A stretch of DNA of 64,000 nucleotides from Methanobrevibacter ruminantium M1. GTDB taxonomy: Archaea > Methanobacteriota > Methanobacteria > Methanobacteriales > Methanobacteriaceae. The notes beneath the pieces were generated by a model. That model ran no database searches and was not told the DNA's origin. It worked only from the letters and a program-made list of their open reading frames with translations. Both the position numbers and the translations under genes were made by a program. Below, piece after piece: positions 1 to 64,000 of the stretch; positions within the stretch are counted from its first letter, which is position 1; every line of letters begins with the position of its first letter. Location of the stretch: positions 1,945,501-2,009,500 of the forward strand of contig NC_013790.1 in the NCBI RefSeq assembly GCF_000024185.1, written 5' to 3'.

Positions 1-93
1 TTTTACAAAATTTCCCACATTTGTAAATTTAATTGAAAAAAATATATTAAATTTTTACAAAATTTCCCACATTTGTAAATTTAATTGAAAAAA
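1..93. repeat. Tandem hairpin repeat, period 52 bp, two copies, cut by window edge
   Basis: A unit of about 41 bp beginning TTTTACAAAATTTCCCAC occurs at 1 and again at 53. Each copy holds an inverted repeat, TTTACAAA and TTTGTAAA, around a 10-base loop. The array may continue to the left of the window. It lies downstream of the minus-strand SpoIIM-like gene, so it could act as a double terminator. No spacer diversity suggests CRISPR. Confidence 0.7.
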
Positions 94-125
94 AAAGTAG
101 AAAAGGATAAAATTATAAAAGAATA

Positions 126-827
126 TTAAATCAGGCTTATCCCAAACAAGGAGCAAATCCAATATGCAAAAGGAATGGTAATATTTGCCTCAATGAATGC
201 TGCAATTATAAGAAGAATTACAGATACGCAAAGCAATATAAAAGATTCCTTAATTCTATGACCATGCTTTTTAAAAGAGGATTTAAATCTTTGTCCCACA
301 GTTATTTTAGCATCGCTAAAGTAAGGATCAAATATATCAGTATAGGAGTAATCAGGATATATCACATTATACAAGAAGTTCAGCACAAATGATAGAATCA
401 CAAATCCTCCTGTTGTTGCAATAATGATTGCTGAAATCTCAAATATTCCATGAGGAAGAGTTAAAAGAACATAGCGTGTCAATTCAAAGTTTGCACCATA
501 AAATCCAATAAATAATCCATTGTTTGCTAAAACGACAATTCCTAAAATAGCCCCAAGGGCAGATAATGCATATAGAATTATAGCCACTTCAACATTATTT
601 GCAAATAGGGACTTTGTTGATAAAGTCACAGTTCCATTTCTAATGTTTTCCTCAAAGGTATCAACCATAGGCTGAATGTATGGAGTTATCTGATCTGAAT
701 AGAAATATCCTACAAACATAGGAATAATGAAAATAAGAGCAGAAACGATTAAAAAGTATTTATTATGAGCAAATGCTAGTTTAATCTCCTCTTTAATCTT
801 ATTCTTGTAATATTTAAAGTCTTCCAT
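126..827 (-). CDS. SpoIIM-like (DUF95) integral membrane protein
   Basis: A 233-residue membrane protein. The N-terminal 25 residues are charged (MEDFKYYKNKIKEEIK), followed by a first membrane segment (about 26-45), an extracytoplasmic stretch, and then several hydrophobic helices. The central segment NNGLFIGFYGANFE...LPHGIFEISAIIIA is typical of the stage II sporulation protein M / DUF95 family, where a P-H-G-x-x-E motif sits at a membrane edge. The molecular role of archaeal members is unknown; they do not indicate sporulation. It appears monocistronic. The start follows a weak purine-rich stretch (GGTTGGATTAG) directly before ATG. Assignment to family is confident, function is not. Confidence 0.85.
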   Translation of the reverse strand: MEDFKYYKNKIKEEIKLAFAHNKYFLIVSALIFIIPMFVGYFYSDQITPYIQPMVDTFEENIRNGTVTLSTKSLFANNVEVAIILYALSALGAILGIVVLANNGLFIGFYGANFELTRYVLLTLPHGIFEISAIIIATTGGFVILSFVLNFLYNVIYPDYSYTDIFDPYFSDAKITVGQRFKSSFKKHGHRIKESFILLCVSVILLIIAAFIEANITIPFAYWICSLFGISLI

Positions 828-963
828 CTAATCCAACCCATATAACTAAAATATCAATATTAAAAATATCTTAAATTAAAAAAAAATCAACAAATGTTCT
901 AAATTCGAAATAAGAATTAGGATTGATAAAAATCAATCCAATAAAATTCCATTAATTAAGCCA

Positions 964-2055
964 TTAATCCAATAGAGATTCAGCAATATCTAAAGACTCT
1001 TCTTGTTTAACCTTCAAGTCTTCAAAGAAGTCTTTCATAAGCTCTGCTGTATGAACCTTACAATGTCCACACATCAATTCTCCATTTATGCATTCTTCCC
1101 TAATCTTATCCAACTCCTTATCATCATCAATCAGATGATAGACAAGCATCTCATAGATAACACATTCATCAGGCCTTCCGCCTAATTCCTTCTGTTCATC
1201 AAGTGTCTCTCTTCCTCCGGTCTTAGAAGATTTGACCTTTTTCTCTGCCTGCTTTGGAGTTTCATTCAAGTAAATTGCAGTATTCGGCTTGCTGCTTGAC
1301 ATCTTATCTCCTGTAAGGCCAGTTAGGAACCTGTGATAAGTGGAAGCTGGAGCTAAAAATCCATATTCCTCATTCATCTTAGCAGCAATGTCCCTTGTAA
1401 GCCTAAGATGAGGATCCTGGTCAACACCTACAGGTACAACAACCTGCTTAGGACCTCCAAACTCTTCAGTCTGAGGAAGCAAAATGTCTGCAACCTGCAC
1501 TAAAGGAACATATAAGTGTGCAATGTTTGTGCTTTCATTAAATCCATAGATGGCATGCATATTATTGAAATTAACCTTTTTAGCCAACTTAAATGTCAAG
1601 TCATTCAATGTCTTGTTTTGTGACTGTAGATAGACATTCACATTATCTGCAGTCAAGTCAAGGCCCAATGCAATGTAATTTTTTAAATATTCATTTATTG
1701 CAATGTCCTTTGCCTGATTGAAGCTTATTCCCCTTGCAGCATATGATTCCATATCTGCAATTGATAAGGATAAGCTTGCTCCTTTTTTAAAATACCAATT
1801 GAGCTGGTCTATAACCATCTTATGACCTATATGCATTTGGCCACTTGGCATCATACCAGTCATAACTGCAAAATCCTTGCCTCCATTGATTAAAGGAACT
1901 AACTTGTCAAAATCACGATGTCCAAAGATAACTCCCCTTTTCATAAGCCTTGCAGGATCTTCAATGCTATCCAAAACTTCTTCAAATTTTTTTATACCGA
2001 ATTGATTTACTAATTTATCATAATCTAGTGAAAATGATGCCCATGGATCAATCAA
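964..2055 (-). CDS. trpS: Tryptophanyl-tRNA synthetase, archaeal type
   Basis: A class Ic aminoacyl-tRNA synthetase of 363 residues that charges tRNA-Trp in the cytoplasm. The ATP-binding signature HIGH is literally present at residues 75-78 within GMMPSGQMHIGHKM, and the KMSKS loop appears as KMSSS near residue 250. The N-terminus IDPWASFSLDYDKLVNQFG and the phrase FGHRDFDKL are characteristic of archaeal/eukaryal TrpRS rather than TyrRS. Length matches the family. The start is TTG: AGGTG lies five bases upstream, and no in-frame ATG is better placed. A short spacer separates it from the SpoIIM-like gene downstream. Confidence 0.95.
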   Translation of the reverse strand: MIDPWASFSLDYDKLVNQFGIKKFEEVLDSIEDPARLMKRGVIFGHRDFDKLVPLINGGKDFAVMTGMMPSGQMHIGHKMVIDQLNWYFKKGASLSLSIADMESYAARGISFNQAKDIAINEYLKNYIALGLDLTADNVNVYLQSQNKTLNDLTFKLAKKVNFNNMHAIYGFNESTNIAHLYVPLVQVADILLPQTEEFGGPKQVVVPVGVDQDPHLRLTRDIAAKMNEEYGFLAPASTYHRFLTGLTGDKMSSSKPNTAIYLNETPKQAEKKVKSSKTGGRETLDEQKELGGRPDECVIYEMLVYHLIDDDKELDKIREECINGELMCGHCKVHTAELMKDFFEDLKVKQEESLDIAESLLD

Positions 2056-2291
2056 AAAATCACCTTAAAATATATCCTTTTCTTTAAATTAAATAATTGA
2101 TAAATATTATTATATGTTTATTGTGTTATGTGTTAAATTATTTGTTGTGTATTTAATTAAATTCATATGAAATTAATTACTATTTTTTACTGCATTAGAG
2201 TTTATGCTCTTAAAAATATATAACTTTATATTAAAAAAACATTGCCTTTAGAATTTTTCATTATTTGCATCTTCTAAAGAATGAAAGTTAT

Positions 2292-2807
2292 TTACGGACG
2301 TGTCCATTCAATATTATAATAAGTCACATCAAAGTCATCATCTACAACTGCAAGCAATAATTTCTTATTGACTCCATGTGAAACCCTTACATAGCTTGCA
2401 AAGTCTAAGACATTTACTTCATTTGCCTCATACAAGACCTTTACAAGAAAATCAGAGTGTGATTTGCCAGGGCCGGTTCCCCTTTCATATAATCTGAATT
2501 CAGAGCCGTATTTAAATCCTGTCTTTATAATATAGCCTCTATTTTTTAAATCCCTATAAACCAAGTATTTTCCATAAAGATCTTGGTCTTTTATCATGTC
2601 AATGATATAATCCAATTGACATTTTTCATCATCTTCATAAATATCCAAACGTCCGCTTTCCATTAGATAGGAAGCTTCCATAAGAGAAAGCTCTAAACAG
2701 TCTTCAGACAGTTTACCGAACTGGCTTTTTTGATTAAGTGAAATAGCTCTTTCGTTTCCTTCTCCAATTTTGACTGTAACTATTCCATCAGATAAATCTC
2801 CACGCAT
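2292..2807 (-). CDS. endA: tRNA-splicing endonuclease, archaeal homotetramer type
   Basis: A 171-residue protein that cuts bulge-helix-bulge introns from precursor tRNAs. The C-terminal nuclease half has the conserved run YLVYRDLKNRGYIIKTGFKYG, a Tyr in RLYERG, a His in KSHSDFLVKV and a Lys in GVNKKLLLAVVDDD, matching the Tyr/His/Lys catalytic triad of EndA. The protein ends in IEWTRP, as in many euryarchaeal homologues. Its size fits the single-domain alpha4 form. AGGTG sits six to seven bases before the ATG. It stands alone between AT-rich spacers. Confidence 0.95.
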   Translation of the reverse strand: MRGDLSDGIVTVKIGEGNERAISLNQKSQFGKLSEDCLELSLMEASYLMESGRLDIYEDDEKCQLDYIIDMIKDQDLYGKYLVYRDLKNRGYIIKTGFKYGSEFRLYERGTGPGKSHSDFLVKVLYEANEVNVLDFASYVRVSHGVNKKLLLAVVDDDFDVTYYNIEWTRP

Positions 2808-3040
2808 TTAAACACCTAATAAAATCTATAATAATAAAAGTTTAATTTGATAAATAATTTAAAAATAATTATTTTAGTTTAATTTGAAAATGAGTTATTA
2901 TAAATATAATTTTCATTCTTTTTATAATTATTTAATTAATAATTTAAATAAGTTTTGTGTATAATTCTAAAAAAGATGTTCATTGCAAATAAATAAAAGT
3001 TAATAAAAATAAGTTATATGATAAAAATATTGAAAAAAAA

Positions 3041-3096
3041 TAGTAGAATAGAAATAGTAGAATAGAAATAGTAGAATAGAAATAGCTGAATAGAAG
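3041..3096. repeat. Tandem 14-bp repeat, four copies
   Basis: TAGTAGAATAGAAA recurs exactly every 14 bp at 3041, 3055 and 3069, with a degenerate fourth copy at 3083. It lies in the 420-bp spacer between endA and the DtxR-type gene; nothing else is recognisable there. Confidence 0.75.
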
Positions 3097-3227
3097 TTAA
3101 AAATTAATAAATTTAAAAATTAATAAATAAAAGAAAAAATAAGTAAAATAGAAAATAACAGATTATCTAATTATAACTATTTATAAAAATATTATCTGCT
3201 AAGTTTCTAGAAAGATTTACAGTGGAA

Positions 3228-3881
3228 TCATTTACTGTGATAGAATAAAAAATTAGGGCTTTCAGATTCCTCTATTTTAACTTTGCTACCAACGGTGATG
3301 CCCACTCTAACACATTGGGCTAAAGCATCATCACTGCCTCTTATAAACAATACCTCACCCTCATCTCCTTTAGACAATTGTGAAATTGAGAAAAGATTAA
3401 AGTCCCTCTCTTCAATGTCATCAAAATCAAGGTGGTCATTCAAGCAATCTTCACAGCTTTCAAAGTTAAAGTCACATGCAGGGATGATATTATCATCTGG
3501 ACAAGTGTCTGGATGCTCCAGCATATGGCAGATAGCCCTTTCAGCCTCATCAGATAATGAATGTTCCATAGCGCATGCCTGAGCATGGAGGTTCTCATCC
3601 TTAATGTTTAAGACATCCTTCAAGAACTTTTCAAGGATTCTGTGTTTTCTTGTAATCTTTTGAGCAATCTTATTACCTTCAGCAGTTAAAAAAGCTCCCT
3701 TATAAGGGACATAGTCAATATATCCTATATCCTCTAATTTCTTAAGCATTTGAGTAACACTACCTGGAGCTATTCCTAATTCCTTTGATAAAGTGGTAGT
3801 GGATACATATGAATCTTTACTTCCAAATTTGTAGAGAGTTTCTAAATATTCTTCAATATTTTCACTAATTTCACGAGCCAT
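3228..3881 (-). CDS. DtxR/MntR-family metal-dependent regulator with frameshifted FeoA-like tail
   Basis: A 217-residue winged-helix repressor of the DtxR family. The N-terminal HTH (about 5-65, ISENIEEYLETLYKFG...LGIAPGSVTQMLKKLEDIGYIDY) is followed by the metal-binding dimerisation domain (about 70-140; conserved H, E and C residues in KHRILEKFLKDVLN, EHSLSDEAERAI and CDFNFESCEDCLNDH). An FeoA/SH3-like domain starts near 170. The start at 3881 is chosen because AGGTG lies seven bases upstream; ATG at 3935 would precede the HTH with a hydrophobic tail. The C-terminus is odd: it stops at FLFYHSK, while the next frame continues for about 24 residues (ITVNDSTVNLSRNLADNIF) to a stop at 3167-3169, exactly how FeoA domains end. 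Removing one base from the six-base homopolymer at 3247-3252 restores the full domain. Either a real truncation or a sequence error. Confidence 0.85.
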   Translation of the reverse strand: MAREISENIEEYLETLYKFGSKDSYVSTTTLSKELGIAPGSVTQMLKKLEDIGYIDYVPYKGAFLTAEGNKIAQKITRKHRILEKFLKDVLNIKDENLHAQACAMEHSLSDEAERAICHMLEHPDTCPDDNIIPACDFNFESCEDCLNDHLDFDDIEERDFNLFSISQLSKGDEGEVLFIRGSDDALAQCVRVGITVGSKVKIEESESPNFLFYHSK

Positions 3882-4022
3882 GAAGACACCTATTAAAACT
3901 ATAAAATTAAACAAAATATGTTTTTTATAATCCAAATTAAACCAATGAATCTTACAAATTTAATATAAAAAATATATTTGCAATGTTTAAAGTATATCTT
4001 ATATTATATTTAATTAAGTAAC

Positions 4023-4048
4023 TATATAAAGTTTTGGATAGCCTAAAC
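4023..4048 (-). promoter_or_regulatory. Putative DtxR-type operator and TATA box upstream of the regulator gene
   Basis: On the minus strand GTTTAGGCTATCCAAAAC (4048-4031), an imperfect palindrome, abuts a TATA-like TTTATATAG (4030-4022). The same order, operator then TATA, occurs at 17826-17801. This suggests autoregulation of the downstream DtxR-family gene. It is the weakest of four similar motifs in the window. Confidence 0.45.
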
Positions 4049-4127
4049 TTTTAAAGGATAAATAAAATCTTAAATTGGATTAAATTCGATAAAAAAAGAT
4101 AAAGACCCCAATTTAAATTAAAAAACA

Positions 4128-5935
4128 CTAGAATGGCAGATTGCGGAAGTTATAATCTTTCTTATTAGTTTTTGTATCCCAATTTTCAATATGGCCTAGG
4201 GTATTCCTGCTGCTTGTGGCATCTGCAGAGTACCAAGTGCCTCCCACATAAATCTGAGCCCATACATGCCCTGAACGAAGACCTGAACCAAAAACACAGT
4301 ACTTTGAATTGGAATATCTTGCTGGAATTCCAGATGCCCTGCAAAGAGCAACCACCAGATTAGCATGATCACAGCAGTTCCCAGACTTTGTCTTTAATGT
4401 TTTAGTGGCTCCCTTTCTTGTATTGTAATAATATTGATAATCCAAATTATCCCTTACATAATTATAGATGGCCACTGCCTTTTCAAAATTGGTCTTGTAC
4501 TTTTTAGTGATGGATTTTGCAGTGCTCTTTATTAGGCTGGTGACTGTGGCATATCCTCCGCCAGTGAGATATATCTTAGCTGAAGCAGAGCTTTTTACAT
4601 TCAAAAGCCTTTTGTATTGGCCTGAAGGATCTACAACATTCAAATCAGTGTAATTGCTTACTGGACCATAAACCCCATCGGTGTTGAAATAATAATTTAT
4701 TCTATATTCTCCCCTTTCCAAATCAATATTTATGGAAGCTGCACCTTTGGAATTAGTTGTTTTATTATATTCCTTTCCATCCACAATAAATCTTAGGGTG
4801 CGATTTGATAGAATCTTTCCATCAGCTCCCTTTAAGGTAACTGTGAATGTTGATTTTCTTAAAAGGGCATAGCAATTTGGCTGGGTGAAAGCCCTTTTAT
4901 AAACAGGAATATTCTTGCTTAAGCTAGATCCATAGTAATATACACGATTTGAAAAATTACAGGATATTGAATAGGTCTTTTGCTGATTTGGTAGTTTTAC
5001 CTTTGCAATACCCTCTGAATCTGTTGTTGCAGTATAATTCTTATTATCAATGCTTATAAGAACCTTCTGATTGGATACAGGCTCCCCGCAACTTGTAATC
5101 TTAAATGAAAAGTTCTCTCCAAGATAGCCATATGACTGTAATGAGCTGATTTCAGTGTCTTTATAAACGGATACTGTAGAAGATAAAGTGCTGGAAGGAT
5201 TATGATTTCCATCACCTTCAAATGAAGCATAAACAGTATATGGACCAGGATATGAGAAATCCATAAAAATATAAGCGATTCCATTTTCATCAGTTCGAAC
5301 GGTACCTCCAACGAATTCAATTGAAGAATCTATGTTAAAAATAAGATCAACATAAGGTATAGGATTTCCGTTGCCATCAACAAGCTTTATAAAATATTTT
5401 TCTTCAGTTCCGTTTACTTTTAAGTTTTTATCATTGAGCAAAATCAGACGAGAATCTTTTGAATTGGCTTTTTGATTAGAATTAGAATTAGAATTTGAAA
5501 TAGAATTAGAATTTAATTGATTGGAATTTAATTGATTGGAATTTAATTCATTAGAACTTAAACTATTAGAACTCAAATTATTTGAGCTTAATTTATTAAA
5601 ATGATTATTCTTTTCAATTTCCAGATTAAGGAATCCCCTTCTAAAATATCACTATAATCAACATAATTATTGGAATAATCATAATTATTTAGATTATTAA
5701 AATCATCAAAATTATTTAAATCTGCATATAAATCTGCATTTAAATCTAAATTAGAATCAATACCTAAATTAGAATCAATATCTAAATTAGAATCATCTAT
5801 AGAACTGTCTGCTGAAACAGAAGATATAGACAATAATAATATCAATAATGCTGATAAAAATAAAAGTTTAGTTCTAATATTAACACCAACTATCAAATTC
5901 TTAAAAGATTTATAAAAACTCCAAGTTCTAGACAT
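4128..5935 (-). pseudogene. Secreted transglutaminase-fold surface protein, split by a frameshift
   Basis: Two reading frames form one gene. The upstream piece (5588-5935, 115 codons) has a signal peptide (about residues 20-42, LLFLSALLILLLSISSVSA) and a D/N-rich segment. The downstream piece (4128-5576, 482 codons; its frame is open further upstream) has an N/S-rich linker, Ig-like domains (about 40-315) and a C-terminal transglutaminase core. Catalytic candidates in the downstream numbering are C401 (GNCCDH), H437 (SGHVWAQ) and D452 (SADAT). One extra base in the GGGG run (plus-strand C run 5635-5638) would join them as ...ILEGGFLNLEIEKNN... . The fold is that of the pseudomurein endoisopeptidases (PeiW/PeiP type) and of transglutaminase-like proteases, so cleavage or remodelling of wall peptide cross-links is plausible but unproven. 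Its neighbour at 6328 ends in a near-identical core. In the given sequence the catalytic part has no signal peptide. Confidence 0.8.
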
Positions 5936-6075
5936 TAAATAAAATTTAAAATTTTAACTAAATCATTGTTATTAATAAAATATTTAATAATTAATACTAT
6001 AAAAAATTATCCAAATAGAGAAAACAATATTATAAATTAAAAAAAAATAATAAAATCTAAAATCAAACAATAAAA

Positions 6076-6262
6076 GATTCAAAAACTGAATAAAAATAAA
6101 ACCTAAAATAGAACAAAAAAAAGATTCAAAAACTGAATAAAAATAAAACCTAAAATAGAACAAAAAAAAAGATTCAAAAACTGAATAAAAATAAAGCCTA
6201 AAATAGAACAAAAAAAAAGATTCAAAAACTGAATAAAAATAAAGCCTAAAAATCGAATAATA
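6076..6262. repeat. Tandem repeat of 47-48 bp, four copies
   Basis: GATTCAAAAACTGAATAAA starts at 6076, 6123, 6171 and 6219, each followed by AATAAARCCTAAAATAGAAC and a poly-A run whose length varies by one base. The repeat opens a spurious phenylalanine-rich frame on the minus strand at 5984-6211, which I do not annotate. Confidence 0.85.
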
Positions 6263-6279
6263 AAAGATTTAAAAAAATA

Positions 6280-6308
6280 AAAAAAAGTTTGATGGGGTTA
6301 AAAACCCC
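6280..6308 (-). terminator. Intrinsic-type terminator of the PMBR/transglutaminase gene
   Basis: GGGGTT (6294-6299), loop AAA, AACCCC (6303-6308) forms a compact hairpin about 20 bases after the stop at 6328, followed on the minus strand by CATCAAAC and a long T tract. Confidence 0.75.
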
Positions 6309-6327
6309 CTAAAAATAATTTTAAGCA

Positions 6328-9300
6328 CTAGAAAGGAACAGCAGCATACTGCTTCATACTATGATAGGAATTTGTATTCCAATTTACAATATTTCCTAAA
6401 CTATTTCTTACGCTAGTGGCATCTGCTGAATACCATACGCCATCAACAAGGATTTGAGCCCATACGTGTCCTGTAACCAATCCGCTGGAGAAGGTACATC
6501 CTTGAGCATGTGAATACCTTGCAGGAATGCCTGCTGCCCTACAAAGAGCAACAACCAAACTGGCTTGGTCCACACAATTACCAGATCCAGAGCTTAAGGT
6601 ACCGTCTGCACCTTTCCTACTGTCTGAATAATAGCTGTATGAAATGTCATCCCTTACAAAATTATATATTGCAAGAGCCTTGGTTGCAGTTGAATTCAAT
6701 CCTTTGGTTAGCTGAGCAGCAACATTCTTAATGTTTGTTGTGATTGTTGACTGGCCAGTACCTACCAAATAGGCTGAAAGGTTGCTGACAGTGTTCTTCT
6801 CATTCAATCCAACCTTGAATTGGTTCATATTAGCATTGATCTTGCTGTTGATTGTCACATTAGTTGCAACATCTGGAACAACACCGATAGCTGAGCTTTG
6901 GAAAGTACAATAGGTAGGCAAATAATTATTGGTCTTATAGAAAGCTAGAATCTTTGCAAATGCAAAGGTGTAAAGCTTGAATTCAGCCTTTCCTACAGAT
7001 TTTCCATTGCTGTTGTAGACTGTAGCGAAAGTTGGAGTAATCTTATCAGATTCCACAAATGAAATGACCCTATTGGTTAGGTTCATATATTGAGCCCTAT
7101 AGACTGTAGTGTCCAAATAATCTCCAGTAGAATTGCTGCTTGCAACGCTTTTAAGGGAGATATAATTAGAGTTGCTTGCATTTATATTATGAATGGCCTT
7201 AGCCATGACATAGGAGAATTGTGAAAGGGTCAATTGGGTGCCTGCAACTGTAACGGTATTAGGCAACGCCTTATTCTTTGTGACATAAGTCTTGACATTC
7301 TCAGCAGCTGTTTCAATGTCATTCAAGAAGAATCTGGAAGAGCTGTTTGAAATAGTTACTGTGTTTGTAAGCTTTGACGCCTTATAGGCTGATGTGCCTG
7401 CATATGAAGTAGTTATGGAATATTTGCCACCTGCTAAATTGAGGGTCAATGAAGCAACACCCTTTGAATTAGTGGTCCTAGTGTAGCTGGAACTTGAAAG
7501 GGCAAATGTAATCTTCTGGTTAGCCAAAGCATTACCGCTGCTATCAGTTAAAGTAACTGAATAGTCATCTCCTCTTATAACGGAAGTGCTTGCTGCCTTA
7601 AGGCTTGTAGCCTTAACGGTAACTGCAGGAGTTGAACTTCCAGATCCGCTGGAGTTTGAAGATCCGCTTGAACTGTTAGTGGAGCTTGAACTGTTAGTGG
7701 AACTGGAGCTATTGCTTGAGCTTGAACCATTGGACGCCTTGAATACAGAACTGTCAAAGCTGCAGTAATTAGGTAAATACTTATTGGTCTTATGGAAATC
7801 CAAAATCTTTGCAAATGCAAATGTGTAAAGGTTAAATCCTGCATTTCCTAAGGAAGCGCCATTGGCATTATAAACAGTACCATAAGCAGCAGGAACCTTA
7901 TTCTTGTCTATATAGTTATAGACCCTTTTGGATAAGTCCACATATTGGGCCTTATAGACTGTAGCGTTTAATGAATTGGAAGCTGATGCCCCATTATAGA
8001 TGCCGCTTGGAAGAGTTATGGCATTAGTATTATTGGAATTAAGATTTACAATGGCTTTTGACATCAAGTATGAAAACTCTGAGATTTTCAAGTTAGTTCC
8101 GCCAACGCTTACAGTTGTAGGCACTGCCTTATTCTTATTTACATAAGCCTTTAGGTTAGTGGCGGCAGCTTCTATTTTTGCAATGGAGAAAGTCTTGCTG
8201 TTTGTACTTGGATTTGTAACAGAGAGACTTACTGTTGAGCTTGAAGCCTTATAATTGGAAGAGCCGGCATAAGAGCAGACTATTGAATATTTTTTCCCTG
8301 CAGCTAAATTGATTGCAATTGAAGCCACACCATTTGAGTTTGTGGTTCTGCTGTAGGACTTGCCTGATATCTTTATGGCGACCTTTTGGTTTGCCAATCC
8401 CTTGCCGCTTCCATCAACCAAGGTAAATGAATAGCTATTTCCCTTAACGATTGAAGTTCCGCTAGGCTTTATGCTTGTATCTCCTTTTTGAACAGTAACA
8501 GTTGCTGATACCTTGGAAGAGAGATAATTTGCAGAGCCAGCATAGGATGCAGTCAAGGTAAATTTCTTACCTGCAGCCAAATTGATTGCAATTGAAGCCA
8601 CACCTTTAGAATCGGTGGTTCTGGTATAATTCTTTCCAAGGATATTTAAGGTCACCTTCTGACTGGATAATGCCTTTCCATTTCCATCAGTCAAGGTCAC
8701 TGAATAAGCATTTCCTTTTTTAACGGTTGATCCACCTGTATTGATTTTAGTGGACATTAAATTAACTGTCAAAGCTACAGATAGCTTTGATGAAGCATAG
8801 TTTTCAGTGCCTGCATATAAGCAAGCTATGTTATACTTTCCTTTGGCTAAATTAATGTTAATGGAAGCCACACCTTTAGAATCGGTGGTCCTAGTGTAAT
8901 TTTTGCCAAGGATGTTAAAAGTCACTTTCTGACTAGCTAAAACCTTACCATTACTATCAGTTAAAGTAACATAATATGGATTGCCCCTATAGACGGAGCT
9001 TCCACTGCCTTTAAGAGTGGTTTTAGTTTTAGTACTAGCTTGAAGAGAAGATGAAGACAATTGATTTTTAGAATCCTTTACAATTTCGGATTCTGTATCT
9101 TCATTATTATTAGTACTTAAAACTTCATTTTCGAAATTAACATTACTTGAACTAGCATTGTTAGAAAGATCTGAATCATCTGCAGCAATTGAACTAGATG
9201 CACTTGAACTAGCTACAGAATCATCTCCAGAGTTTGCTACTAAATAATCATTTGAAATGCTAGAATCTGATAAGTCACTTGAAGAACTTGCTTCATCAAT

Positions 9301-9381
9301 ATCAATAGCAGATACAGAGGATATTAATACAAATCCCATTAATAAAACTGCTAAAAGCAATGTAAGATTCTTAATTGAAAT
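6328..9381 (-). CDS. Secreted pseudomurein-binding transglutaminase-like surface protein
   Basis: A protein of about 1017 residues. In 1010-residue numbering from the TTG at 9360: signal peptide 1-18, S/D/N-rich segment to 110, three Ig-like repeats (about 112-200, 205-290, 296-383) sharing LGKNYTRTTDSKGVAS, two segments resembling pseudomurein-binding repeats (about 398-440 and 475-535; KNKAVPTTVSVGG, LYTFAFAKIL), a Ser/Asn linker (540-580), a fourth Ig-like repeat, two more PMBR-like segments (about 683-830), and a C-terminal transglutaminase core with C929 (GNCVDQ), H965 (GHVWAQ) and D980 (SADAT). The architecture implies anchoring to pseudomurein and action on its peptides. Start choice: GAGGTG at 9392-9387 is followed after five bases by ATT at 9381, identical in spacing to the GAGGTGAAAAAATG start of the gene at 17756; TTG at 9360 is 26 bases from the SD. 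I therefore favour an ATT start, with TTG as the conservative alternative. Confidence 0.85.
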   Translation of the reverse strand: MSIKNLTLLLAVLLMGFVLISSVSAIDIDEASSSSDLSDSSISNDYLVANSGDDSVASSSASSSIAADDSDLSNNASSSNVNFENEVLSTNNNEDTESEIVKDSKNQLSSSSLQASTKTKTTLKGSGSSVYRGNPYYVTLTDSNGKVLASQKVTFNILGKNYTRTTDSKGVASININLAKGKYNIACLYAGTENYASSKLSVALTVNLMSTKINTGGSTVKKGNAYSVTLTDGNGKALSSQKVTLNILGKNYTRTTDSKGVASIAINLAAGKKFTLTASYAGSANYLSSKVSATVTVQKGDTSIKPSGTSIVKGNSYSFTLVDGSGKGLANQKVAIKISGKSYSRTTNSNGVASIAINLAAGKKYSIVCSYAGSSNYKASSSTVSLSVTNPSTNSKTFSIAKIEAAATNLKAYVNKNKAVPTTVSVGGTNLKISEFSYLMSKAIVNLNSNNTNAITLPSGIYNGASASNSLNATVYKAQYVDLSKRVYNYIDKNKVPAAYGTVYNANGASLGNAGFNLYTFAFAKILDFHKTNKYLPNYCSFDSSVFKASNGSSSSNSSSSTNSSSSTNSSSGSSNSSGSGSSTPAVTVKATSLKAASTSVIRGDDYSVTLTDSSGNALANQKITFALSSSSYTRTTNSKGVASLTLNLAGGKYSITTSYAGTSAYKASKLTNTVTISNSSSRFFLNDIETAAENVKTYVTKNKALPNTVTVAGTQLTLSQFSYVMAKAIHNINASNSNYISLKSVASSNSTGDYLDTTVYRAQYMNLTNRVISFVESDKITPTFATVYNSNGKSVGKAEFKLYTFAFAKILAFYKTNNYLPTYCTFQSSAIGVVPDVATNVTINSKINANMNQFKVGLNEKNTVSNLSAYLVGTGQSTITTNIKNVAAQLTKGLNSTATKALAIYNFVRDDISYSYYSDSRKGADGTLSSGSGNCVDQASLVVALCRAAGIPARYSHAQGCTFSSGLVTGHVWAQILVDGVWYSADATSVRNSLGNIVNWNTNSYHSMKQYAAVPF

Positions 9382-10492
9382 TTTTTCACCTCACTTTTTT
9401 TCAAAATAATTGAAAAAATTAAAGAAAATATATATTCTTAATAATATATAGTATATTTTTTTATTTTTCTATAATTTGAATAAATTTGTAGATATTTTTT
9501 ATGATTCTTTTAAAAGAATTCTTAAATAATTCTAAAAAAAATATTTAAAAAATACTTTTTAAAATCGCTATAAAAAAAATCCAAAAACAAAATTCATTCC
9601 ATTTACTTAATCAAATTAAGAAGAATGCCTTTTTGATTAAATAAAATTTAATTATTTTGAATTATTTACAAATTTGAAATATTTTTTCAAATTGATTAAT
9701 TAAATATTATATTTTCAAGTTATATAAATATTACTGTAAAAAATTATTTCAAATAAGGCCAATCCATACTCTAAAAATTAATTTACTCAATCTAAATAGT
9801 TAATTTAAGATAAAAAAAATAAAAATTAATTACTTACTGTAAAAAGATAAAAATATTTAGAAAAAAGAAGAACTAAGACATTATAATTGTAAAAATATAA
9901 AAAGGGCTTTGAATCCTTTAATTAAAGAATAAATACTTATAATTACTTATTTTAATGAAATTTAAGAAAATATTACTTTGATAAATAGAAAATAAAATAA
10001 TTATCATTATTTAAGTTAAAAAAGAATAACTAACTATTATTGATATTTGATATTAAAGTGAAATCAATTACTATTTTTAGAATACATATATTAAATCTAT
10101 TAATTTAAAAAAATAAAACAATTAAAGAGTATTTGAAGTGAATGATTAATAATTAAGTAGTATTATCCAAAAAACAATGAAATAAACTTGAAATAAAAAA
10201 ATAAAGAAAAATTATTAAAAAATCACAAAAAGTTATAAAAATTTTAATAATAATTTTTCAATATATTTTAGAATTCCTATAAAAATTCTATATAAAAAAA
10301 ATAATATAATATAAATAAATTATAGTGATATTTTAATTAAAAAAATAAAAAATAGTTAATAATTTAAATTTTTACCAACCCAAAAAAAACACTATTTTTT
10401 AAAGTTTGAAAAAATAGATAAAAAAAAATAAGAAGAATTAGATAAAAATAAAAAAAAATAGCTAAAAAAAAGAATACTAAAAAAAATAAAAA
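9382..10492. other. 1.1-kb AT-only spacer without recognisable gene
   Basis: Apart from the SD and promoter region of the minus-strand gene ending at 6328 (within about 150 bases of 9382) I find no convincing coding frame, RNA gene or strong palindrome. Composition is almost entirely A/T with short A runs. It separates two large surface-protein genes on the same strand. Confidence 0.6.
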
Positions 10493-10511
10493 GAATAGTT
10501 AAAAACTATTC
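10493..10511 (-). terminator. Hairpin abutting the adhesin stop codon
   Basis: GAATAGTT (10493-10500), loop AAA, AACTATTC (10504-10511) is a perfect 8-bp stem touching the TAA at 10512-10514, followed on the minus strand by a T-rich tract. Confidence 0.7.
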
Positions 10512-13500
10512 TTAACTAATTTTTATTGTTGTTTTAGTGGTCTTTGCATTTGCTCCAGTCACTCCGGCAAACTTGACTGTGCAGGAATAGGTTCCTTTCT
10601 TGTTTAGGCTGATATTGACTGTTGCAACACCATTGGAATTGGTTTTGGCTGTGTATGTCTTGCCGTTTATTGTAAACTTAAGGCTCTGACTGGCCATAGG
10701 CTTTCCTCTCTCGGAGATTAGAGTTGCTGAGACAGACTTGGTCTTTGCATTTGCCTTAAATGTCTTTTTAGGAGCAGTCAGTTTAGGGCTTTGGGCTTTT
10801 ACAACTATCTTTGCTACCTCAAATGAAGCCTGATATTTGCTATCGCCTAGGTATGCGATTGCAAATGTGTATGTTGTTGGCTTTAAGAGGTTTATCTGTA
10901 GCTTTGCACCGCCGTTTGAGTCTGTTGTTCTGTCATAGATTTTTCCATTGAAACCTATCTTGATTGGAACATTTGCCATTGCCTTTTTGTTATTGTCCAG
11001 CAATTTGACTTCAAAGTAGTCTCCCACCCTTCCGTCTGATTTAAGGACTGATTTGGTGGTCATATTGCTGTATTGGATATAGGTCTTAAGCTTTGTATTG
11101 CTTATTGTCTCTTGGGCAGGCACACCATTGGAGTTTCCATTTGCACTGTTTGGCTTTGGATACTTCTTGTTTACATCAATCTTAGCCACTTCAAAGGATG
11201 CTTGATGATCATCGTCTCCAAGGTAGCAGATTGCAAAGGTGTATATGTCCGCATTAGCAAGGTTTATCTGCAGTCTTGCTTCGCCGTTTGAGTCTGTTGT
11301 TCTGTCATAGATTTTTCCATTGAAGCCTATCTTGATTGGAAGGCCTGTTAATGCATTATTGCTGCCATCCACAAGTTTTACACAGAAATAATTTCCTATC
11401 CTGCCATCTGATTTTGCTACAGGTCCAGTGGTCATATTTTTGTAGATTATTTTAGTTGGAATGACTATTTTAACAACAACTTTAGTGCTTGCGCTTGAAG
11501 AGTTAAGATTACTGTCTCCAGAGTAATATGCATTTGCAGTGTAGTTTCCTTCATTCAATCCAGTAATGGTTTGGCTTGCCTTTCCAGAGCTTATCTTTGC
11601 AGTGTAGTTCTTATTGTTTAAATTAAATGTCACATTTCCACTTGCAGTTGAAGGGGATAAGCTTGCTGTTAAGGTAACCTTATCATTATTGCTTGTAGAG
11701 CTTAAACTTATAGAAGACTTAGCTTTGGAAATAGTGAGCTTGCTTGTCTTTTGCTCATTATTTACCGGATTTATTGCAATCACATCATAAGTGCCTGCAG
11801 CTAAATCAACATTGGCTGTAGCAAGCCCATTTGCATTTGTTGTTGCACTGTAAGTCTTGGAACCTACTCTAAAACTGACTTTAGTGTTTGCTAAAGGACT
11901 GCCTGCAGCATTCAAGAATGTGGCATTTACTTTAGCGTTCTGATAAATGCCAGTGAGGTTTTGAAGATTTATAGTTGAGCGAACAATGATATTTGATCTT
12001 TGAGAAACTCCATCATAAGTGCAGACTGCCTCATAAGTTCCAGGAGTAAGGTTTATATCCATGCTTGCCTGACCATTTGCATTTGTCTTTAAAGGATATG
12101 TCTTGCCAGCTAGAGAGACATTGAGATTTGCATTGGCTATAGGATTTCCGCCATCTGTAAGAGTGACAGTATACTTTCCGGTTCCACCGTAATACTTGTT
12201 CAGATTGGAAGATGAGATTTCTACTGTCTTATTAATGAGAATAGGGAATATTATCTCCGCAGTTCTATCGTAAGCAACCCTATCCATATAGCCTCCACCT
12301 ATTCTATAGCTATAATATTCCGGATATCCGAAATCAACATATGCATAAACCATATGTAGCCCTAAAGAAAGACCATTCAGTTTAAAATGGGCTTCATAAG
12401 TATCATTTTCCCCAAGGACATATGTAGGAGTAAAGATTTGTCCAGAGATGATAAGAGCCATTGAATAGTTTCCAGAGTAAGGATATAATGACTTGAAGAC
12501 CAAATCCCTGCCAGTCAATTGAACATTGCCGTAATTGTTAAAGCCATCTTGCTGAAGAGTGAAGTTAGTCAACAAGTAAAATGTTTCATTATAATCCGTA
12601 TAGATAACAGGCCTTGTAAAGTCAAGTACGGCACCTCCCCAACCAATTGAACCTGTCATGGATGGAGGGCTAGGTATATAGGTAGTTATTGGATTAAATG
12701 ACACCACACTTACATCTGTTGTAGCGCTTCCTCCTGTAGGATTGCTAGAAGCCAATGTATTACCCACAAAAGTAGAATTCACAGCAAACAAGGAATCATA
12801 AATTGCAGCGCCTCCTAAATTGGCTGAGTTATTTATAAAGCTACAGTTTACGGCACCGCCACTATAGATAGCGCCCCCATTCCTAGATGCGGAATTGTTT
12901 ATAAAATCACATACTAAAGCGCTTCCATAATAAATGGCACCACCATCTTGAGCAGTATTATTAATAAAAAGACAATTTACGGCACTTCCATTATAAATGG
13001 CACCTCCAAGAGTGGCATTACCATTGGCAAATAGGATATTGTTAAATTTGACAGTGCTATTGTTAACATAGAATATTCTGGATTTGCCTAGGGCATCAAG
13101 TGTGTGGGCATTACCGTTGATTGTCAGATCCTTGTTAATTACTATTCCTTTGATGTCGAATCCATCATCATAGACATAATCCCTTGTTAAGGATATTGTT
13201 GAATTTGCTGCAGCACGGTTAAACAGACTTTGCAATGAAGTGAATGTGCCATTAGCAACAGTTCCACCAGATTGATTGCCTGAACCGCCACCGGATGGGT
13301 TGTCATCACCATAAGGCTCATAAGTGGAGTTGTCTGGCACTTTTAGAGAACCATCATAACAAAGGTCAAGATAAACTACTCCACTACTATCTACATACAT
13401 ATAATCTATCCTTTCATCACCAAGTGAATCAGGGTCTGTATGATGGTCGTCATAGAACTCAATGGCGCTAGAATCTGAAAGATTAAGAATGCAATAGCCG

Positions 13501-14393
13501 TCATATATGACCTTCACATCATAAGTGCCATAGCTGACCTTTGGTATGATTGCTCTTTCATTCTCATCTATTGTTCCGACATATTGATTGGAATCGCTTG
13601 TAAAAACCACCTGTGCGCCAATTGGACTTTCATAAGTGTCCATATCAGACACAGAGACATAAAAGTCGTAAGTCCGTTTAGAAGGGTCCCTATACCAAGT
13701 GCCCCAATTCACTGCGCAGATTGTGTAACTTTCCCAATTTCCATAAGTGGCCACAAAATCCCCATCATACCAAAAGCCTACAAAGACAGATAATTCATCA
13801 ACCTCATATGGAACATTATAAACTACAGTCCCATTATCATCAGTGGTTAATTTAGTGATTGAATAGTCATAATCATTTATAACAGCCAAATCCACACCGT
13901 CAAATGGAGTGTCATAACTGTTTAATCGTATGGTGATGTTTTCAGGATTTTTTAAATCATCTACAAAATCAAGGGAAACCCAATCTCCATCATCACCATC
14001 ATACCACACAATATAATTATAAAACCATGCATTCTCATCCATTGAAAGAACATTCTTTTCTTTAGGTTCTAAATAATCGTCTTCCAATTCAGAATCTGCT
14101 GATCCTATATTATTTTTATCATCTAGTTCAAAAGAAGCATTATCACTTGACTTTAAAACATTACCCTTATCTTCCAGTTCAATAGAGTCTGATTCTATAG
14201 TGGAATCAGAGACTTCAGCTGACTGCAAGATAGAATCTGATCCAATGGCAGAATCAGAGACTTCAGCTGACTGCAAGATAGAATCATCTGAATCGATAAG
14301 TCCATTATCCACATCCTCATTTGCGCTTACAGCAGAAATTGCAAGCAGACTAACAAGGAAGATACTTATCAAAATTAGTTTTCTATTTTTCAA
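10512..14393 (-). CDS. Adhesin-like protein with beta-helix and Ig-like repeats
   Basis: About 1293 residues. A signal peptide (MKNRKLILISIFLVSLLAISA) is followed by an E/D/S-rich region containing the duplicated phrase SDSILQSAEVSDS, two Ig-like segments (to about 330), a Gly/Ser linker, a right-handed beta-helix of polymorphic-membrane-protein type (about 370-560, repeated GGAIY with NCxFINN) and a series of Ig-like domains. Two near-identical 90-residue units carry IKIGFNGKIYDRTTDSNG; the same unit and the terminal Ig domain recur in the adhesin at 30670. No C-terminal membrane anchor is present, so wall attachment is probably non-covalent. Start: GGAGG at about 14406-14402 lies eight bases before TTG at 14393 and gives a clean signal peptide; ATG at 14408 overlaps the SD. 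Members of this family are taken to mediate contact with partner microbes or host surfaces. Confidence 0.88.
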   Translation of the reverse strand: MKNRKLILISIFLVSLLAISAVSANEDVDNGLIDSDDSILQSAEVSDSAIGSDSILQSAEVSDSTIESDSIELEDKGNVLKSSDNASFELDDKNNIGSADSELEDDYLEPKEKNVLSMDENAWFYNYIVWYDGDDGDWVSLDFVDDLKNPENITIRLNSYDTPFDGVDLAVINDYDYSITKLTTDDNGTVVYNVPYEVDELSVFVGFWYDGDFVATYGNWESYTICAVNWGTWYRDPSKRTYDFYVSVSDMDTYESPIGAQVVFTSDSNQYVGTIDENERAIIPKVSYGTYDVKVIYDGYCILNLSDSSAIEFYDDHHTDPDSLGDERIDYMYVDSSGVVYLDLCYDGSLKVPDNSTYEPYGDDNPSGGGSGNQSGGTVANGTFTSLQSLFNRAAANSTISLTRDYVYDDGFDIKGIVINKDLTINGNAHTLDALGKSRIFYVNNSTVKFNNILFANGNATLGGAIYNGSAVNCLFINNTAQDGGAIYYGSALVCDFINNSASRNGGAIYSGGAVNCSFINNSANLGGAAIYDSLFAVNSTFVGNTLASSNPTGGSATTDVSVVSFNPITTYIPSPPSMTGSIGWGGAVLDFTRPVIYTDYNETFYLLTNFTLQQDGFNNYGNVQLTGRDLVFKSLYPYSGNYSMALIISGQIFTPTYVLGENDTYEAHFKLNGLSLGLHMVYAYVDFGYPEYYSYRIGGGYMDRVAYDRTAEIIFPILINKTVEISSSNLNKYYGGTGKYTVTLTDGGNPIANANLNVSLAGKTYPLKTNANGQASMDINLTPGTYEAVCTYDGVSQRSNIIVRSTINLQNLTGIYQNAKVNATFLNAAGSPLANTKVSFRVGSKTYSATTNANGLATANVDLAAGTYDVIAINPVNNEQKTSKLTISKAKSSISLSSTSNNDKVTLTASLSPSTASGNVTFNLNNKNYTAKISSGKASQTITGLNEGNYTANAYYSGDSNLNSSSASTKVVVKIVIPTKIIYKNMTTGPVAKSDGRIGNYFCVKLVDGSNNALTGLPIKIGFNGKIYDRTTDSNGEARLQINLANADIYTFAICYLGDDDHQASFEVAKIDVNKKYPKPNSANGNSNGVPAQETISNTKLKTYIQYSNMTTKSVLKSDGRVGDYFEVKLLDNNKKAMANVPIKIGFNGKIYDRTTDSNGGAKLQINLLKPTTYTFAIAYLGDSKYQASFEVAKIVVKAQSPKLTAPKKTFKANAKTKSVSATLISERGKPMASQSLKFTINGKTYTAKTNSNGVATVNISLNKKGTYSCTVKFAGVTGANAKTTKTTIKIS

Positions 14394-14749
14394 AAGATTA
14401 TCCTCCATTAAAAATATTTAATAAAATTTTCATCACCATTTTGTCAAAGGAAACATCATTATTCCTTTTAAAAAAATGAATCTTTTTCAATTTATCCATT
14501 AAATCCCTAATTGAATAAAATTGTTTCAATGGATAAAAATAGTCAAATCTATTAGAATTTGTCCTTCAAATGAACAAATTTATTTCTAAAGATATATCTA
14601 TATAGCAGATTATAAAAAGGTTTTGAAAAAATTAAATAAAATTTGTTTAATTTTATATACATCTTTCTATAAAACATTGATTTAAATGAAAATTCTTAAA
14701 AAAAGTAAAACTTCTAAAAAAAAAATAAATTGTTAAAAAAAGTAAAAAA

Positions 14750-14851
14750 AAGGATTAAAAATCCTTATAAACTTAAAAAAAGACCCAGATTAAAGCATAG
14801 CCAAAATAAAAATTTTGGTCAAGGTTTTTTGGCCGAAGGCCAAAAAAGCTT
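14750..14851 (-). terminator. Compound thermosome terminator; copy A of a conserved 3' hairpin element
   Basis: Three hairpins follow the thermosome stop. The first (14821-14851) pairs AAGCTTTTTTGGCC with GGCCAAAAAACCTT around TTC, with one C-C mismatch. The second (14801-14818) pairs CCAAAAT with ATTTTGG. The third (14750-14766) pairs AAGGAT with ATCCTT and is followed by T tracts. The first hairpin plus the adjoining GACCAAAATT recurs at 36086 and 59364. Confidence 0.75.
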
Positions 14852-14853
14852 GT

Positions 14854-16503
14854 CTACATCATAGGAGGCATACCGCCCATACCACCCATTCCAGGTGCAG
14901 GAGGCATTCCACTATTATCTAAGTTCTCATCAGGGTCTGGCTTTTGGAGGGCTCCGGCTGCTGCTACCAAGTCATCAATTCTTAAAATCATTTCACAAGC
15001 TTCTTGTGCAGATTGAATTGCTTGTTTCTTGACCTTTTGAGGTTCAATTACACCAGCTTCCTTCATGTCCACCACTTTTCCTTCAAATACATCAAGTCCC
15101 ATATAAGGATTGTCCTCGTGAGCTGCCCTAAGCTCTACAAGCAAATCGATTGTGTTAAGACCTGCATTTTCAGATAAGGTTCTTGGAACAATCTCTAAAG
15201 CGTCAGCAAATGCAATGATAGCTAATTGCTCCCTTCCGCCAATTGAATTAGCATATAATCTTAATTGTCTTGCAATTTCAATTTCAGGAGATCCTCCACC
15301 GCTTACAACCTTTCCTTCTTCGATTGTAGCTGCTACCACACCTAATGCATCTTCCATAGCCCTTTCTATTTCAGAAGAGATATGCCTTGTGCTTCCTCTA
15401 ATTAAGATGGAGCTTGCTTTAGGTTCATCGCAGCCTTCAATGAAGGTTAGAATTTGGTCAAATACTCTTTCTTGGTGGATGTAATCTGCTTTTCCTAAAA
15501 CATCTGGAGTTAAGTCTTCAATGTTTGTGATAAGCTCTGCACCGGTTGCCTTCATGATTCTTTTAACATCAGTGTTCTTGACTCTCTTAAAGGCCATGAT
15601 GCCTTCTTTGGATAAGTAGTGTTGCACTACATCATCGATTCCCTTTTGACAGAACAATACATTACATCCGGAGTCTATGATCTTATCAGCGATTTCCTTA
15701 AGCATCTCTTGCTCATTGTCTAAAAATATTTGCATTTGTAATGGGTCGGTAAAGTCAACTTTAGCGTTTTCGAGGTCCTTTAGCTCTAAAGGATATTTCA
15801 TAAGAGCTATCTTTGCATCATGGATTTCCTTAGGCATGGTTTCGTTTGCCCTTCCTTGGTCGATGAAGATTCCGTCAACAATCTTGGAATCCTCTACGCT
15901 TCCTCCGTTGATTCTGTGGATTTTAATTAAGGTCTTATCTACCTCTTCTCCCTCTTCGACTTTCTTTACAGCTTGAACAAGTAATTCTGCAAGTTCATCT
16001 TTAGCATAGTCAGAACCTTTACCGGTCATTGCAGTCTTTGCAATTCCAAATAAGGTGTCCTTATCCCTTGCATCAAAAGAAATGTCAAACAAGATTTCCA
16101 TTGCCTTAGCAACAGCTAATCTGTATCCCATAAGAATGGTAGGTACTGGAGTTCCATCTTCCATTAATTCCTGTGCTTTCTTAAGCAATTCTCCAGCAAT
16201 GATTACAACAGTTGTAGTTCCGTCTCCAACTACATTTTCCTGTTTTCTTGCAATTTCAACTAGCATTTTAGCTGCAGGGTGAGCAATGTCCATTTCCTGC
16301 AAGATGGTTGCACCATCGTTTGTTACAACTACATCTCCCATCTTATCCACCAACATCTTGTCCATTCCTTTTGGACCAAGAGTGGTTCTTACAATGCTTG
16401 CTAAAAGCTGACTTGCAAAAATATTCATTCTTAAGGCTTGTCTTCCTTGAAATCTTTCAGTGTCATCACGTAAAATATACATAGGTTGATTAATTTGTGC
16501 CAT
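14854..16503 (-). CDS. Thermosome subunit (group II chaperonin)
   Basis: A 549-residue group II chaperonin subunit that folds proteins in the cytoplasm as a two-ring complex using ATP. Visible signatures: [13 protein letters not shown] near residue 40, the nucleotide-binding [15 protein letters not shown] near 90, the [13 protein letters not shown] motif around 410, and the methanogen-type Gly/Met-rich C-terminal tail ([12 protein letters not shown]). Length is normal. The start at 16503 follows AGGAGATAAT; a frame open to 16569 only adds an unrelated N-terminus. It is monocistronic, with a strong terminator cluster downstream, as expected for a highly expressed gene. It is the only chaperonin gene in the window. 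Confidence 0.97.
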
Positions 16504-16976
16504 ATTATCTCCTAAACACTTTTTATAAAGTTTTAACAATATCAGTAATTTGTAATTGTTTTTTAACAATTTAAAAGTTTTAAATTGATAATTTATTGAA
16601 ATTTTTATTAAGAATAAGTTAATAACTATTAATTAAATTATAATAAATTAAAAAAAAAATTATATTTAATTATATTAAATTTTATTAAGTTATCCATATA
16701 ATTATAGATGGGTTTGATTTACTATAAAAAAGTTTTGATTGATAGTAAAAAATCTAAAAAAAGTATTATCAAAAAAGATAATAAAGCAATAGGAAAAAAA
16801 ACAAAAGCATAAAAAAACATTAAAAAAAAAAGTTTTAAAAAAAGCATTGCAATAAACATTAAAAAAAGTATTAAAAAGTTTTAAATATCAAAGCTAAATA
16901 AAAAATTCAAAAAGAGCCATTTAAACAAAAATAAAAACCTGAAATCAGATTAAAGAATAGATTAAAGCGTTTTAGA
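16504..16976. other. AT-rich spacer upstream of the thermosome gene
   Basis: 470 bases holding the thermosome promoter side (right after 16503) and degenerate A-rich repeats such as AAAAAAAGTATTAAAAAG and AAAGCATTGCAATAAACATT around 16740-16880. No gene or convincing RNA seen. Confidence 0.5.
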
Positions 16977-17756
16977 CTATTTTTCTAAAACAGCTATAAA
17001 ATCCATTCTGCGCCTTATAAAAGGAATCCAAGTGAACAATTTGGTAATGGGCTTATAGACATTCATTCCATCAAAAAGATTTACATCCTTTACCCAATTG
17101 AATCTAGGGTTTAATCTCCTTAGCTCAAAGCCATCTTGAACTCCCCAAATAAACTTGGCATCCATTTCCTCAACGGATTTCTCCTTGACATTCTCAACGG
17201 AAACAGGAGGCATGATTTCAGTAAATATAGTGCATGACTTGAAGTTTTCATCAATGATATCCAGAATCTGCTTATTCTCGACCTCAGTAAGATACATTGT
17301 TAAACCCTCAATGATAAATAAAACATCCCCGCTTGCTTCTATTTCCTCTGCCCAAGAAGGATCCATGGCAGAATAGGCTAAGGTCTTTACCCTTTCTGTA
17401 TCCTTAATGTAATTCAATCTGAAATTAGCTGAATTTTCCAAATCCACATTATACCACTTGATTATCCCATTATCCAACCTGTTGAATCGAGTATCCATTC
17501 CAGAGGCAATATTGACTATTGTGCACTTTGGATGTGAGCGTATATATTCAGATACCATATCATCCAAGACGATTGTTCTTGATATTACTCCCATTTGCAT
17601 GGATCTGTCCTTATCAGCTATGGAAAAGTCATAATCGATTTCAGAGATTATATCTATTGCCATATAATCAAAAAATTTATGATTTGGCTTTTGTGAATGC
17701 TTTGCCTTTGTGTATAAGGTCAAGAGCATTGTTTTTTCTACACCTTCTAAATTCAT
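16977..17756 (-). CDS. LCM-family (leucine carboxymethyltransferase-like) SAM methyltransferase
   Basis: A 259-residue class I methyltransferase of the LCM/PPM1 family. VNIASGMDTRFNRLD (about 80-95) is the variant motif I characteristic of this family, and FIIEGLTMYLTEVENKQIL (about 148-166) is its conserved E-G-x-x-x-Y-L motif. Bacterial and archaeal relatives include TcmP-like O-methyltransferases, so the substrate is probably a small molecule rather than phosphatase; it cannot be read from the sequence. The start has a strong SD (GAGGTG, five bases, ATG). A palindromic operator-like site sits just upstream of its TATA box (17801-17826), suggesting regulation, possibly by metal through a DtxR-type protein. 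Confidence 0.85.
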   Translation of the reverse strand: MNLEGVEKTMLLTLYTKAKHSQKPNHKFFDYMAIDIISEIDYDFSIADKDRSMQMGVISRTIVLDDMVSEYIRSHPKCTIVNIASGMDTRFNRLDNGIIKWYNVDLENSANFRLNYIKDTERVKTLAYSAMDPSWAEEIEASGDVLFIIEGLTMYLTEVENKQILDIIDENFKSCTIFTEIMPPVSVENVKEKSVEEMDAKFIWGVQDGFELRRLNPRFNWVKDVNLFDGMNVYKPITKLFTWIPFIRRRMDFIAVLEK

Positions 17757-17800
17757 TTTTTCACCTCGAATAGTTTTATGTATTTAATTATGTTTTTGTA

Positions 17801-17826
17801 GTATAAATAGTTTAGTTATACCTAAA
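17801..17826 (-). promoter_or_regulatory. Promoter with operator-like TTTAG-N6-CTAAA motif
   Basis: On the minus strand TTTAGGTATAACTAAA (17826-17811) is followed at once by CTATTTATACTA, a plausible TATA box, about 45-55 bases before the SD-linked ATG at 17756. Nearly identical 16-mers occur at 54983 and 55059. Arm symmetry and closeness to TATA suggest a repressor site. Confidence 0.6.
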
Positions 17827-17997
17827 TATTAATGTATTAATAAAAAATAAAAGGTGAAATAACAATGAAAAAAAGTTAAAACCATAAAAAAATAATTAAA
17901 ATTAAAATCGTTGAAAGAGTAAAACCATAAAAAAATAATAAAAATTAAAAAAATAAGTAAAAAAGCTTAAAAAAAGAAAAAAAGAATATAGAACAAT

Positions 17998-18435
17998 CTA
18001 ATAAACTAAACTGCCACAAATTTTCTTTTTCTCAGCATTAGTCATCTTCCTATAACTTACATCCATCTTATAAGGAGTGTAACCACTTACCTGTTTAGTG
18101 GAAAGTATGCTAAGTCCGCTGAGATTCTTAGCTGTAGAAGACCTTGTTACGATTTTGCCTTTTTTATTCTTATAATATACCTTTATCTTAGACAATACAT
18201 AGGTATGTGGCCTGAAATCGTCACCATTCTTGCCGTGATAGAATATTACAGCATAAACTCCTTTTAAATACTGTGCATCCTTAGGCACATTGAATGTTGA
18301 AATCCTATCTCCCTTTCCAACATCCTTGTAATTGCCTACTTTTATTGTAGTGCTGGCTGCACAAGCTGGCCCCATTGTAAAGCCAACAACTGCTATCAAT
18401 AATACAAGCAAAACAATTATTTTATTTCTGTTCAT
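17998..18435 (-). CDS. Small secreted protein, unknown function
   Basis: 145 residues with a clear signal peptide (MNRNKIIVLLVLLIAVVGFTMGPACA, cleavage near 26). The mature part is basic and beta-rich, with KVYYKNKKGKIVTRSS and a C-terminal MTNAEKKKICGSLVY. I do not recognise a domain. Two Cys residues are present, one at the signal-peptide end and one near the C-terminus. AGGTGG precedes the ATG by five to six bases, supporting translation. It stands alone. An exported wall-associated role is likely from the signal peptide only. Confidence 0.75.
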   Translation of the reverse strand: MNRNKIIVLLVLLIAVVGFTMGPACAASTTIKVGNYKDVGKGDRISTFNVPKDAQYLKGVYAVIFYHGKNGDDFRPHTYVLSKIKVYYKNKKGKIVTRSSTAKNLSGLSILSTKQVSGYTPYKMDVSYRKMTNAEKKKICGSLVY

Positions 18436-18644
18436 TTTACCACCTAAAATCTATTATCAAATAATATTTTTATTTTAATGATTTATATTATTTTTCCAAG
18501 AGATAGGGTTTTATTTGAATAATGAAAAAAATAATGAAATTTTAAAAAATAAGCCGAATAAAGAATTTGAAAAGAAAAATAAATTAAAAAAATAAATAGA
18601 AAAAGAACAATTATTATCTCGTTAATCTCAACTGAAAATAATAG

Positions 18645-19619
18645 CTATTTTCCTATCTTTGCTCCGCAATTTGTACAGAAATTATCATCTGGAGCTACCT
18701 CACTGCCGCAATTTGTACAGAAATGAGTCGATTTGTTATCAGCAACGGCTTTAGCTTGAGGTTCTTGGGGCTTGGCATTAGTATTCTTCCTTTCTCCAGT
18801 TGCCTTAGGTGTCTCAGGCAATACTGGCTTGCTGTAAAAGTCAGTGGTGTTTAGAATCTCTATTTCAGAGGCTTCCATTACCTCTATCCTCTTGGCATCT
18901 GAAGGGTGTGTTGAAAAGAAATCAAAATTGCTTGCCTTGTCTCCTGCAAATTCCTTCCAGAATTTAGGAACTTCACGGATGTCATAGCCTGCAAGGTGAC
19001 AGATAATCATTCCAAGCTTATCGGCCTCAAACTCATGGTCCCTTCCCCAAGGCTGAAGAAGGAAGTATTGGGACCCGACACTTGCAATATTGGTGGCTGC
19101 CCTTGCAAGAGATCCAAGACCGCCTAATCCTACCATGTCCAATGCAAAGCTTCCCACCCATGCAACAGAAGCAGCAGTGTTCTTTGTGCTTTGGGCGCTT
19201 GCCCTTGTCCTTCCGTGGTCAAGCAATGCATGAGCCATCTCGTGAGCCAGGATGAATGCCATTCTCTCTTCAGTGTTTGCAATTGAAAAGATACCTGAAT
19301 ATACGATAATCTTTCCTCCAGGCATGCAGCAGGCATTTACGCTATTGTTTGCAACCAAATGAACATCCCATTCATAATATCCCTCAACATAATCCTGCCT
19401 TCCTATCTTTGTAAGGAATTCATTAACTGTATTGATCAGTTTAACTGCCACTTGAACGATAAATTGGCCTTCTGGAGTGTTGTCTAATAACTGGGAGCGC
19501 TGCAGTTCCTGATAGTACCCTTGAAAGCAGCCTTCCAAGAACTTGTCATCGTCTACAGTGTCATAGTGCTCCTTGCCTGTAAATGGATTGATTGAACTTC
19601 TATCATTCTTCCTCATCAT
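18645..19619 (-). CDS. M48-family zinc metalloprotease with C-terminal zinc ribbon
   Basis: A 324-residue peptidase. The zinc site is AHEMAHALLDHGR (HExxH, about residue 125-130) with the third ligand in HEFEADKLGM (about 195-204). No signal peptide or N-terminal membrane segments of the HtpX type are present, so it is probably cytoplasmic or peripherally bound; a hydrophobic glycine/alanine-rich stretch (VAWVGSFALDMVGLGGLGSLA) lies between the two motifs. The C-terminus has a linker and a double CxxC zinc ribbon (FCTNCGSEVAPDDNFCTNCG). Two ATGs are adjacent; the second (19616) is better spaced from GGTGA. Resembles the M48C / LoiP-like clan of single-domain proteases; substrate unknown. Confidence 0.88.
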   Translation of the reverse strand: MMRKNDRSSINPFTGKEHYDTVDDDKFLEGCFQGYYQELQRSQLLDNTPEGQFIVQVAVKLINTVNEFLTKIGRQDYVEGYYEWDVHLVANNSVNACCMPGGKIIVYSGIFSIANTEERMAFILAHEMAHALLDHGRTRASAQSTKNTAASVAWVGSFALDMVGLGGLGSLARAATNIASVGSQYFLLQPWGRDHEFEADKLGMIICHLAGYDIREVPKFWKEFAGDKASNFDFFSTHPSDAKRIEVMEASEIEILNTTDFYSKPVLPETPKATGERKNTNAKPQEPQAKAVADNKSTHFCTNCGSEVAPDDNFCTNCGAKIGK

Positions 19620-19778
19620 ATCACCAAAACTGTAAAATAATTGATTGTATTTTCGATTTTAAGATAATCATCAAAACTTAAAAAAAATTGATACTTATAT
19701 TTAGTTTTAAAATAAGGATTATAAATAGTTATATAAAAATTTTTAAAAAATATTAATGAAAATTTAAAAAAAAACAAA

Positions 19779-19898
19779 AAAATGATAAAAAAAGCAAATA
19801 ACAGATAAAAAAAAAGCAAAAAATGGATAAAAAAAGCAAATAACAGATAAAAAAAGAAATAACGAATAAAAAAAGAAATAACGAATAAAAAAAACAAT
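19779..19898. repeat. Degenerate tandem repeat, about 20 bp unit
   Basis: Variants of GATAAAAAAAGCAAATAACA followed by AAGAAATAACGAATAAAA recur five to six times. They create a spurious Phe-rich minus-strand frame at 19616-19897 that I reject as a gene. Confidence 0.7.
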
Positions 19899-19919
19899 TA
19901 AGGACTAAAAGCAAAACAA

Positions 19920-20144
19920 TCAATCAGTAAACTCAATTAACTCTATATCAACTATATTAACTTCTATATCCTTATCATAAATATAAAACTTATTGTCCTT
20001 AAATTCAAACTTTTTTTCCTTAGAGATTCTAATTGATCTTCCATCAGCAAAATAAACATAAACATAAGAAAAGTTTTCAACCAGTTCTTCAACTGATTTT
20101 TGATTATGCTCTTCAATCATTCTTAAATCTTCTTCTTCACTAAT
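19920..20144 (-). CDS. Small acidic protein, unknown; probable ATT start
   Basis: 74 residues, MSEEEDLRMIEEHNQKSVEE..., acidic, with a helical N-terminal half and an alternating beta-like C-terminal half (VYVYFADGRSIRISKEKKFEFKDNKFYIYDKDIEVNIVDIELIEF). No family recognised; the C-terminal part resembles a small beta-sheet fold. Start: AGGTG (20155-20151) is followed after six bases by ATT at 20144, then AGT GAA GAA GAA, a typical N-terminus. The upstream GTG at 20153 overlaps the SD and ATG at 20120 is too far. The ATT reading is an inference shared with two other genes here. Confidence 0.55.
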   Translation of the reverse strand: MSEEEDLRMIEEHNQKSVEELVENFSYVYVYFADGRSIRISKEKKFEFKDNKFYIYDKDIEVNIVDIELIEFTD

Positions 20145-20266
20145 AAAAATCACCTAAATTAAATAAAATAAGTTTAAATAAACCATAAAAAAAAGAAATA
20201 TAGAAAATAAATATAGAAAACTAAAAAATAGTTTTAAAAAATAAATAAAGAATAAATTAAATCAAT

Positions 20267-21124
20267 CTAATTTATTCTTCTTCGTCCTAAAAATATTCCA
20301 AGAACAGCCAAAGCAGCTATTATAACAGCAAACAATGAATTTCCAGATTTCTTAAAATCTATTGGAGTCATATTTGTATTATTTGTCTGATTTTTAATTA
20401 ATTTATGAATCTTTTTGACTGTAGAATTATTATCTTTGTTCTTCTTAGGTCCTACAGGAGTCTCATTCTTTTTATTCTCGGAAAGCACTTCCACATCTGC
20501 CTTAGCGCTAAGGACCTTTCCATTGATATTATCGGAATCTGTAGTGAGATTTGCCACATTGGTGAAATTTCCAGCCTTTAATGCTTGAGCCTTAATCACT
20601 AAGGTAGCAGATTCATTTTCCTTTAAATTTCCAATGTCCCAATTTGCTATCTCAACTGCATAGTTTCCTTTGCTTGCCTTAGCAGACTTAAACTCAAAGT
20701 TTTGAGGGAGGAACTCATCAACAGAGATGTTTTCTGCAGTGTTTAAAGAGTTTTTTACCTCTATTGTCCACTCTACAGTATCTCCAACTTTGACTTTCTC
20801 ATTGCCCTTTTTTGTGATAATCAAATTACATTTATCAGAACCATTATCTGTATTATTATCATCAGTATCTTGAGTATCTTTTGATGAATCTGACTGGGAA
20901 TCAGACAGTTTTTTATCATTAGTCTTATCCTGAGATACATCATCCTGATTTGAATCATCTGAACTTGTATCGCTAGATCCTGTATCATCAGAGCTTATAG
21001 AGTCTGAATCAACAGTTAAATCACTTGAAACATTAGAATCAGAGAGATCATTAGATGAAACAATTGATACAGCCAATAAAATTAAAGCTAAAGCAATTAG
21101 AATTTTAAAAACTGATTTTTTCAT
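20267..21124 (-). CDS. Membrane-anchored surface protein with one DUF11 domain
   Basis: About 285 residues. Signal peptide (MKKSVFKILIALALILLAVSIVSS), then an acidic Ser/Asp-rich stalk (about 25-95) rich in SDDTGSSDTSSDD-like runs, one DUF11-type beta-sandwich (about 98-212; GNEKVKVGDTVEWTIEVKN...ATLVIKAQALKAGNFTNVA), a polar linker, and a C-terminal transmembrane helix with positive stop (SLFAVIIAALAVLGIFLGRRRIN). Topology therefore places the DUF11 domain outside, anchored in the membrane. DUF11 domains are common in surface proteins; no enzymatic role is indicated. ATG at 21124 is preferred, seven bases from AGGGG; TTG at 21130 is too close. Confidence 0.85.
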   Translation of the reverse strand: MKKSVFKILIALALILLAVSIVSSNDLSDSNVSSDLTVDSDSISSDDTGSSDTSSDDSNQDDVSQDKTNDKKLSDSQSDSSKDTQDTDDNNTDNGSDKCNLIITKKGNEKVKVGDTVEWTIEVKNSLNTAENISVDEFLPQNFEFKSAKASKGNYAVEIANWDIGNLKENESATLVIKAQALKAGNFTNVANLTTDSDNINGKVLSAKADVEVLSENKKNETPVGPKKNKDNNSTVKKIHKLIKNQTNNTNMTPIDFKKSGNSLFAVIIAALAVLGIFLGRRRIN

Positions 21125-21153
21125 AATCAAACCCCTAAATAAAAATAAAAAAG

Positions 21154-21290
21154 CTCAAAATTTTAAAATTAAAATTATGGTTTTATAAAAAAATTCTCAA
21201 AATTTTAAATTAAAATTTGGTTTTATAAAAAAATAAAAAAATGCTCAAAATTTTTAAATTAAAATTATGGTTTTATAAAAAAAATAAAAA
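21154..21290. repeat. Imperfect tandem repeat, three copies of about 42-48 bp
   Basis: CTCAAAATTTTAAATTAAAA followed by TTATGGTTTTATAAAA recurs at 21154, 21196 and 21244, with a partial fourth start at 21300. It lies between the DUF11 protein and fprA on the same strand. Confidence 0.7.
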
Positions 21291-21342
21291 AGAAAAATGC
21301 TCAAAAGCATAATAAAGATTTTTTAGCCAAACCCAGTAGAAA

Positions 21343-21377
21343 AAGAAATTTGGCCAAGGTTTTTTAATCTTAAGATT
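21343..21377 (-). terminator. fprA 3' region; partial copy D of the conserved 3' element
   Basis: AATCTTAAGATT (21366-21377) overlaps the fprA stop, and the transcript continues AAAAAACCTTGGCCAAATTT then T-rich sequence. The AAAAAACCTTGRCCAAA core matches the elements at 14821, 36086 and 59364, but the left arm of the hairpin is missing. Confidence 0.55.
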
Positions 21378-22596
21378 ATTCCTTAATCAATTGAGCAACT
21401 TTCTTACCTAATTCATAACATTCTTCAAGGATTTCTTCATTAGGCTTGAAGTCGATTTCCATTTGCTCGACCACTTCAAATCCAGCGCCTTCAAGGTTAG
21501 CAGCTAAGATTCTTGCAGAGCCTCCAGCCCAACCTTTAGAACCGAATACAACTGCCTTTTTCTTTTCAATGTTACCAAAGCTAAGACAGTTCAAGTAGTA
21601 CATGACATCTCCTATTCCCGGGAATGGATTGTTCATCATGGTAGGGGCTCCAACGAAGATTGCCTTAGAGTCAAGGACATCTGTCACTGCGTCAGACTTG
21701 TCATCATCATGCATGAAGTACATCTTTACCTTTACCCCTTCGCTCATGACCCCTTCAGCCATTGCATGAGCCATCCTTTGGGTTGAATGGTGCATGGTAT
21801 CATAGATGAAGGTGATCTTATTTCCTTCATAGCTTCCGGTAGACCATTTTTGGTAAAGGTCAATGATGAATTCAGGGTTTGTAAAGATCTGACCGTGACA
21901 TGGAGCAATCATCTTAAGATTATCTACAATGCCTAATTCAGCAAGCTCATCGATTTTTCTTCCAACCATTGGAGAAGCGAGAGTAATCAAGTTAGCATAG
22001 TATTTTCTAGCAGCATCGGTTAGGATAACAGGATCCACATCAGTGTCCAATCTTTCAGATACACAGATGTGCTGACCGAATGCATCATTGGAGAATAATA
22101 TTCCATCTTCCATCAACATTGTAAACATGCTGTCAGGCCAGTGAAGCATAGGAGCGTTTACAAATTGGAAGGTCTTGCCTCCAATGTCAAGAGTGTCGCC
22201 GGTTTTTACAGTGTTGAATTCAAAGTCTTCAAGCTCTGGCAAGTGGTTTTTAAGTCCAGGTTCTGCTTTTTTAGAGCAGTAAACTTCAACATCTGGGAAT
22301 TTGGCAACAACTTCACCAAGAGAGCCGCTGTGGTCGTTTTCAATGTGGTTTTGAACGACTACATCGATTTTGAATTCCCTTCCTTCTTTTTCAAAGGCAT
22401 CTTTGATTCTTCCCCAGAACTGTTCAGACTTTCCAGGATAGACATTGTCAATCAAAGCCACTTTATCTTCACCAAATACAAGGTAACAGTTGTAGGTAGT
22501 TCCATCCAAGGTGTATCCGTGGTAGTCACGAATATCCCAGTCTAAAACACCTACCCAGTAAACATTATCAACTATTTTGTATGCATCAGCTTTCAT
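21376..22596 (-). CDS. fprA: F420H2 oxidase, FprA-type flavo-diiron protein
   Basis: A 406-residue A-type flavoprotein. The N-terminal metallo-beta-lactamase-like domain (1 to about 245) carries the diiron ligands in VVQNHIENDHSG (HxExDH), MLHWPDSMFTM and APCHGQIF. The C-terminal flavodoxin domain (about 255-406) binds FMN (TFIYDTMHHSTQRMA, FVGAPTMMNNPFPG, FGSKGWAGGSARILA). The enzyme reduces O2 to water with F420H2, protecting methanogens from oxygen; the family was characterised in Methanobrevibacter arboriphilus. The start at 22596 is preferred because GTGATAAT directly precedes this ATG; the ATG at 22611 lacks an SD. It is divergent from the alpha/beta-hydrolase-like gene. Confidence 0.95.
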   Translation of the reverse strand: MKADAYKIVDNVYWVGVLDWDIRDYHGYTLDGTTYNCYLVFGEDKVALIDNVYPGKSEQFWGRIKDAFEKEGREFKIDVVVQNHIENDHSGSLGEVVAKFPDVEVYCSKKAEPGLKNHLPELEDFEFNTVKTGDTLDIGGKTFQFVNAPMLHWPDSMFTMLMEDGILFSNDAFGQHICVSERLDTDVDPVILTDAARKYYANLITLASPMVGRKIDELAELGIVDNLKMIAPCHGQIFTNPEFIIDLYQKWSTGSYEGNKITFIYDTMHHSTQRMAHAMAEGVMSEGVKVKMYFMHDDDKSDAVTDVLDSKAIFVGAPTMMNNPFPGIGDVMYYLNCLSFGNIEKKKAVVFGSKGWAGGSARILAANLEGAGFEVVEQMEIDFKPNEEILEECYELGKKVAQLIKE

Positions 22597-22842
22597 ATTA
22601 TCACAATTCATTTATTCATTAGTATAACAAATATTAAATTAATCAGAAGCATATTATTAAATAAGATAAGTTAATTTAATAGGTTATTTAATATAATATA
22701 TGTTTTCTCATTAGATATATAATTTTTGTTCTATTGTATTAAAACAATATTTGGAAACAATGCATTATTAGATAATAAATTTTTCCTATGGACAAAACAA
22801 TATTTTTGAAAACTAGAAAAAAATAAGAAAAAATGTGATAGA

Positions 22843-23685
22843 ATGAGTTTGAAATACTTTAATAATTTAACTTATGAAGAGATTGGAGAATATAATGACA
22901 AAATAGTCCTATTTTTACATCCTAAGCTATTATCACATTGGATTTGGAAAAAACAAATAGAAGAATATGATAAATACTTTAATAATTATCACTGTATCTT
23001 TATTGACCTGCCTCACCATGGAGAGAGCAAATTTGATGGAAAATTTTCCATAGAAGAGTCCTCAGATATACTCATTGAATTTATAAAGCATTTATTGAAC
23101 AATAAAAAAAGTGAATCAATAAATATTGTAGCCATAGGCCTTGGAGCTTCAATAGCCATTGAAATACTCAATAAAGAAACTCACCTAATTAATCACATCA
23201 TTCTATCTGGCCTTGAAATCGCCCAGATTAGAGAAAAAGAAGAAGAGACAATCATAAAGAGACTTGCTAAAACAAAAGCAGAATATCTGAATATGAAGCC
23301 TGATCAGTTTATCATTAAGGCTTATCTAAGATACTATGGAATAAGGAAAGAATATTATGATGATTTAGAAAAAAGCCTAGACATTCCTATTAGAAAAGAA
23401 GAGGAAATAGCATATAAGTCCTTAAATTATATAATCCCCGATTTCTCTAAAGAAACCATAGAAAAAGACAATATACTATTGGTCTATGGAAATAAGGACA
23501 ATTTCAATAGCACAAAATCTGCCATAAAGCTTAAGAAATTGTTCTTCAATGCCAAATTAATTGAAATTGAAAAGGGAAATCATCTTTGGAACATAATTGA
23601 TTATGAACTCTTTAATCAAGTCATTATTAACTTTATACAAAAGGAAATTATCTTTAATGATGAAAGGATAAAAGAAATTGATTGA
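22843..23685 (+). CDS. Alpha/beta-hydrolase-fold protein with replaced nucleophile
   Basis: 280 residues with the alpha/beta-hydrolase layout: an oxyanion-side strand IVLFLHPKLLSHWIW (about 21-35), IFIDLPHHGESKFDG (about 52-66), the nucleophile elbow, a cap region, LLVYGNKDNFNS (acid) and KGNHLWNII (His). The elbow reads AIGLGASIAIEIL: the position that should be Ser in GxSxG is Gly101, so the protein may lack hydrolase activity or use another residue. GTGATAGA precedes the ATG. It is transcribed divergently from fprA through a 245-bp spacer, so a shared regulatory region is possible. Substrate unknown. Confidence 0.8.
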   Translation: MSLKYFNNLTYEEIGEYNDKIVLFLHPKLLSHWIWKKQIEEYDKYFNNYHCIFIDLPHHGESKFDGKFSIEESSDILIEFIKHLLNNKKSESINIVAIGLGASIAIEILNKETHLINHIILSGLEIAQIREKEEETIIKRLAKTKAEYLNMKPDQFIIKAYLRYYGIRKEYYDDLEKSLDIPIRKEEEIAYKSLNYIIPDFSKETIEKDNILLVYGNKDNFNSTKSAIKLKKLFFNAKLIEIEKGNHLWNIIDYELFNQVIINFIQKEIIFNDERIKEID

Positions 23686-23794
23686 AATCAAATTGATAAA
23701 ATTTTCAAATCCGTTTAAGACAAATATAAAAATGCAGCAATCATCTGAATAGAAGGTTAAGACCAGTAAGAAGCAAAGATTCTTTAAAAGATAG

Positions 23795-23893
23795 TTAAAA
23801 CCCATAATAAACCCATATTCTTAAAAAACACATTAAAATAGAAATAAGAGACAACACCATACCTATTAAAAATCCATAGAAGAGTGCAAACAT
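23795..23893 (-). CDS. Possible 32-residue hydrophobic peptide
   Basis: An ATG frame encodes MFALFYGFLIGMVLSLISIL plus MCFLRIWVYYGF, a single membrane helix. GAAGATTATT before the ATG is a weak SD. It lies in a 430-bp spacer, convergent with the gene at 22843-23685. AT-rich DNA readily gives hydrophobic frames, so this is only a possibility; nothing else is seen in 23686-24113 besides the promoter of the next gene. Confidence 0.2.
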   Translation of the reverse strand: MFALFYGFLIGMVLSLISILMCFLRIWVYYGF

Positions 23894-24113
23894 AATAATC
23901 TTCAGACTTAACTATAATAAGATTTTATTAGATTATTCAAAAAACCACTAAATTTTATTTTAATAAATATAAAATAGAGTTGAATTAAGCAGTATTTGGC
24001 AAAATAAAAACTATAAAGTTTATTAATCATTAAATACATAAAATTTAATTAGTTATAGATAATTTAATTTATAACTAATAGTTTTTTAAATAATTTTAAT
24101 AAAAAGGGAAAAA

Positions 24114-25028
24114 ATGAAAATAGGCGTAATTGGTTATGGAAATATGGGTTCCATGATAGCAAATAACATTCTCGAATTGAATTTGCTCTTGGCCGATGAG
24201 GAACTTATAGTTTCAAACAGACATATTGAAAAAATCGAAGAATTAATTGAAAGATATCCAGATGGAAAAGTTCAGATTACTGACGATAACACTGAATTGG
24301 CCAAGTCATGTGAAAAGATCATTATTTCCGTAACCACCCCTAATTTCAAGGAAGTGCTCGATGAGATAACCCCTTTTATTAATGAAAAGACCCATATAAT
24401 CTATACCTGTGCCGGACTTGACTTTGAACACATCAGCTCTTTTTACGACGGCAAATTAAGCTTAGTCATTCCAAGCTTGGCATCAACTGTAACTTCAAAC
24501 AATGCCATAAGCTCAATAGGAAGGAGAAAAGGAATTACCCTTATAAAGCATAATGAGAAGGTAGACATTCAAGACAGCTATTTCTTAGAGGATCTCTTTA
24601 ATGAATTCAGTTATGTGAGAACATTAAAGGACCATAATTTCTTTTTTGAAGAAAATGGAAACTTAGCTTCAAACAATCCAAAATTGGAAATATGCACCAT
24701 CCTTACAAGTTGCAGCCCTGCATTTATAGCCTTGATGATTGATAATTTTGCAGAAAGGATAAGCAATATTTCAGACTTAAGCAAAGATGAGGCAGAGGAT
24801 ATGATCTTAAAAACCGTCATTGGAACCGCTATCCTAAAGGAAGATAAAAAAATATCCAATAGCGAAATTATAGAAAAGGTAGCTACCGAAGGCGGAATAA
24901 CTGCAGAAGGTATTGACCTATTGGATAAAAGATTAAATTCCATTTATAAGAAACTCATTAACACCCTTTTAAATAGATATGAAGAAGTTAGTAAAGAAAT
25001 GGACGAGCTTTATTTAAAAGATAATTAA
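24114..25028 (+). CDS. Pyrroline-5-carboxylate reductase-like NAD(P)-dependent oxidoreductase
   Basis: 304 residues of the ProC family. The N-terminal Rossmann motif is MKIGVIGYGNMGSMIANNIL, followed by IIISVTTPNFKEVLDEI, and the C-terminal dimerisation domain holds LTSCSPAFIALMIDNFAE and EKVATEGGITAEGIDLLDK, equivalent to the family signature in which GGxTxxG precedes a long helix. It is about 30 residues longer than typical ProC and several canonical residues differ, so proline synthesis (P5C to proline) is likely but a related imine reductase is possible. AAGGGAAAAA precedes the ATG. Confidence 0.8.
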   Translation: MKIGVIGYGNMGSMIANNILELNLLLADEELIVSNRHIEKIEELIERYPDGKVQITDDNTELAKSCEKIIISVTTPNFKEVLDEITPFINEKTHIIYTCAGLDFEHISSFYDGKLSLVIPSLASTVTSNNAISSIGRRKGITLIKHNEKVDIQDSYFLEDLFNEFSYVRTLKDHNFFFEENGNLASNNPKLEICTILTSCSPAFIALMIDNFAERISNISDLSKDEAEDMILKTVIGTAILKEDKKISNSEIIEKVATEGGITAEGIDLLDKRLNSIYKKLINTLLNRYEEVSKEMDELYLKDN

Positions 25029-25102
25029 ACTTCTCTGACTTTCAATTATTATTCTTTTTAGATGGATCAAATAATCCATTATAACTCTTTTTTTAACTGA
25101 AT

Positions 25103-25247
25103 AACTTATTTAAAACTAGTTAAACTTTTATAACTTATTTAAAACTAGTTAAACTTTTATAACTTATTTAAAACTAGTTAAACTTTTATAACTTATTTAA
25201 AACTAGTTAAACTTTTATAACTTATTTAAAACTAGTTAAACTTTTTT
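25103..25247. repeat. Five exact 29-bp direct repeats each holding an AACTAGTT palindrome
   Basis: AACTTATTTAAAACTAGTTA begins units at 25103, 25132, 25161, 25190 and 25219. Each unit includes the perfect palindrome AACTAGTT, with further AACTAGT-like copies decaying afterwards. The array lies between convergent genes, so it is not an obvious promoter. No spacers: not CRISPR. Confidence 0.9.
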
Positions 25248-25440
25248 TAAACTAGACAGACTCTTTTAAATAAAATAAGCAAATCAAACCCTATTTAAAA
25301 AAAATAAACTCATTTTAAAAATAAAAATAGAAAATAAGATTAAAATAACATTTATAACAAAAATAATAAAAATAGACTACTTTTTTAAAAATAAAAAAAA
25401 ATTATTAAAAAATATAAATCTTAAAAAATAGAGTTCTTTC

Positions 25441-25479
25441 GAAAAAAAAAAAAAGATTTATTAAAAATAATAAATCTTT
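25441..25479 (-). terminator. Strong intrinsic terminator of the YhgE/Pip-like gene
   Basis: AAAGATTTATTA (25452-25463), loop AAAA, TAATAAATCTTT (25468-25479): a perfect 12-bp stem about 30 bases after the stop, followed on the minus strand by a long T tract. Confidence 0.85.
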
Positions 25480-25508
25480 AAAACTTCTTTTTTGAGAATG
25501 AAAAAGAT

Positions 25509-27449
25509 TTAATGGAATAAATCAGTTTCATTCAATTTCTCTTCAAACCAATGAGCTCTCTTATCTGCAAATACCTTAATAATTAAAGCTAAAATCAATG
25601 TGATTAAACCCATAGCTATCAAGATAAGGAATGAATGGATATAATTAGACCATACAAGTCCCAAAGCAGCTTCTCTAAGAAGGGTTATACCATGAGTCAT
25701 TGGCATATATGGACTTACTGCCTGAAGAATAGGACCCATCAATTGAATAGGATAGATACCTCCAGTTCCTGAAATCTGGAACACAAGCCAAATGACAGCT
25801 ATTCCTTTTCCAAGCTGACCTAAAGCAGAAGTCAATGAGTAACAAATCAGCATAAACACAAGGGCAATGAAATAGGCCGATAATACAAACAAGACCGGAT
25901 TCGACATTTCAATTCCTAAAATTGATGCTCCAATGAGAGTTACTGTAGTTTCCAAAACAGCCATTACCATAAATATGAGCAGTTTACCAAAGTACATCTC
26001 TGAAGGGCTGTATTCGGTTCCGGTGGATTGTCCTGTTCTAAGCATTACACAGGTAATCAATGCTCCAACCCACATTGATAAAACCAAATAGAATGGAGCA
26101 ACTTCAGAACCATAATTGTCTACAGGATTTAATTCTATCTCATTTAAAGTAACTGGAGAATAGATATAACTTCCGATTTGATTCTCGTCAACGCCAGTTA
26201 TGCTTGAAAGAGAACTTGCAGCACCTGAAAGTGAGCTGGAAGCTGCAAACAATGCATAAGCTGCTGAATTTGCAAGCAATTGAGAGCCTGCAGCAAGGCT
26301 TAAGGAACCTTCAGCTAACTGGACAGAGCCATCTGCCAATTGTACAGAACCGTTTGCTAACCTTACAGAACCATCAGCCAATCGAACAGAACCATCAGCC
26401 AATTGTACAGAACCGTCAGCAAGCTGGACAGAGCCATTTGCAAGCTGGACAGAACCGTTTGCCAGTTGACTTGAAGATCCCGCCAGATTGGAACTTGCAT
26501 TAGCCAATTGCTTGGAACTGTTTACAACATGCTTCAAGTCATCACTCGGCAATTTGTCAACATCAACAGAGGAATCCAACTGCTTAGCAGAACTTTGCAC
26601 TTGAGAGGAACCTGCTTGAATCTGCTGGGATGAACTTTGTATCTGGGAAGAGCCTTGAGAGACCTGATTTGCCCCTGACTTGACCTCAGATGCATGGGAC
26701 TTTATCTCCTCACTGCCTGATTGAACTTCAGCACCACCTGATTGAACTTGATTTGCAGCGGATTTCACCTGATTTGAGCCTGACTTCACTTGAGAAGCGC
26801 CAGAATTGACCTGAGCGGATCCGGAAGACAATTGGACAGCACCAGATGACATCTGACCTGCACCTTGAGACAATGCAGACTGAAGCTCGCCTAACTTTGA
26901 ATAGGCCACCACATTAATAAACTGTACAATCTTAGCATTGATCTTATTATAGACCGCCTTTGCAGCGGAATCGCTTAACTTAGATGCCATAGGATTGGAT
27001 TTTCTATTGACAATATATTCCAATTCAGCAGAATGAGGGTCATCAGTAGTGATTGACTTAATGCTTTTACTGAAATTCTTTGGAATGATTATTCCGGAAT
27101 AATAGGTTCCATTTTTAACCCCCTCTCGCAGTTCCGTTTCATTTACAAAGACCCAATAGAAATCATCATTTCCCTTCAGCTCATCCTCTATCTCATTACC
27201 AACATTTAATGATTCTCCTTCAAAAGTGGTTCCATTATCCAAGTTTGCAACTGCAATCTCAATATTTCCTGTATTATCGTATGGATCCCAACATGCTTGG
27301 ATGTTTATAAGAGCATATAAAGAAGGTAAAATTATAATAGCAAGCAATACAATAGGCACAACTGGATTTTTGGTAAATACATCAGTAAAATCCTTTTTTA
27401 AAAGTGTGACTATCTTGCCTAAGCTTTCACTAAAATTTCTCTTAGCCAT
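25509..27449 (-). CDS. YhgE/Pip-like ABC-2-type membrane protein with GS-repeat stalk
   Basis: About 646 residues. One N-terminal membrane segment (NPVVPIVLLAIIILPSLYALIN, about 30-52), a large extracytoplasmic domain, then a repeat region (about 200-400) of 7-residue periodicity in which QLxxGSV/QVxSGS phrases recur dozens of times (SVQLADGSVQLADGS), predicted to form long helical hairpins, and five or six C-terminal membrane segments (from about 445) of the ABC-2 permease type. This matches the YhgE/Pip family, which in Gram-positive bacteria includes phage receptors and ESX-linked proteins; in methanogens the role is unknown. GAGGT precedes the ATG at 27449 by six bases; the earlier GTG at 27461 overlaps the SD. 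No ATPase gene is adjacent. The near-identical repeats invite copy-number change. Confidence 0.85.
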   Translation of the reverse strand: MAKRNFSESLGKIVTLLKKDFTDVFTKNPVVPIVLLAIIILPSLYALINIQACWDPYDNTGNIEIAVANLDNGTTFEGESLNVGNEIEDELKGNDDFYWVFVNETELREGVKNGTYYSGIIIPKNFSKSIKSITTDDPHSAELEYIVNRKSNPMASKLSDSAAKAVYNKINAKIVQFINVVAYSKLGELQSALSQGAGQMSSGAVQLSSGSAQVNSGASQVKSGSNQVKSAANQVQSGGAEVQSGSEEIKSHASEVKSGANQVSQGSSQIQSSSQQIQAGSSQVQSSAKQLDSSVDVDKLPSDDLKHVVNSSKQLANASSNLAGSSSQLANGSVQLANGSVQLADGSVQLADGSVRLADGSVRLANGSVQLADGSVQLAEGSLSLAAGSQLLANSAAYALFAASSSLSGAASSLSSITGVDENQIGSYIYSPVTLNEIELNPVDNYGSEVAPFYLVLSMWVGALITCVMLRTGQSTGTEYSPSEMYFGKLLIFMVMAVLETTVTLIGASILGIEMSNPVLFVLSAYFIALVFMLICYSLTSALGQLGKGIAVIWLVFQISGTGGIYPIQLMGPILQAVSPYMPMTHGITLLREAALGLVWSNYIHSFLILIAMGLITLILALIIKVFADKRAHWFEEKLNETDLFH

Positions 27450-27895
27450 TCTTAACCTCACAAATTTGTATAAAAACTATAAATCCATAAGAATATATGT
27501 ATTTTTTAATTAAGGACAGATTTAAAGTTAAATTTCTAAAACTTGAAATCCCCTTTAAAAAAAGAATTCTTAATGGACTTATTTTAATATCAAATAAATC
27601 TTAAATAATCTTTACAAATAAAGAACAAATAGAAGCATCATATTTTTAATACTTGTCTATTTTAAGTTCTATTATCTAAATAGTATTTATGAGCATATAA
27701 AATTTACTATTGTATTATTATATTGATTAAGAAATAGATCAGATAGGGTTGAATTTAGAAAAAAAGAGTTAAAATAGTTAAATTAGATAAAGAGATTTTA
27801 TAATATTAAAAAAAAGATTGATTTAAAAAACTAGTAAAAAGAGTATTTAATTGTAAAAAAAAAGTAAAAAATAATTAAAAGTCAAAAAAGACTAT
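27450..27895. other. AT-rich spacer, promoter side only
   Basis: 446 bases between nac and the YhgE/Pip-like gene on the same strand. It includes the promoter region of the latter gene just beyond 27449. I see no gene, RNA or strong palindrome. Confidence 0.5.
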
Positions 27896-28246
27896 TTAAT
27901 TACTTAATTTCATGATTGCTTCTGCTAGGTCTCCACCGCATTCTCTTAAAGCCTCTTCAGCAGCTTCAACACTTACACCAGCAGTGCTTGCAACCATTTC
28001 AATATCCTCATCTGGAATGACAAGCTCAACTTCTCTTTCAACCTCTACAGCAGTTCCTGTAACTTGATAAGTTTCTTGTCCCATTACATTCATAGCACTT
28101 ACATCAGCATTAGTAATGATGATTTCCTTATCAGCGCAACGGATAATGACCTCTTCAACATCATCGATGCTTTTCATGTCCATACCCATCTTTTTCATTT
28201 GTCTTTCCATCTTTTTAAGTTGTTTAGGATTCATACCAGGTATCAT
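27896..28246 (-). CDS. nac: Nascent polypeptide-associated complex protein (archaeal aNAC)
   Basis: 116 residues. The N-terminal helical segment (PGMNPKQLKKMERQMKKMG) leads into the NAC beta-barrel (about 30-75; VIIRCADKEIIITNADVSAMNVMGQETYQVTG) and a C-terminal UBA helix bundle (about 80-116; EDIEMVASTAGVSVEAAEEALRE...DLAEAIMKL). The homodimer binds ribosomes near the exit tunnel and contacts nascent chains. GAGGAAATAAT precedes the ATG. It lies next to tgtA on the same strand with a 195-bp spacer. Confidence 0.96.
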   Translation of the reverse strand: MIPGMNPKQLKKMERQMKKMGMDMKSIDDVEEVIIRCADKEIIITNADVSAMNVMGQETYQVTGTAVEVEREVELVIPDEDIEMVASTAGVSVEAAEEALRECGGDLAEAIMKLSN

Positions 28247-28441
28247 ATTATTTCCTCATTGTTTATTTAATAGTTAAATCAGTTTAATTCATTTTTTATG
28301 TTTTACTAATCCACTAATTTAATCTGAATCATATTTAATTCTATTTATTAAAATATATAATAATTTTTATTTTTTGAAATTTTCTTATTAAAGGATTGAA
28401 AAATAAAATTGGTTTAAGTGAAAAGAAAAAATAAGAACTAA

Positions 28442-30442
28442 TTAATCCTTAAATCCTTTTCTAGTCTTTATTGCTTGACCTGTATTAAAGTCCAGCATTT
28501 CACTATAATTCAAAAGAGCCTTGCCGAATGCCAATAGCTCACCTTGCTCATTTACAATAAGAACTTCATCATTTGATCTGATGTTTTCATCACAGTCTTT
28601 TATAAACTTGGCAAATACGCTTTTTCCATCCCTTGCAAATGATTCTACGCTATTGTCAATCATGACCTTATTTCTCATACCTTCAATTGCAGCAAGCCTT
28701 TTTGCACCTAATTTAGATAGAATCAAAAAGCTGTCAGAGGCTCTCATATTTACAATAATCTGATTCTTATCATAGACATGTCTAATCTTACCAGTCTTTT
28801 TGCTTTTTTCTATCTTGATTTTTCCAGTGAATAATGCATCTCCTGCTCCATTTCCAAACTGGTAATCTGCAATTGCCTTTAACTTCTTAATATCATCTTT
28901 TTCGAACTTGATTTCCTCCGGATAATTGTATTCTTCTATATAGTCAAGCTCAAGCTCCTCTAAAACATTAGGATGTATGAGGACATTGTCATAGTCTTCA
29001 GCAAAGTCTATTAAAAAGTCCCTTGCAAATTCAATAGCCATCTTATCACGTATTCTAGGCGCATCTGATTGGCTTAACGGATAAACTTCATCCAATTCAA
29101 GTGGAATGAGACAGAATGGAGTGTCTAAAACCATAAAGTCAGTTTCACCATTCTCTATTTTACACTCTGCATCTTCAGATAATGATTCATCCTTTGCATA
29201 AACAAATAACTCATTGAAGCTGTTTGTTAAATGTTTTGTGTATGGCTTTGTATAAGTTGGCAGGACAACAAGATTTTTCCTCTTATCCATTTCATTTAAT
29301 TTGTTTAAATGCCTTGTCACTTCAGCTCTTTTCAAGGATTCAGGACCTGTATAGAAAAATGCAGACTTCTTGCTTCTTGGGTCGTATTTTTCCAAGTCAA
29401 AGCTATACTCTCCAAGATGCCTAAGACCATCAAGCAACATTGGATGAGCCCTGCAGCGCTCCTCTACAAGTTCCATAAGACTTCCTTCATAAATGGCTTG
29501 GCGAATGAGCCTAAGCTCTGCAAAGCTGACATGGAGATTGTGCTGTGCTATAAGCTGCACCCTTTCCTCCTTATCCATAGCCCTTAAGTCATCAGGAGTG
29601 TACTTACAGCATACCTCACAGGAACATGGCATTTCATTAAGATTTTCAAGCTTTACAGTTCCTCGGGTAGTCAATAGACGGTCTGCTTCAGCATATAGAA
29701 TATAAGCTGCTGAATCAAACAAGTCGCATCCCATTGCAACGCAAAGTGCAAATATCATAGGATGTCCAGCCCCCATCAAGTGGCGTGCCTTTGAGTCTGG
29801 CAAGCATTTGACTGAATGCATCACTGCATCCACAAGATCTCGGTAGTGATACATCTCCATAAGAGGCACAACTGCGCCGATAGGATATAAGTCTGCATCA
29901 AGCTTTGTAAGCTCAGTTGCACAGTATTCTCTCAAATCTGGATAAGTGGAACCTTGAACAACAGAATTTATCTTCATCTCGTAATCATTGTCCTTTACAT
30001 AACTTATTGCCTCTTTTGCACGTTCAATGGTGATTTCGAGGTCTTCTTCAGCCTTTTCTCTATCCACATATGGTCCAGTTGGAATATCTAGTGAAGTTCC
30101 GATATCAGTTCCGATAGCTTCCTGGAACTCAATGACCTCCTTGTTTGTAATGTCTACATCACCATAGACAGATAATTGGAATGAGCCTGAATCTGTCATG
30201 ATAGGACCATCAAAGTTGATTAGCTCATGCAAGCCCACATCCAAAGCCTTTTTACTTAACTCTTCATCCTTATAAATTAAATAAGCATTTGTAATTACAA
30301 TGTCTGCCCCATATTCCTTTACATCAACTGTCTGTTTTCTTGGATGAATAACGGGCATTAGGTTTGGAGTCTTAATCTCTCCATGATTAGTTTTTAAAAC
30401 ACCTACACGTCCTCTCATATCTTTTGCTTTAATTTCAAACAT
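28442..30442 (-). CDS. tgtA: Archaeosine tRNA-guanine(15) transglycosylase with PUA domain
   Basis: 666 residues. The N-terminal TIM-barrel transglycosylase replaces guanine-15 in the tRNA D-loop with preQ0, the precursor of archaeosine. The nucleophile region MTDSGSFQLSVYGD, the VVQGSTYPDLRE segment and the zinc site CSCEVCCKYTPDDL are present. The C-terminal part (about 370-666) has the archaeal C1-C2 domains and a PUA domain (about 588-666; RNKVMIDNSVESFARDGKSVFAKF...GQAIKTRKG) for tRNA binding. Full length for the archaeal enzyme. AGGAATTAAAATC precedes the ATG. Confidence 0.96.
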   Translation of the reverse strand: MFEIKAKDMRGRVGVLKTNHGEIKTPNLMPVIHPRKQTVDVKEYGADIVITNAYLIYKDEELSKKALDVGLHELINFDGPIMTDSGSFQLSVYGDVDITNKEVIEFQEAIGTDIGTSLDIPTGPYVDREKAEEDLEITIERAKEAISYVKDNDYEMKINSVVQGSTYPDLREYCATELTKLDADLYPIGAVVPLMEMYHYRDLVDAVMHSVKCLPDSKARHLMGAGHPMIFALCVAMGCDLFDSAAYILYAEADRLLTTRGTVKLENLNEMPCSCEVCCKYTPDDLRAMDKEERVQLIAQHNLHVSFAELRLIRQAIYEGSLMELVEERCRAHPMLLDGLRHLGEYSFDLEKYDPRSKKSAFFYTGPESLKRAEVTRHLNKLNEMDKRKNLVVLPTYTKPYTKHLTNSFNELFVYAKDESLSEDAECKIENGETDFMVLDTPFCLIPLELDEVYPLSQSDAPRIRDKMAIEFARDFLIDFAEDYDNVLIHPNVLEELELDYIEEYNYPEEIKFEKDDIKKLKAIADYQFGNGAGDALFTGKIKIEKSKKTGKIRHVYDKNQIIVNMRASDSFLILSKLGAKRLAAIEGMRNKVMIDNSVESFARDGKSVFAKFIKDCDENIRSNDEVLIVNEQGELLAFGKALLNYSEMLDFNTGQAIKTRKGFKD

Positions 30443-30651
30443 GATTTTAATTCCTATAAAATATTAGATAAAAATTTTTTTAAAATTATAAAAAAAGTAT
30501 TAAGACTATTTTAAAATAGTTTTTATTTAATAAATATTTAATTAAAGGTTTAAAAAGTTTATTAATTTAAGAAAAAATTAATTAAATTTAAAAAAGTTTA
30601 TTTAATAAATATTTATTTAAAAATATCAATAGCAGACAAAAAACTATAAAA

Positions 30652-30672
30652 TAGCTAATGCAAAATTAGCTA
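30652..30672 (-). terminator. Hairpin overlapping the adhesin stop codon
   Basis: TAGCTAAT (30652-30659), loop GCAAA, ATTAGCTA (30665-30672) includes the stop codon at 30670-30672. Confidence 0.65.
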
Positions 30673-32523
30673 ATAAACTAAAATATTAGCAGATTTAGAA
30701 ACTGAAGAATAAGTGTCATCACCAGCATACTTTACAGTGAAAGCATAAGTCTTTTTAGAAGACAGGCTCACATTAACACTGGCAATACCTTTTGAATCGG
30801 TTTTTGCTGTATAAACCTTATTATTCACAGTAAAACTAATTGTTTTTCCTTGAATTGGATTGTTTCTTGATGATTTCAATGTTGCTTTAATTACTTTAGA
30901 CTTAGTTGAAGATTTATATTTAAAGTTATTTACTTCCAAATTAGGCTTTTGAGTCTTAACAGTGATTTTTGAAACTGTAAAACTTCCATAAAAGTCATCA
31001 TTACCTAAGAAGCAAATTGCAAAGGTATAAACCATAGAATACTTTAAATTGATTTGCAAGCTTGCCTGGCCATTGGAATCTGTTGTCCTATTATATATTC
31101 TGCCATTGAATCCTATTTTAATATCCTTATTTATCAACGGATTGCCATACTCATCCTTTAAGCTTACATTAAAGTATTCGCCATTTCTGCCATCGAGATT
31201 AGCATCAATGGCAGATGTAACCATATCCTCGGAAGCAATAGATGTTGAAAATCTCTTAAATTCCAAATCTCCATAGCAATCCTCTCCAAGGCTTGCATTA
31301 TTGTTTTCAAATCTTAAGTCATTAATATAATTCAATCTATTGAGAGAATTAATGGCCCCTCCAATGTTCGCTGAAGAATTAATAAAAACAGAGCCCTTGA
31401 CTAAATTATTAGTCCCTGTAAATAAAATTGATCCTCCTTTTTGATCAGCTGAATTATTAATGAAAGTGGAATTGCTAATCAATCCATTAGAACCGCACCA
31501 TGAAATGGACCCTCCATTATTTGCAGAGTTGCCAATGAATTTAGAGTTAATCACTTGCCTATTCATAGCGCAAGCTGCAAGGGCGCCACCAGAATCTGCA
31601 GAGTTGTTAATGAAAATGGAATTTATAATCCACATAGCTGAAGAACCTCCGAAATAGATTGCTCCACCTTCCTTTCCATGGTTATTGATGAACTCTGAAT
31701 TATTGATGGTTAAATTTTCTCCTAAAGCAAATATTGCTCCCCCATTAGCTCCAGAATAACTGTTTTTAAAAATGGAATCGCTTATTTTCCCATAGGATCC
31801 TTTCCAAAGAATAGAGGCGCCATAACTTTTCTCATCACCGCTATTGTTAATAAAACTGCAATTAACGATAGTTCCGTTGCTCCCCTGCCAGTTAACTGTT
31901 CCTTGATAAGGCCCATTATCACTTTCGTTCCTTGATTTCCCATTGATGAAAGTTAGATTCTTAAGGTTCACCCCATCTGCTTCAACAAGAAAAATCTTTG
32001 ATATGTTTTTAGCATCCAAAACAGCATTTGGACTTCCAATGATAGTTAATGTCTTATTTATTACAATAACTGAGCCAGTAGTTGTAAAAGTGCCATTGAG
32101 GATTATATCATCCCCATCAGCAGCATGGTTAATGGCAGATTGAATATCTTCAAAGCTGCCTCCATTCAAGTTATATGAAGAAGTTAAAACGGATTTGAAT
32201 CTGGATAAAGTAAAATCATTACCATATGTATTGGAACTGGACTTGGAATTTGAATTAGAAGATAAATTTAAATTAGGATAAGAATTACTATCATAATCTA
32301 AATTAAAATCCGGATTATCATTTAAATCAAAATTTAAATTATTATTTTCATCGCTAAGACTAATATCATCAGATCCACCTAAAATAATACCATCAGAACC
32401 ATCTGAAATAAGAGTATCACAACAAGAATCAGACAAATCCACAGCAGAAATAGTAGAAAAACCAATGAAAGATAAACTGATTATTATAATAAATAATAAA
32501 ACTCTAAATGAATTAATTTTCAA
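30670..32523 (-). CDS. Adhesin-like protein with beta-helix and two C-terminal Ig domains
   Basis: 617 residues. Signal peptide (MKINSFRVLLFIIIISLSFIGFSTISA), a D/S/N-rich segment to about 105, a right-handed beta-helix (about 120-410) with Pmp-like phrases (NGGAIFALGENLTINNSEFINN, read in short pieces: GGAIF, FINN, GGAIYFGG), then an Ig-like domain with IKIGFNGRIYNRTTDSNGQA (about 440-530) and a terminal Ig-like domain (about 532-617). The two C-terminal domains closely match those of the adhesin at 10512, implying a shared wall-binding module spread by recombination. TTG start: GGGGG lies ten bases upstream. No membrane anchor. Confidence 0.87.
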   Translation of the reverse strand: MKINSFRVLLFIIIISLSFIGFSTISAVDLSDSCCDTLISDGSDGIILGGSDDISLSDENNNLNFDLNDNPDFNLDYDSNSYPNLNLSSNSNSKSSSNTYGNDFTLSRFKSVLTSSYNLNGGSFEDIQSAINHAADGDDIILNGTFTTTGSVIVINKTLTIIGSPNAVLDAKNISKIFLVEADGVNLKNLTFINGKSRNESDNGPYQGTVNWQGSNGTIVNCSFINNSGDEKSYGASILWKGSYGKISDSIFKNSYSGANGGAIFALGENLTINNSEFINNHGKEGGAIYFGGSSAMWIINSIFINNSADSGGALAACAMNRQVINSKFIGNSANNGGSISWCGSNGLISNSTFINNSADQKGGSILFTGTNNLVKGSVFINSSANIGGAINSLNRLNYINDLRFENNNASLGEDCYGDLEFKRFSTSIASEDMVTSAIDANLDGRNGEYFNVSLKDEYGNPLINKDIKIGFNGRIYNRTTDSNGQASLQINLKYSMVYTFAICFLGNDDFYGSFTVSKITVKTQKPNLEVNNFKYKSSTKSKVIKATLKSSRNNPIQGKTISFTVNNKVYTAKTDSKGIASVNVSLSSKKTYAFTVKYAGDDTYSSVSKSANILVY

Positions 32524-32583
32524 AATTACACAACCCCCATTTTTTTATAAAAAAAATAATAAAACTCTAAAAGAATTAATTTT
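32491..32583. repeat. 29-bp direct repeat: adhesin signal-peptide codons duplicated in the leader
   Basis: AATAATAAAACTCTAAATGA plus ATTAATTTT (32491-32519), which encodes KINSFRVLLF on the minus strand, recurs with two mismatches at 32554-32583, upstream of the start. The offset is 63 bp. Confidence 0.7.
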
Positions 32584-32673
32584 TAATTTCACACCAAACC
32601 TATATCTTTTAATCAAGCCAACTTTAAGCACCATAACTTTAAAAACCTAAAATCCAAGAAAATTAAAGAAGAA

Positions 32674-33897
32674 TTAAAAAATTACTTTATTGTTTTTAAT
32701 CTCATCCAATCGTTTAGCCATTTCAATAACACGAGTTCTTGAATTGTTATCTTCTGCATAATCCTCACTATAGTTTTCCTCAGGCCCCACAAGATAAAAA
32801 GCTTCCTCTGATAATACTCCGGGAATGTTCATTTTTCTAAGGTTTCGCTCAACTCTTCTCTTCAATGGCTCATCATCCATCTCCTGTGCTAGGAATATAG
32901 GTGTCTTTACCGCTGAAGATATTTTAGTGTTATGCCGCGCATTATGGCGCTCCTCAGTTCTGTTGTCTAATATTTCCTTTGATGATAGGTTTAGATTTGG
33001 ATCCCTGAATGGAATCCCCACATCAGATAATGCCATCTTTATCTCATCATTCTTTGGAAGGGACTTGGTCAAATTTTTTGGAGAGGGTGATGCCAATGTT
33101 CCTCCTTGAAACCGTCCGAAGATTGGGCCTAATGATACATAAAAATCTGCTTCAATAAATGCCATCCTTACAGGCGCTGATGAAGTATATGTACAGACTA
33201 TTCCATTATCTTTAATAACCCTTCTAAATTCCCTAAAAAAGTCCACGGATACTAACTCGGGCGCCATATTTTGACTAAAAGGATCCAAAAATATGGCATC
33301 ATAGACATTGTCCTCCAGTTTTTGTATGACTTTCCTTGCATCGTCAATGAATATATTTAAATTTATATTATCTGGTATGCTTTCTTCCTCTAAGGAGAGT
33401 GATGCATAATCTTCCGCTATAAGGGCATCCTCTATTGCCTTTTTTGTAATGTCATGTGCCTTTATAGGAGATGGAACCATCAATCCTGCTGCAAGGGTTG
33501 GCTTGGATATTTCCAGAAGGTCTATCTGGAGGTTTGCATCTTCGGTTGAATTTTTCATAAAATCGTCAATTGCTGCAGAAGTATTGTATCCTAGCCCTGC
33601 ACAAATGTCTAAGATAGCAATGTCCTGGCTGTAATCCAGTTTCAATGGCTTTATGAACTTTTCAAATGATTCGCTTATGGCTCCAGTAGAGGTGTGGAGT
33701 GTTTCCACCTTGTTATTGATTTCTTTTGATTTGATGCTGTATGACCCATCATCTGTCTTTACAAAGTATTCCTTATGACCTTTAAATATGGAGTTTCTAT
33801 ACACAGGGTCATTGTATTTTCTTTCATTTTCGAAAGCTTCATTTATTAAGTCATATATTGTATCATCAATCACTGTAGCTTCTTCGATATAAGTCAT
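32674..33897 (-). CDS. MnmC-like (DUF752) SAM-dependent methyltransferase
   Basis: 407 residues. An N-terminal extension (SIFKGHKEYFVKTDDGSYSIKSKEINNKVETLHTSTGAISES is the region around 38-80) resembles the MnmC/DUF752 lead-in, followed by a Rossmann methyltransferase: motif I IAILDICAGLGYNTSAA (about 94-110), LLEISKPTL, and the motif IV region VYDAIFLDPFSQNMAPELVSVDFF (about 196-220). A GGTLASPSP segment is typical of this family. In bacteria MnmC2 methylates nm5(s2)U34 in tRNA; here the FAD oxidase half is absent. A role in tRNA wobble modification is plausible, not proven. The C-terminal 120 residues are not recognised. AGTGATTAA precedes the ATG. Confidence 0.8.
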   Translation of the reverse strand: MTYIEEATVIDDTIYDLINEAFENERKYNDPVYRNSIFKGHKEYFVKTDDGSYSIKSKEINNKVETLHTSTGAISESFEKFIKPLKLDYSQDIAILDICAGLGYNTSAAIDDFMKNSTEDANLQIDLLEISKPTLAAGLMVPSPIKAHDITKKAIEDALIAEDYASLSLEEESIPDNINLNIFIDDARKVIQKLEDNVYDAIFLDPFSQNMAPELVSVDFFREFRRVIKDNGIVCTYTSSAPVRMAFIEADFYVSLGPIFGRFQGGTLASPSPKNLTKSLPKNDEIKMALSDVGIPFRDPNLNLSSKEILDNRTEERHNARHNTKISSAVKTPIFLAQEMDDEPLKRRVERNLRKMNIPGVLSEEAFYLVGPEENYSEDYAEDNNSRTRVIEMAKRLDEIKNNKVIF

Positions 33898-33983
33898 TTA
33901 ATCACTTGATATAAATAATTTTTTAATTAATCATATCAATATTAGTTTAACTAGATATTTAATTTTAATCTATATTGAGAAAT

Positions 33984-34457
33984 CTAATTTACAAAAATAT
34001 ATGATACTTCATTTATCAAAGCATCGAATCTTCCATCTTTTTCATAGACATTCAAATAGAAATATTCCCTAAATTCCCTCAAATACAATGTGAAATCATC
34101 AAATTTTGTTTGATACTCTTCTTGAGATATTCCACCATCCAAATAATTGAATTTTAACAAGATTAAAAGATTAAATTTAGAGAAGGAGTCAAATACTCTT
34201 AAACAATCTTCACGGTTTATAGATTCAATATTCTCTAAGACATAATAAATCATCTTTTTGATTTTAAGAAATGTGTAATATTCTCTTTCAAATTCTTCAG
34301 ATTCGTCTAGAATATCAGCCATACAAATCAATCTGCCATTTATGGAAGAAATAAAATCATGATAATCCTTTTCATCTTTTCTTGAGTAAATTGAACTTAA
34401 TGCATTAGAAATATAATTGAAAAGATTATCCAATTTCTCTTTGATTTTTACGTCCAT
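33984..34457 (-). CDS. Helical partner protein of the PIN module (locus 1, second copy)
   Basis: 157 residues, predicted almost all alpha-helical, no recognised domain. It is a clear paralogue of the gene at 35208: shared MDVKIKExL, NNISN/NYISNAL, a YVLEN/YVLDN, FDSxxKF, LEGI/LDGG, FDxYL/FTLYL and YYLNxY/FYLNVY pattern over the whole length. It is the last gene of a three-gene minus-strand run (35729 to 33984). The ATG at 34457 is chosen because the paralogue begins with the same MDVKIKE; a TTG at 34466 is possible. Partner or antitoxin role is inferred only from its position next to a PIN-like protein. Confidence 0.7.
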   Translation of the reverse strand: MDVKIKEKLDNLFNYISNALSSIYSRKDEKDYHDFISSINGRLICMADILDESEEFEREYYTFLKIKKMIYYVLENIESINREDCLRVFDSFSKFNLLILLKFNYLDGGISQEEYQTKFDDFTLYLREFREYFYLNVYEKDGRFDALINEVSYIFVN

Positions 34458-34539
34458 TATTTTCAACTCTTTTAATATAATTTTAAAACATTCTTCTGTT
34501 AAATCCCGGGAATAAATTATTTTATTGGTTAAACCTACT

Positions 34540-35192
34540 TTAATTCAATAATTTATATTTGTCAATATTTAATTTGGAAAAAGATTTGACAGCATTATAA
34601 AATTCTTCATCAACAGTCACAAATATTGTAAACTGATCTTTTGCAAAATCATGAGCATCTAAAATAATTTTACGATCCTCCTCATGAATGCCTAAATTTT
34701 CTAAAGAATGCCATAAATCACAATATTTTCTAAAATTATTTAAACCGCAATTATAAAGTTGTAGTTTATTTAACAAATAATCTTTATTTATTTCGAATTT
34801 CGAAGGAACTTCATTTGAGCATTTGACAAAACAGGAAAGGAATTCCGATTTTTCTTTAAAAAGTCCAAAAAGTATTTCTTCCCAAAAAAAATTAATCAAA
34901 TTTATTTTTTTATCCATATCCAGATTATATCACTTGTTTGTGACAATACAAATTGTTCAAAAGAACATTTATTAAGAAATATGCGATTATTATTTTCTAA
35001 AGCTAGAATAATTTCATCAAAAAAATATTCAAATGATGTGAAAATAGATTTATATTTTCGCTTATATTCCTCACAAACATTGTTTGAGCAGTAGAATTCA
35101 GTGGAATTTACAATAAAATCGTCAACTGTTTTAAAATACTTATCTGGGAAAAATGTATATGCAATCGCAATATTTGTATCAATAAAATCCAT
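34540..35192 (-). pseudogene. PIN-like nuclease split by a frameshift at an A7 slippery site
   Basis: Two overlapping frames: 34902-35192 (96 codons, MDFIDTNIAIAYTFF...) gives the N-terminal PIN strand with Asp5 and acidic CEEYKRK; 34540-34917 (125 codons) gives the C-terminal PIN part (DRKIILDAHDFA, FVTVDEEFY). Together (about 217 residues) they match the intact 227-residue protein at 49759. The break lies at ATA AAA AAA TAA; A-AAA-AAA at 34911-34905 is a classic -1 slippage heptamer directly before the stop, and slipping back one base continues as ...KKINLINFFWEE. So it may be a one-base deletion, a programmed frameshift, or transcript slippage. GGGAGG precedes the ATG at 35192, only 15 bases after the partner gene. 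Confidence 0.75.
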
Positions 35193-35207
35193 TATATACC
35201 TCCCATA

Positions 35208-35729
35208 CTAATCAAGTATAATTTGAGATATTCTAGGTATAACATCATCAAATTCGCCAGTTCTTTGATATATATTTAAATAATATTCCGTTTTTACTTC
35301 ATCCAAATATGTATCAAATTTATTAAAATAACTTAAATATGATGATTTGGAATAAATACCTTCTAAAAAGCTAAGTTTGATTCTTAATAATTCAAAAAAT
35401 TTAAATAATGAATCAAATATGACAGATCTTTTAGAAGAGCATAGAGAACCATAATTGTCTAAAACATAATTTAACATTCTTCTAATTACTAGAAAAAAAG
35501 AAAATTCTTTTTGAAATTCTTTTAATTCTTTTAAAAACATAGCAAAATCCAACAAATATTCTTTCATTGAAGAAATTAACTCTAAAGATTTCTCTTCATC
35601 ATTTTTGTTATTTAATGATGTTAATGTGTTTGAAATATTATTAAGAAAATTCTTCAATATCTCTTTGATTTTTACGTCCATTTTGATTTCAATCCTTGGT
35701 AAAGTGATTTTTTCATTGATATTGTACAT
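35208..35729 (-). CDS. Helical partner protein of the PIN module (locus 1, first copy)
   Basis: 173 residues, helical, hydrophobic-polar pattern, no known domain. Paralogue of 33984-34457 and, more distantly, of 49167-49748 (shared FxxIRRMLNYVLDN / FREIQSMMNQTLDY, IFDSLFKF / IFNEFKNL and EYY blocks). It is first in the operon; the PIN-like gene starts 15 bases after its stop, so the two are co-transcribed and probably coupled. GAGGGTGATAAA gives a strong SD for the ATG at 35729; MDVKIKE at codon 17 aligns with the start of the paralogue. A perfect palindrome lies 60-90 bases upstream. Antitoxin-like or co-factor role is inference from arrangement. Confidence 0.72.
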   Translation of the reverse strand: MYNINEKITLPRIEIKMDVKIKEILKNFLNNISNTLTSLNNKNDEEKSLELISSMKEYLLDFAMFLKELKEFQKEFSFFLVIRRMLNYVLDNYGSLCSSKRSVIFDSLFKFFELLRIKLSFLEGIYSKSSYLSYFNKFDTYLDEVKTEYYLNIYQRTGEFDDVIPRISQIILD

Positions 35730-35790
35730 TTTATCACCCTCTTTAACATAAAAAATTCACCCATAATTTTTTTTAGTTTCTAATAATCCA

Positions 35791-35816
35791 ATAATTCTTG
35801 TCCTAAAAAGAATTAT
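35791..35816. promoter_or_regulatory. Perfect palindrome upstream of PIN module, locus 1
   Basis: ATAATTCTT (35791-35799), loop GTCCTAAA, AAGAATTAT (35808-35816). It sits 62-87 bases upstream of the partner gene start at 35729, a position suited to an operator; locus 2 also has upstream palindromes, with a different sequence. Confidence 0.5.
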
Positions 35817-35881
35817 CTGAAATTCACCATCTCGTTTTTGCAAATAAATATTTGTCTTAAAAATAAATAAAGCTATTTGAA

Positions 35882-36036
35882 ATGCGATAAAATGATTTTG
35901 TGCAAAAATGCAAAGGTGAATTTATGAAAAAAATGATTTTATGAAAAAATGAAACTGTGAAAAAATGATTCTGTGACATTGTGATTTTGTGATTTTGTGA
36001 TTTTGTGATTTTGTGCAAAAATGCAAAAATGCAAAA
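35882..36036. repeat. Octamer-type low-complexity tract (TGATTTTG / TGCAAAAA)
   Basis: Near-tandem 7-9 bp words: GTGATTTTGTGATTTTGTGA (period 8, four perfect copies around 35977-36015) flanked by TGCAAAAA, TGAAAAAA and TGATTTTA variants. Related tracts occur at 38690-38755 and 40876-40920. The minus-strand frame at 35857-36087 is a product of this tract, not a gene. Confidence 0.75.
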
Positions 36037-36085
36037 GGGCGTTGGAAAAAAAGAGGTGCTTATTTTAAAACCGAGATCTATTGGC

Positions 36086-36130
36086 AAGCTTTTTTTGCCT
36101 TCGGCGAAAAAACCTTGACCAAAATTTTTT
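36086..36130 (+). terminator. Orphan copy C of the conserved 3' hairpin element
   Basis: AAGCTTTTTTTGCC, loop TTC, GGCGAAAAAACCTT (36086-36116) followed by GACCAAAATTTTTTT. It keeps the same C-C mismatch as copies A and B, with a G-C pair changed to T-G. Unlike the others it does not follow a gene on its own strand: neighbours on both sides are minus-strand. Confidence 0.65.
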
Positions 36131-36250
36131 TAAATGCTTGTGAGAACTAGGAATTAAAAAAAAAACAAGTGAACAATGGAAAATAAGTAAAAAAAGTAAA
36201 ATAAAAATTAGTAGATGAGTGAAATTAAAAAAAGTGTGAAGGAAATAAGG

Positions 36251-36268
36251 GAATAGCCGATGCTATTC
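36251..36268 (-). terminator. Hairpin overlapping the stop of the GRE-like gene
   Basis: GAATAGC (36251-36257), loop CGAT, GCTATTC (36262-36268), spanning the stop codon at 36263-36265. Confidence 0.6.
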
Positions 36269-38296
36269 TTCAGTATCCTCTTTGGTGATTATCTCTTCTC
36301 TGATTAAGTTTATTTGGAGCTGGTCGAAACCGTATCCGATTGCTTCTACAAGGATATTGGTTAGTTGTTTGTCGTTTGTGTTTATATTTAGCTCTATAAG
36401 GTTTCCGTTTATTGCTGAGCTTTTGTAGTCTAAGCTTGAATTGAAGATGAATATATCTGAGTTTGTCTTTTGGCTTGATATTAAAAGTCTTGCTGGCGGG
36501 ATGTCCTTTAATGTGGCGTCAAAAGATGCTCTCTTATCATTCTTTATCATGTACCTTGGGGCGCTTAATCCAAACTTGAGCTTTCCGTCGAGGCTGTTTT
36601 TGTAGTCTTTTATTGAGTCGCCTATGAATGCTATTATTTCGTTGGAGATGTTTGCTATCTCAGGGTTGTTTTGTGGGAATCTTACTGGATTGTTCTTAAG
36701 GAGGAGGAATGTTTCTTGGTATTTGCCCCTTTTGAAGTTGTTTTTTCTCATCTTATCCAATTCTATAAGGTCTATGGTCTTGTCCTCAAAGACTATTTTC
36801 TTAAGGTTATATAAGCTGTTTACAGTGTTTTGGAGCCCATAGAATCTAATTCCAAAATGATTGTTTCTGGAGCCTCCTTGGGATATGTCCAGTTGGTTTT
36901 CATATGATTCAGCTGAGAATAATGATAAGAAAGGGTCTTGGTTCCATTGTATTTGATCTAGGGCGCTTATTTTTTCTTCGATTTCCTTTTTTAGATTGTT
37001 CTTATAAAGCTCCATAAGGTAGTCTAAGTTTATTATGAATCTTAACTCATTCTTGTCTTCAAATATGTCATTCAATGGCTTTAAAAGAGAGATAGATGAT
37101 AGGTTGCCTTCATCAAGGCAGGATATGAATGTAGGTTCAAGATGGGCTGATAGAATATAATTATATGCGTCATCGCTTGAGTATCCGAAGTCGAGAAGCC
37201 TTGGGATGATTGCCTCATCATTTGAGAAGACTATGTTTGAATCTATATTGGCCTCAATGGTGGCTCCGTCAGCTGTAAATATCCGATTGTCAATGATAAA
37301 ACTTACAGCGACACCCTCTTCAATGTATATTGTGTTTTCGTTAAGGCAATCTAATGCAAGGTGGATAAGGTCGTCTGGAGTCTTATAGCTTAGTCTGAGT
37401 GCTATCTTAACATCCTTTGGATTGACCTGGCCGATTGCCTCAAGGAAGATATAGGTGAGGTCATTGTAGAAATAGTATTCGCCGAACTCATCGATGTACT
37501 TTCCTCCAAGGGTGATTAGCTGGCTTGCCAGTCCTGACTCGTCATCGGTCTTATACCAGGAGTATGAATCGAGGGCCTTTAGGAAATCCTTAATCAGTTC
37601 CAATGCCTCCTTGTTAGTTATGTATCCATCATTCAGGTCGTTGTAGTAATAGTCTTCAAGGATACGGTCAAGACGGCCTAGGCTGTTTAGGCTGTGGCCT
37701 GTCTGATATAGGAGTTGATTAAGGAAAAGTATTCTTTGAAGGGCCTCTTCAAAATGGCTAGCCTTCTTGTCGATTATGTCCTCAAAGATGCGGATGTACT
37801 TTGACTTGTCATCACGGGAGGACTTTGCCAATGCCTTGTTTATTTCATATATGAGAAGCTCAATTCCATCAAGGATAGCGAGCATTTCCCTATTGTAGTC
37901 GGAGGACTGGTTTCTGAAGCCTGGACCTTCCTTAGGGTTGAAGTAAAATTCGTTGAGGTCATAGATGGAATAGTCTAGAATAAGTGAGTAGTCGATAGGA
38001 CTGTTTATTATTTGGCCATGATAGTCAAGATTTCTAAATTCGTCTAGGAAGTATATGAATCCTTCAGGATGGATTGTGATGTCTAGCTTTCTTAGAAGGT
38101 TCTTGATTTGGACCCCTTTTGAAAACTTGGAGCTTGTTATATAGAACTTGTGCATGTTTTTGGCAATGTAGCTGCTTGCATCTGTTCCAACCCCAAATCT
38201 GCGGTTTATCTTATTGTATGTGGAAGCCAATATGGCAGATGAGCTGTTTGCACTTTCCTTATTTCGAATCTTTTTAATGTTATCAAATAGACCCAT
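36263..38296 (-). CDS. Glycyl-radical-enzyme (pyruvate formate-lyase-like) homologue lacking Cys and Gly-radical motif
   Basis: 677 residues with clear PFL/GRE-barrel blocks: LNQLLYQTGHSLNSLGRLDR (191-210), NKEALELIKDFLKAL (228-242), QLITLGG (259-265), NPKDVKIALRLSYKTPDDL (292-310), NIVFSNDEAIIPRLLDFGYS (354-373) and the C-terminal LDYKSSAINGNLIELNI plus GYGFDQLQINLIREE. In active enzymes the block after SxEDA reads GCVEP; here it is SAHLEP (383-388), so His385 replaces the catalytic Cys. The chain ends right after QLQINL..., where active enzymes continue into the RVxGY glycyl loop, which is absent. A 25-residue insertion lies near 325-350. It therefore cannot work as a normal glycyl radical enzyme; a scaffold, regulatory or novel non-radical role is possible. 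GGAGG precedes the ATG. No activase gene is adjacent. Confidence 0.78.
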   Translation of the reverse strand: MGLFDNIKKIRNKESANSSSAILASTYNKINRRFGVGTDASSYIAKNMHKFYITSSKFSKGVQIKNLLRKLDITIHPEGFIYFLDEFRNLDYHGQIINSPIDYSLILDYSIYDLNEFYFNPKEGPGFRNQSSDYNREMLAILDGIELLIYEINKALAKSSRDDKSKYIRIFEDIIDKKASHFEEALQRILFLNQLLYQTGHSLNSLGRLDRILEDYYYNDLNDGYITNKEALELIKDFLKALDSYSWYKTDDESGLASQLITLGGKYIDEFGEYYFYNDLTYIFLEAIGQVNPKDVKIALRLSYKTPDDLIHLALDCLNENTIYIEEGVAVSFIIDNRIFTADGATIEANIDSNIVFSNDEAIIPRLLDFGYSSDDAYNYILSAHLEPTFISCLDEGNLSSISLLKPLNDIFEDKNELRFIINLDYLMELYKNNLKKEIEEKISALDQIQWNQDPFLSLFSAESYENQLDISQGGSRNNHFGIRFYGLQNTVNSLYNLKKIVFEDKTIDLIELDKMRKNNFKRGKYQETFLLLKNNPVRFPQNNPEIANISNEIIAFIGDSIKDYKNSLDGKLKFGLSAPRYMIKNDKRASFDATLKDIPPARLLISSQKTNSDIFIFNSSLDYKSSAINGNLIELNINTNDKQLTNILVEAIGYGFDQLQINLIREEIITKEDTEE

Positions 38297-38499
38297 AGTT
38301 AGCCTCCAATTGTAAAATAAGTTTTTAGATTAATTAATAAATTAATTATTTATAACTTATCTTAATTTTTTTAACTAATTAAAATTGAATTGTCTTTTAA
38401 TTTAATTTTAGTATATTTATTAATTAGTGATTCATTTTTAATATATTTTAAGATTTATGGGGCTTATGATGAGAATATTTTAAGAATGGGGTGAAAAAT

Positions 38500-38690
38500 C
38501 CTAAGATAAAAAGTCTTTCTATAATCTTCTTCAACAGCAAATAAACCTTTTAAAAAATCAGACAGGTTTATCTTTTTTGAATATTCCTTTCCAAATCTAC
38601 TTTTATGGTTTTCATAGTATCTTAAAATCCTTTTTGTAAAATTAGATTTACCTTTAGAGCATATAAAGATTCTTGCATCCTATATTGTGC
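38500..38690 (-). pseudogene. Remnant, copy 1, of a protein related to the 40.5-kb remnant
   Basis: A minus-strand frame reads RIFICSKGKSNFTKRILRYY...EYSKKINLSDFLKGLFAVEE and has no start codon. The DNA, with its flanks (about 38396-38710), closely matches 40447-40890 but lacks an internal block of roughly 185 bases corresponding to about 40588-40772. It is a deletion derivative of the same gene. Otherwise 38297-38847 holds only the octamer tract. Confidence 0.6.
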
Positions 38691-38847
38691 AAAAATGATT
38701 TTGTGAAATTGTGCAAAAATGCAAGTGTGAAAAAGTGAAAAAGTGAAAAAAAAGTTGGAATTAAAATTAAAAAAATAATTATTGATTAAATTATTATTTT
38801 ATTCTTCACCAATACAATCAAATAAATTTTCAACAAAGGTCAAAAAA

Positions 38848-39787
38848 TTAAATTTTTTTAAGAACAAACATGCATTGATCCCCTTGTCCTTGGGAATTTA
38901 AAAAATTGGTCTCTTTTTTATATTTTTTGATTAATTTTTTATTAGACCTAAAATCAGTCCATCCATCTTCTCCCCAAGCAATATCGTTTTGATAATTTTC
39001 ACTGAAAACAAATTGGGCATATCCACTATCAAAAATCACATCTAAAATTTTAAGGTCGGTTTTATCACATAATATTTCAAAACTTTTTAGAGTATGTAAG
39101 AAAAAGTGTCTAGGTGCATCAATTTGAAACCAATTTACTCCATATCTTTTCCAAATTGGCTCAGATTTAATCGGAATTCTTAATAAAATTAACCCATCAT
39201 CTTTAATAAGATTTTCAAAACATTTTAGATTAGCTAATTGATTATCCATATGTTCAAAAGCATGATTCGAAACAATTAAATCAAATTTTTCTGAAGGTTT
39301 ATAATCTTCTAAGGAAGTTTGAATTAAATTAATCCCCTCTAAAATATTCTCTTCTTCAATAAATAAGTCTATTCCTGTGAGATTTTTATATCCTCCTCTT
39401 TTTAATTGAGATAAAAAATTCCCATTTCCACATCCAATATCTAAAATTGAGGATTCCTTTGTAATCTTCTTATCAGAATTCAATTTATTTATTAATTTTA
39501 AATGGGGGGGGGACAAATTCTTTTGGGATTAAATTAGATAGGATTGAATTAGATAAAATTATTGCAGAACCTTTATCAAAAATTATTTCATTAAAACTTT
39601 TAGGTTTTAAATGAGGGGCATAATCTGTATCATAATATTTGTCAATATCTTTAGGGATCTCCTTAATAAAAAGACAACCACAATTTGAACATTCAATATA
39701 CTCAAATTCTTCTCTAAGGCCTATTTGCATTTCTTTAATTATGAAAGTTAAATTATTCTCCTCATTTTCACATATTGGACATTTCAT
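38848..39787 (-). pseudogene. Zinc-ribbon SAM methyltransferase, out of frame at a C9 tract
   Basis: The N-terminal part (39485-39787) has a zinc ribbon, MKCPICENEEN ... CSNCGCLFI, and a linker ending KEFVPPP; the C-terminal part (38848-39516) has motif I SSILDIGCGNGNFLSQLKRGGY, ISNHAFEHM-type motif (VSNHAFEHMDNQ) and a RIPIKSEPIW segment. This is the usual layout of type-11/12 methyltransferases with an N-terminal Zn finger found in glycan clusters. The two frames meet at nine C residues (plus-strand G9, 39504-39512). With eight C the frame is continuous (KEFVPPHLKLINKLNS...). In an A+T-rich genome such a tract is striking and typical of phase-variable genes. GGTGA precedes the ATG at 39787. 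Likely methylates a surface sugar; substrate unknown. Confidence 0.8.
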
Positions 39788-39847
39788 ATTTTCACCGTTT
39801 AATATTCTCATAATTTTCTTTAATGATAAATTTATCAGTTTCATCGA

Positions 39848-40400
39848 TTATTTTTAAGTTCAATAAAATAATGTAAATTAAGCCCAAATGGGATAGCTAA
39901 CCATAAAGAGAGATTAAAAATATAAAATACTATTGCTAAAATAATCCCACAAATAATTAATTTTATTAAACTCTTTAATAAACCCCAACCAAGTTTGTAA
40001 TCAGTTTTGAATATATGTTGGAGTGTTAAAATGATAATAAATATTTCACACTTAATACAGTGGATATTGCCTCTCCATCATAACTAAACATTGGAATAAG
40101 AACCAAATTAAGACATACGTTAAATATAACTGCCATAATATAGATTTTTGTTACTGCCTTTTCCTTATCAATTGCATTCAGCAAAACAGATGCTGCTCCA
40201 TTGACAAATAGGAAGGAAACGGTCAAACAATTATTTGAATAAGAGTTGATGCAAGAGAGTATTGGTTGCTGTAAATAAAGTCAATGATAAGCCTTGCATA
40301 GAAGAAAATACCTATGCTAAGTGGAATAATAATCATTAAAATATATTTGGCTGATATTTCATAGTTTATTTTGATAAGTTCACGTGAATTCGAATTAATC
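39848..40400 (-). pseudogene. Decayed 3' part of a second polysaccharide flippase
   Basis: A minus-strand fragment encodes TVSFLFVNGAASVLLNAIDK...FNVCLNLVLIPMFSYDGEAIS, nearly identical to residues about 335-390 of the flippase at 40949. DNA similarity continues on both sides (from the C-terminal helices to the region around residue 300) but the frame is broken several times and the N-terminal 60% is missing. Confidence 0.8.
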
Positions 40401-40529
40401 AATTTTAATTATATTAAATTATAATAGTTTTTTAAATTACTTTTTATATTTATTAAATTAGTAATTCATTTTTAATATATTTTAAGATTTAGGGAGCTTA
40501 TGGTGGTGAATATTTTAAGAATTGGGTGA

Positions 40530-40890
40530 AAAATCCTTAAGATAAAAAAGTCTTTCTATATCCCTCTTCTACAATTTCAAATAAACCTTTTATAAAATCA
40601 AACTTGTTTATTTCAACAATTTCCACTTTAGAATGATATTTCTGACATACATACTCTTGACAAAAGATCTGCTTGTAAACTCAAGATTCTTAAAATCCAA
40701 TATTACCTTATCATAGGATTTCATGCTATTAAATAATGAATTGCAGTTGAATCCATAACTATCTTATTTGAATATTCCTTTCAACATCTACTTTTATGGT
40801 TTTCATAGTATCTTAAAATCCTTTTTGTAAAATTAAATTTGCTTTTGGAGCATATAAAGATTCTTGCATTCTGTAATTGTGCAAAAACAC
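40530..40890 (-). pseudogene. Remnant, copy 2: possible STAS-like (DUF4325-type) protein
   Basis: Minus-strand frames, shifted at least twice, read FICSKSKFNFTKRILRYYEN, then KIVMDSTAIHYL, then FNSMKSYDKVILDFKNLEFTSRSFVKSMYVR and GLFEIVEEGYRKTF. VILDFKNLEFTSRSF resembles the core of STAS-like DUF4325 proteins (VxIDFxGVxFISRSFADE). No start codon; not functional. The longer of two related copies. Confidence 0.5.
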
Positions 40891-40948
40891 AAGTGTGCAA
40901 AAATGTAAAAGTGAAAAGAGTTAAATTTGAAAATCGAAAAAAATAAAA

Positions 40949-42376
40949 TTATCTGTTTATTAATTCTCTAATTACATATCTATCATTATCATCAATAGAT
41001 TTTGTTATAAATAGGGATATTAGATAAACTATAAATCCTACAGGTATTGCAAACCATAGGGAGAGATTTAAGTAATATAATGCTACAAAAAGGATTATTC
41101 CACAAACGATTAGTTTTATAACATTCTTCAATAGTCCTAAATCTGGTTTGTAGTCTGTTTTGAATATATGATAAAGTGTAATAATAGTAATCAATATTTC
41201 ACTAAGTACTGTAGCTATTGCTGCACCATCATAGCTAAACCTTGGAATAAGTATTAAATTAAGGCACACATTAAATATTGCTGCTATAATATAGATTTTT
41301 GTTACAGTTTTCTCCTTATCGATTGCATTTAGTAAAACTGCCGCTGCTCCATTGACAAATAGGAATGAAACTGTCCAGATAAGTATTTGGACTGGAGTTG
41401 AGGCAAGTGAGTATTGGTTGCTGTAAATAAGATCCACCACTGGTCTTGCATAGAAGAAAATGCCTATGCTGATAGGAATAATAATTAACAACAAATATTT
41501 TACAGAAAGCTCATAGCTAACTTTGATTAGATTTTGGCTTTCTTTGAAGAATTTGCTCATAACAGGGAATATTACGCTTTGGTAAACTACAAAAAATGTT
41601 GTGAAAACATTTATTATGTTGTATGCAGACTTATAAAGTCCTGTTGCATAATCTCCAGCCAAATAGGACAACATTACAATGTCAATTGAAAAATAAATAG
41701 AATAGAAGAAGTTTGTAAGTCCAAAAGGAATGGATTTGATTATTACTTCCCTTATGAAATTTGTATCCAATTCTAAATGAGGTCGGCTGAATGTTTTAAC
41801 ATATGATAAAAACATATATGAAAAATATATTGAATATGCAACAGTGTAGGCAAAGGCAATGGATATAACGCCCAAATCAAACCCTAATGTTATTAGAATG
41901 CCTATTAATAAAAAACTGCTATTTAATATAGCTCCTATGGCTTGATATTTTACTTTTTCAAAGGCCTGGAAAACTCCATTTAAAAAAGTAGTCATAGACA
42001 TGAAGATAAGTTCTATTGTAAAAACCAAAGTAACTATTATAGTTAAATGAGAGTATCCCATGACATACAAAATCAATCCACTTAAAATAAATAAGATAAT
42101 GGCTAATATAAGCTTAAATAAAAAGATATTGTTAAAATATTTCCTTACTAAATCTTTATGTTTCGCAATTTCACGAGTGATGTATGTGCTTATTCCCAAA
42201 TCCATCACTATTCCCATAAGGCCAGTGAAAGAAACTGCAAATGAGACAATGCCATAATCAGATACTCCCAGGTATCGGGCTATGATTATGGTCCATAGGA
42301 ATGCACAAATGCTTGTTATCACTTGTGAAACAGATAACCAACCAGTATTTTTAAAAATGGATTTAATTTGATTCAT
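40949..42376 (-). CDS. Polysaccharide flippase (Wzx-like, MOP superfamily)
   Basis: 475 residues with about 14 hydrophobic segments spread evenly. The N-terminus NTGWLSVSQVITSICAFLWTIIIARYLGVSDYGIVSFA and the first-half motif GISTYITREIAKHKD are typical of O-antigen/polysaccharide transporters of the MOP superfamily; the second half has VSFLFVNGAAAVLLNAIDKEK. It flips lipid-linked oligosaccharides across the membrane. It lies inside the glycan locus, downstream of a GT2 gene on the same strand (38-bp gap). A decayed second copy follows it. Weak SD (TGATAAC) before the ATG. Confidence 0.92.
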   Translation of the reverse strand: MNQIKSIFKNTGWLSVSQVITSICAFLWTIIIARYLGVSDYGIVSFAVSFTGLMGIVMDLGISTYITREIAKHKDLVRKYFNNIFLFKLILAIILFILSGLILYVMGYSHLTIIVTLVFTIELIFMSMTTFLNGVFQAFEKVKYQAIGAILNSSFLLIGILITLGFDLGVISIAFAYTVAYSIYFSYMFLSYVKTFSRPHLELDTNFIREVIIKSIPFGLTNFFYSIYFSIDIVMLSYLAGDYATGLYKSAYNIINVFTTFFVVYQSVIFPVMSKFFKESQNLIKVSYELSVKYLLLIIIPISIGIFFYARPVVDLIYSNQYSLASTPVQILIWTVSFLFVNGAAAVLLNAIDKEKTVTKIYIIAAIFNVCLNLILIPRFSYDGAAIATVLSEILITIITLYHIFKTDYKPDLGLLKNVIKLIVCGIILFVALYYLNLSLWFAIPVGFIVYLISLFITKSIDDNDRYVIRELINR

Positions 42377-42413
42377 GTTATCAGTGAAATTTCTTAAAAA
42401 ATTGTCTGTTGAT

Positions 42414-43190
42414 TTATTTTAAGATTTTTTTTAGAAAGTTAAAATTTGATAAAAAATTAGTTATGGGATTCCTTATATGTAAAATTTCAGAATAGTAAAG
42501 GATATCCAACTTTAACTGATTATTCGGTTCATGACTTAATAAACAATTTGTGTATATGCGATTATAATCATATTTATATTTATTTAAAACTTTTTTCAAT
42601 GTTTTAAAGTATTCTAAAGACATTGAACCTCCTTCAGATACATGATATAATGTTATTGGGAATAAAACTACAGAATATCCTTTTTGTTTAATGTTTAAAC
42701 AATAATCTGCTCCATATAAGTGCCAATCATAACAGGTTTCTTCATCAAATTGATATTTTCCGAATACCTCTTTGGGAATTATAAGCAATAGTTCGTCAAG
42801 GGTTTGGGTTTCGGTTATATCTGTAATACTATAATCTGACACTGTTGATTTTGGAATCCCAGAGACGATATTTGTAGTAATTCTCCCATAGTTTTCCTCA
42901 GAAACTCCTTGAACTCCAGCAATTCCTAGATTTTGACAATTTTCAAAGTAATATTTTATATCTTTTAAGTTATTTTCATAAAATTCCACATCTTGATGAA
43001 CAAAAAGCAATATTTCTCCTTTTGCTTTTTTTCCACCATAATTTAGGGCTGAAGCTGCGGAATTAAATTCATGATTTCTATTATCAATTAATATTAATTC
43101 ATATTCTTCATTTTGTGTTTTTAATGATTCTAACAAATATTTTTCTAAAACCTCTTCATCATTATAAACACAGATTATAGACATTAGCAT
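42414..43190 (-). CDS. Family 2 glycosyltransferase
   Basis: 258 residues, GT-A fold: MSIICVYNDEEVLEKYLLES at the start, ELILIDNRNHEFNSAASALN, and a DxD-like LLFVHQDVEFYE (about 80-91). A later acidic motif ETCYDWHLYGADYCLNIKQ fits the acceptor-side Asp region (ED/D box). The protein adds a sugar to a glycan or lipid carrier; donor and acceptor unknown. ATG at 43190 follows GGGGTTTTAAGA; a second ATG at codon 3 is possible. It probably shares a transcript with the flippase. Confidence 0.88.
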   Translation of the reverse strand: MLMSIICVYNDEEVLEKYLLESLKTQNEEYELILIDNRNHEFNSAASALNYGGKKAKGEILLFVHQDVEFYENNLKDIKYYFENCQNLGIAGVQGVSEENYGRITTNIVSGIPKSTVSDYSITDITETQTLDELLLIIPKEVFGKYQFDEETCYDWHLYGADYCLNIKQKGYSVVLFPITLYHVSEGGSMSLEYFKTLKKVLNKYKYDYNRIYTNCLLSHEPNNQLKLDILYYSEILHIRNPITNFLSNFNFLKKILK

Positions 43191-43463
43191 TCTTAAAACC
43201 CCATCTCTTTATAAACACAGATTATAAACCTTTGAATTCTTAAACCCTATTATTAATAAAAAAACAAATCTTTAAATAAATATCTTTTCTTTCCAATTCC
43301 TTACAATGATTTTAAAAATAATTAATTTGTCTAAAATTATCCTTGATTTTCCCCATTTATGTTTAAAATATCATCAATTATCTCTTAGACTAAATGCTCT
43401 TTTATGGAATACATAATTTTACATCTTAAAATGGCTCATAAGGGTATTCTGCATGTTCTGATT

Positions 43464-43640
43464 CTAATAGAGTTCATCAAAACAATCATCCCTTACAAAA
43501 AATGCATTTGCTCCATTAATAATCACAGCCAAAAAGAGCATACATTTAGGATTTTCATACCAATATTCATTTAAATAAACCAGCCATGTTTGTTAGTTTT
43601 ATTCAACAAAAATTTGATTAATTCTTTTATTCTCCTCTTT
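43464..43640 (-). pseudogene. Gene remnant in glycan locus, family not recognised
   Basis: Two minus-strand frames join if one base is shifted: RIKELIKFLLNKTNKHGWFI and YLNEYWYENPKCMLFLAVII with NGANAFFVRDDCFDELY. Codon-like composition and absence of low-complexity suggest decayed coding DNA. The rest of 43191-43693 shows nothing. Confidence 0.4.
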
Positions 43641-43693
43641 TCACCATTGTATGCTCTTCAAAATATTTATTGTTCAAATACATTATTCGATGA

Positions 43694-44695
43694 TTAACGA
43701 GTATAATAATCTTTTACTCTGATTGTATCATCTAAAAATGGTGTAGAAACCTCATGTAATGTTGTATTTTCAGTTGCAATAATAGAATGGACAACACCAG
43801 GTTTAATACGAATGGAATCGTTTTTTCCAAAGTATTCTTTCCTGTCTTCAAACTCGATGTATCCTGCACCGGACATTATGTACATGGTTTCATCCTTATC
43901 ATTGTGATAGTGGAAAGAAGTCTGAAATCCTTCTTTTAAGTAAAGCTCTTTTGTAAGGTACTTGTCAGTATAAATGAGGACCTTCTCATATCCCCAAGGC
44001 TTGTCTGTTTTGTTTTCATACTCCTTTTGAACAGATTCCAATTCTTTTGATGTGTCGATTGCCATCCAAAAGAGATCATCTTCCCTGTAGTATCCAAGTT
44101 TGTTTTCTTTAGCAAGCACTGGGAATAATGTTTTTTCTATATCACCTGTTTTAAATTCTCCGAAGTCCAATAACCCTTTGGTGAAGTAAATTCCTCCGTT
44201 TATATAGTAATCCAATAGTGGTTTTTCTTTAAAAGCAGTGATTTTATCTCCACTTATGTCTACAATTCCATATGGAGAAGTCATTTTGGTGACAAACATT
44301 GTAACAAAGTAATCTGATCTTTCGCCATATTCTATCATCTTTTTAAGGTTAATGTCTGCAACTATATCTCCATTTCTAATAACAACTTGTTTATCTTCTC
44401 CAAGTGCTTCCATACCTAATCTGATTGCATTAAGTGTTCCTAAAGGTTCGTCTTCAATGACATAATTGATTTTTATGCCTTTATATTCGTCACCATAGCG
44501 TTCTTGGATTTTTTCGTGTAAAAATCCTGCTAATAGATAAACCTCGTTTATTCCAGCATTTTTAAAATCAAATAATTGTTTATCAAGTATTGCATAATCT
44601 TCTTTAATTTCCACTAACGGCTTTGGCACTTTTTCAGTAACTGGCCTAAGTCTTTTTCCAAAACCGCCACAAAGAATCATTCCAACAGTTTGCAT
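43694..44695 (-). CDS. Sugar-1-phosphate nucleotidyltransferase fused to a cupin domain
   Basis: 333 residues. The N-terminal nucleotidyltransferase (1 to about 225) has [25 protein letters not shown], the signature of sugar-phosphate guanylyl-, uridylyl- and thymidylyltransferases, plus [11 protein letters not shown] (metal site) and [13 protein letters not shown]. The C-terminal cupin (about 230-333; [50 protein letters not shown]) resembles the isomerase half of GDP-mannose pyrophosphorylase/phosphomannose isomerases. Likely makes an NDP-sugar for the locus, perhaps GDP-linked given the adjacent GT10. GAGGGGAAAAGAT precedes the ATG. Confidence 0.88.
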
Positions 44696-44759
44696 ATCTT
44701 TTCCCCTCTAAAATTATTTATTTTAATTTAATGTACAGTATTTTCTATAAATTAGTTAT

Positions 44760-45767
44760 TTAGTCTCTAATGAAGTGATAAATCTTTCTTCCGATAAATT
44801 CAATGTGTAATTTCTGTGCTACCTTAATTAAGAAAAAATAAGGTTTATAATAAAATCTGTTAATCAATTTGTACTGATGCTCTTGAGTTTTTCCTTTCAT
44901 TATCCTATCCCTACGGTAGGCTTTCTCTAAAGGCTGATTGCAGATATTAAACAAGAAGTCATCAAAATCCTGAAGATATTTGTCCAAATCACCTAAAAAA
45001 GTAGGTTCATTTAGCATGGCATGATAAAGTTCATCGTTTTGGTCGACTTCTTTAATTTTTTCCACGGCTTCCTCTACAGTCAAATCATTACAATTTATAA
45101 AGGATTTAGGGTTGAATTCCTCTTCAATATTAGGATCTCCCCAATAGATTGGAATGCAGCCTGCAGCAAAAGCATCAAATATTTTTTCAGTAGTATAGCC
45201 CCTGTTTTGAGCATTTTCAAGAGCAAATGAAAATTTATGAGTTACATCAAATTCAAACTTCTTATCAAGGCCCATGCCGATAGGTCCACCAATATTATTG
45301 AGAGACCTTCCTCCAGAGTCCACTTTCTTGTATTTGCTTAATTCATGGAACAGACGGATTCTATAATCGTCTCCCCATTCATTGGAAACTACAAAACTGC
45401 AAAAATCAGTTTTAACGCTTGTGTCAATTGGTTTTCTTTCTATTGTTTTTCTAACGTTTTCAATTTCAGGACGATTTAAGAAAAATGGAAAACGAAGATA
45501 TCTGTCCCCAAATTCAATGATATCATAAGCTAATGCATAATCACAGATATTGAAGTCAGGAACATAATTTTCAATAGTCCACATGATTCTTATACAGTCA
45601 TAATCTAAGTGTTTGTAACCATAAGCGCCAAAAAAGAGATAATCCGGGTCATCTGAAACCTCAACATCAAAATTCTTTTTTAGACTGTCTATAAAGAAAT
45701 TATCATTCTCTTTTAGACTATCTTGAAAATCAACAAATTTTACTTTAATTTTTTTCTTTTCACTCAT
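44760..45767 (-). CDS. Family 10 glycosyltransferase (fucosyltransferase-like)
   Basis: About 335 residues. The conserved alpha-1,3-fucosyltransferase core is present: FDVTHKFSFALENAQNRGYTTEKIFDAFAAGCIPIYWGDPNIEEEFNPKSFI lies around residues 180-235 (short signatures: FALEN, YTTEKIFDAF, GCIPIYWG). GT10 enzymes usually transfer fucose from GDP-fucose; the actual donor here is not proven. ATG at 45767 with GTGAAATT upstream is preferred over 45782. It sits between the DUF4422 transferase and the nucleotidyltransferase, all on one strand with short gaps, hence one operon. Confidence 0.9.
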   Translation of the reverse strand: MSEKKKIKVKFVDFQDSLKENDNFFIDSLKKNFDVEVSDDPDYLFFGAYGYKHLDYDCIRIMWTIENYVPDFNICDYALAYDIIEFGDRYLRFPFFLNRPEIENVRKTIERKPIDTSVKTDFCSFVVSNEWGDDYRIRLFHELSKYKKVDSGGRSLNNIGGPIGMGLDKKFEFDVTHKFSFALENAQNRGYTTEKIFDAFAAGCIPIYWGDPNIEEEFNPKSFINCNDLTVEEAVEKIKEVDQNDELYHAMLNEPTFLGDLDKYLQDFDDFLFNICNQPLEKAYRRDRIMKGKTQEHQYKLINRFYYKPYFFLIKVAQKLHIEFIGRKIYHFIRD

Positions 45768-45800
45768 AATTTCACAGCACAAATAAAATAAAAATAATTC

Positions 45801-46601
45801 TTAACGTCTCATATCCTTATGAAGCAAGCCCATATAAATATGGACATAAGCCCATCTTACAATCTTTCTTTTTACAATCCACATATGGACATTAAGCCTA
45901 AGTCCATTGACTTTTAGTTCACATTCCTTTACTCTCAAGTTTTGTTTGTCCATCCAAACATCAAAGAGACGTTCTGTTAAGAATCCATAGATTCTTTTTT
46001 GATAATCATCATATCCAGTCATGTCCACTCTTTTTTCTACCTCTGCAAGAATAGGAAATACCCAGTCACAATAAGGAGCAATGACTTCCTTAGGGGCTAT
46101 GAACATGTTGTAATAGTAGAGATCTTTTCCTTCCACAACTCGTTTATAACTATCAAGATATTCAGGACATTGTTCGCCTATAACCTCTTCACAGAGGTCC
46201 AAGTCTTTAGCATAGTTCCAATGGTCGTAGTCTTCATATACTGAGCCTAAAAGAGCAGTTGTCTTTTTAGGAAGAATAATATCATATTCAGAGAATATTT
46301 TTTCAATATCTTCTCGTTCTAACCTTTTTCCAAGTCTCCAGTTTGCAAAGTATCTTCTATAATGGACAAGACCAATTATGTCTGCAGGGCTGTTTTTCCA
46401 CATCCAGTAAAGTCCTGTTAGTTCACAGTAGGAAGAGTTTTTATTGGATATGTTATCTCCAGTATCGTCACTTACAAAGCCTAAATTGTCCTTGCCTGCA
46501 CGTCCAACAAAAAGAGGAGTGTAAATGTCGTTAGAATCAATATTTTTGATATCCTCTTCACTATGGGATACAACATAAATCTGGATATTTTGACTTGACA
46601 T
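45801..46601 (-). CDS. DUF4422 capsular-polysaccharide glycosyltransferase
   Basis: 266 residues. The DUF4422 signature runs from IYVVSHSEEDI through PLFVGRAG, SYCELTGLYWMWKNSPADIIGLVHYRRYF (residues about 57-85) and YNMFIAPKEVIAPYCDWVFPIL to GFLTERLFDVWM. Such proteins are glycosyltransferases of capsule and exopolysaccharide clusters. First gene of the GT10/nucleotidyltransferase run. AGGAATTAAATC precedes the ATG. A long palindrome lies 40-67 bases upstream. Confidence 0.9.
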   Translation of the reverse strand: MSSQNIQIYVVSHSEEDIKNIDSNDIYTPLFVGRAGKDNLGFVSDDTGDNISNKNSSYCELTGLYWMWKNSPADIIGLVHYRRYFANWRLGKRLEREDIEKIFSEYDIILPKKTTALLGSVYEDYDHWNYAKDLDLCEEVIGEQCPEYLDSYKRVVEGKDLYYYNMFIAPKEVIAPYCDWVFPILAEVEKRVDMTGYDDYQKRIYGFLTERLFDVWMDKQNLRVKECELKVNGLRLNVHMWIVKRKIVRWAYVHIYMGLLHKDMRR

Positions 46602-46640
46602 GATTTAATTCCTATAAAAATTTAGATAGAAAAATATTTT

Positions 46641-46668
46641 ACTTCGTTATATCGAGATAAAACGAAGT
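46641..46668. promoter_or_regulatory. 28-bp inverted repeat upstream of the glycan operon
   Basis: ACTTCGTTATATC and GATAAAACGAAGT form a 13-bp stem with one mismatch and a 2-base centre, 40-67 bases before the start at 46601. It is much more G+C rich than its surroundings. Operator or leader hairpin; the remaining 46602-47007 shows nothing else. Confidence 0.55.
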
Positions 46669-47007
46669 AGAATTGCAATTTTTTATTAAGTATTATATTA
46701 TAATTAATACTATTTTAAATTTTTTATATTCTACTTTATAAGTTTAACTATCATTCTAATATTTTGGAAAAATATCTAATTTTTTATCAAAATTCTATTT
46801 TTTCAATTAAAAACTTTTCCTTTCACAGTTTTTTAAAACAAAACAAAAATAGTTATCATCAAAATGTAAATTTAAATTAGAAACATATACAAAATTATTA
46901 AAAAAAGTTAAATAACTACTTAAATGGAAAAAGATTAAATAAATCCTAAGAAATAAAAGAGGTTAAAATAAGTATTTAAAAAGAAAGTTAAATAAACCCT
47001 TAAAAGA

Positions 47008-48105
47008 CTATTCTAAAGATTTAACTAACTTCAATGCCTCATCAATGACCTGCCACATGTCAAAGTACCTATACATCCCAAGCCTTCCGCCAAAGATTAC
47101 ATTGCCTTCTTTATCTGCCAAGTCATTATACCTATTAAATAGCTCAGTGTTTCTCTCATCATTCATAGGATAGTATGCCTCTTGGCCCTTTTCCCAAGCC
47201 TTTGGATACTCCCTAGTAATCACGGTCTTATCAGAGACTGCATTCTCAAAGTGCTTATGCTCAATTATCCTTGTATAAGGGGTTTCTCTATCTGTATAAT
47301 TAATTACAGCGTTTCCCTGATAGTTTTCCATATCCAAGGTCTCAAACTCAAAGTCAAGGCCTCTGTATTCAAGCTCTCCAAAGCAGTAGTCATAATACTC
47401 ATCGATCATCCCTGTAAATAAGACCCTATCTGCCATAGCCATCCATTTATCCTTATCCTCAAGAAAATCAGTGTTTAGCTCAACGTCAATTCCATCAAGC
47501 ATCTTTTCAATTATTTTAGTATATCCCCCCATTGGAATTCCTTGATAGAGGTCGTTGAAATAGTTGTTGTCAAAGGTGAACCTTACCGGAAGCCTTTTGA
47601 TAATGAAGGATGGAAGATCTGTGCAATCCCTTCCCCACTGCTTTTCGGTATATCCCTTAACTAATTTTTCGTATATGTCTCGGCCAATAAGGGAGATTGC
47701 CTGCTCCTCAAGGTTTTGAGGCTCATCAATATTTGCCTCAGCTTTTTGCTGCTTAATCTTTGCCTTGGCCTCCTCTGGAGTTTTCACTCCCCACATCTGG
47801 TAGAAGGTGTTCATATTGAAAGGAAGGTTGTATAATTCGCCCTTGTAGTTGGCAACAGGTGAGTTTGTGTAGCGGTTAAACTCCGCAAATTGATTGATAT
47901 AATTCCATACCTCTTTATTGTTGGTGTGGAATATATGCGCACCATACTTATGGACATTTATATTGTGCTTTTCCTCTGTGTAAACATTGCCTCCAATATG
48001 GCTTCTCTTTTCTATTACAAGGCAACTCTTGCCTCTCCTGTTCATTTCATAAGCAAATACGGATCCGAAAAGGCCGGACCCTACTATTAGATAATCGTAT
48101 TTCAT
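47008..48105 (-). CDS. glf: UDP-galactopyranose mutase
   Basis: 365 residues. FAD-binding Rossmann motif MKYDYLIVGSGLFGSVFAYE at the N-terminus, KRSHIGGNVYTEE, and the family blocks YGAHIFHTNNKEVWNYINQF, YTEKQWGRDCTDLP, RLPVRFTFDNNYFND and PMGGYTKIIEKML. The C-terminus has IFGGRLGMYRYFDMWQVI. The enzyme interconverts UDP-galactopyranose and UDP-galactofuranose, supplying Galf for surface glycans. Full length. GGTGAGGTC precedes the ATG. Confidence 0.96.
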   Translation of the reverse strand: MKYDYLIVGSGLFGSVFAYEMNRRGKSCLVIEKRSHIGGNVYTEEKHNINVHKYGAHIFHTNNKEVWNYINQFAEFNRYTNSPVANYKGELYNLPFNMNTFYQMWGVKTPEEAKAKIKQQKAEANIDEPQNLEEQAISLIGRDIYEKLVKGYTEKQWGRDCTDLPSFIIKRLPVRFTFDNNYFNDLYQGIPMGGYTKIIEKMLDGIDVELNTDFLEDKDKWMAMADRVLFTGMIDEYYDYCFGELEYRGLDFEFETLDMENYQGNAVINYTDRETPYTRIIEHKHFENAVSDKTVITREYPKAWEKGQEAYYPMNDERNTELFNRYNDLADKEGNVIFGGRLGMYRYFDMWQVIDEALKLVKSLE

Positions 48106-48384
48106 GACCTCACCAAATTGTTTAAAATTGTTTAATTGATTAATTGACTAATTAAATTAATATTTATTTTTAAGATATTTAAATAAATCTATGGTTTTGA
48201 TTCTGAATGGCGGATTTTGAATTGGAAAATGAGACTTGAATTTGAAAATGGAAATTATGATTTAAAAAAGGAAATTTTAAATTGAAAAATGAATTCTGGT
48301 TTTGAACAAGAATTAAAGCAAAAAATTTTTCACTAAAATTGCATTCAAAAATTAGTTTATTTTATAGTATACGAACTTTTTATA

Positions 48385-48454
48385 TATAGTAAACTATACA
48401 TAAAACAAAACCGATTTTTAAGGCCTAAATTTACTATTTATAATAAATAGTAAA
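48385..48454. promoter_or_regulatory. Two perfect palindromes sharing ATAGTAAA, upstream of PIN module locus 2
   Basis: TATAGT-AA-ACTATA (48385-48398) and TTTACTATTTA, loop TAA, TAAATAGTAAA (48430-48454; 11-bp stem). The shared word ATAGTAAA and the position before the module suggest operator sites. The other sequence of 48106-48600 shows no gene. Confidence 0.55.
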
Positions 48455-48619
48455 CCAATATTAAAAAATAAAATCAAATGTTTGTCTAAATATTAAATAA
48501 AAGACATAAAAAAGGTTAAATTTAAATATAATGAGATTAAGAGATAATAGCACACACATCAAACGAATCACAAAAACGAATATTTGAAATTTAGAAGAAC
48601 TGATAATCCACGAATACAT

Positions 48620-49091
48620 CAGACCACAATAAGATTGATTTAGAAACTAAAAACATAATTTCTAAAGAGAGAATAGCTGAAATCAAAGAAAGTGCCGAAT
48701 CGATTGGAGAATATCTCAAAGAGGAACATATCTTTCCAAAAGAATATTACGACTTTATGGAGATTCAATATTTATTAAATCAAGCCCTGGAAAATGAAAA
48801 CATAAGAGAAATAGAGATTGTTGTAAAAATATTAAAAGAGTTTGAAAAAATCACCCAAATTAAATTTGAATTATTGCATAAAGAGTTAATGGAAAAGCCA
48901 AAAAAGGGCTTAAAGCAAAGCAAATTTTCGATAATATGAATCAAAACTCAAAAAAAGAATTTGAAAAAAGATATGAGGAGTTCTCTAATTTCTTTTTTAA
49001 ATGCGAAATAGAATATCATACATTAAAAGGCAAAACAAAACATTTGATGGCGAAAAAATATTTAAGTCTTTTTGATATGGAATATCTGTAA
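48620..49091 (+). pseudogene. Frameshifted copy of the PIN-module helical partner
   Basis: The first frame reads ISKERIAEIKESAESIGEYLKEE and EYYDFMEIQYLLNQALENEN and stops at 48937-48939; a second frame carries on with NSKKEFEKRYEEFSNFFFKCEIEYHTLKG. Joined, they match the intact neighbour at 49167 along its length (IKEIKETTESIAEYLK, EYYDFREIQSMMNQTL, EIFEKRYGEFSKFFF). No valid start. Confidence 0.7.
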
Positions 49092-49166
49092 TAATAAACT
49101 TTCACTATGAAATCAAATCAAAAAAAGGACATTTGAATAAATTTATTAAAAATAAGGAGACTAAAT

Positions 49167-49748
49167 ATGTATATGAATACACCAAGCCAGAAAAACATTG
49201 ATATTAAAAACTATGAAAGAATTTTCAAAGAAAAGATTAATTTTGTAGTTGAAAAAATCTCAAGGTTTTTTAAAGGAACTTCACAAGAAGATTCTTTTTT
49301 AAACGAAAAACTACTCGATTTATCTGATCCCTTTATTAAATCCCGAATAAAAGAAATTAAAGAAACAACTGAATCTATTGCAGAATATTTAAAAATAGAA
49401 TACATCAACTATGATGAATATTATGATTTTAGAGAAATTCAAAGCATGATGAACCAAACTCTTGATTATGGAAGTATCGAAGAGTTAAAAATCATATTAA
49501 AGATTTTTAATGAATTCAAAAATTTAACAGAATTTAAATTTGAACTATTAAGCAATAAATCCCACTCTAAGAGCATTAGCTTTAAAGATATTGATGAAGA
49601 ATCAAAAGAAATCTTTGAAAAAAGATACGGAGAATTTAGTAAGTTCTTTTTCAATCGTAAACGAGAGTATTATGCAATTTTTGAAGGAGAATGTGAAGAG
49701 GACGTAAGTGAATTCTTTGAATTGATGAAAAAGCATGCATTAAAGTAG
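49167..49748 (+). CDS. Helical partner protein of the PIN module (locus 2)
   Basis: 193 residues, strongly helical and charged, no known domain. Distant relative of 35208-35729 and 33984-34457 (shared FREIQSMMNQTLDY-like, IFNEFKNL, ELL and REYYAI-like blocks) with a longer N-terminus. AAGGAG precedes the ATG by seven bases. The PIN-like gene starts ten bases after its stop, the same order and tight coupling as at locus 1. Function unknown; by arrangement an antitoxin or obligate partner. Confidence 0.75.
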   Translation: MYMNTPSQKNIDIKNYERIFKEKINFVVEKISRFFKGTSQEDSFLNEKLLDLSDPFIKSRIKEIKETTESIAEYLKIEYINYDEYYDFREIQSMMNQTLDYGSIEELKIILKIFNEFKNLTEFKFELLSNKSHSKSISFKDIDEESKEIFEKRYGEFSKFFFNRKREYYAIFEGECEEDVSEFFELMKKHALK

Positions 49749-49758
49749 AGGGGATGAA

Positions 49759-50442
49759 ATGAAATTATTCATAGATAGCAATGTAATTATTGGTTACTGC
49801 ATAGAAATAGATTATTGGCATTATTATGCTGAAAACCTAATGAAAAATGAAAATATATACTGGTCAACTACAGTAAAAGGAGAATCTGAATATAAACTTG
49901 AAAAATTAATTAAAACTTATTCAAACTTTTTTAATCAAATTAAAGAAGATTTAGACAAAGAGATTATTAGTAAAACTGAATTCATTAAATTAGTGAAATC
50001 TATAGAATATATTAATAACAAAAAAGTACCTTTCGAACAAGAAAATTTAGCAAATTTAGTTTGGACAAAAGGTGGATGGTTAGATGATGTAAACTCTATA
50101 GAACTTAATGAAAATCTAAATTTAATTTCACAAGGACTAAAGAAAAAGATGTATAGAAATTATAACTACTGTGATGAAATGTTAAATTTATACGAAAGAC
50201 AATTCAAAGCAGAATATATTCAGTTAGTCAAAAGATTAGAAGAGCTTAAAAGAGGAAACAGAGAAATACATTCTCCAGATAGTGAAATACTTGTAGATTG
50301 TCATGATTTGTCACTTTCACAAAATCTAGATATGGGCTTTATTACTTCTGATGGAGATATAGTCTATTTTAAAAAGGAAATTAAAAAAATGACCAATATA
50401 AAAGACATTATTTATTTAAAAAATGTTCATAGGTACACTTAA
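49759..50442 (+). CDS. PIN-like nuclease of the two-gene module (locus 2)
   Basis: 227 residues. PIN acidic positions are visible: D6 in KLFIDSNVIIGY, E42/E44 in KGESEYK, D180/D183 in ILVDCHDLSL and D198/D200 in ITSDGDIVYF, in the correct order for a metal-dependent RNase. The domain is stretched by about 100 helical residues between the first and last strands, unlike compact VapC toxins (about 130 residues). GAGGGGATGAA precedes the ATG. Paired with the helical protein directly upstream. RNA cleavage is predicted from fold only. Confidence 0.78.
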   Translation: MKLFIDSNVIIGYCIEIDYWHYYAENLMKNENIYWSTTVKGESEYKLEKLIKTYSNFFNQIKEDLDKEIISKTEFIKLVKSIEYINNKKVPFEQENLANLVWTKGGWLDDVNSIELNENLNLISQGLKKKMYRNYNYCDEMLNLYERQFKAEYIQLVKRLEELKRGNREIHSPDSEILVDCHDLSLSQNLDMGFITSDGDIVYFKKEIKKMTNIKDIIYLKNVHRYT

Positions 50443-50547
50443 TTTAAACTGTATAAAACAAGCCAAATGCTCCATTAAGAAATATAAAATTATTAACAAT
50501 TAAGTATCTTTATAAATACGAACAAATATAATATTAAATGTGATAAG

Positions 50548-51619
50548 ATGACCATAAGTCCCAAGAGAATATTATATTTAGATGAAGTTCGCTCACTTGC
50601 AATCATGCTCGTAGTCATTGGGCATTTGGCAAGGCTGTTTTCATATAACTACAATAGTTGGCTGTTCTGCAGCGGAGTATTTTCCCTAACTCGTATAGGC
50701 GTTCCTCTCTTTTTTACAGTAAGCGGATCTCTTCTTTTAACTAGAAAATATGAGGTAAAAAAGTTTTTAGAAAAGCGATTCAAACGTGTATGTCTGCCTT
50801 TCTTCTCTTGGATAATAATATATATAGTTGCCGGAGTGCTGATTTGGCATTATGACCTTACATTCGAATATGTGGTAAACACTGCATTTGGTGTTGGAGA
50901 CTATTCTGCACTGTTCTGGTTTATTTGGTCACTTATTGGAGTTTATCTATTAATACCAGTCATCAGCAGCTTTATACGTGAAGAGGGAAATTGGGGAGCA
51001 GAATATCTGATTTTAATTACAATAATACTGTCCCTATTATACACATTCGGATTCTTTGACTATCCTCAAATGAAATATAACTTTAGAGTCATCTTTAACT
51101 TCTTCCCAGTTCTCGGATACTTCATTATGGGGTCTTACATTCACAATAAGAAGTTTAAGTATTCAGATAAGAAGATGTTTGCTATCGGATGCGTCTTGTT
51201 TATAGTCGGAATCTGCGGACACTTTGCAAAAATCTATCTTAAGGGTCTTGGAGGACTTTCCCTTGCACCGATAGACTTCTTTGACATATGTGTAATAATG
51301 GAAACAATAGGGCTATTCATTGCATTTAAGTATGCAAGCACCAAATGGGATAAAAGGAAAGATGCAAGAAATTGAATTTAGGGAAACCAAATTAGGTGAA
51401 GTGATTGTTCTATTTGCATCATGCAGCTTTGGAATCTATTTCTCACATTATATTCTTATGAGATATATTATGTATAATGGATTTTTAGCTCCAATAAGAA
51501 AAACACATGCACTGTTTTGGCTTCCTGTAAGCTCAATAATCATAATAGGATTAAGTTGGCTTTTAATATACGTAATGAGCAAGATTCCATATGTAAGAAT
51601 AGCTAGTGGGGTTAAATAG
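50548..51619 (+). pseudogene. Acyltransferase-3 family membrane protein with a C-terminal frameshift
   Basis: The first frame (50548-51375) starts RILYLDEVRSLAIMLVVIGHLARL, the acyltransferase-3 signature with catalytic His in VIGHL, and contains RIGVPLFFTVSGSLLLTRKYE and about seven membrane helices. The second frame (51320-51619) supplies the last helices (IVLFASCSFGIYFSHYILM). Removing one A near 51352-51355 joins them (WDKGKMQEIEF...) into about 356 residues, the family norm. Family members O-acylate sugars of wall or surface polymers. GTGATAAG precedes the ATG. It is probably non-functional as given, or a sequence error. Confidence 0.8.
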
Positions 51620-51792
51620 TCAAAAACCAATATCACCATATTTGATGAAAAAATAGATGGTTTAAAGAGTTAAAACTAGTAAAAATCAGTTAAAGAAAAT
51701 GCTCTGCGAGTTAAGAAAAAAAGAAAAAGAAAAGCCTAAACCCTAAATTATAAATCTAAGGAAATAGACTAATTATTTTAAATTAAATTAAT

Positions 51793-53577
51793 TTATTCCA
51801 CAGTTACACACTTAGCCAAATTCTTTGGCTTGTCCGGATCAAGCTCTCTAATTACAGAAACATGATAGCTTAAAAGCTGAAGAGGAACTATATAAACAAG
51901 TGGAGCAATTATATCATCAACATCACAGTTTATAAGGAATGTATCATCAGACTCTGAAATCAAGTCCTCATCGCCAACTGCACCGATTCCCAATACATCA
52001 GCGCCTCTTGCCTTGACCTCTTGGAGATTGCTCATGATCTTCTTATGGTCTTGGCCCGGAGGTATAACCACAACTACTGGAATGTTTCTGTCAATAAGGG
52101 CAATAGGACCATGCTTTAGCTCTCCTGCAGCATATCCTTCAGCATGTATGTATGAGATTTCCTTTAATTTAAGTGCTCCTTCCAATGCAATAGGATAGGA
52201 GAATCCTCTTCCAATAAAGAAGGCATCCTTGTCCCTCTTATACTTTTTAGAGATTTCCTTAATCTCATCTCGCTTTTGGAGGACCTCTTCAATGTAATCC
52301 GGAACCTTTTCCAATCTCTTAAGAAGCTCATGATCCTCACCAAGAAGTGCTGAGAATAAGTAGATAGCCACCAATTGACTTACATAGGTTTTAGTAGCTG
52401 CAACACCAATTTCAGGACCTGCTTGAGTTTGAATAACATAGTCTGCCCTTCTTGTTGCAGATGATCCCCTCACATTAACAATTGCCAAGGTCTTTGAAGT
52501 TTCATTGGCAACATCAAGTGCCTTTAAGGTGTCTGCAGTCTCTCCAGACTGTGATATGAATATTACAAGGGTCTTGTCATTTAAGGCCTTTGCAGAGTAC
52601 TTGAATTCAGAAGCCAGCAATACCTCAGTTGGTATTCCCACCAATGACTCGATAAGATATTTTCCAGTGAGGGACGCATGATAGGAGGTTCCGCATGCCA
52701 CAAAGACAACCCTATTGATTGTTCCCTTGACCTCATCAACGATTTCCTTTACCTTATCCTTTTCATTCAAGGTGTTTTTAATGGCTGTGGACTGTTCATT
52801 GATTTCCTTAATCATGAAGTGATCATAACCACCCTTTTCAGCCATTTCAGGGGACCATTCAATGACTTCAATCTCCTTAGTCATCTCTTGGTCATTTTCA
52901 TCAAGGAACTTCACTCCATCCTCATCTAAAATGACAATTTCTCCCTTTTCAAGGAATGCGATGTTGTTTGTATACTTTAAGATAGCAGGATAGTCGGATG
53001 CAACAAAGAACTCGCTATCTCCTATTCCAACGATAAGGGGACTGTCCTTTCTTGTTGCAACTATGCGGTTAGGCTCAGCGGAGGATATTGCTGCAAGTGC
53101 ATATGCCCCTTCAATGACACCGATTACCTTGCGAACTGATTGGGTCAAATCAAGGCCTGTTTTCATATATTTGTCAATAAGATGAGGAATCACTTCAGTG
53201 TCGGTATCAGAGACAAACTGGTAACCTTCCCCTTCAAGCTCTTCCTTGATTGAGAGATAATTTTCAATGATTCCATTGTGAACAACTGCAATGGTGCCGT
53301 CGCCATTGAGATGAGGGTGTGAATTGATTTTACTTGGATCTCCGTGAGTTGCCCACCTTACATGGGCAATTCCATATTTGCCTTCCAAATCACATAAGTC
53401 AAGCTTTGCATCGACTTCTGCAATTTTTCCTGAATCCTTTTTAAGATTTATTTTGTCTTCATCTGCACAAGCTATGCCGATAGAATCATATCCACGGTAT
53501 TCAAGTTTAGATATAGAGTCAAATAAGATAGGGGCTACTTTGCCTTCTTTTAGTACACATCCTACAATCCCACACAT
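51793..53577 (-). CDS. glmS: Glutamine-fructose-6-phosphate aminotransferase (isomerizing)
   Basis: 594 residues. The N-terminal class II glutaminase begins [20 protein letters not shown], with Cys2 as nucleophile after Met removal; [18 protein letters not shown] and NGIIENY are glutamine-site motifs. Two SIS domains follow ([62 protein letters not shown] around 445-485) and the C-terminal sugar loop ends [13 protein letters not shown]. It makes glucosamine-6-phosphate for UDP-GlcNAc, the entry to pseudomurein and glycans. Start at 53577 is fixed by the need for Cys2 and by GGTGGATAAT upstream. Confidence 0.97.
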
Positions 53578-53840
53578 ATTATCCACCACAGTTATTACAT
53601 TTTAATTAGTATAATACTATTAGTTTTTAAAAATTGATTAAAATAATTAAAAATTACCAATTTCATTTTAAAATTTTTTAAATTTATAAACAGTATTTAT
53701 AAATTGTTTATAGTTAATATTATTTATATTTTTATAAGAAATAGCTTATAAAATATTCTATTTTTTAAGATTGATTGGTGGAAAATAAGTTAAAATAATA
53801 ATAAACAATAGAATTAAGATAAAAAAATGAGTAAAAATAG

Positions 53841-53985
53841 ATGAAAAATAAATAAAAATAAGACAAGAAAAACTAAAATAAGATAAAACTAAGTCAAGAG
53901 ATGAAAAATAAATGAAAATAAGACAAGAAAAACTAAAATAAGATAAAACTAAGTCAAGAGATGAAAAATAAATAAAAATAGAATT
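53841..53985. repeat. 60-bp tandem repeat, 2.4 copies
   Basis: ATGAAAAATAAATAAAAATA starts at 53841, 53901 and 53961, exact 60-bp period with one substitution (TAAATA/TAAATG) in the first two copies. Located in the spacer between glmS and the HTH/AP2-like gene. The minus-strand Phe/Tyr-rich frame there is rejected. Confidence 0.85.
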
Positions 53986-54118
53986 AAGATAAAAAAAATA
54001 AGTAAAAATAAGGGAATAATGAAAATAAGACAAAAGATAGACTAAGATTATAAAAAAGAACTATAATAAATCTCTAGAAATAGAACGAACTAAGATTAGA
54101 AAAATAGCCAAACATGAT

Positions 54119-54826
54119 TTAAATTCGCTTTTTAGAATCCTCTTCTACCAATCTAGTGGCTTCCTCAGTTAATTCTTCCCATTCCCAGCCATTGCTTAAG
54201 ACCTTTTCCTTAAGCTTTGAAATGCTGATGGAACTTACAAAATAAAGATGATTGTTCTCCTTAAATGAATAAGCCCAAGTGTATCCTTGCTTTGTATTGG
54301 TTTTTCGCTTTGTAACCCTGTAGAATCCAGTCTTGTTTGTTCTCTTAAGAGAGCTTTCATCAAAGTTTTCCTTATCTTTTAAAACCATCTCTTTAGCTTC
54401 TTCAGTAAATTCAAACCAGTCCAATCCTTTTTCAGTTACAACAGTTTTAAGCTTGTATAAATTGACAGAAACGATTCTTTTCAATCTGCCATCGTCATAG
54501 TACTGATATGACCAATAATCATTTCCGCTTCTTTTGTTTTCTACATAACTAACCCTATAAATACCTGTAGAACTTCTATATCTTGAAAAATCAAGTTTTG
54601 CTTTCCCTCTTAATTTGTCATATTGACGGACCTTAATCTCATCCTCATCGTAAAATCCATGAATGACATTGCTTACATAAATTTTACTTCTATTTACAGA
54701 ATCTGCAATATCCATCATTGTTTGGCCAGAATCATATAATTCTATAATTCTCTTTTTTAATTCTGCCTTAGAGAGATCGTCTCCTGCAATCTTTTTAATG
54801 TCTTCTTTATTAGGAGCATTTTCCAT
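54119..54826 (-). CDS. HTH protein with two AP2-like repeats, probable DNA-binding protein
   Basis: 235 residues. An N-terminal helix-turn-helix of resolvase type (about 20-60; ELKKRIIELYDSGQTMMDIADSVNRSKIYVSNVIHG) is followed by two copies of a 65-residue unit: TGIYRVSYVENKRSGNDYWSYQYYDDG...LKTVVTEKGLDWFEFTEEA and TGFYRVTKRKTNTKQGYTWAYSF...LKEKVLSNGWEWEELTEEA (only parts quoted). Each unit has the strand-strand-strand-helix look of AP2/integrase N-terminal DNA-binding domains. Start at 54826: GGGGTTGTG lies just upstream; the ATG at 54856 does not fit the SD. Two operator-like 16-mers lie 157 and 233 bases upstream in the right orientation. Target unknown. Confidence 0.7.
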   Translation of the reverse strand: MENAPNKEDIKKIAGDDLSKAELKKRIIELYDSGQTMMDIADSVNRSKIYVSNVIHGFYDEDEIKVRQYDKLRGKAKLDFSRYRSSTGIYRVSYVENKRSGNDYWSYQYYDDGRLKRIVSVNLYKLKTVVTEKGLDWFEFTEEAKEMVLKDKENFDESSLKRTNKTGFYRVTKRKTNTKQGYTWAYSFKENNHLYFVSSISISKLKEKVLSNGWEWEELTEEATRLVEEDSKKRI

Positions 54827-54982
54827 AAAACACAACCCCAAAATTTTCTTATCCAATGCAATTATTATAAAAATTTATATATAAAAATTTATAATATATA
54901 TTATTTTTATTCTAGGACATATACTTACTTTTCGGTTATTTTTAAAAATAAGACTTGATTTTAGTTTATTTTGAATAAAATA

Positions 54983-54998
54983 TTTAGTTATGCCTAAA
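54983..54998 (-). promoter_or_regulatory. Operator-like motif, site 1 upstream of the HTH/AP2-like gene
   Basis: Minus-strand TTTAGGCATAACTAAA directly followed by TATTTTATT, a possible TATA box. One base differs from the motif at 17811-17826. Confidence 0.5.
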
Positions 54999-55058
54999 TA
55001 AAATGTATTAACTTTATTTAATTTATTATTAACCATATAAAATATTATGGGCGTTTTA

Positions 55059-55074
55059 TTTAGTCATACCTAAA
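55059..55074 (-). promoter_or_regulatory. Operator-like motif, site 2 upstream of the HTH/AP2-like gene
   Basis: Minus-strand TTTAGGTATGACTAAA, same orientation as site 1 and 76 bp from it, with ATATTTTATATGG just downstream. Sites 1 and 2 bracket a possible second promoter. Confidence 0.5.
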
Positions 55075-55145
55075 AAATAAATAAGGAAATTCAAAAATTA
55101 AAAAATAATGATTTGAAAAATGAAGATTTTAATGATAGAAACTAA

Positions 55146-55250
55146 AAGATCCTCTAAAAGAAAAGAATTAAAACTAAAAATTCATCTAAAAAAACATTAA
55201 AATAAAAAGATTCTCTAAACGAAAAGAATTAAAACTAAAAAATCCATCTT
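55146..55250. repeat. Imperfect 61-bp direct repeat
   Basis: AAGATCCTCTAAAAGAAAAG at 55146 and AAGATTCTCTAAACGAAAAG at 55207, each followed by AATTAAAACTAAAAA. Remaining sequence to purC (55397) is AT-rich promoter region. Confidence 0.7.
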
Positions 55251-55396
55251 AAAAAAGACAAGAGTGAAATTAAAAAAGTCAAAATTAAATTAGATTTATT
55301 AATGATTAAAAATAAAGAATTAATCATTATAACTATTAACTAATATTAATAATAAAAAACATATCTTAAACAAAGATAAAAAAAATCAATATTTAG

Positions 55397-56146
55397 ATGA
55401 TTGAAATGGATTCTAAAAAATTACTTTATGAAGGAAAGGCAAAAAGTGTTTTTCAAGGTGAAAATGCTGATGAAGTCATAATCGACTTTAGAGACGACAT
55501 GACTGCAGGAGATGGAGCAAGAAAAGAAAGCATGGGAAAAAAGGGTTATTTCAACTCAATTATCTGTGCAAAAATCTTTGAGACTCTTGAAGAGGCAGGA
55601 GTTGAAACACAGCTTATCGAACTAACCGAGCCATGTGTCATGAAAGCTCGCAAATTGGATATGATCCCTATAGAGGTCATTGTAAGAAACATAGCTACAG
55701 GAAGCATCATAAGAAAATTCCCATTTGAGGATAAGAGCCCATTTAATCCTCCTCTCATACAGATGGACTTTAAGGCTGACGAATTTCATGACCCTATGTT
55801 AAATGATGCAATAGCTATCGCCCTTGGAATTGCCTCTCAAGAGGACCTTGATAAATTAAGGGAGCTTGCCTTAAAGGTCAACGAAGTAATGAGCAAAATG
55901 TTTAAGGAGATTGGAATCATCCTTGTTGACTTTAAAATCGAATTCGGTAAGGATTCCCAAGGAAATATCATATTAGGTGATGAGATAAGCCCAGATAGCT
56001 GCAGACTATGGGATGCCGAAACCCTTGATATGCTTGATAAGGAACTCTTTAGACAAGGAAAAGATGACGAGGTCATTGATGCCTATGAAGAAGTCTTTAA
56101 CAGACTCTTAACCGAAGAAGATAAGGCAAAATGGAATATTAAATAG
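55397..56146 (+). CDS. purC: SAICAR synthetase (phosphoribosylaminoimidazole-succinocarboxamide synthase)
   Basis: 249 residues. Substrate and ATP motifs: LLYEGKAKSVFQGENADEVII, DDMTAGDGARKESMGKKG (about 33-50), LIELTEPCVMKARKLDMIPIEVIVRNIATGSIIRKF (signature about 77-112, quoted key parts VIVRNIATGS), and GDEISPDSCRLWD near 197. Converts CAIR plus aspartate to SAICAR in purine synthesis. First gene of a pur cluster. No clear SD; ATG at 55406 (MDSKKLLYEG) is an alternative start with GATGATTGA upstream. Confidence 0.96.
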   Translation: MIEMDSKKLLYEGKAKSVFQGENADEVIIDFRDDMTAGDGARKESMGKKGYFNSIICAKIFETLEEAGVETQLIELTEPCVMKARKLDMIPIEVIVRNIATGSIIRKFPFEDKSPFNPPLIQMDFKADEFHDPMLNDAIAIALGIASQEDLDKLRELALKVNEVMSKMFKEIGIILVDFKIEFGKDSQGNIILGDEISPDSCRLWDAETLDMLDKELFRQGKDDEVIDAYEEVFNRLLTEEDKAKWNIK

Positions 56147-56198
56147 GAACAATACTTTAAAAAAACAAAGAAATAATTATTCAATTATATATCCAATT

Positions 56199-56223
56199 AA
56201 AAAAAAAAAAAAAAAAAAAAAAA
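56199..56223. repeat. Uninterrupted 25-base A tract
   Basis: Homopolymer A25 in the purC-purS spacer, flanked by related ATCCAATTAAA words. Its length may vary between cells and could influence transcription of purSQ or mark an assembly weak point. Confidence 0.9.
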
Positions 56224-56305
56224 TCATCCAATTAAATATTCAATTAAATATAGAAAATAAAAATAACTATTATCAAATAATAAATTCAAATTTAAGGTGT
56301 TTAAA

Positions 56306-56578
56306 ATGATGTATGATATCGAAGTTAAAGTTTCCCTAAAAGCAGGAATGTTAAATCCAGAAGCAACTACCATTCAAAGGTCATTATCCCTTTTAGGATA
56401 CGAAGTAAAAGGAACCAAGACAAAAGAGATTATCAGCTTTGTAATGGAAGCGGAATCCGAAGATGATGCAAGGGCAAAAGTGGATGACATGTGTCAAAAG
56501 CTATTATGCAATCCGATCATTCACAACTACACTATAAAAATCATCAAAATGGACTTTACCTGTGCAAGCTGCGAATAA
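56306..56578 (+). CDS. purS: Phosphoribosylformylglycinamidine synthase subunit PurS
   Basis: 90 residues. MYDIEVKVSLKAGMLNPEAT, LSLLGYEVKGTKTKEIISF and ARAKVDDMCQKLLCNPIIHNY match the small PurS subunit that bridges PurQ and PurL. AAGGTG lies six bases before the ATG at 56306; the earlier GTG overlaps the SD. A C-terminal ...DFTCASCE extends past the usual end. Lies 40 bases before purQ, so co-transcribed. Confidence 0.94.
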   Translation: MMYDIEVKVSLKAGMLNPEATTIQRSLSLLGYEVKGTKTKEIISFVMEAESEDDARAKVDDMCQKLLCNPIIHNYTIKIIKMDFTCASCE

Positions 56579-56618
56579 ATACAGACTGATAAAATATTAC
56601 AATTATTAAAGTGATAAA

Positions 56619-57272
56619 ATGGCAATTGGAATTATAAGATTCCCTGGAACTAACTGTGACCGCGACGTTTATAAGGCTATAGATCTTGCTGGCGGAGAGG
56701 CAGAATATATCTGGTGGAACAATGAAGACTTGACTGATTATGATGGAATCGTTATACCTGGAGGATTTTCCTACGGAGACTACTTGCGTGCAGGGGCAAT
56801 AGCTTCCAACACACCTGTTGTGGAAGGGGTTAAGGCACTTGTAAAGGAAGAAAAGCCAGTTCTTGGAATATGCAATGGAGCCCAGATTCTTGGAGAGATT
56901 GGACTTGTTCCAGGATTGTTCATTACAAATGAAGTCCCTAAGTTCAATTGTGAATGGAGCAGACTTAAGGTGGCAAACAATAAGACACCGTTTACAAAGA
57001 ACTTTGATTTAGGCCAAATCATTGACATACCAATAGCTCATGCAGAAGGCAGATTCTACACTAAGGATATTGATTTATTGAAAGACCAAGACCAAATCGT
57101 GCTTCAGTTTGCAGAAGAGAACCCTAACGGATCTATGGAAGCTATCACTGGAGTAAGCGATGAGTCTGGACTTGTTGTTGCAATGATGCCACACCCAGAA
57201 AGAGCCACAACCAAATTATTAGGCTCAGATGACGGTCTTGAATTCTTTAAAGGGATGTTAGATAGTATTTAA
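56619..57272 (+). CDS. purQ: Phosphoribosylformylglycinamidine synthase, glutaminase subunit PurQ
   Basis: 217 residues. Class I glutamine amidotransferase: [37 protein letters not shown], nucleophile Cys in [16 protein letters not shown] (about residue 88), and His/Glu in [10 protein letters not shown]. Supplies ammonia to PurL for FGAM synthesis. Follows purS; purL is not in the window. GTGATAAA precedes the ATG. Confidence 0.96.
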
Positions 57273-57346
57273 GCTATCTAAAACCTTAATTATTTATTCA
57301 GTTAATATAAAATATTTAAGCTATCTAAAACCTTAATATTTTATTC
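57258..57346 (+). terminator. purQ stop-codon hairpin with downstream duplication
   Basis: TTAGATAG (57258-57265) and CTATCTAA (57274-57281) form an 8-bp stem with the purQ stop in the loop. The 34-base stretch starting ATTTAAGCTATCTAAAACC (57267) is repeated at 57313, offset 46. Confidence 0.6.
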
Positions 57347-57424
57347 AAGCTTAATTAAAATATAAACCCTTTTTTTAAAAACCAACTCAAATTATTTAAA
57401 AAACTATCAAGCAAGGAAGATAAC

Positions 57425-58138
57425 ATGCCAGTATATTTAATAGGTGCAGGTCCGGGAGACCCTGATTTAATAACTTTAAAAGCTGTAAAAGCATTGAATA
57501 AAGCAGATGTTGTTTTATATGACTATTTAGCCAATGATGAAATATTAAAACATGCCCCAGATACAGCAAAGCGCATTTATGTAGGAAAAAAAGCTGGAGA
57601 GCATTATAAGACCCAAGATGAGATCAATCAATTGATTATAGAAGAGGCTAAAGAAAATGAAAATGTAGTCAGGCTCAAAGGAGGAGACCCATTTGTATTC
57701 GGCAGAGGTGGAGAAGAGCTTTTAGCCCTTGCAGAAGAGGGAATCGACTTTGAAGTCATTCCAGGAGTCACCTCAGCAATCGGTGCACCTACAAGCATGG
57801 CATTTCCTATAACCCATAGAGCTGTTGCAACATCCTTTACAGTTGTAACAGGTCATGAAGACCCTACAAAAGAAAACAAGCAAGTAAAATGGGATTATAC
57901 TGCAGACACCCTAATTATCCTCATGGGAATTGGAAACATAAAAGAAAACACTGCAGAAATTATGAAATACAGAGATCCAGACACTCCTGCCTGTGCAATC
58001 GAAAGCGGAACACTCCCTAACGAAAGGGTTGTCTTTGGAACTCTTGCAACAATAGCGGATAAGGAAATCAATACCCCTGCAATACTTGTGATTGGAAAGG
58101 TCATTGATGTATTCAAGCAAATAAAGGGAATTGAATAA
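57425..58138 (+). CDS. cobA: Uroporphyrinogen-III C-methyltransferase
   Basis: 237 residues. SUMT signatures: [22 protein letters not shown] at the N-terminus, [34 protein letters not shown] (about 78-98) and [22 protein letters not shown] (about 115-136). It methylates uroporphyrinogen III at C2 and C7 to precorrin-2, feeding sirohydrochlorin, coenzyme F430 and corrinoids. Single-function form without CysG or HemD fusion. AAGGAAGATAAC precedes the ATG. hemD lies 3.7 kb downstream on the same strand. Confidence 0.95.
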
Positions 58139-58641
58139 TAATAAATAAAATAAACTATTTAAATGAGGATTGAATAAAATCAATCCCTTTTAACTATTTT
58201 TAAAAAAAAAAACACCACCACTACCAGAAGGAATAAATAAAATAAATAAATAAAAGAGCCATAGCCACATCCCACTCGATTTCAATTATCATTAATTTTT
58301 AATTAAAACCACTCCATAAGTTATTTGACAGTTAAGTTAATACTTTTTCATCACATCCCACAAAAAAATATTACTCATAATCAAGATAAGTATTATTAAA
58401 AAAAGGACCTATTATAACTGTAAGAGTAAAAAAAATTAAAAAATAATTATAAAATATATCAAAATTAGATAATAATGAAATATATAAAAAATAGATTAAA
58501 AAAATATTTTAAATGCTAAAATAAAGAACAAATAAGCAAAAAAATACATTAAGTTTAAATAGTATTAAAAATATAACTAATTATTACTCAAATATACTTT
58601 ATGAGTTATGAGTGAATAAAAAAAAATAAAGCGGAGTAATT
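58139..58641. other. AT-rich spacer without recognisable gene
   Basis: 500 bases between cobA and the DUF4013 gene, both plus strand. The right end holds the promoter of the latter; I see no RNA gene or strong palindrome. Confidence 0.5.
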
Positions 58642-59361
58642 ATGGAAATCGGAGAAATTATTACTGATTCTTTAAAGTATCCTATTAATAACATTAAAGC
58701 TTTAATAATTTACATAGTCCTCGGTATCGTTGCAGGTCTTGTACTCGTATTAACCGGCGTTGGCGTCGGAGCAGGTGCAATAGCAAATAGCGCAGCAGCC
58801 ACTGGAATTGTTGGAATTATTGGAATTATTATATTCTTCCTTATATACTTATTAATCTTAGGATACGAATTAGATGTTATAAACTTTGGTATTGAAAGAA
58901 GAGATGACGCTCCTGAAATCGACTTCGCTAGACAAATAACTAATGGTATTAAATGGTACATTACTTGCTTCATTTACATGTTAATCCCAACTATCATTAT
59001 GATAATTTTATCATACCTCAATCAAACTTTAGGTTTAATTGTAGGAATAATATTATTTATCATAGCAGCATTCGCTTTATTAATGGCTCAATGCAGATTA
59101 GCTCACACAGACAGCTTAGGTGAAGCATTAAATATTCCAGAAGCAATTAAAGATATTACAAAAGTGGGAATTATAAAAATAATAGCAGTATTCCTTATTT
59201 TAGTTATCCTAGGCCTTGTCGTATCATTTATTTTAGGTTTATTTAGTGTATTAGGCGATGTAGGCACATATATTGGAGCTATTTTATCTGGTATTTTCAC
59301 AATCTACCTAGCCTTTGTAGTCTTCAGAGCTAGTGGATTATTATACTCAGATGCAGTTTAA
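58642..59361 (+). CDS. DUF4013 family membrane protein
   Basis: 239 residues with about six hydrophobic segments (20-45, 50-75, 110-130, 135-155, 175-200, 205-230). The start MEIGEIITDSLKYPINNIKAL and the mid-protein RLAHTDSLGEALNIPEAIKDI are typical of DUF4013, a family common in Methanobacteriales, where paralogues occur in tandem. Function unknown. GGAGTAATT precedes the ATG. A strong two-hairpin terminator directly follows the stop, suggesting high expression. Confidence 0.85.
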   Translation: MEIGEIITDSLKYPINNIKALIIYIVLGIVAGLVLVLTGVGVGAGAIANSAAATGIVGIIGIIIFFLIYLLILGYELDVINFGIERRDDAPEIDFARQITNGIKWYITCFIYMLIPTIIMIILSYLNQTLGLIVGIILFIIAAFALLMAQCRLAHTDSLGEALNIPEAIKDITKVGIIKIIAVFLILVILGLVVSFILGLFSVLGDVGTYIGAILSGIFTIYLAFVVFRASGLLYSDAV

Positions 59362-59363
59362 GC

Positions 59364-59425
59364 AAGCTTTTTTGGACTGCGGCCAAAAAACCTTGACCAA
59401 AATTCTTATCACATTTTGTGATAAG
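59364..59425 (+). terminator. Double-hairpin terminator; copy B of the conserved 3' element
   Basis: AAGCTTTTTTGGAC, loop TGC, GGCCAAAAAACCTT (59364-59394), then GACCAAAATT and a second perfect hairpin CTTATCAC-ATTTT-GTGATAAG (59405-59425), then T tracts. First hairpin and GACCAAAATT match copy A after the thermosome gene. Confidence 0.8.
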
Positions 59426-59725
59426 TATCTTTTCTTTTTTTACTTTTTCTTTTTTTTATAAATACTATTAAATTTACTTTTTTTTAAAATATTTATCCAA
59501 ATAACTAATTTTCTAAAATAAACTCTTAAAACCCTTTTTTTAAAAAATAAACTACCAAAAATATTTCCTTTTACAAAATTGTTTCATAATTATGAAACAA
59601 ATTAATCTTAAAATAGAAACCATAGAAACAAATAATCAAAACAAAATAAGTCAAAATAATAAAAAAGAAAGAATAAAAAAAGAATAAAAGAGTATAAAAA
59701 TAAAAAATAAGAGTATAAATAAAGC

Positions 59726-61237
59726 TTAATCCAAATTATCAGACTTATTTAAAGCTTTTTTAAGTCTAAAAGTAATATACTGAGTTCCTCCTCGCATGAC
59801 TCTCTTGAATTCAACCCAATCAAGGTTAGCTAAGAAAGTCTTTACAATATATGCAAATGAGAAATAATACTTGCTCATAAGACTGTCTCTTAACTTCTCT
59901 ATCTCCTTATGATCTGCATAAGGATAGTCCACCAGACAATTAAGATACCGATCCTCATTCAGCCATTTGGAATAGTCCTCTGTAATGAGATAGCCATTCT
60001 CTTTAGCCCAATCATAAAATCCAGTACCTGGGAATGGTACCGCTTGCTGGAAGAAGCACATGTCCGGATAAACAGATTGAGCAAACTTATAAGTCTCATC
60101 GATTGTCTCAAGGCTGTCACCAGTCAACCCTATCATAAAGCAGCCAAATACTTTAATGTCTAACTTTCTGGCATTCTCTGCAAATGCTCTTGACTGTTCA
60201 AGGGTTATTCCCTTTTTAGTCTCATTTAAAACGTCCTGATTACCAGACTCATATCCGCAAACAAGTAATCTGCAACCGGCATCCTTCATCTTTTTCATTG
60301 TCTCATAGGTTAAGTCAACCCTTGTATTGCAGGACCAGATAGGCTTTAGGCCTCTTTTTATAATCTCATCACAAAACTCAATAACCCTTGGCTGATTAAC
60401 AGTGAATGTGTCATCCTCAATAAAGATTTCCTTAATCTCTGGAAGCTCCTTCAAGATGTATTCAAACTCATCTGCAAGGTCAGTGACTGATCTTGTCCTA
60501 TAAATTCTTCCGCCCATTGTAGATGGATAGCTGCAGAAATTGCACTGGTTAGGGCATCCCCTTGATGATACAATCTGAATCATTGGCTTTTGAGCGAAGG
60601 CATATGCATAGTCATCGAAGTTTAGATACTTCTGGTAAACCTTTGAAACATATGGAAGGCTATCCAAGTCCTCAAGAGGCTCTCTGTCTTCGGTATGCCT
60701 TACTTCAAAGTCAACTGGTTCAGTCAATAGATTGATACCTAAAGATGCGATGTCCACACCATCAGAGTTTACCCTATAGGAGACTCCCTTCACTGATGCA
60801 ACATCATCAGAGGATATAAGCTCCCCTACAGTATAGTCATACTCTTGGCGAAGAAGATAATCGATGCCTAAACACTCTTTTAAGACTGCATCAGGCAATA
60901 TTGTTGCATGAGTTCCTCCAATAAGTATTTTTGCCTTAGGATAAGCCTCTTTAATGGCATTTATAACTGTATAATCATAAGCGCAAGTAGGGGTTGTTAT
61001 TTCAGCCATGATATAATCAGGTTGGTAGTTTTTAACCTCTTCAACTGTATCTTCGGTTGTATATGCCTTTGTAATGCAATCAACCAATTTGCAGTCGTAT
61101 CCCTCACGTTCGCATACCCCAACACAGTATGCAAGCCAGTAAGGATAATATAAGGTACCTGATTTGGTCTTTTCAGGCCATCTGCTAGCCCTGCTTATAT
61201 TGAATTCATATGGTAAGTTTAAGAATAGAATTTTCAT
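59726..61237 (-). CDS. B12-binding-domain radical SAM protein
   Basis: 503 residues. An N-terminal cobalamin-binding-like domain (1 to about 150; LNLPYEFNISR, DYIMAEITTP, ILIGGTHATILPDAVL) is followed by the radical SAM core with the 4Fe-4S motif SSRGCPNQCNFCSYPSTMGG (CxxxCxxC, about 228-240). The His of the classical DxHxxG B12 loop is not seen. The C-terminal 90 residues contain a weak helical, possibly membrane-associated region (YYFSFAYIVKTFLANL). Proteins of this layout methylate unactivated carbons or rearrange lipids and cofactors; the substrate is unknown. GTGATAAG precedes the ATG. Confidence 0.88.
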   Translation of the reverse strand: MKILFLNLPYEFNISRASRWPEKTKSGTLYYPYWLAYCVGVCEREGYDCKLVDCITKAYTTEDTVEEVKNYQPDYIMAEITTPTCAYDYTVINAIKEAYPKAKILIGGTHATILPDAVLKECLGIDYLLRQEYDYTVGELISSDDVASVKGVSYRVNSDGVDIASLGINLLTEPVDFEVRHTEDREPLEDLDSLPYVSKVYQKYLNFDDYAYAFAQKPMIQIVSSRGCPNQCNFCSYPSTMGGRIYRTRSVTDLADEFEYILKELPEIKEIFIEDDTFTVNQPRVIEFCDEIIKRGLKPIWSCNTRVDLTYETMKKMKDAGCRLLVCGYESGNQDVLNETKKGITLEQSRAFAENARKLDIKVFGCFMIGLTGDSLETIDETYKFAQSVYPDMCFFQQAVPFPGTGFYDWAKENGYLITEDYSKWLNEDRYLNCLVDYPYADHKEIEKLRDSLMSKYYFSFAYIVKTFLANLDWVEFKRVMRGGTQYITFRLKKALNKSDNLD

Positions 61238-61819
61238 CTTATCACATTAAAAATTAAATATTTGATATCCTTTTAAATTAATTGAAAAAGTCAATATTAA
61301 AAATCCATATTAGATATCATTTTAATCAATTGAAAAATAAATATTAAAAATCCTGATTAAATAAATTCTAACAACCAGTTAAAAAATTTAATATATTTAT
61401 AATATTTTCATACATATATAATTTTAGAACTAGTATTATATAAATTTAAATAAGTATTATGCTAATTTTTCATGAATTTTATAAATAATTATATAATTTC
61501 ACTTACAAAAATAATAACAAAAATAATAACAAAAATAAAATACAAAAGAAATTTTTTATCAAAAGAAATGAAAATTAGGCAATCAGATAAACAAATGAAA
61601 AAAAAATACTGTTTGAAAAATCATTCGATGTAATTCAAACAAAGCAATGAAAAAAAATAGCAAAACTGAACATCAAATCAAACAAAATAAGAAAATTTTA
61701 AACAACAAAAGGAAATAAAAAACTAAAATAAAAATTATTCAATTATTAGTTTTCAAATGCTCTCATAGAAACTATTTAAATAATAAAAGTCAATTTAAAA
61801 CTACATCAGATGTGTAAAC
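61238..61819. other. AT-rich divergent spacer, no gene seen
   Basis: 580 bases between the radical SAM gene (minus) and hemD (plus). Contains both promoters and two short similar stretches (TTAATCAATTGAAAAA around 61275 and 61322). No RNA gene or strong palindrome found. Confidence 0.5.
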
Positions 61820-62596
61820 ATGAAAAAGAAAATAGCAATCACAAGACCTCAAGAACGGTCAAAAGCCGCAAAGGAGTTTATAGAAAACTATGGATCCGAA
61901 GCAATCATAGTCCCAACACTTGAATTGAAACTGGAAAATACCGAATCACTAAAGAACCTGATGGAAAAATCCAATGAGCTAGACTGGTTGATATTTACAT
62001 CAGTAAGTTCAATCGAATCAATCTTTGAATTCTATCCGGACTTCTTGGACAAGTTGAATCCAGAGTGTAAAATTGCAACCATAGGTACTAAAACTGCAGA
62101 ACTTGGTATAAAAAAAGGACTCCCTATAGACATCATACCTAAAGATTATACTGCTGAAGGACTGCTTGAAGAATTTGAAAGAATCGACTTAAATAATAAA
62201 AATGTTGGCGTCCCTAGGACATTTTCTGCAAGGACTATTTTACCTGAAGGACTTAAAAATATGGGGGCAAATGTGATCTTGGCTGAAAGTTATAAATCAG
62301 TCATTCCAGAGGACACAAGCAAGATAGAAAAACTGATTCAATGCATCTTAGATGAAAAGATTGACGGAATCACATTTACAAGTCCTTTAACTGTATCAAA
62401 CCTTTTTGAAATAGCTAAAGATGAAGATAAGGATAATCTAGTTGAAAAGTTATCTACAACAACCCTTACTGTAGCTATTGGACCAATTACAGGTAATATA
62501 TTGAACCAATTAGGAGTAAATCACATCTATCCAAAAAGGTATACTGTAAAAGACATGATTGACTTGATGTTTAGGGAGTTAAACAATAGGGAATAA
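61820..62596 (+). CDS. hemD: Uroporphyrinogen-III synthase
   Basis: 258 residues. Two-lobed HemD fold: KKKIAITRPQERSKAAKEFIE, LDWLIFTSVSSIESIFEFY, CKIATIGTKTAELGIKKG, VPRTFSARTILPEGLKNMGA, and IDGITFTSPLTVSNLFEIA with TVAIGPITGNIL in the second lobe. It cyclises hydroxymethylbilane with D-ring inversion; its product is the substrate of the SUMT at 57425. HemD sequences are poorly conserved, but this pattern is clear. Confidence 0.92.
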   Translation: MKKKIAITRPQERSKAAKEFIENYGSEAIIVPTLELKLENTESLKNLMEKSNELDWLIFTSVSSIESIFEFYPDFLDKLNPECKIATIGTKTAELGIKKGLPIDIIPKDYTAEGLLEEFERIDLNNKNVGVPRTFSARTILPEGLKNMGANVILAESYKSVIPEDTSKIEKLIQCILDEKIDGITFTSPLTVSNLFEIAKDEDKDNLVEKLSTTTLTVAIGPITGNILNQLGVNHIYPKRYTVKDMIDLMFRELNNRE

Positions 62597-62725
62597 TATT
62601 GAAAATTGAAAAAACAAACGATGCTATTAAAAAAAAAATAATTTTTAGACAATTAAAAAAAAAAAGATTTTAGAAATATTAGAACCAATTACGAATTTAA
62701 GTAATCAATCAGAGGAGGAATTTCT

Positions 62726-63904
62726 ATCAATCAATTTAAAATAAGCATAATCATACCTGTTTACAATGGAGAGAAATATCTTCCACTAACTTTAGATTCA
62801 GTAATCAATCAGACAATTGGAATTGAAAATCTGGAAATCATTATAGCGGATGACTGTTCAACAGACAACACTGCTAAAATCATTCAAGAATATAAGGAAA
62901 GGATAAATTCGGATACTGGAAAGGAAACTATAAAATCCATATCTCTTGAAGAAAACAAAGGAGGAGCATTCGGTCCCCGCAATCTTGCATTGAATTATGT
63001 GAATGGAGAATATCTGATGTTTATTGATTCAGATGACACATATCCAAAAGACGCTTGTGAGATTCTCTTAAATAAAATAGAGGAATATGGATGCGACATT
63101 GCCTTTGGAAGATATCTTAGGCATTATCCGGAAGAGAATTTCATAAGAAAATCCTACACTCCCTATATCGACACCCTTGATGAACCATATCTTAGCTATT
63201 TAGATGATTTAGTAAAGGGATCCAACTTTAAGGGAATAGTAGGGAGCCTTTGGAAAAACATATTCAGCAAGTTCTTCTATGGTAGCTCCATAGATATGAA
63301 TAAGTTCAATTCAAAGGAATCTGATAATTCCCACCCAAAGGAACTGGATAAAAATTATAAAAATAATAAAGAGATATTCATAAGAAATATTAAGGATGAA
63401 AATAAAGAGGAAATAGCTATCTTAAAGATTTTACCTTCATTTTGGACTAAAATCTATAGAAGCGAACTTATAAGCAAAAACAATATCAATTTCCCCGAAT
63501 GTGTCTCTGCAGAGGATTTGAACTTTCTATTGGAAGCATACTTTAAAAGCGAAAATGGAATTTTGTTTTTGAATGACAAGATTGTCTATAATTATTTTAT
63601 GCGTTTAGAGGTTGTAGATAAGTCAGTTACAAAAAATATCAATTTCAGATTGGTTTATGATTCAATTAAAGCATATAGATTGTCTTCAGAGCTTTGTGAC
63701 AATTTCAATATAAAGAATAAGGACCTGTTCCTAAACCCTTATCTATTAAACTGGATAAGCTTATGGCTAAGCAGAAAAAATACAAAAGAGGAAAATAAGA
63801 TATTTTTAGAGGAATTTGATAAGTTAGATAAGACTAAAAAGTATGGTTTGAAGTATAAATTGATTTTAAAGACCACAAAATTATTATTAAAAATAAAATC
63901 ATAA
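62726..63904 (+). CDS. Family 2 glycosyltransferase with probable ATC start
   Basis: About 392 residues. The N-terminal GT-A core reads NQFKISIIIPVYNGEKYLPLTLDSVINQT, EIIIADDCSTDNTAKII, NKGGAFGPRNLALNYVNGEYLMFIDSDDTYPKDACEIL, with the nucleotide-site DxD as DSDD. The C-terminal part is divergent and helical, with an acidic SAEDLNFLLEAYFK acceptor-site motif. No ATG, GTG or TTG occurs in frame before 62990, which is beyond the first two catalytic blocks. GAGGAGG (62712-62718) is followed after seven bases by ATC AAT CAA at 62726, exactly where the start should be; the frame opens at 62705. I infer an ATC start. Sugar donor unknown. Confidence 0.8.
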   Translation: MNQFKISIIIPVYNGEKYLPLTLDSVINQTIGIENLEIIIADDCSTDNTAKIIQEYKERINSDTGKETIKSISLEENKGGAFGPRNLALNYVNGEYLMFIDSDDTYPKDACEILLNKIEEYGCDIAFGRYLRHYPEENFIRKSYTPYIDTLDEPYLSYLDDLVKGSNFKGIVGSLWKNIFSKFFYGSSIDMNKFNSKESDNSHPKELDKNYKNNKEIFIRNIKDENKEEIAILKILPSFWTKIYRSELISKNNINFPECVSAEDLNFLLEAYFKSENGILFLNDKIVYNYFMRLEVVDKSVTKNINFRLVYDSIKAYRLSSELCDNFNIKNKDLFLNPYLLNWISLWLSRKNTKEENKIFLEEFDKLDKTKKYGLKYKLILKTTKLLLKIKS

Positions 63905-64000
63905 AAAAGAAAGCTTTATAAAAAGCAAAATAAATAAAACTAGAAGAGATTATTATCCAATCCATACTGAAATTCACATAAAGCAAAGAATTAATTTTTA

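Follow-up and report, generated by a model that had tools for sequence, protein, structure and literature searches.

The genome of Methanobrevibacter ruminantium M1 probably encodes, at two loci, a lineage-restricted module of the type II toxin-antitoxin kind, in which a long PIN-domain protein (P) would be an RNase toxin and an all-helical partner (H) its protein antitoxin. This reading rests on the PIN fold of P, its invariant acids, the order of H and P, their co-divergence and the survival of H where P has been lost. The gain is a PIN-nuclease family missed by curated models, together with a putative antitoxin fold which has no known relative, both in methanogens that produce ruminant methane. 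Where a module once stood, orphan copies of the putative antitoxin clearly document toxin loss in nature, and, should P prove to be an RNase that arrests growth, rumen methanogens would carry a built-in brake of interest for methane control.

The two loci lie in a 64-kb stretch of the finished M. ruminantium M1 genome, referred to here as the window. All open reading frames named in a first-pass annotation, which had described a helical protein paired with a PIN-like nuclease at both loci and a frameshifted nuclease at the first, were found in the window (Table 1). Locus 1 (35729-33984) has the order H, frameshifted P, H, and locus 2 (48620-50442) the order decayed H, intact H, intact P; the tight coupling noted earlier was measured exactly as described, with 15 bases between H and P at locus 1 and 10 bases at locus 2. 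The upstream piece of P1 holds the equivalents of D6 and E42 and the downstream piece those of the DAHD and T.D motifs, and both are most similar to the intact P encoded by G018 (48% and 55% identity). The listed start of H1b is TTG, with an internal ATG four codons in. The decayed copy H2-psi aligns in pieces with the DNA of the adjoining intact H2 (65-76% identity), and its stretch 48757-48939 matches the H profile (E 3.5e-7).

Table 1. Features of the two loci (window positions) and related loci in other genomes (locus handles).
Feature	Position	Strand	Description	Basis
H1a	35208..35729	-	helical partner protein, putative antitoxin, 173 aa, intact	ORF; full-length H-profile match, E 9e-31
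P1	34540..35192	-	PIN nuclease, gene broken by a frame change	pieces 35192-34902 and 34917-34540
H1b	33984..34466	-	second helical paralogue, 160 aa	ORF and H-profile match; 39% identical to H1a
H2-psi	about 48600..49095	+	decayed H copy, several stops and frame changes	DNA and profile similarity to H
H2	49167..49748	+	helical partner protein, putative antitoxin, 193 aa, intact	ORF; profile match; AlphaFold helical bundle
P2	49759..50442	+	long PIN nuclease, 227 aa, intact	ORF; AlphaFold PIN fold; Foldseek top matches VapC
Inverted repeat ATAATTCTT-8-AAGAATTAT	35791..35816		possible operator upstream of H1a	9-base arms, 8-base spacer, p 0.10
Inverted repeat TTTACTATTTAT-1-ATAAATAGTAAA	48430..48454		possible operator upstream of H2-psi	12-base arms, 1-base spacer, p 0.02
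Other modules with intact H and broken P	L095 first copy, L105 second copy, L124, L126, L131, L132, L133, L134, L138
H without P or with a P remnant	L218, L219, L220, L222, L223, L224, L225, L228, L229, L233, L234
Thermosome-linked H-like loci	L226:2959-3462, L230, L231, L232, L236

With profile E-values between 1e-18 and 1e-32 (intact H copies of the window) or between 1e-21 and 1e-48 (P pieces), the homology of these parts stands far above chance, and a search of the M. ruminantium M1 genome gave no H match beyond the window copies. The statement that the module is present twice thus stands as family membership, but not as recent duplication, duplication having been part of the earlier reading: the P tree assigns the window loci to two distinct supported clades, one joining locus 1 to the G018 module and the other joining locus 2 to the modules of G012 and G102, and H is about 20% identical between them. 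A recent duplication of one locus into the other was rejected on these grounds, and the two loci are, by tree and identity, old and separate members of the family.

VapC toxins are proteins of about 130 residues assigned to PF01850, and VapB antitoxins usually carry an N-terminal DNA-binding domain of the RHH, AbrB, HTH or Phd type. The AlphaFold model of P2 displays a PIN fold (mean pLDDT 91, pTM 0.85), and its nearest solved folds are VapC/PIN proteins (7vwo, 5ed0 and 1v8o; Foldseek probability 0.96-0.97). The best Foldseek E-value is 0.038 and does not reach 0.001, modest values that are probably due to the insertion described below, which lowers the whole-chain score. As in VapBC toxins, the four core acids D, E, D, D are present (D6, E42, D180 and D198, plus D174), and the D6-E42 and D180-D198 spacings correspond to the canonical VapC-type motifs I-II and III-IV. 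All five residues are invariant in 46/46 intact modules while mean P identity is 26%, which implies strong purifying selection on P for as long as it is present. Structure prediction and alignment thus uphold the PIN fold with aligned acids that had been read from the two window copies.

P departs from VapC in its length (215-240 aa, with a median of 224 aa over the 46 modules) and in an insertion between motifs II and III that is helical in the AlphaFold model; the 100 residues first given for it are better put at about 75-100, its helical nature and the greater length of P being as described. P also lies below the Pfam gathering score: P2 matches PF01850 with E 0.09 and 13.8 bits against a curated score of 23.6, and only 4 of 24 P family members match it even at E 0.1, the member at locus L099 reaching 21.5 bits. 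A PF01850 search across the Order listed ordinary VapC-sized and about 610-aa PIN proteins, and the long P genes were absent among the matches listed.

H differs from VapB as well. Across the modules it is an acidic protein (median pI 4.9) of 159-210 aa, with a median of 176 aa, and the AlphaFold model of H2 is an all-helical bundle of six helices (pLDDT 80, pTM 0.73) to which no PDB fold was matched. Neither this model nor Pfam, NCBIfam, PADLOC and PHROGs revealed an RHH, AbrB, HTH or Phd domain, which agrees with the earlier view that the partner is not a short DNA-binding VapB. These four collections yielded no significant H match of any kind, and, with P below the PF01850 cut-off, the module indeed matched no curated family, as had been suspected; PADLOC protein models of known defence systems were likewise unmatched by the module. 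A PDB sequence search with the family profiles returned chance coiled-coil or helical matches only. Panacea (SocA-like, PF13274) is an antitoxin domain which partners many toxins; its match to a window H was weak and insignificant (E 0.63), other H members were unmatched, and the domain was rejected, for want of a significant match, for H as well as for the 290-aa partner protein at L099.

The distribution of the module looks lineage-restricted, as judged by scans that sense fairly close relatives. A single P sequence, used as query, detects relatives in 45 or more of the 139 Methanobacteriaceae genomes; the profile search adds to this number and brings in another, remoter set of proteins that are 215-240 aa long, and all strong P-profile matches among 152 genomes of the phylum fall in one family. 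When 84,980 species of bacteria and archaea were screened with the two peptide patterns of best conservation, a scan that detects fairly close relatives only, 16 relatives came up, exclusively in Methanobrevibacter, Methanosphaera or Candidatus Methanoflexus records; to judge by isolate name, many of these are metagenome assemblies from rumen or gut. No relatives were found in plasmids and phages, searched with one P sequence, or in viral contigs, scanned with short patterns.

Within this lineage the two genes are closely tied. Had they usually occurred apart in related genomes, the proposed pairing would have lost its ground; in 46 intact modules, however, H is the next gene ahead of P and has the same orientation, the gap between them being 3.5 bases at the median. 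This arrangement of two small, adjacent, co-oriented and closely spaced genes, with the putative antitoxin first, is that of type II toxin-antitoxin systems, and the upstream, near-overlapping partner gene, the patchy distribution and VapC as nearest solved fold are shared with VapBC in particular. H and P distances are correlated across modules (Mantel r 0.86, against no more than 0.14 in any of 2000 permutations), and the two genes therefore travel together. Four further intact P genes each have some gene in the partner position: at L083 and L097 it encodes a short protein of at best marginal H similarity, at L123 a truncated H precedes P, and no solitary intact P was seen among the loci examined. 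At L099 (2962-4540) the partner of a divergent PIN protein of the P family is not H but an unrelated protein of 290 aa, which suggests partner exchange.

The decay of the module is lopsided. Ten modules, window locus 1 included, combine an intact H with a broken P, and at eleven more loci an H of intact length stands with P absent or present as a remnant only (Table 1); the reverse, an intact P with a damaged H, was met once, at L123, where a mobile-element remnant truncates H. This amounts to about 21 loci against one. A ratio of 20:1 comes with a one-sided p of about 1e-5 under equal odds, or of about 1e-4 with gene length as the weight, and the observed ratio is slightly stronger. Some of the frame changes seen in metagenome assemblies may be sequence errors, but such errors should strike H too. 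The P lesions lie at many different positions and are therefore independent. The site between ribD-like and PHP-domain genes carries the full module in seven genomes and H without an intact P in four, and the site near thiC and lysS shows full, decayed and H-only states. Empty sites are found as well: at eight loci of the same genus the locus-1 position is vacant, with about 200-360 bases between the flanking genes, and at L206-L208 it is taken by a radical-SAM activase-like gene. The G018 module is located between the upstream gene of the locus-1 position and a small kinase gene, and the same two genes adjoin without a module in G013. Toxin loss with the antitoxin staying, no retention of the toxin without a partner, patchy presence and empty sites are likewise features of type II toxin-antitoxin systems, and this pattern of loss is as predicted for such a pair and unlike that of an enzyme and its subunit.

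VapBC systems are autoregulated via inverted repeats at the promoter. The perfect palindromes reported upstream of both window loci do exist, with p 0.10 at locus 1 and 0.02 at locus 2 against dinucleotide shuffles, but as a regulatory signature they found no support: over 48 upstream regions (46 intact modules and the two window loci) arms were no longer than chance (mean 7.4 versus 7.1) and no conserved operator was found. A palindromic operator was rejected as a family trait on the strength of these 48 regions.

Pairs of PIN toxins with unusual upstream antitoxins were brought together by the same guilt-by-association logic by Makarova et al. (2009; PMC2701414), who listed COG2442, COG2886, COG2880, COG1753 and MerR-like proteins as non-VapB partners, all of them DNA-binding folds or linked to such folds. 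Unlike these antitoxins, H matches none of the models searched, and the text of that survey makes no mention of Methanobrevibacter or Methanosphaera. In the open-access literature, the M. ruminantium genome paper contains one passing 'toxin' match, unrelated to the H and P genes, and no 'PIN' match; the M1 operome paper refers to an 'anti-toxin' gene cluster, PIN and VapC terms being absent from its text, and may name an H or P gene as hypothetical.

Under the toxin-antitoxin reading, H would be made first, from a transcript presumably shared with P, and the helical protein would bind P directly and block its active site. Once H was lost or degraded, P would be free and translation would stop, the substrate of P probably being a structured RNA, for instance a tRNA or an rRNA. 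Against this reading stand the lack in H of the usual VapB-type DNA-binding domain and of a conserved operator among the upstream regions, Foldseek E-values for P above 0.001, and the orphan H genes, which could mean that H has a separate job. A related and possible, though not a likely, explanation is that of an abortive-infection module, in which H would serve as a sensor or guard, letting P go only when infection occurs, and virus pressure instead of addiction would keep the pair. Patchy distribution, frequent loss and empty sites would fit such a role, as would one orphan H directly upstream of brxA-brxB-brxC and another lying a short way beyond the 3' end of a putative PIN defence pair (PDC-S70); however, most modules occupy fixed housekeeping sites and not defence islands, PADLOC defence models did not match, and relatives in viral contigs or phages were not found. 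Both explanations share their molecular parts and differ in the trigger for release, and the confidence given to the one overlaps with that given to the other. Of the original suggestion of a toxin-antitoxin-like or defence function, the first half is thus supported by the pattern of presence, absence and decay, whereas the second leans on one orphan H beside BREX genes. A doubtful extension of both would be a toxin-antitoxin class private to the Methanobacteriaceae, whose non-DNA-binding helical antitoxin is reused as an orphan immunity protein (beside BREX, at old sites and next to the thermosome gene) and whose toxin is released by viruses in abortive infection.

It is unlikely that P serves as a non-toxic RNase in regulation or processing, with H as its obligate subunit or activator. 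Strict pairing and co-divergence would arise here too, and the conservation of an H-like gene beside the thermosome gene in Methanosphaera would be in line with it, yet a subunit is expected to decay with its enzyme, while H stays intact where P is dead at about 21:1 and persists as an orphan at chromosomal sites that carry full modules elsewhere. It is very improbable that the modules are selfish or drifting mobile-element remnants devoid of present function: decayed copies are many and IS remnants lie beside a few modules (L123, L229), but the active-site residues are invariant at a mean identity of 26% and the recurrent flanking genes show no shared recombinase. Equally remote is a programmed frame change at locus 1, whereby a slippery A AAA AAA heptamer would yield full-length P at a low rate. 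The heptamer lies in the zero frame (34902-34920, minus strand) directly ahead of the stop codon that ends the first P1 piece, where a -1 slip leads into the downstream frame; alignment to the intact P of G018 nevertheless puts the lesion a few codons ahead of the heptamer, which is probably a coincidence, and broken P genes of other genomes carry their lesions at quite different positions. With lesions so scattered, programmed frameshifting was also rejected as a family-wide cause of broken P.

The tie to a variable glycan locus, proposed from the surroundings in the window, extends to three loci which adjoin glf, the window's included, but was rejected as a rule, the other sites being housekeeping loci; among the recurrent flanking genes no shared recombinase was seen. 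The gene of 677 aa flanking locus 1 (36263-38296) has by eye the look of a glycyl-radical (pyruvate formate-lyase-like) enzyme; it is without the C-terminal loop of its counterparts in sister genomes, and the adjoining activase-like gene of L206-L208 is absent. The orphan H beside BREX, in genome G064, is located at L224:2992-3408, directly upstream of brxA, brxB and brxC, and the candidate defence pair (PADLOC PDC-M19A-like and PDC-S70 PIN) at L225:661-1772, a few genes upstream of its orphan H. In five Methanosphaera-group genomes inspected, a probable H-like gene of about 170 aa adjoins a thermosome subunit gene, and similar weak H-like matches occur in about 20 Methanosphaera genomes; this thermosome-linked gene looks like a domesticated orphan.

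Follow-up and report, generated by a model that had tools for sequence, protein, structure and literature searches.

On the minus strand of the window, by which we mean the whole stretch of 64,000 nucleotides that was analyzed, positions 36263 to 38296 encode a homologue of glycyl radical enzymes (GREs) that lies in a glycan locus. The frame is intact and runs over 677 codons from an ATG at 38296 to a single stop codon at 36263-36265, yielding a product of 677 amino acids (aa). The features of the gene and its surroundings are the following, with their basis in parentheses.

36263..38296, minus strand: GRE-like protein of 677 aa, a probable pseudoenzyme, intact frame (frame, Pfam match, orthologues)
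38303..38307, minus strand: Shine-Dalgarno sequence GGAGG, 6 nt upstream of the ATG (read directly)
37142..37144, minus strand: codon of His385 at the position of the catalytic Cys; SAHLEP, ancestrally SACWEP (motif alignment)
37136..37138, minus strand: codon of Glu387, the kept Glu of the CxEP motif (motif alignment)
37241..37330, minus strand: lineage-specific insert, residues 323-352, at the GxGxP-NDE loop before the Cys finger (comparison with relatives)
36251..36268, minus strand: terminator-like hairpin containing the stop codon (read of the sequence after the stop)
38848..39844, minus strand: upstream SAM methyltransferase, split by a frameshift into 119 and 222 aa; intact with 339 aa in G002 (comparison)
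34540..35192, minus strand: downstream gene that a frameshift divides into 96 and 125 aa, PIN-like by eye and without a Pfam match; intact with 241 aa in G018 (comparison)
40949..42376, minus strand: polysaccharide flippase (PF01943), conserved neighbor (Pfam, gene order)
32674..33897, minus strand: MnmC-like methyltransferase, which in the genus follows the GRE or the GRE and its activase (Pfam/NCBIfam, gene order)
45801..46601, minus strand: DUF4422 protein of the glycan locus (profile match)
47008..48105, minus strand: UDP-galactopyranose mutase (PF03275) of the glycan locus, found within the GRE operon in deep relatives (profile match)

A sequence-only reading of this DNA had described a full start, a strong Shine-Dalgarno sequence, a long intact frame, a GRE homologue with SAHLEP for GCVEP whose chain stops before the RVxGY loop, and an insertion near residues 325-350. 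It was correct on all of these points of sequence, the insertion being located here at residues 323-352, and left unstated only that the gene lies on the minus strand. Both adjoining genes are frameshifted, so that the intact frame of 677 codons is more than the sign of a quiet region.

The window protein matched Pfam family PF02901 with an E value of 1.5e-42 (146.6 bits against a cut-off of 24.3), and its top phmmer matches in the PDB were all GREs. It also matched nine GRE models of NCBIfam, in each case far under the cut-off; for TIGR01774 the score was 91.8 against a required 678. The sequence-only reading had proposed a search for the profile pair PF02901/PF01228, of which the former was recovered, and PF01228 had no match anywhere in the genome of the window (2,937,203 bases in one contig, 99.84% complete). 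Missing from the window protein or its locus are (i) the catalytic Cys on the finger loop, since His385 of SAHLEP stands where relatives and solved GREs show CxEP (Thr in G018), (ii) the C-terminal glycyl radical domain (PF01228, RVxG[YF]), and (iii) the cognate radical-SAM activase, to which the nearest proteins of the genome are 29-30% identical and fall under the cut-off of TIGR02494. The protein thus has homology to a family of active enzymes without possessing their catalytic residues, as expected of a pseudoenzyme. Two GRE-activase-like radical-SAM proteins are encoded in this genome, which has no PF01228 protein, at G000:C1:2510895-2512238 (L076) and G000:C1:78237-78941 (L077).

At the C-terminal end, the window protein closes with QLQINLIREEIITKEDTEE, where relatives continue with HPNLIVRVxGFSAYF. 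In three species, the sequence 3' of the stop was checked and contained no remnant of the glycyl loop. A glycyl loop hidden in another frame was considered and rejected, as the terminator hairpin at 36251-36268 accounts for the 'GYS' read past the stop. An assembly error or a recent truncation is ruled out, because the same end is common to three lineages and no loop remnant follows the stop. The sequence-only reading had named, as grounds for its rejection, relatives that keep the Cys and Gly and a copy that is a recent truncation; the relatives do keep both, together with the activase, and the recent truncation is refuted by the shared end.

The gene is present in 15 of the 19 genomes of the genus, usually in the order polysaccharide flippase, GRE, and MnmC-like methyltransferase, followed by flavodoxin, tRNA-guanine transglycosylase, and NAC, with family names of neighbors taken partly from Pfam/NCBIfam profile matches and partly assigned by eye. 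Its same position between flippase and methyltransferase makes the window gene a positional orthologue of the GRE of its relatives. Beyond the genus, this GRE family is represented in two more genera of the same taxonomic family and in two other families of the Methanobacteriales, there in the order flippase-GRE-activase-UDP-galactopyranose mutase. This occurrence across genera and families of the order indicates an old glycan-linked GRE family of the Methanobacteriales. The clusters in the other families (L126-L129) carry all GRE motifs and are apparently undescribed. In G012 (L110, 12660-15534), the GRE is naturally absent, the flippase being separated from the MnmC-like methyltransferase by 214 bp that hold no such gene; in G024 (L086, 5887-7754), from another genus, the GRE is broken by frameshifts and stops beside an intact activase, possibly through an assembly error. 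The viral contigs searched contained no relatives but only PFL of the E. coli type, and a literature search retrieved no earlier report naming the window gene as a GRE.

The sequences fall into three grades. (i) Grade A has SACWEP and RVWGFS in 11 of 11 sequences, as do four deeper outgroups, and an adjacent radical-SAM activase (TIGR02494, 193 bits against a cut-off of 174), which is on a separate contig in G011, at a contig break, and frameshifted in G014. Grade A proteins are 44-50% identical to the window protein and share its locus and ancestry, but they keep the Cys, the Gly, and the activase. (ii) Grade B comprises eight species, and in each of their loci the slot for the activase, between GRE and methyltransferase, is empty. 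This empty slot is seen directly, and no such activase was found elsewhere in these genomes, a statement that is weak for incomplete metagenome-assembled genomes but includes four genomes that are at least 95% complete; activases were thus found in grade A genomes only. Two of the eight grade B copies still have the Cys, which is Ser, Phe, or Tyr in the other six; the Glu of CxEP is Gly in three, and GFS is kept in all. (iii) Grade C consists of the window, G018, and G013b, all three of which are missing the glycyl domain. The Cys position is His in the window and Thr in G018 and is not covered in G013b, a contig binned with G013 that is probably a contaminant, because the methyltransferase gene would otherwise be present twice. 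The conserved GDTG motif is lost in this grade; the window and G018 both retain the Glu of CxEP and the GH histidine. The insert at residues 323-352 measures 30 residues in the window protein, 14 in G018, and 0 in the other relatives. His385 and this insert, which the sequence-only reading had named as possible clues, thus both differ in G018.

A profile built from grade A and the two further genera matched solved GREs over nearly their full length, best of all 8id0 (E 3e-70), according to its PDB title PflD bound to 1,5-anhydromannitol-6-phosphate. With GREs of the PFL2/glycerol dehydratase type (TIGR01774; PflD, 8id0 and 8yjo; glycerol dehydratase, 1r8w), the window protein has PF02901 homology across the barrel in common, and grade A aligns with them almost end to end, including CxEP and RVxG[FY]S; unlike them, the window protein has no catalytic Cys, glycyl domain, or activase. 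The domain that it lacks corresponds to GrcA, the autonomous glycyl radical cofactor (6owr), which is absent from this genome. Structure predictions reached pLDDT values of 38 and 47 from alignments of 3 and 7 rows, too poor for a confirmation of the fold; the top Foldseek matches of the predicted model were GREs, but with a TM score of 0.2, and PFL made up four of the seven rows in the second alignment. An engineered PFL, C418A/C419A, accepts the radical yet is inactive (PMC12338860). Like the window protein, it is a GRE deprived of the catalytic Cys, and cells still produce it; it differs in being an artificial variant that has Gly734 and undergoes activation by PflA. Since a Cys-less, inactive PFL can still accept the radical, the retention of the Gly in grade B is no proof of activity.

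In the GRE tree, grades B and C together form one clade (100/100), as does grade C (100/100), on a long stem. With the tree rooted on the deep outgroups, and the activase state left uncounted where the genome is incomplete, the data require one loss of the activase, one loss of the glycyl domain, and at least three losses of the Cys. The idea that Cys and Gly were lost together, raised in the sequence-only reading, must therefore be abandoned: the activase went first, the Cys then drifted several times, and the glycyl domain was lost once. The tree of the flanking genes differs: it pairs G003 (A) with G002 (B) as sisters (100/99) and places G017 (A) together with G004 and G015 (B) (98/100), although support is weak at several forks. 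The simplest reading of this conflict is that alleles of the GRE have been exchanged at a glycan locus that is itself variable.

Selection was analyzed with a GY-type codon model (F3x4) on a fixed tree. The dN/dS ratio was 0.040 in grade A, 0.084 in grade B, and 0.12 in grade C, and equality of the three grades was rejected against a model in which B and C share a ratio and A has its own (2dlnL 80). The value for the stem branch to grade C is unreliable, as dS is saturated. Neutrality (dN/dS of 1) was rejected for grade C (2dlnL 298) and for the window branch alone (24.6). The gene is thus retained by purifying selection, which upholds the earlier claim that it is maintained and agrees with the status of a pseudoenzyme. 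By region, grade A showed ratios of 0.040 (residues 1-320) and 0.041 (residues 321-660), and B and C together showed 0.065 and 0.104, respectively; the difference between B plus C and A amounted to a 2dlnL of 12 for residues 1-320 and 64 for residues 321-660 (68 for the latter with B and C separate). Identity between A and the outgroups was higher in the catalytic part (0.64 and 0.62) than in the N-terminal part (0.52), and that between two C proteins was higher in the N-terminal part (0.78) than in the catalytic part (0.60 and 0.57). The special constraint on the catalytic half is lost, and the whole protein is still constrained. Changes at the reaction center were in modest excess in grade B (p 0.015), and no excess was shown in grade C (p 0.21).

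These data make it likely that the window gene encodes a maintained GRE pseudoenzyme tied to a glycan locus, with a function that is predicted. Established GRE chemistry centers on glycyl and thiyl radicals. Given this chemistry, and since the Cys and the Gly are missing, the locus has no activase, and the genome encodes no PF01228 protein, we infer that the window protein can form neither radical. Gene order and motifs show that the ancestor was an active-type GRE whose gene, in a surface-glycan locus of the Methanobacteriales, was accompanied by one for a dedicated radical-SAM activase; they also suggest that this ancestor was catalytically competent. In one lineage, the activase was lost first, the catalytic Cys next, and the glycyl domain in its entirety last, with the protein under purifying selection all along. 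The window protein would most likely play a noncatalytic binding, scaffold, or regulatory role in the glycan pathway, chiefly through its N-terminal half, possibly by binding a sugar or a partner protein.

Counted against this explanation, and in favor of a slowly decaying relic, i.e., the gene of a former enzyme that now has no function but still has an unbroken frame, are the relaxation of selection by 2- to 3-fold in grades B and C relative to the enzyme grade and the absence of the gene from genomes such as G012. Frameshifted neighbor genes and the broken GRE of G024 point the same way. We nonetheless judge a relic unlikely, considering the dN/dS of 0.12 in grade C with neutrality rejected (see above), the open state of all available B and C copies, which have no internal stops, the identical end of the three C copies, and the single clade that B forms with C, distributed at odds with the tree of the flanking genes in the way that an exchange of functional alleles would produce. 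Reuse of the barrel for acid-base catalysis, with the kept Glu387, His201, and possibly His385, is a less probable proposal still. The persistence of the Glu and the GH histidine would fit such a nonradical enzyme, but G018 has Thr in place of His385, the Glu is not fixed in grade B, the GDTG motif is gone in grade C, and constraint is relaxed precisely in the catalytic half. PflB and FocA of Escherichia coli form a regulatory enzyme-channel pair. By analogy, the window protein might be a regulatory subunit of the adjacent flippase, whose gene adjoins or neighbors the GRE in many genomes, deep relatives included; such a role appears very improbable, since GRE and flippase divergence are uncorrelated (Mantel r 0.10, p 0.23), which counts against a specific partnership, and two flippase classes accompany the same GRE clade. 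Radical chemistry in trans, in which a separate GrcA-like glycyl domain and another activase, for which the two orphan activase-like proteins might be candidates, rescue the window protein, can practically be dismissed, as the genome has no PF01228 protein and the missing acceptor Cys leaves no carrier for a thiyl radical.

For the maintained pseudoenzyme, we tentatively suggest, at somewhat less than even confidence, a broader scenario in which two successive grades of the Methanobrevibacter GRE were co-opted for a nonradical role in surface-glycan assembly, stepwise and with the loss of the activase first, while constraint shifted to the N-terminal half. A full-text search of the literature found no natural pseudoenzyme of the GRE family. 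If our explanation is true, (i) the GRE fold is used here without its radical, (ii) the series from A to C makes the order of loss (activator, Cys, Gly) directly testable, and (iii) the annotation 'formate acetyltransferase' of such genes in rumen methanogens would be wrong. Grade A, in turn, represents a GRE family that is associated with glycan loci throughout the Methanobacteriales and has apparently escaped study.

Two further observations concern the flanks of the gene. The split PIN-like gene is itself flanked, at window positions 33984-34466 and 35208-35729, by genes for related proteins of 160-173 aa that are 39% identical to each other and have no Pfam match above the cut-off; G018 has one gene of this type and an intact PIN-like gene. 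Arrays with an 8-nt period, TTTTTGCA/AAAATCAC, flank the GRE gene at positions 35891-36029 and 38687-38750 and are the only two within the window by the scan used. A specific link of the array to the GRE was rejected on account of a third copy elsewhere (L130), beside genes that by eye resemble cas1, cas2, and an HTH gene. A 17-mer identical to part of the array occurs immediately downstream of the gene in G018 as well.

Follow-up and report, generated by a model that had tools for sequence, protein, structure and literature searches.

The window, that is the whole 64,000-nucleotide stretch of DNA of the rumen methanogen Methanobrevibacter ruminantium M1 that was analysed, covers positions 1,945,501-2,009,500 of a genome held in one contig of 2,937,203 bases. 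Downstream of hemD it carries the gene of a GT2 glycosyltransferase, whose reading frame runs uninterrupted from 62705 until the stop codon at 63902-63904 (Table 1). On the forward strand the codons of its 5' region read TAA (62702-62704), TCA, ATC, AGA, GGA, GGA, ATT, TCT, ATC (62726-62728), AAT, CAA, TTT, AAA, ATA, AGC. The original prediction, which described a GAGGAGG motif followed after seven bases by ATC-AAT-CAA-TTT-AAA, is matched exactly by these letters, and its statement that no in-frame ATG, GTG or TTG precedes 62990 is equally correct, the TTG at this position being the first canonical codon. The distance of 7 nt between the Shine-Dalgarno (SD) motif and the ATC is the modal spacing for ATG codons preceded by a strong SD in this genome (266/556). 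Counted from the ATC, the Glycos_transf_2 domain (PF00535, Pfam) extends over residues 7-156 and is aligned from profile position 1 onward (E=3.9e-36). Since the TTG corresponds to residue 89, a start at this codon would remove more than half of the domain; the original prediction had expected the catalytic strands to be lost.

Table 1. Features of the GT2 locus and of the other main near-cognate start candidates (window coordinates unless marked as genome).
Feature	Position	Strand	Remarks
hemD (uroporphyrinogen-III synthase), upstream gene	61820..62596	+	HEM4, E=9.2e-47
In-frame stop TAA	62702..62704	+	Closes the frame upstream of the GT2 gene
Shine-Dalgarno GAGGAGG	62712..62718	+	GGAGG-type in congeners, each GGAGG base in 15-16/16
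Spacer AATTTCT, 7 nt	62719..62725	+	TTTC kept in 15-16/16 congeners
ATC, proposed start codon	62726..62728	+	ATC/ATT/ATA, never ATG, in congeners
GT2 glycosyltransferase gene, 392 codons plus stop	62726..63904	+	Glycos_transf_2 and codon-position divergence pattern
TTG, first in-frame canonical start, rejected as start	62990..62992	+	Domain and conservation evidence
Adhesin-like gene, probable ATT start at 9381	6328..9381	-	SD GAGGTGA 9386-9392
74-codon gene, probable ATT start at 20144	19920..20144	-	SD AGGTGA 20150-20155; in-frame GTG 20151-20153 inside the SD
PyrB	genome 8668, L268:249-1169	-	ATT/ATA start
CTP synthase PyrG	genome 1645139, L270:221-1840	-	CTG start

A search of the genomes of the genus produced clear GT2 orthologues in a further 16 species; in one of these the gene is divided between two contigs. 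In these 16 species, where the 5' end is readable, a GGAGG-type SD and a conserved spacer are followed at the same codon by ATC, ATT or ATA and never by ATG. This arrangement, on comparative grounds, is beyond chance. A codon alignment was built from 15 of the orthologues together with the window gene; among these 16 sequences the start codon is ATC in seven, ATT in five and ATA in four. No ATG, GTG or TTG is found between the preceding in-frame stop and the ATH codon in 12/16, the window gene included. The four others possess an in-frame canonical codon 3-16 codons upstream and could, taken alone, start elsewhere. The segment separating the ATC from the TTG at 62990 (codons 2-88) displays divergences of 0.18/0.12/0.47 at codon positions 1/2/3, like the rest of the gene (0.21/0.10/0.46), and conservation among congeners does not extend upstream beyond the SD. 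This coding-like pattern, combined with the lack of conservation upstream of the SD, indicates that the segment is translated and that reading would begin at or next to the ATH codon.

The original prediction proposed to check whether orthologues have ATG at this position. They never do within the genus, but some sister genera do: in the same family, the homologous codon is ATG in the genera numbered g5, g6 and g8 (as in ATG AAT GAA AAA ATA AGC) and ATT or ATA in g4, g10, one g16 genome and one g7 genome. On a midpoint-rooted tree of 29 GT2 proteins, the AUH/AUG label requires 2 changes, against a mean of 7.9 for shuffled labels. The claim that the GT2 gene starts at the ATC is thus supported by the same codon being ATC, ATT or ATA in 16 congeneric species and ATG in other genera.

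Several other explanations of this start have to be considered. A single base, C for G, separates ATC from ATG, and a sequencing or assembly error could in principle have hidden an ordinary start, a case that the original prediction had itself named as refuting; this explanation is refuted by the sixteen independently sequenced congeneric genomes, which carry ATC, ATT or ATA and no ATG, and its probability is practically nil. The TTG at 62990 is the start that a conventional ORF finder would choose, either as the true start of a shorter protein or in a pseudogene that has lost its start codon. Besides the truncation of the domain, no SD is seen before this TTG, the segment upstream of it is under coding constraint and open in every orthologue, and the next canonical codon is scattered from 9 to 88 codons downstream across the orthologues, which makes this explanation exceedingly improbable.

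Translation might also begin before the ATC, either in a different frame or at an unorthodox codon (GGA, the ATT at 62720 or TCT), the ATC then encoding an internal isoleucine. In favor of such a start, ATH is also the complete set of isoleucine codons, and the codon preceding it is mostly a serine codon (TCT, TCC or TCA). However, in several species the stop and the ATH are separated only by GGA GGA ATT/TTT TCT, the region upstream is not conserved, the spacing between SD and ATH is the genome mode and ATG occupies the ATH position in other genera. The ATT at 62720, moreover, is replaced by TTT or another codon in some species and lies one base from the SD. An upstream start is consequently judged very unlikely. 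The GT2 gene is very probably translated from the AUC at 62726, by means of its SD and the ordinary initiator tRNA, and would belong to a conserved set of near-cognate starts in Methanobrevibacter and its relatives.

Two further ATT starts had been proposed in the window. The one at 9381 is as described, with GAGGTGA followed by ATT, and is a probable start as judged from the window sequence alone; a TTG at 9360 sits 7 codons downstream of it without an SD. The ATT at 20144 is real as well, and the same codon is ATT in 11 species and ATG in 2, but the prediction did not mention the in-frame GTG located inside the SD, and this case is less clear when taken alone. The leader form of this 74-codon gene is also seen at genome position 384846 (minus strand), where a coiled-coil protein gene reads GGTGATTTTT-ATT-TCA-GAA, its SD being overlapped by an in-frame ATG-GTG.

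Further near-cognate starts were searched for in 80 stretches of 20 kb which, with the window, amount to 1.664 Mb or 57% of the genome. Coding frames, 1121 in this sample, were obtained with a dicodon model; a gene finder based on codon usage lacked power, with 434-488 genes, and was dropped. A start finder blind to codon identity proved too noisy, and its place was taken by a strict SD filter, which retains a non-canonical codon located 6-8 nt after a strong SD in genes deprived of any SD-preceded canonical start, and which still yields false matches at internal SD-like sites. With this filter, ATH codons are enriched after a strong SD (10/5726 vs 25/42533 for all other codons, Fisher p=0.006), some of the matches in both classes being false. 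The canonical starts with a strong SD in the same sample comprise 337 ATG, 33 TTG and 11 GTG. About ten credible near-cognate starts per 1121 frames suggests, as a rough estimate, that some 1% of the genes are concerned.

Six candidates were compared with their congeners: a CbiO-like ABC ATPase, a DUF3100 membrane protein, PyrB (aspartate carbamoyltransferase), PyrG, the 74-codon gene and QueE. Three others were left uncounted, namely an adhesin fragment that may be a pseudogene (genome 594105), a gene with in-frame ATGs upstream (genome 832399) and L070:1243. The CbiO-like gene combines an SD with ATT in 14/14 species, 11 of them unambiguous; its paralogue in these genomes starts mostly with ATG. 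ATT or ATC is found in 12/12 aligned DUF3100 orthologues, 10 of them unambiguous, behind a weaker SD. For PyrB, all 16 congeners have ATT (11) or ATA (5), and nine are unambiguous. QueE has ATT in 13 species and ATG in 2. In the ATT species, both QueE and the 74-codon gene contain a GTG in frame inside the SD; this GTG is absent from the ATG species, whose start occupies the position of the ATT codon. Because of this GTG, the two genes were kept as supporting evidence only. Two additional observations concern AUA. A DUF3100 paralogue (L206, genome 774949-776298, minus strand) has GGAGG, 7 nt and ATA ahead of its conserved region. This ATA may be a start, and an ATG lies in the same frame still further upstream. 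An adhesin-like protein with a signal peptide (L076:16791-19736, minus strand, genome 895736) has a probable ATA start after GGGAGGTGA.

CTP synthase may be the strongest near-cognate case of all. Its start is CTG in 16/16 congeners, 15 of them unambiguous. Another 60 PyrG start regions of Methanobacteriales, drawn from 18 genera in three families, show CTG in 42, TTG in 12 and ATG in 6, the homologous position being thus canonical in some genera. The CTG is unambiguous in 13/42 (nine in g5 and one each in g6, g7, g13 and g16), and g5, g7 and g13 each include one genome in which a stop codon directly precedes it. In the remaining 29, a canonical codon, often a TTG within the SD, is found in frame further upstream, and either start would fit. 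The presence of near-cognate starts on both PyrG and PyrB may hint at a shared control of two pyrimidine genes.

No canonical start can give the whole conserved protein in 12/16 sequences for GT2, 15/16 for PyrG and 11/14 for CbiO. Kept over long evolutionary times, these codons look like real starts, and the AUC, AUU, AUA and CUG starts would be genuine ones overlooked by the usual AUG/GUG/UUG rules. The proposal that this organism makes use of near-cognate AUH starts is supported by the conserved CbiO-like, DUF3100 and PyrB genes, and is extended to CUG by PyrG.

As regards mechanism, the strong SD at an optimal distance would position the small ribosomal subunit on the AUC of the GT2 gene, where the ordinary initiator Met-tRNA (anticodon CAU) would pair with a mismatch at the third position; the protein would thus presumably begin with methionine, and initiation would be less efficient than at AUG. 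A tRNA search of the whole genome gave 58 matching loci, 30 of which were read with their neighbours by ARAGORN. These comprise one initiator tRNA-Met(CAU), one intron-bearing tRNA-Met(CAU), tRNA-Ile(GAU) and another CAU tRNA resembling tRNA-Ile2; no extra initiator-type tRNA with a non-CAU anticodon was found among these 30 of the 58 loci. The aIF1 gene is present and normal, and a non-AUG start sought in this gene itself was not found, its start being ATG. Since neither the initiator tRNA gene nor the aIF1 gene looks unusual, these starts are likely to work through mispaired initiation by Met-tRNAi(CAU), driven by the SD. No special decoding device was found among the genes read, and SD-anchored initiation with a mismatched codon-anticodon pair is the simplest reading. 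Against an AUC start stands the reported action of aIF1, which favours discrimination against non-canonical (non-AUG) starts in archaea (PMC6237735). It has been suggested that a U at -1 could strengthen the pairing of the initiator tRNA (PMC4587860). This base is common in GT2, CbiO, DUF3100 and PyrG, but supports no conclusion because 40% of ATG genes share it. The spacers between SD and start are pyrimidine-rich in several near-cognate genes (window 62719-62725 for GT2), unlike the A-rich positions -2/-3 of ATG genes.

Whether such starts are maintained by selection is a separate question. Invariant codons are found in only one of 33 all-leucine columns of PyrG and in 7 of 151 degenerate columns of CbiO, and yet the CTG of PyrG and the ATT of CbiO are invariant, a hint that a start which is weak or regulated has been selected for. 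The missing third-base G at ATH starts is weaker evidence of selection: multiplied over four genes, the chance of this absence is about 0.11, which is not significant since in many fourfold columns G is likewise missing from every species (about half in GT2, PyrB and CbiO, 70/101 in DUF3100). It can be proposed, as a tentative and rather doubtful idea, that Methanobacteriales keep by selection a defined set of near-cognate starts, AUH and, in CTP synthase throughout the order, CUG. These would act as built-in dampers of translation or as sensors, which might respond for instance to initiation fidelity or to the pyrimidine state. Such a set would be a counterpart of the infC type without IF3, a bacterial factor that is not known from archaea. 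We infer both the reduced yield and the regulatory role of these starts. The alternative, which competes with the regulatory reading only, is that the near-cognate starts are real and without a role, being tolerated and subject to drift; it has nearly an even chance of being correct. GT2, the ABC ATPase, DUF3100, PyrB, PyrG and QueE share no functional theme, GT2 and PyrB drift among ATC, ATT and ATA, the 74-codon gene and QueE switch to ATG, and G is equally absent from roughly one half to two thirds of the fourfold columns. The invariance of the PyrG and CbiO starts against so variable a background speaks against drift, as does the persistence of the PyrG CTG across three families.

These starts would have practical consequences. 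In a major group of methanogens, gene callers restricted to ATG, GTG and TTG would overlook genes of this kind or cut them short, among them those of CTP synthase and aspartate carbamoyltransferase. The start codons usually listed for archaea would become more numerous, and natural conserved test cases would become available for start-codon fidelity as set by aIF1 and SD strength. If the weak start is selected, it would constitute a simple translational control of a kind for which no archaeal description was found in the open-access literature searched. Likewise, no paper on AUH/CUG starts in Methanobacteriales was found in the open-access literature, which is weak evidence of novelty.

One of the closest known systems, as cited in PMC9845219, is infC of E. 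coli, whose AUU start serves the autocontrol of IF3 (Butler 1987; Brombach & Pon 1987). Both share a near-cognate AUH codon after a strong SD, which in infC limits the expression of a chromosomal gene. The infC product is the very factor that rejects AUU, hence its autoregulation, whereas here the trait is shared by unrelated genes. A product that itself judges start codons, the mark of the infC type, is not encoded by the genes compared, whose products are GT2, CbiO-like, DUF3100, PyrB and PyrG, and aIF1 starts with ATG. Chloroplast genes also possess non-AUG starts conserved in evolution, which are read as a layer of translational control; the natural cases are GUG and UUG in organelles (PMC9845219), whereas AUH and CUG are found here in an archaeal order. 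A review of archaeal initiation (PMC7531240) names AUG, GUG and UUG as starts. The GUG and UUG starts described there resemble the present ones by their non-AUG initiation, their SD-led mRNAs and the ordinary initiator tRNA, and differ from them in that the mismatch of AUH falls on its third base and that CUG does not figure in the list of starts. Near-cognate starts as such are known; what seems to be new, as far as the open-access literature searched shows, is a conserved AUH and CUG set in an archaeal order, CTP synthase included.
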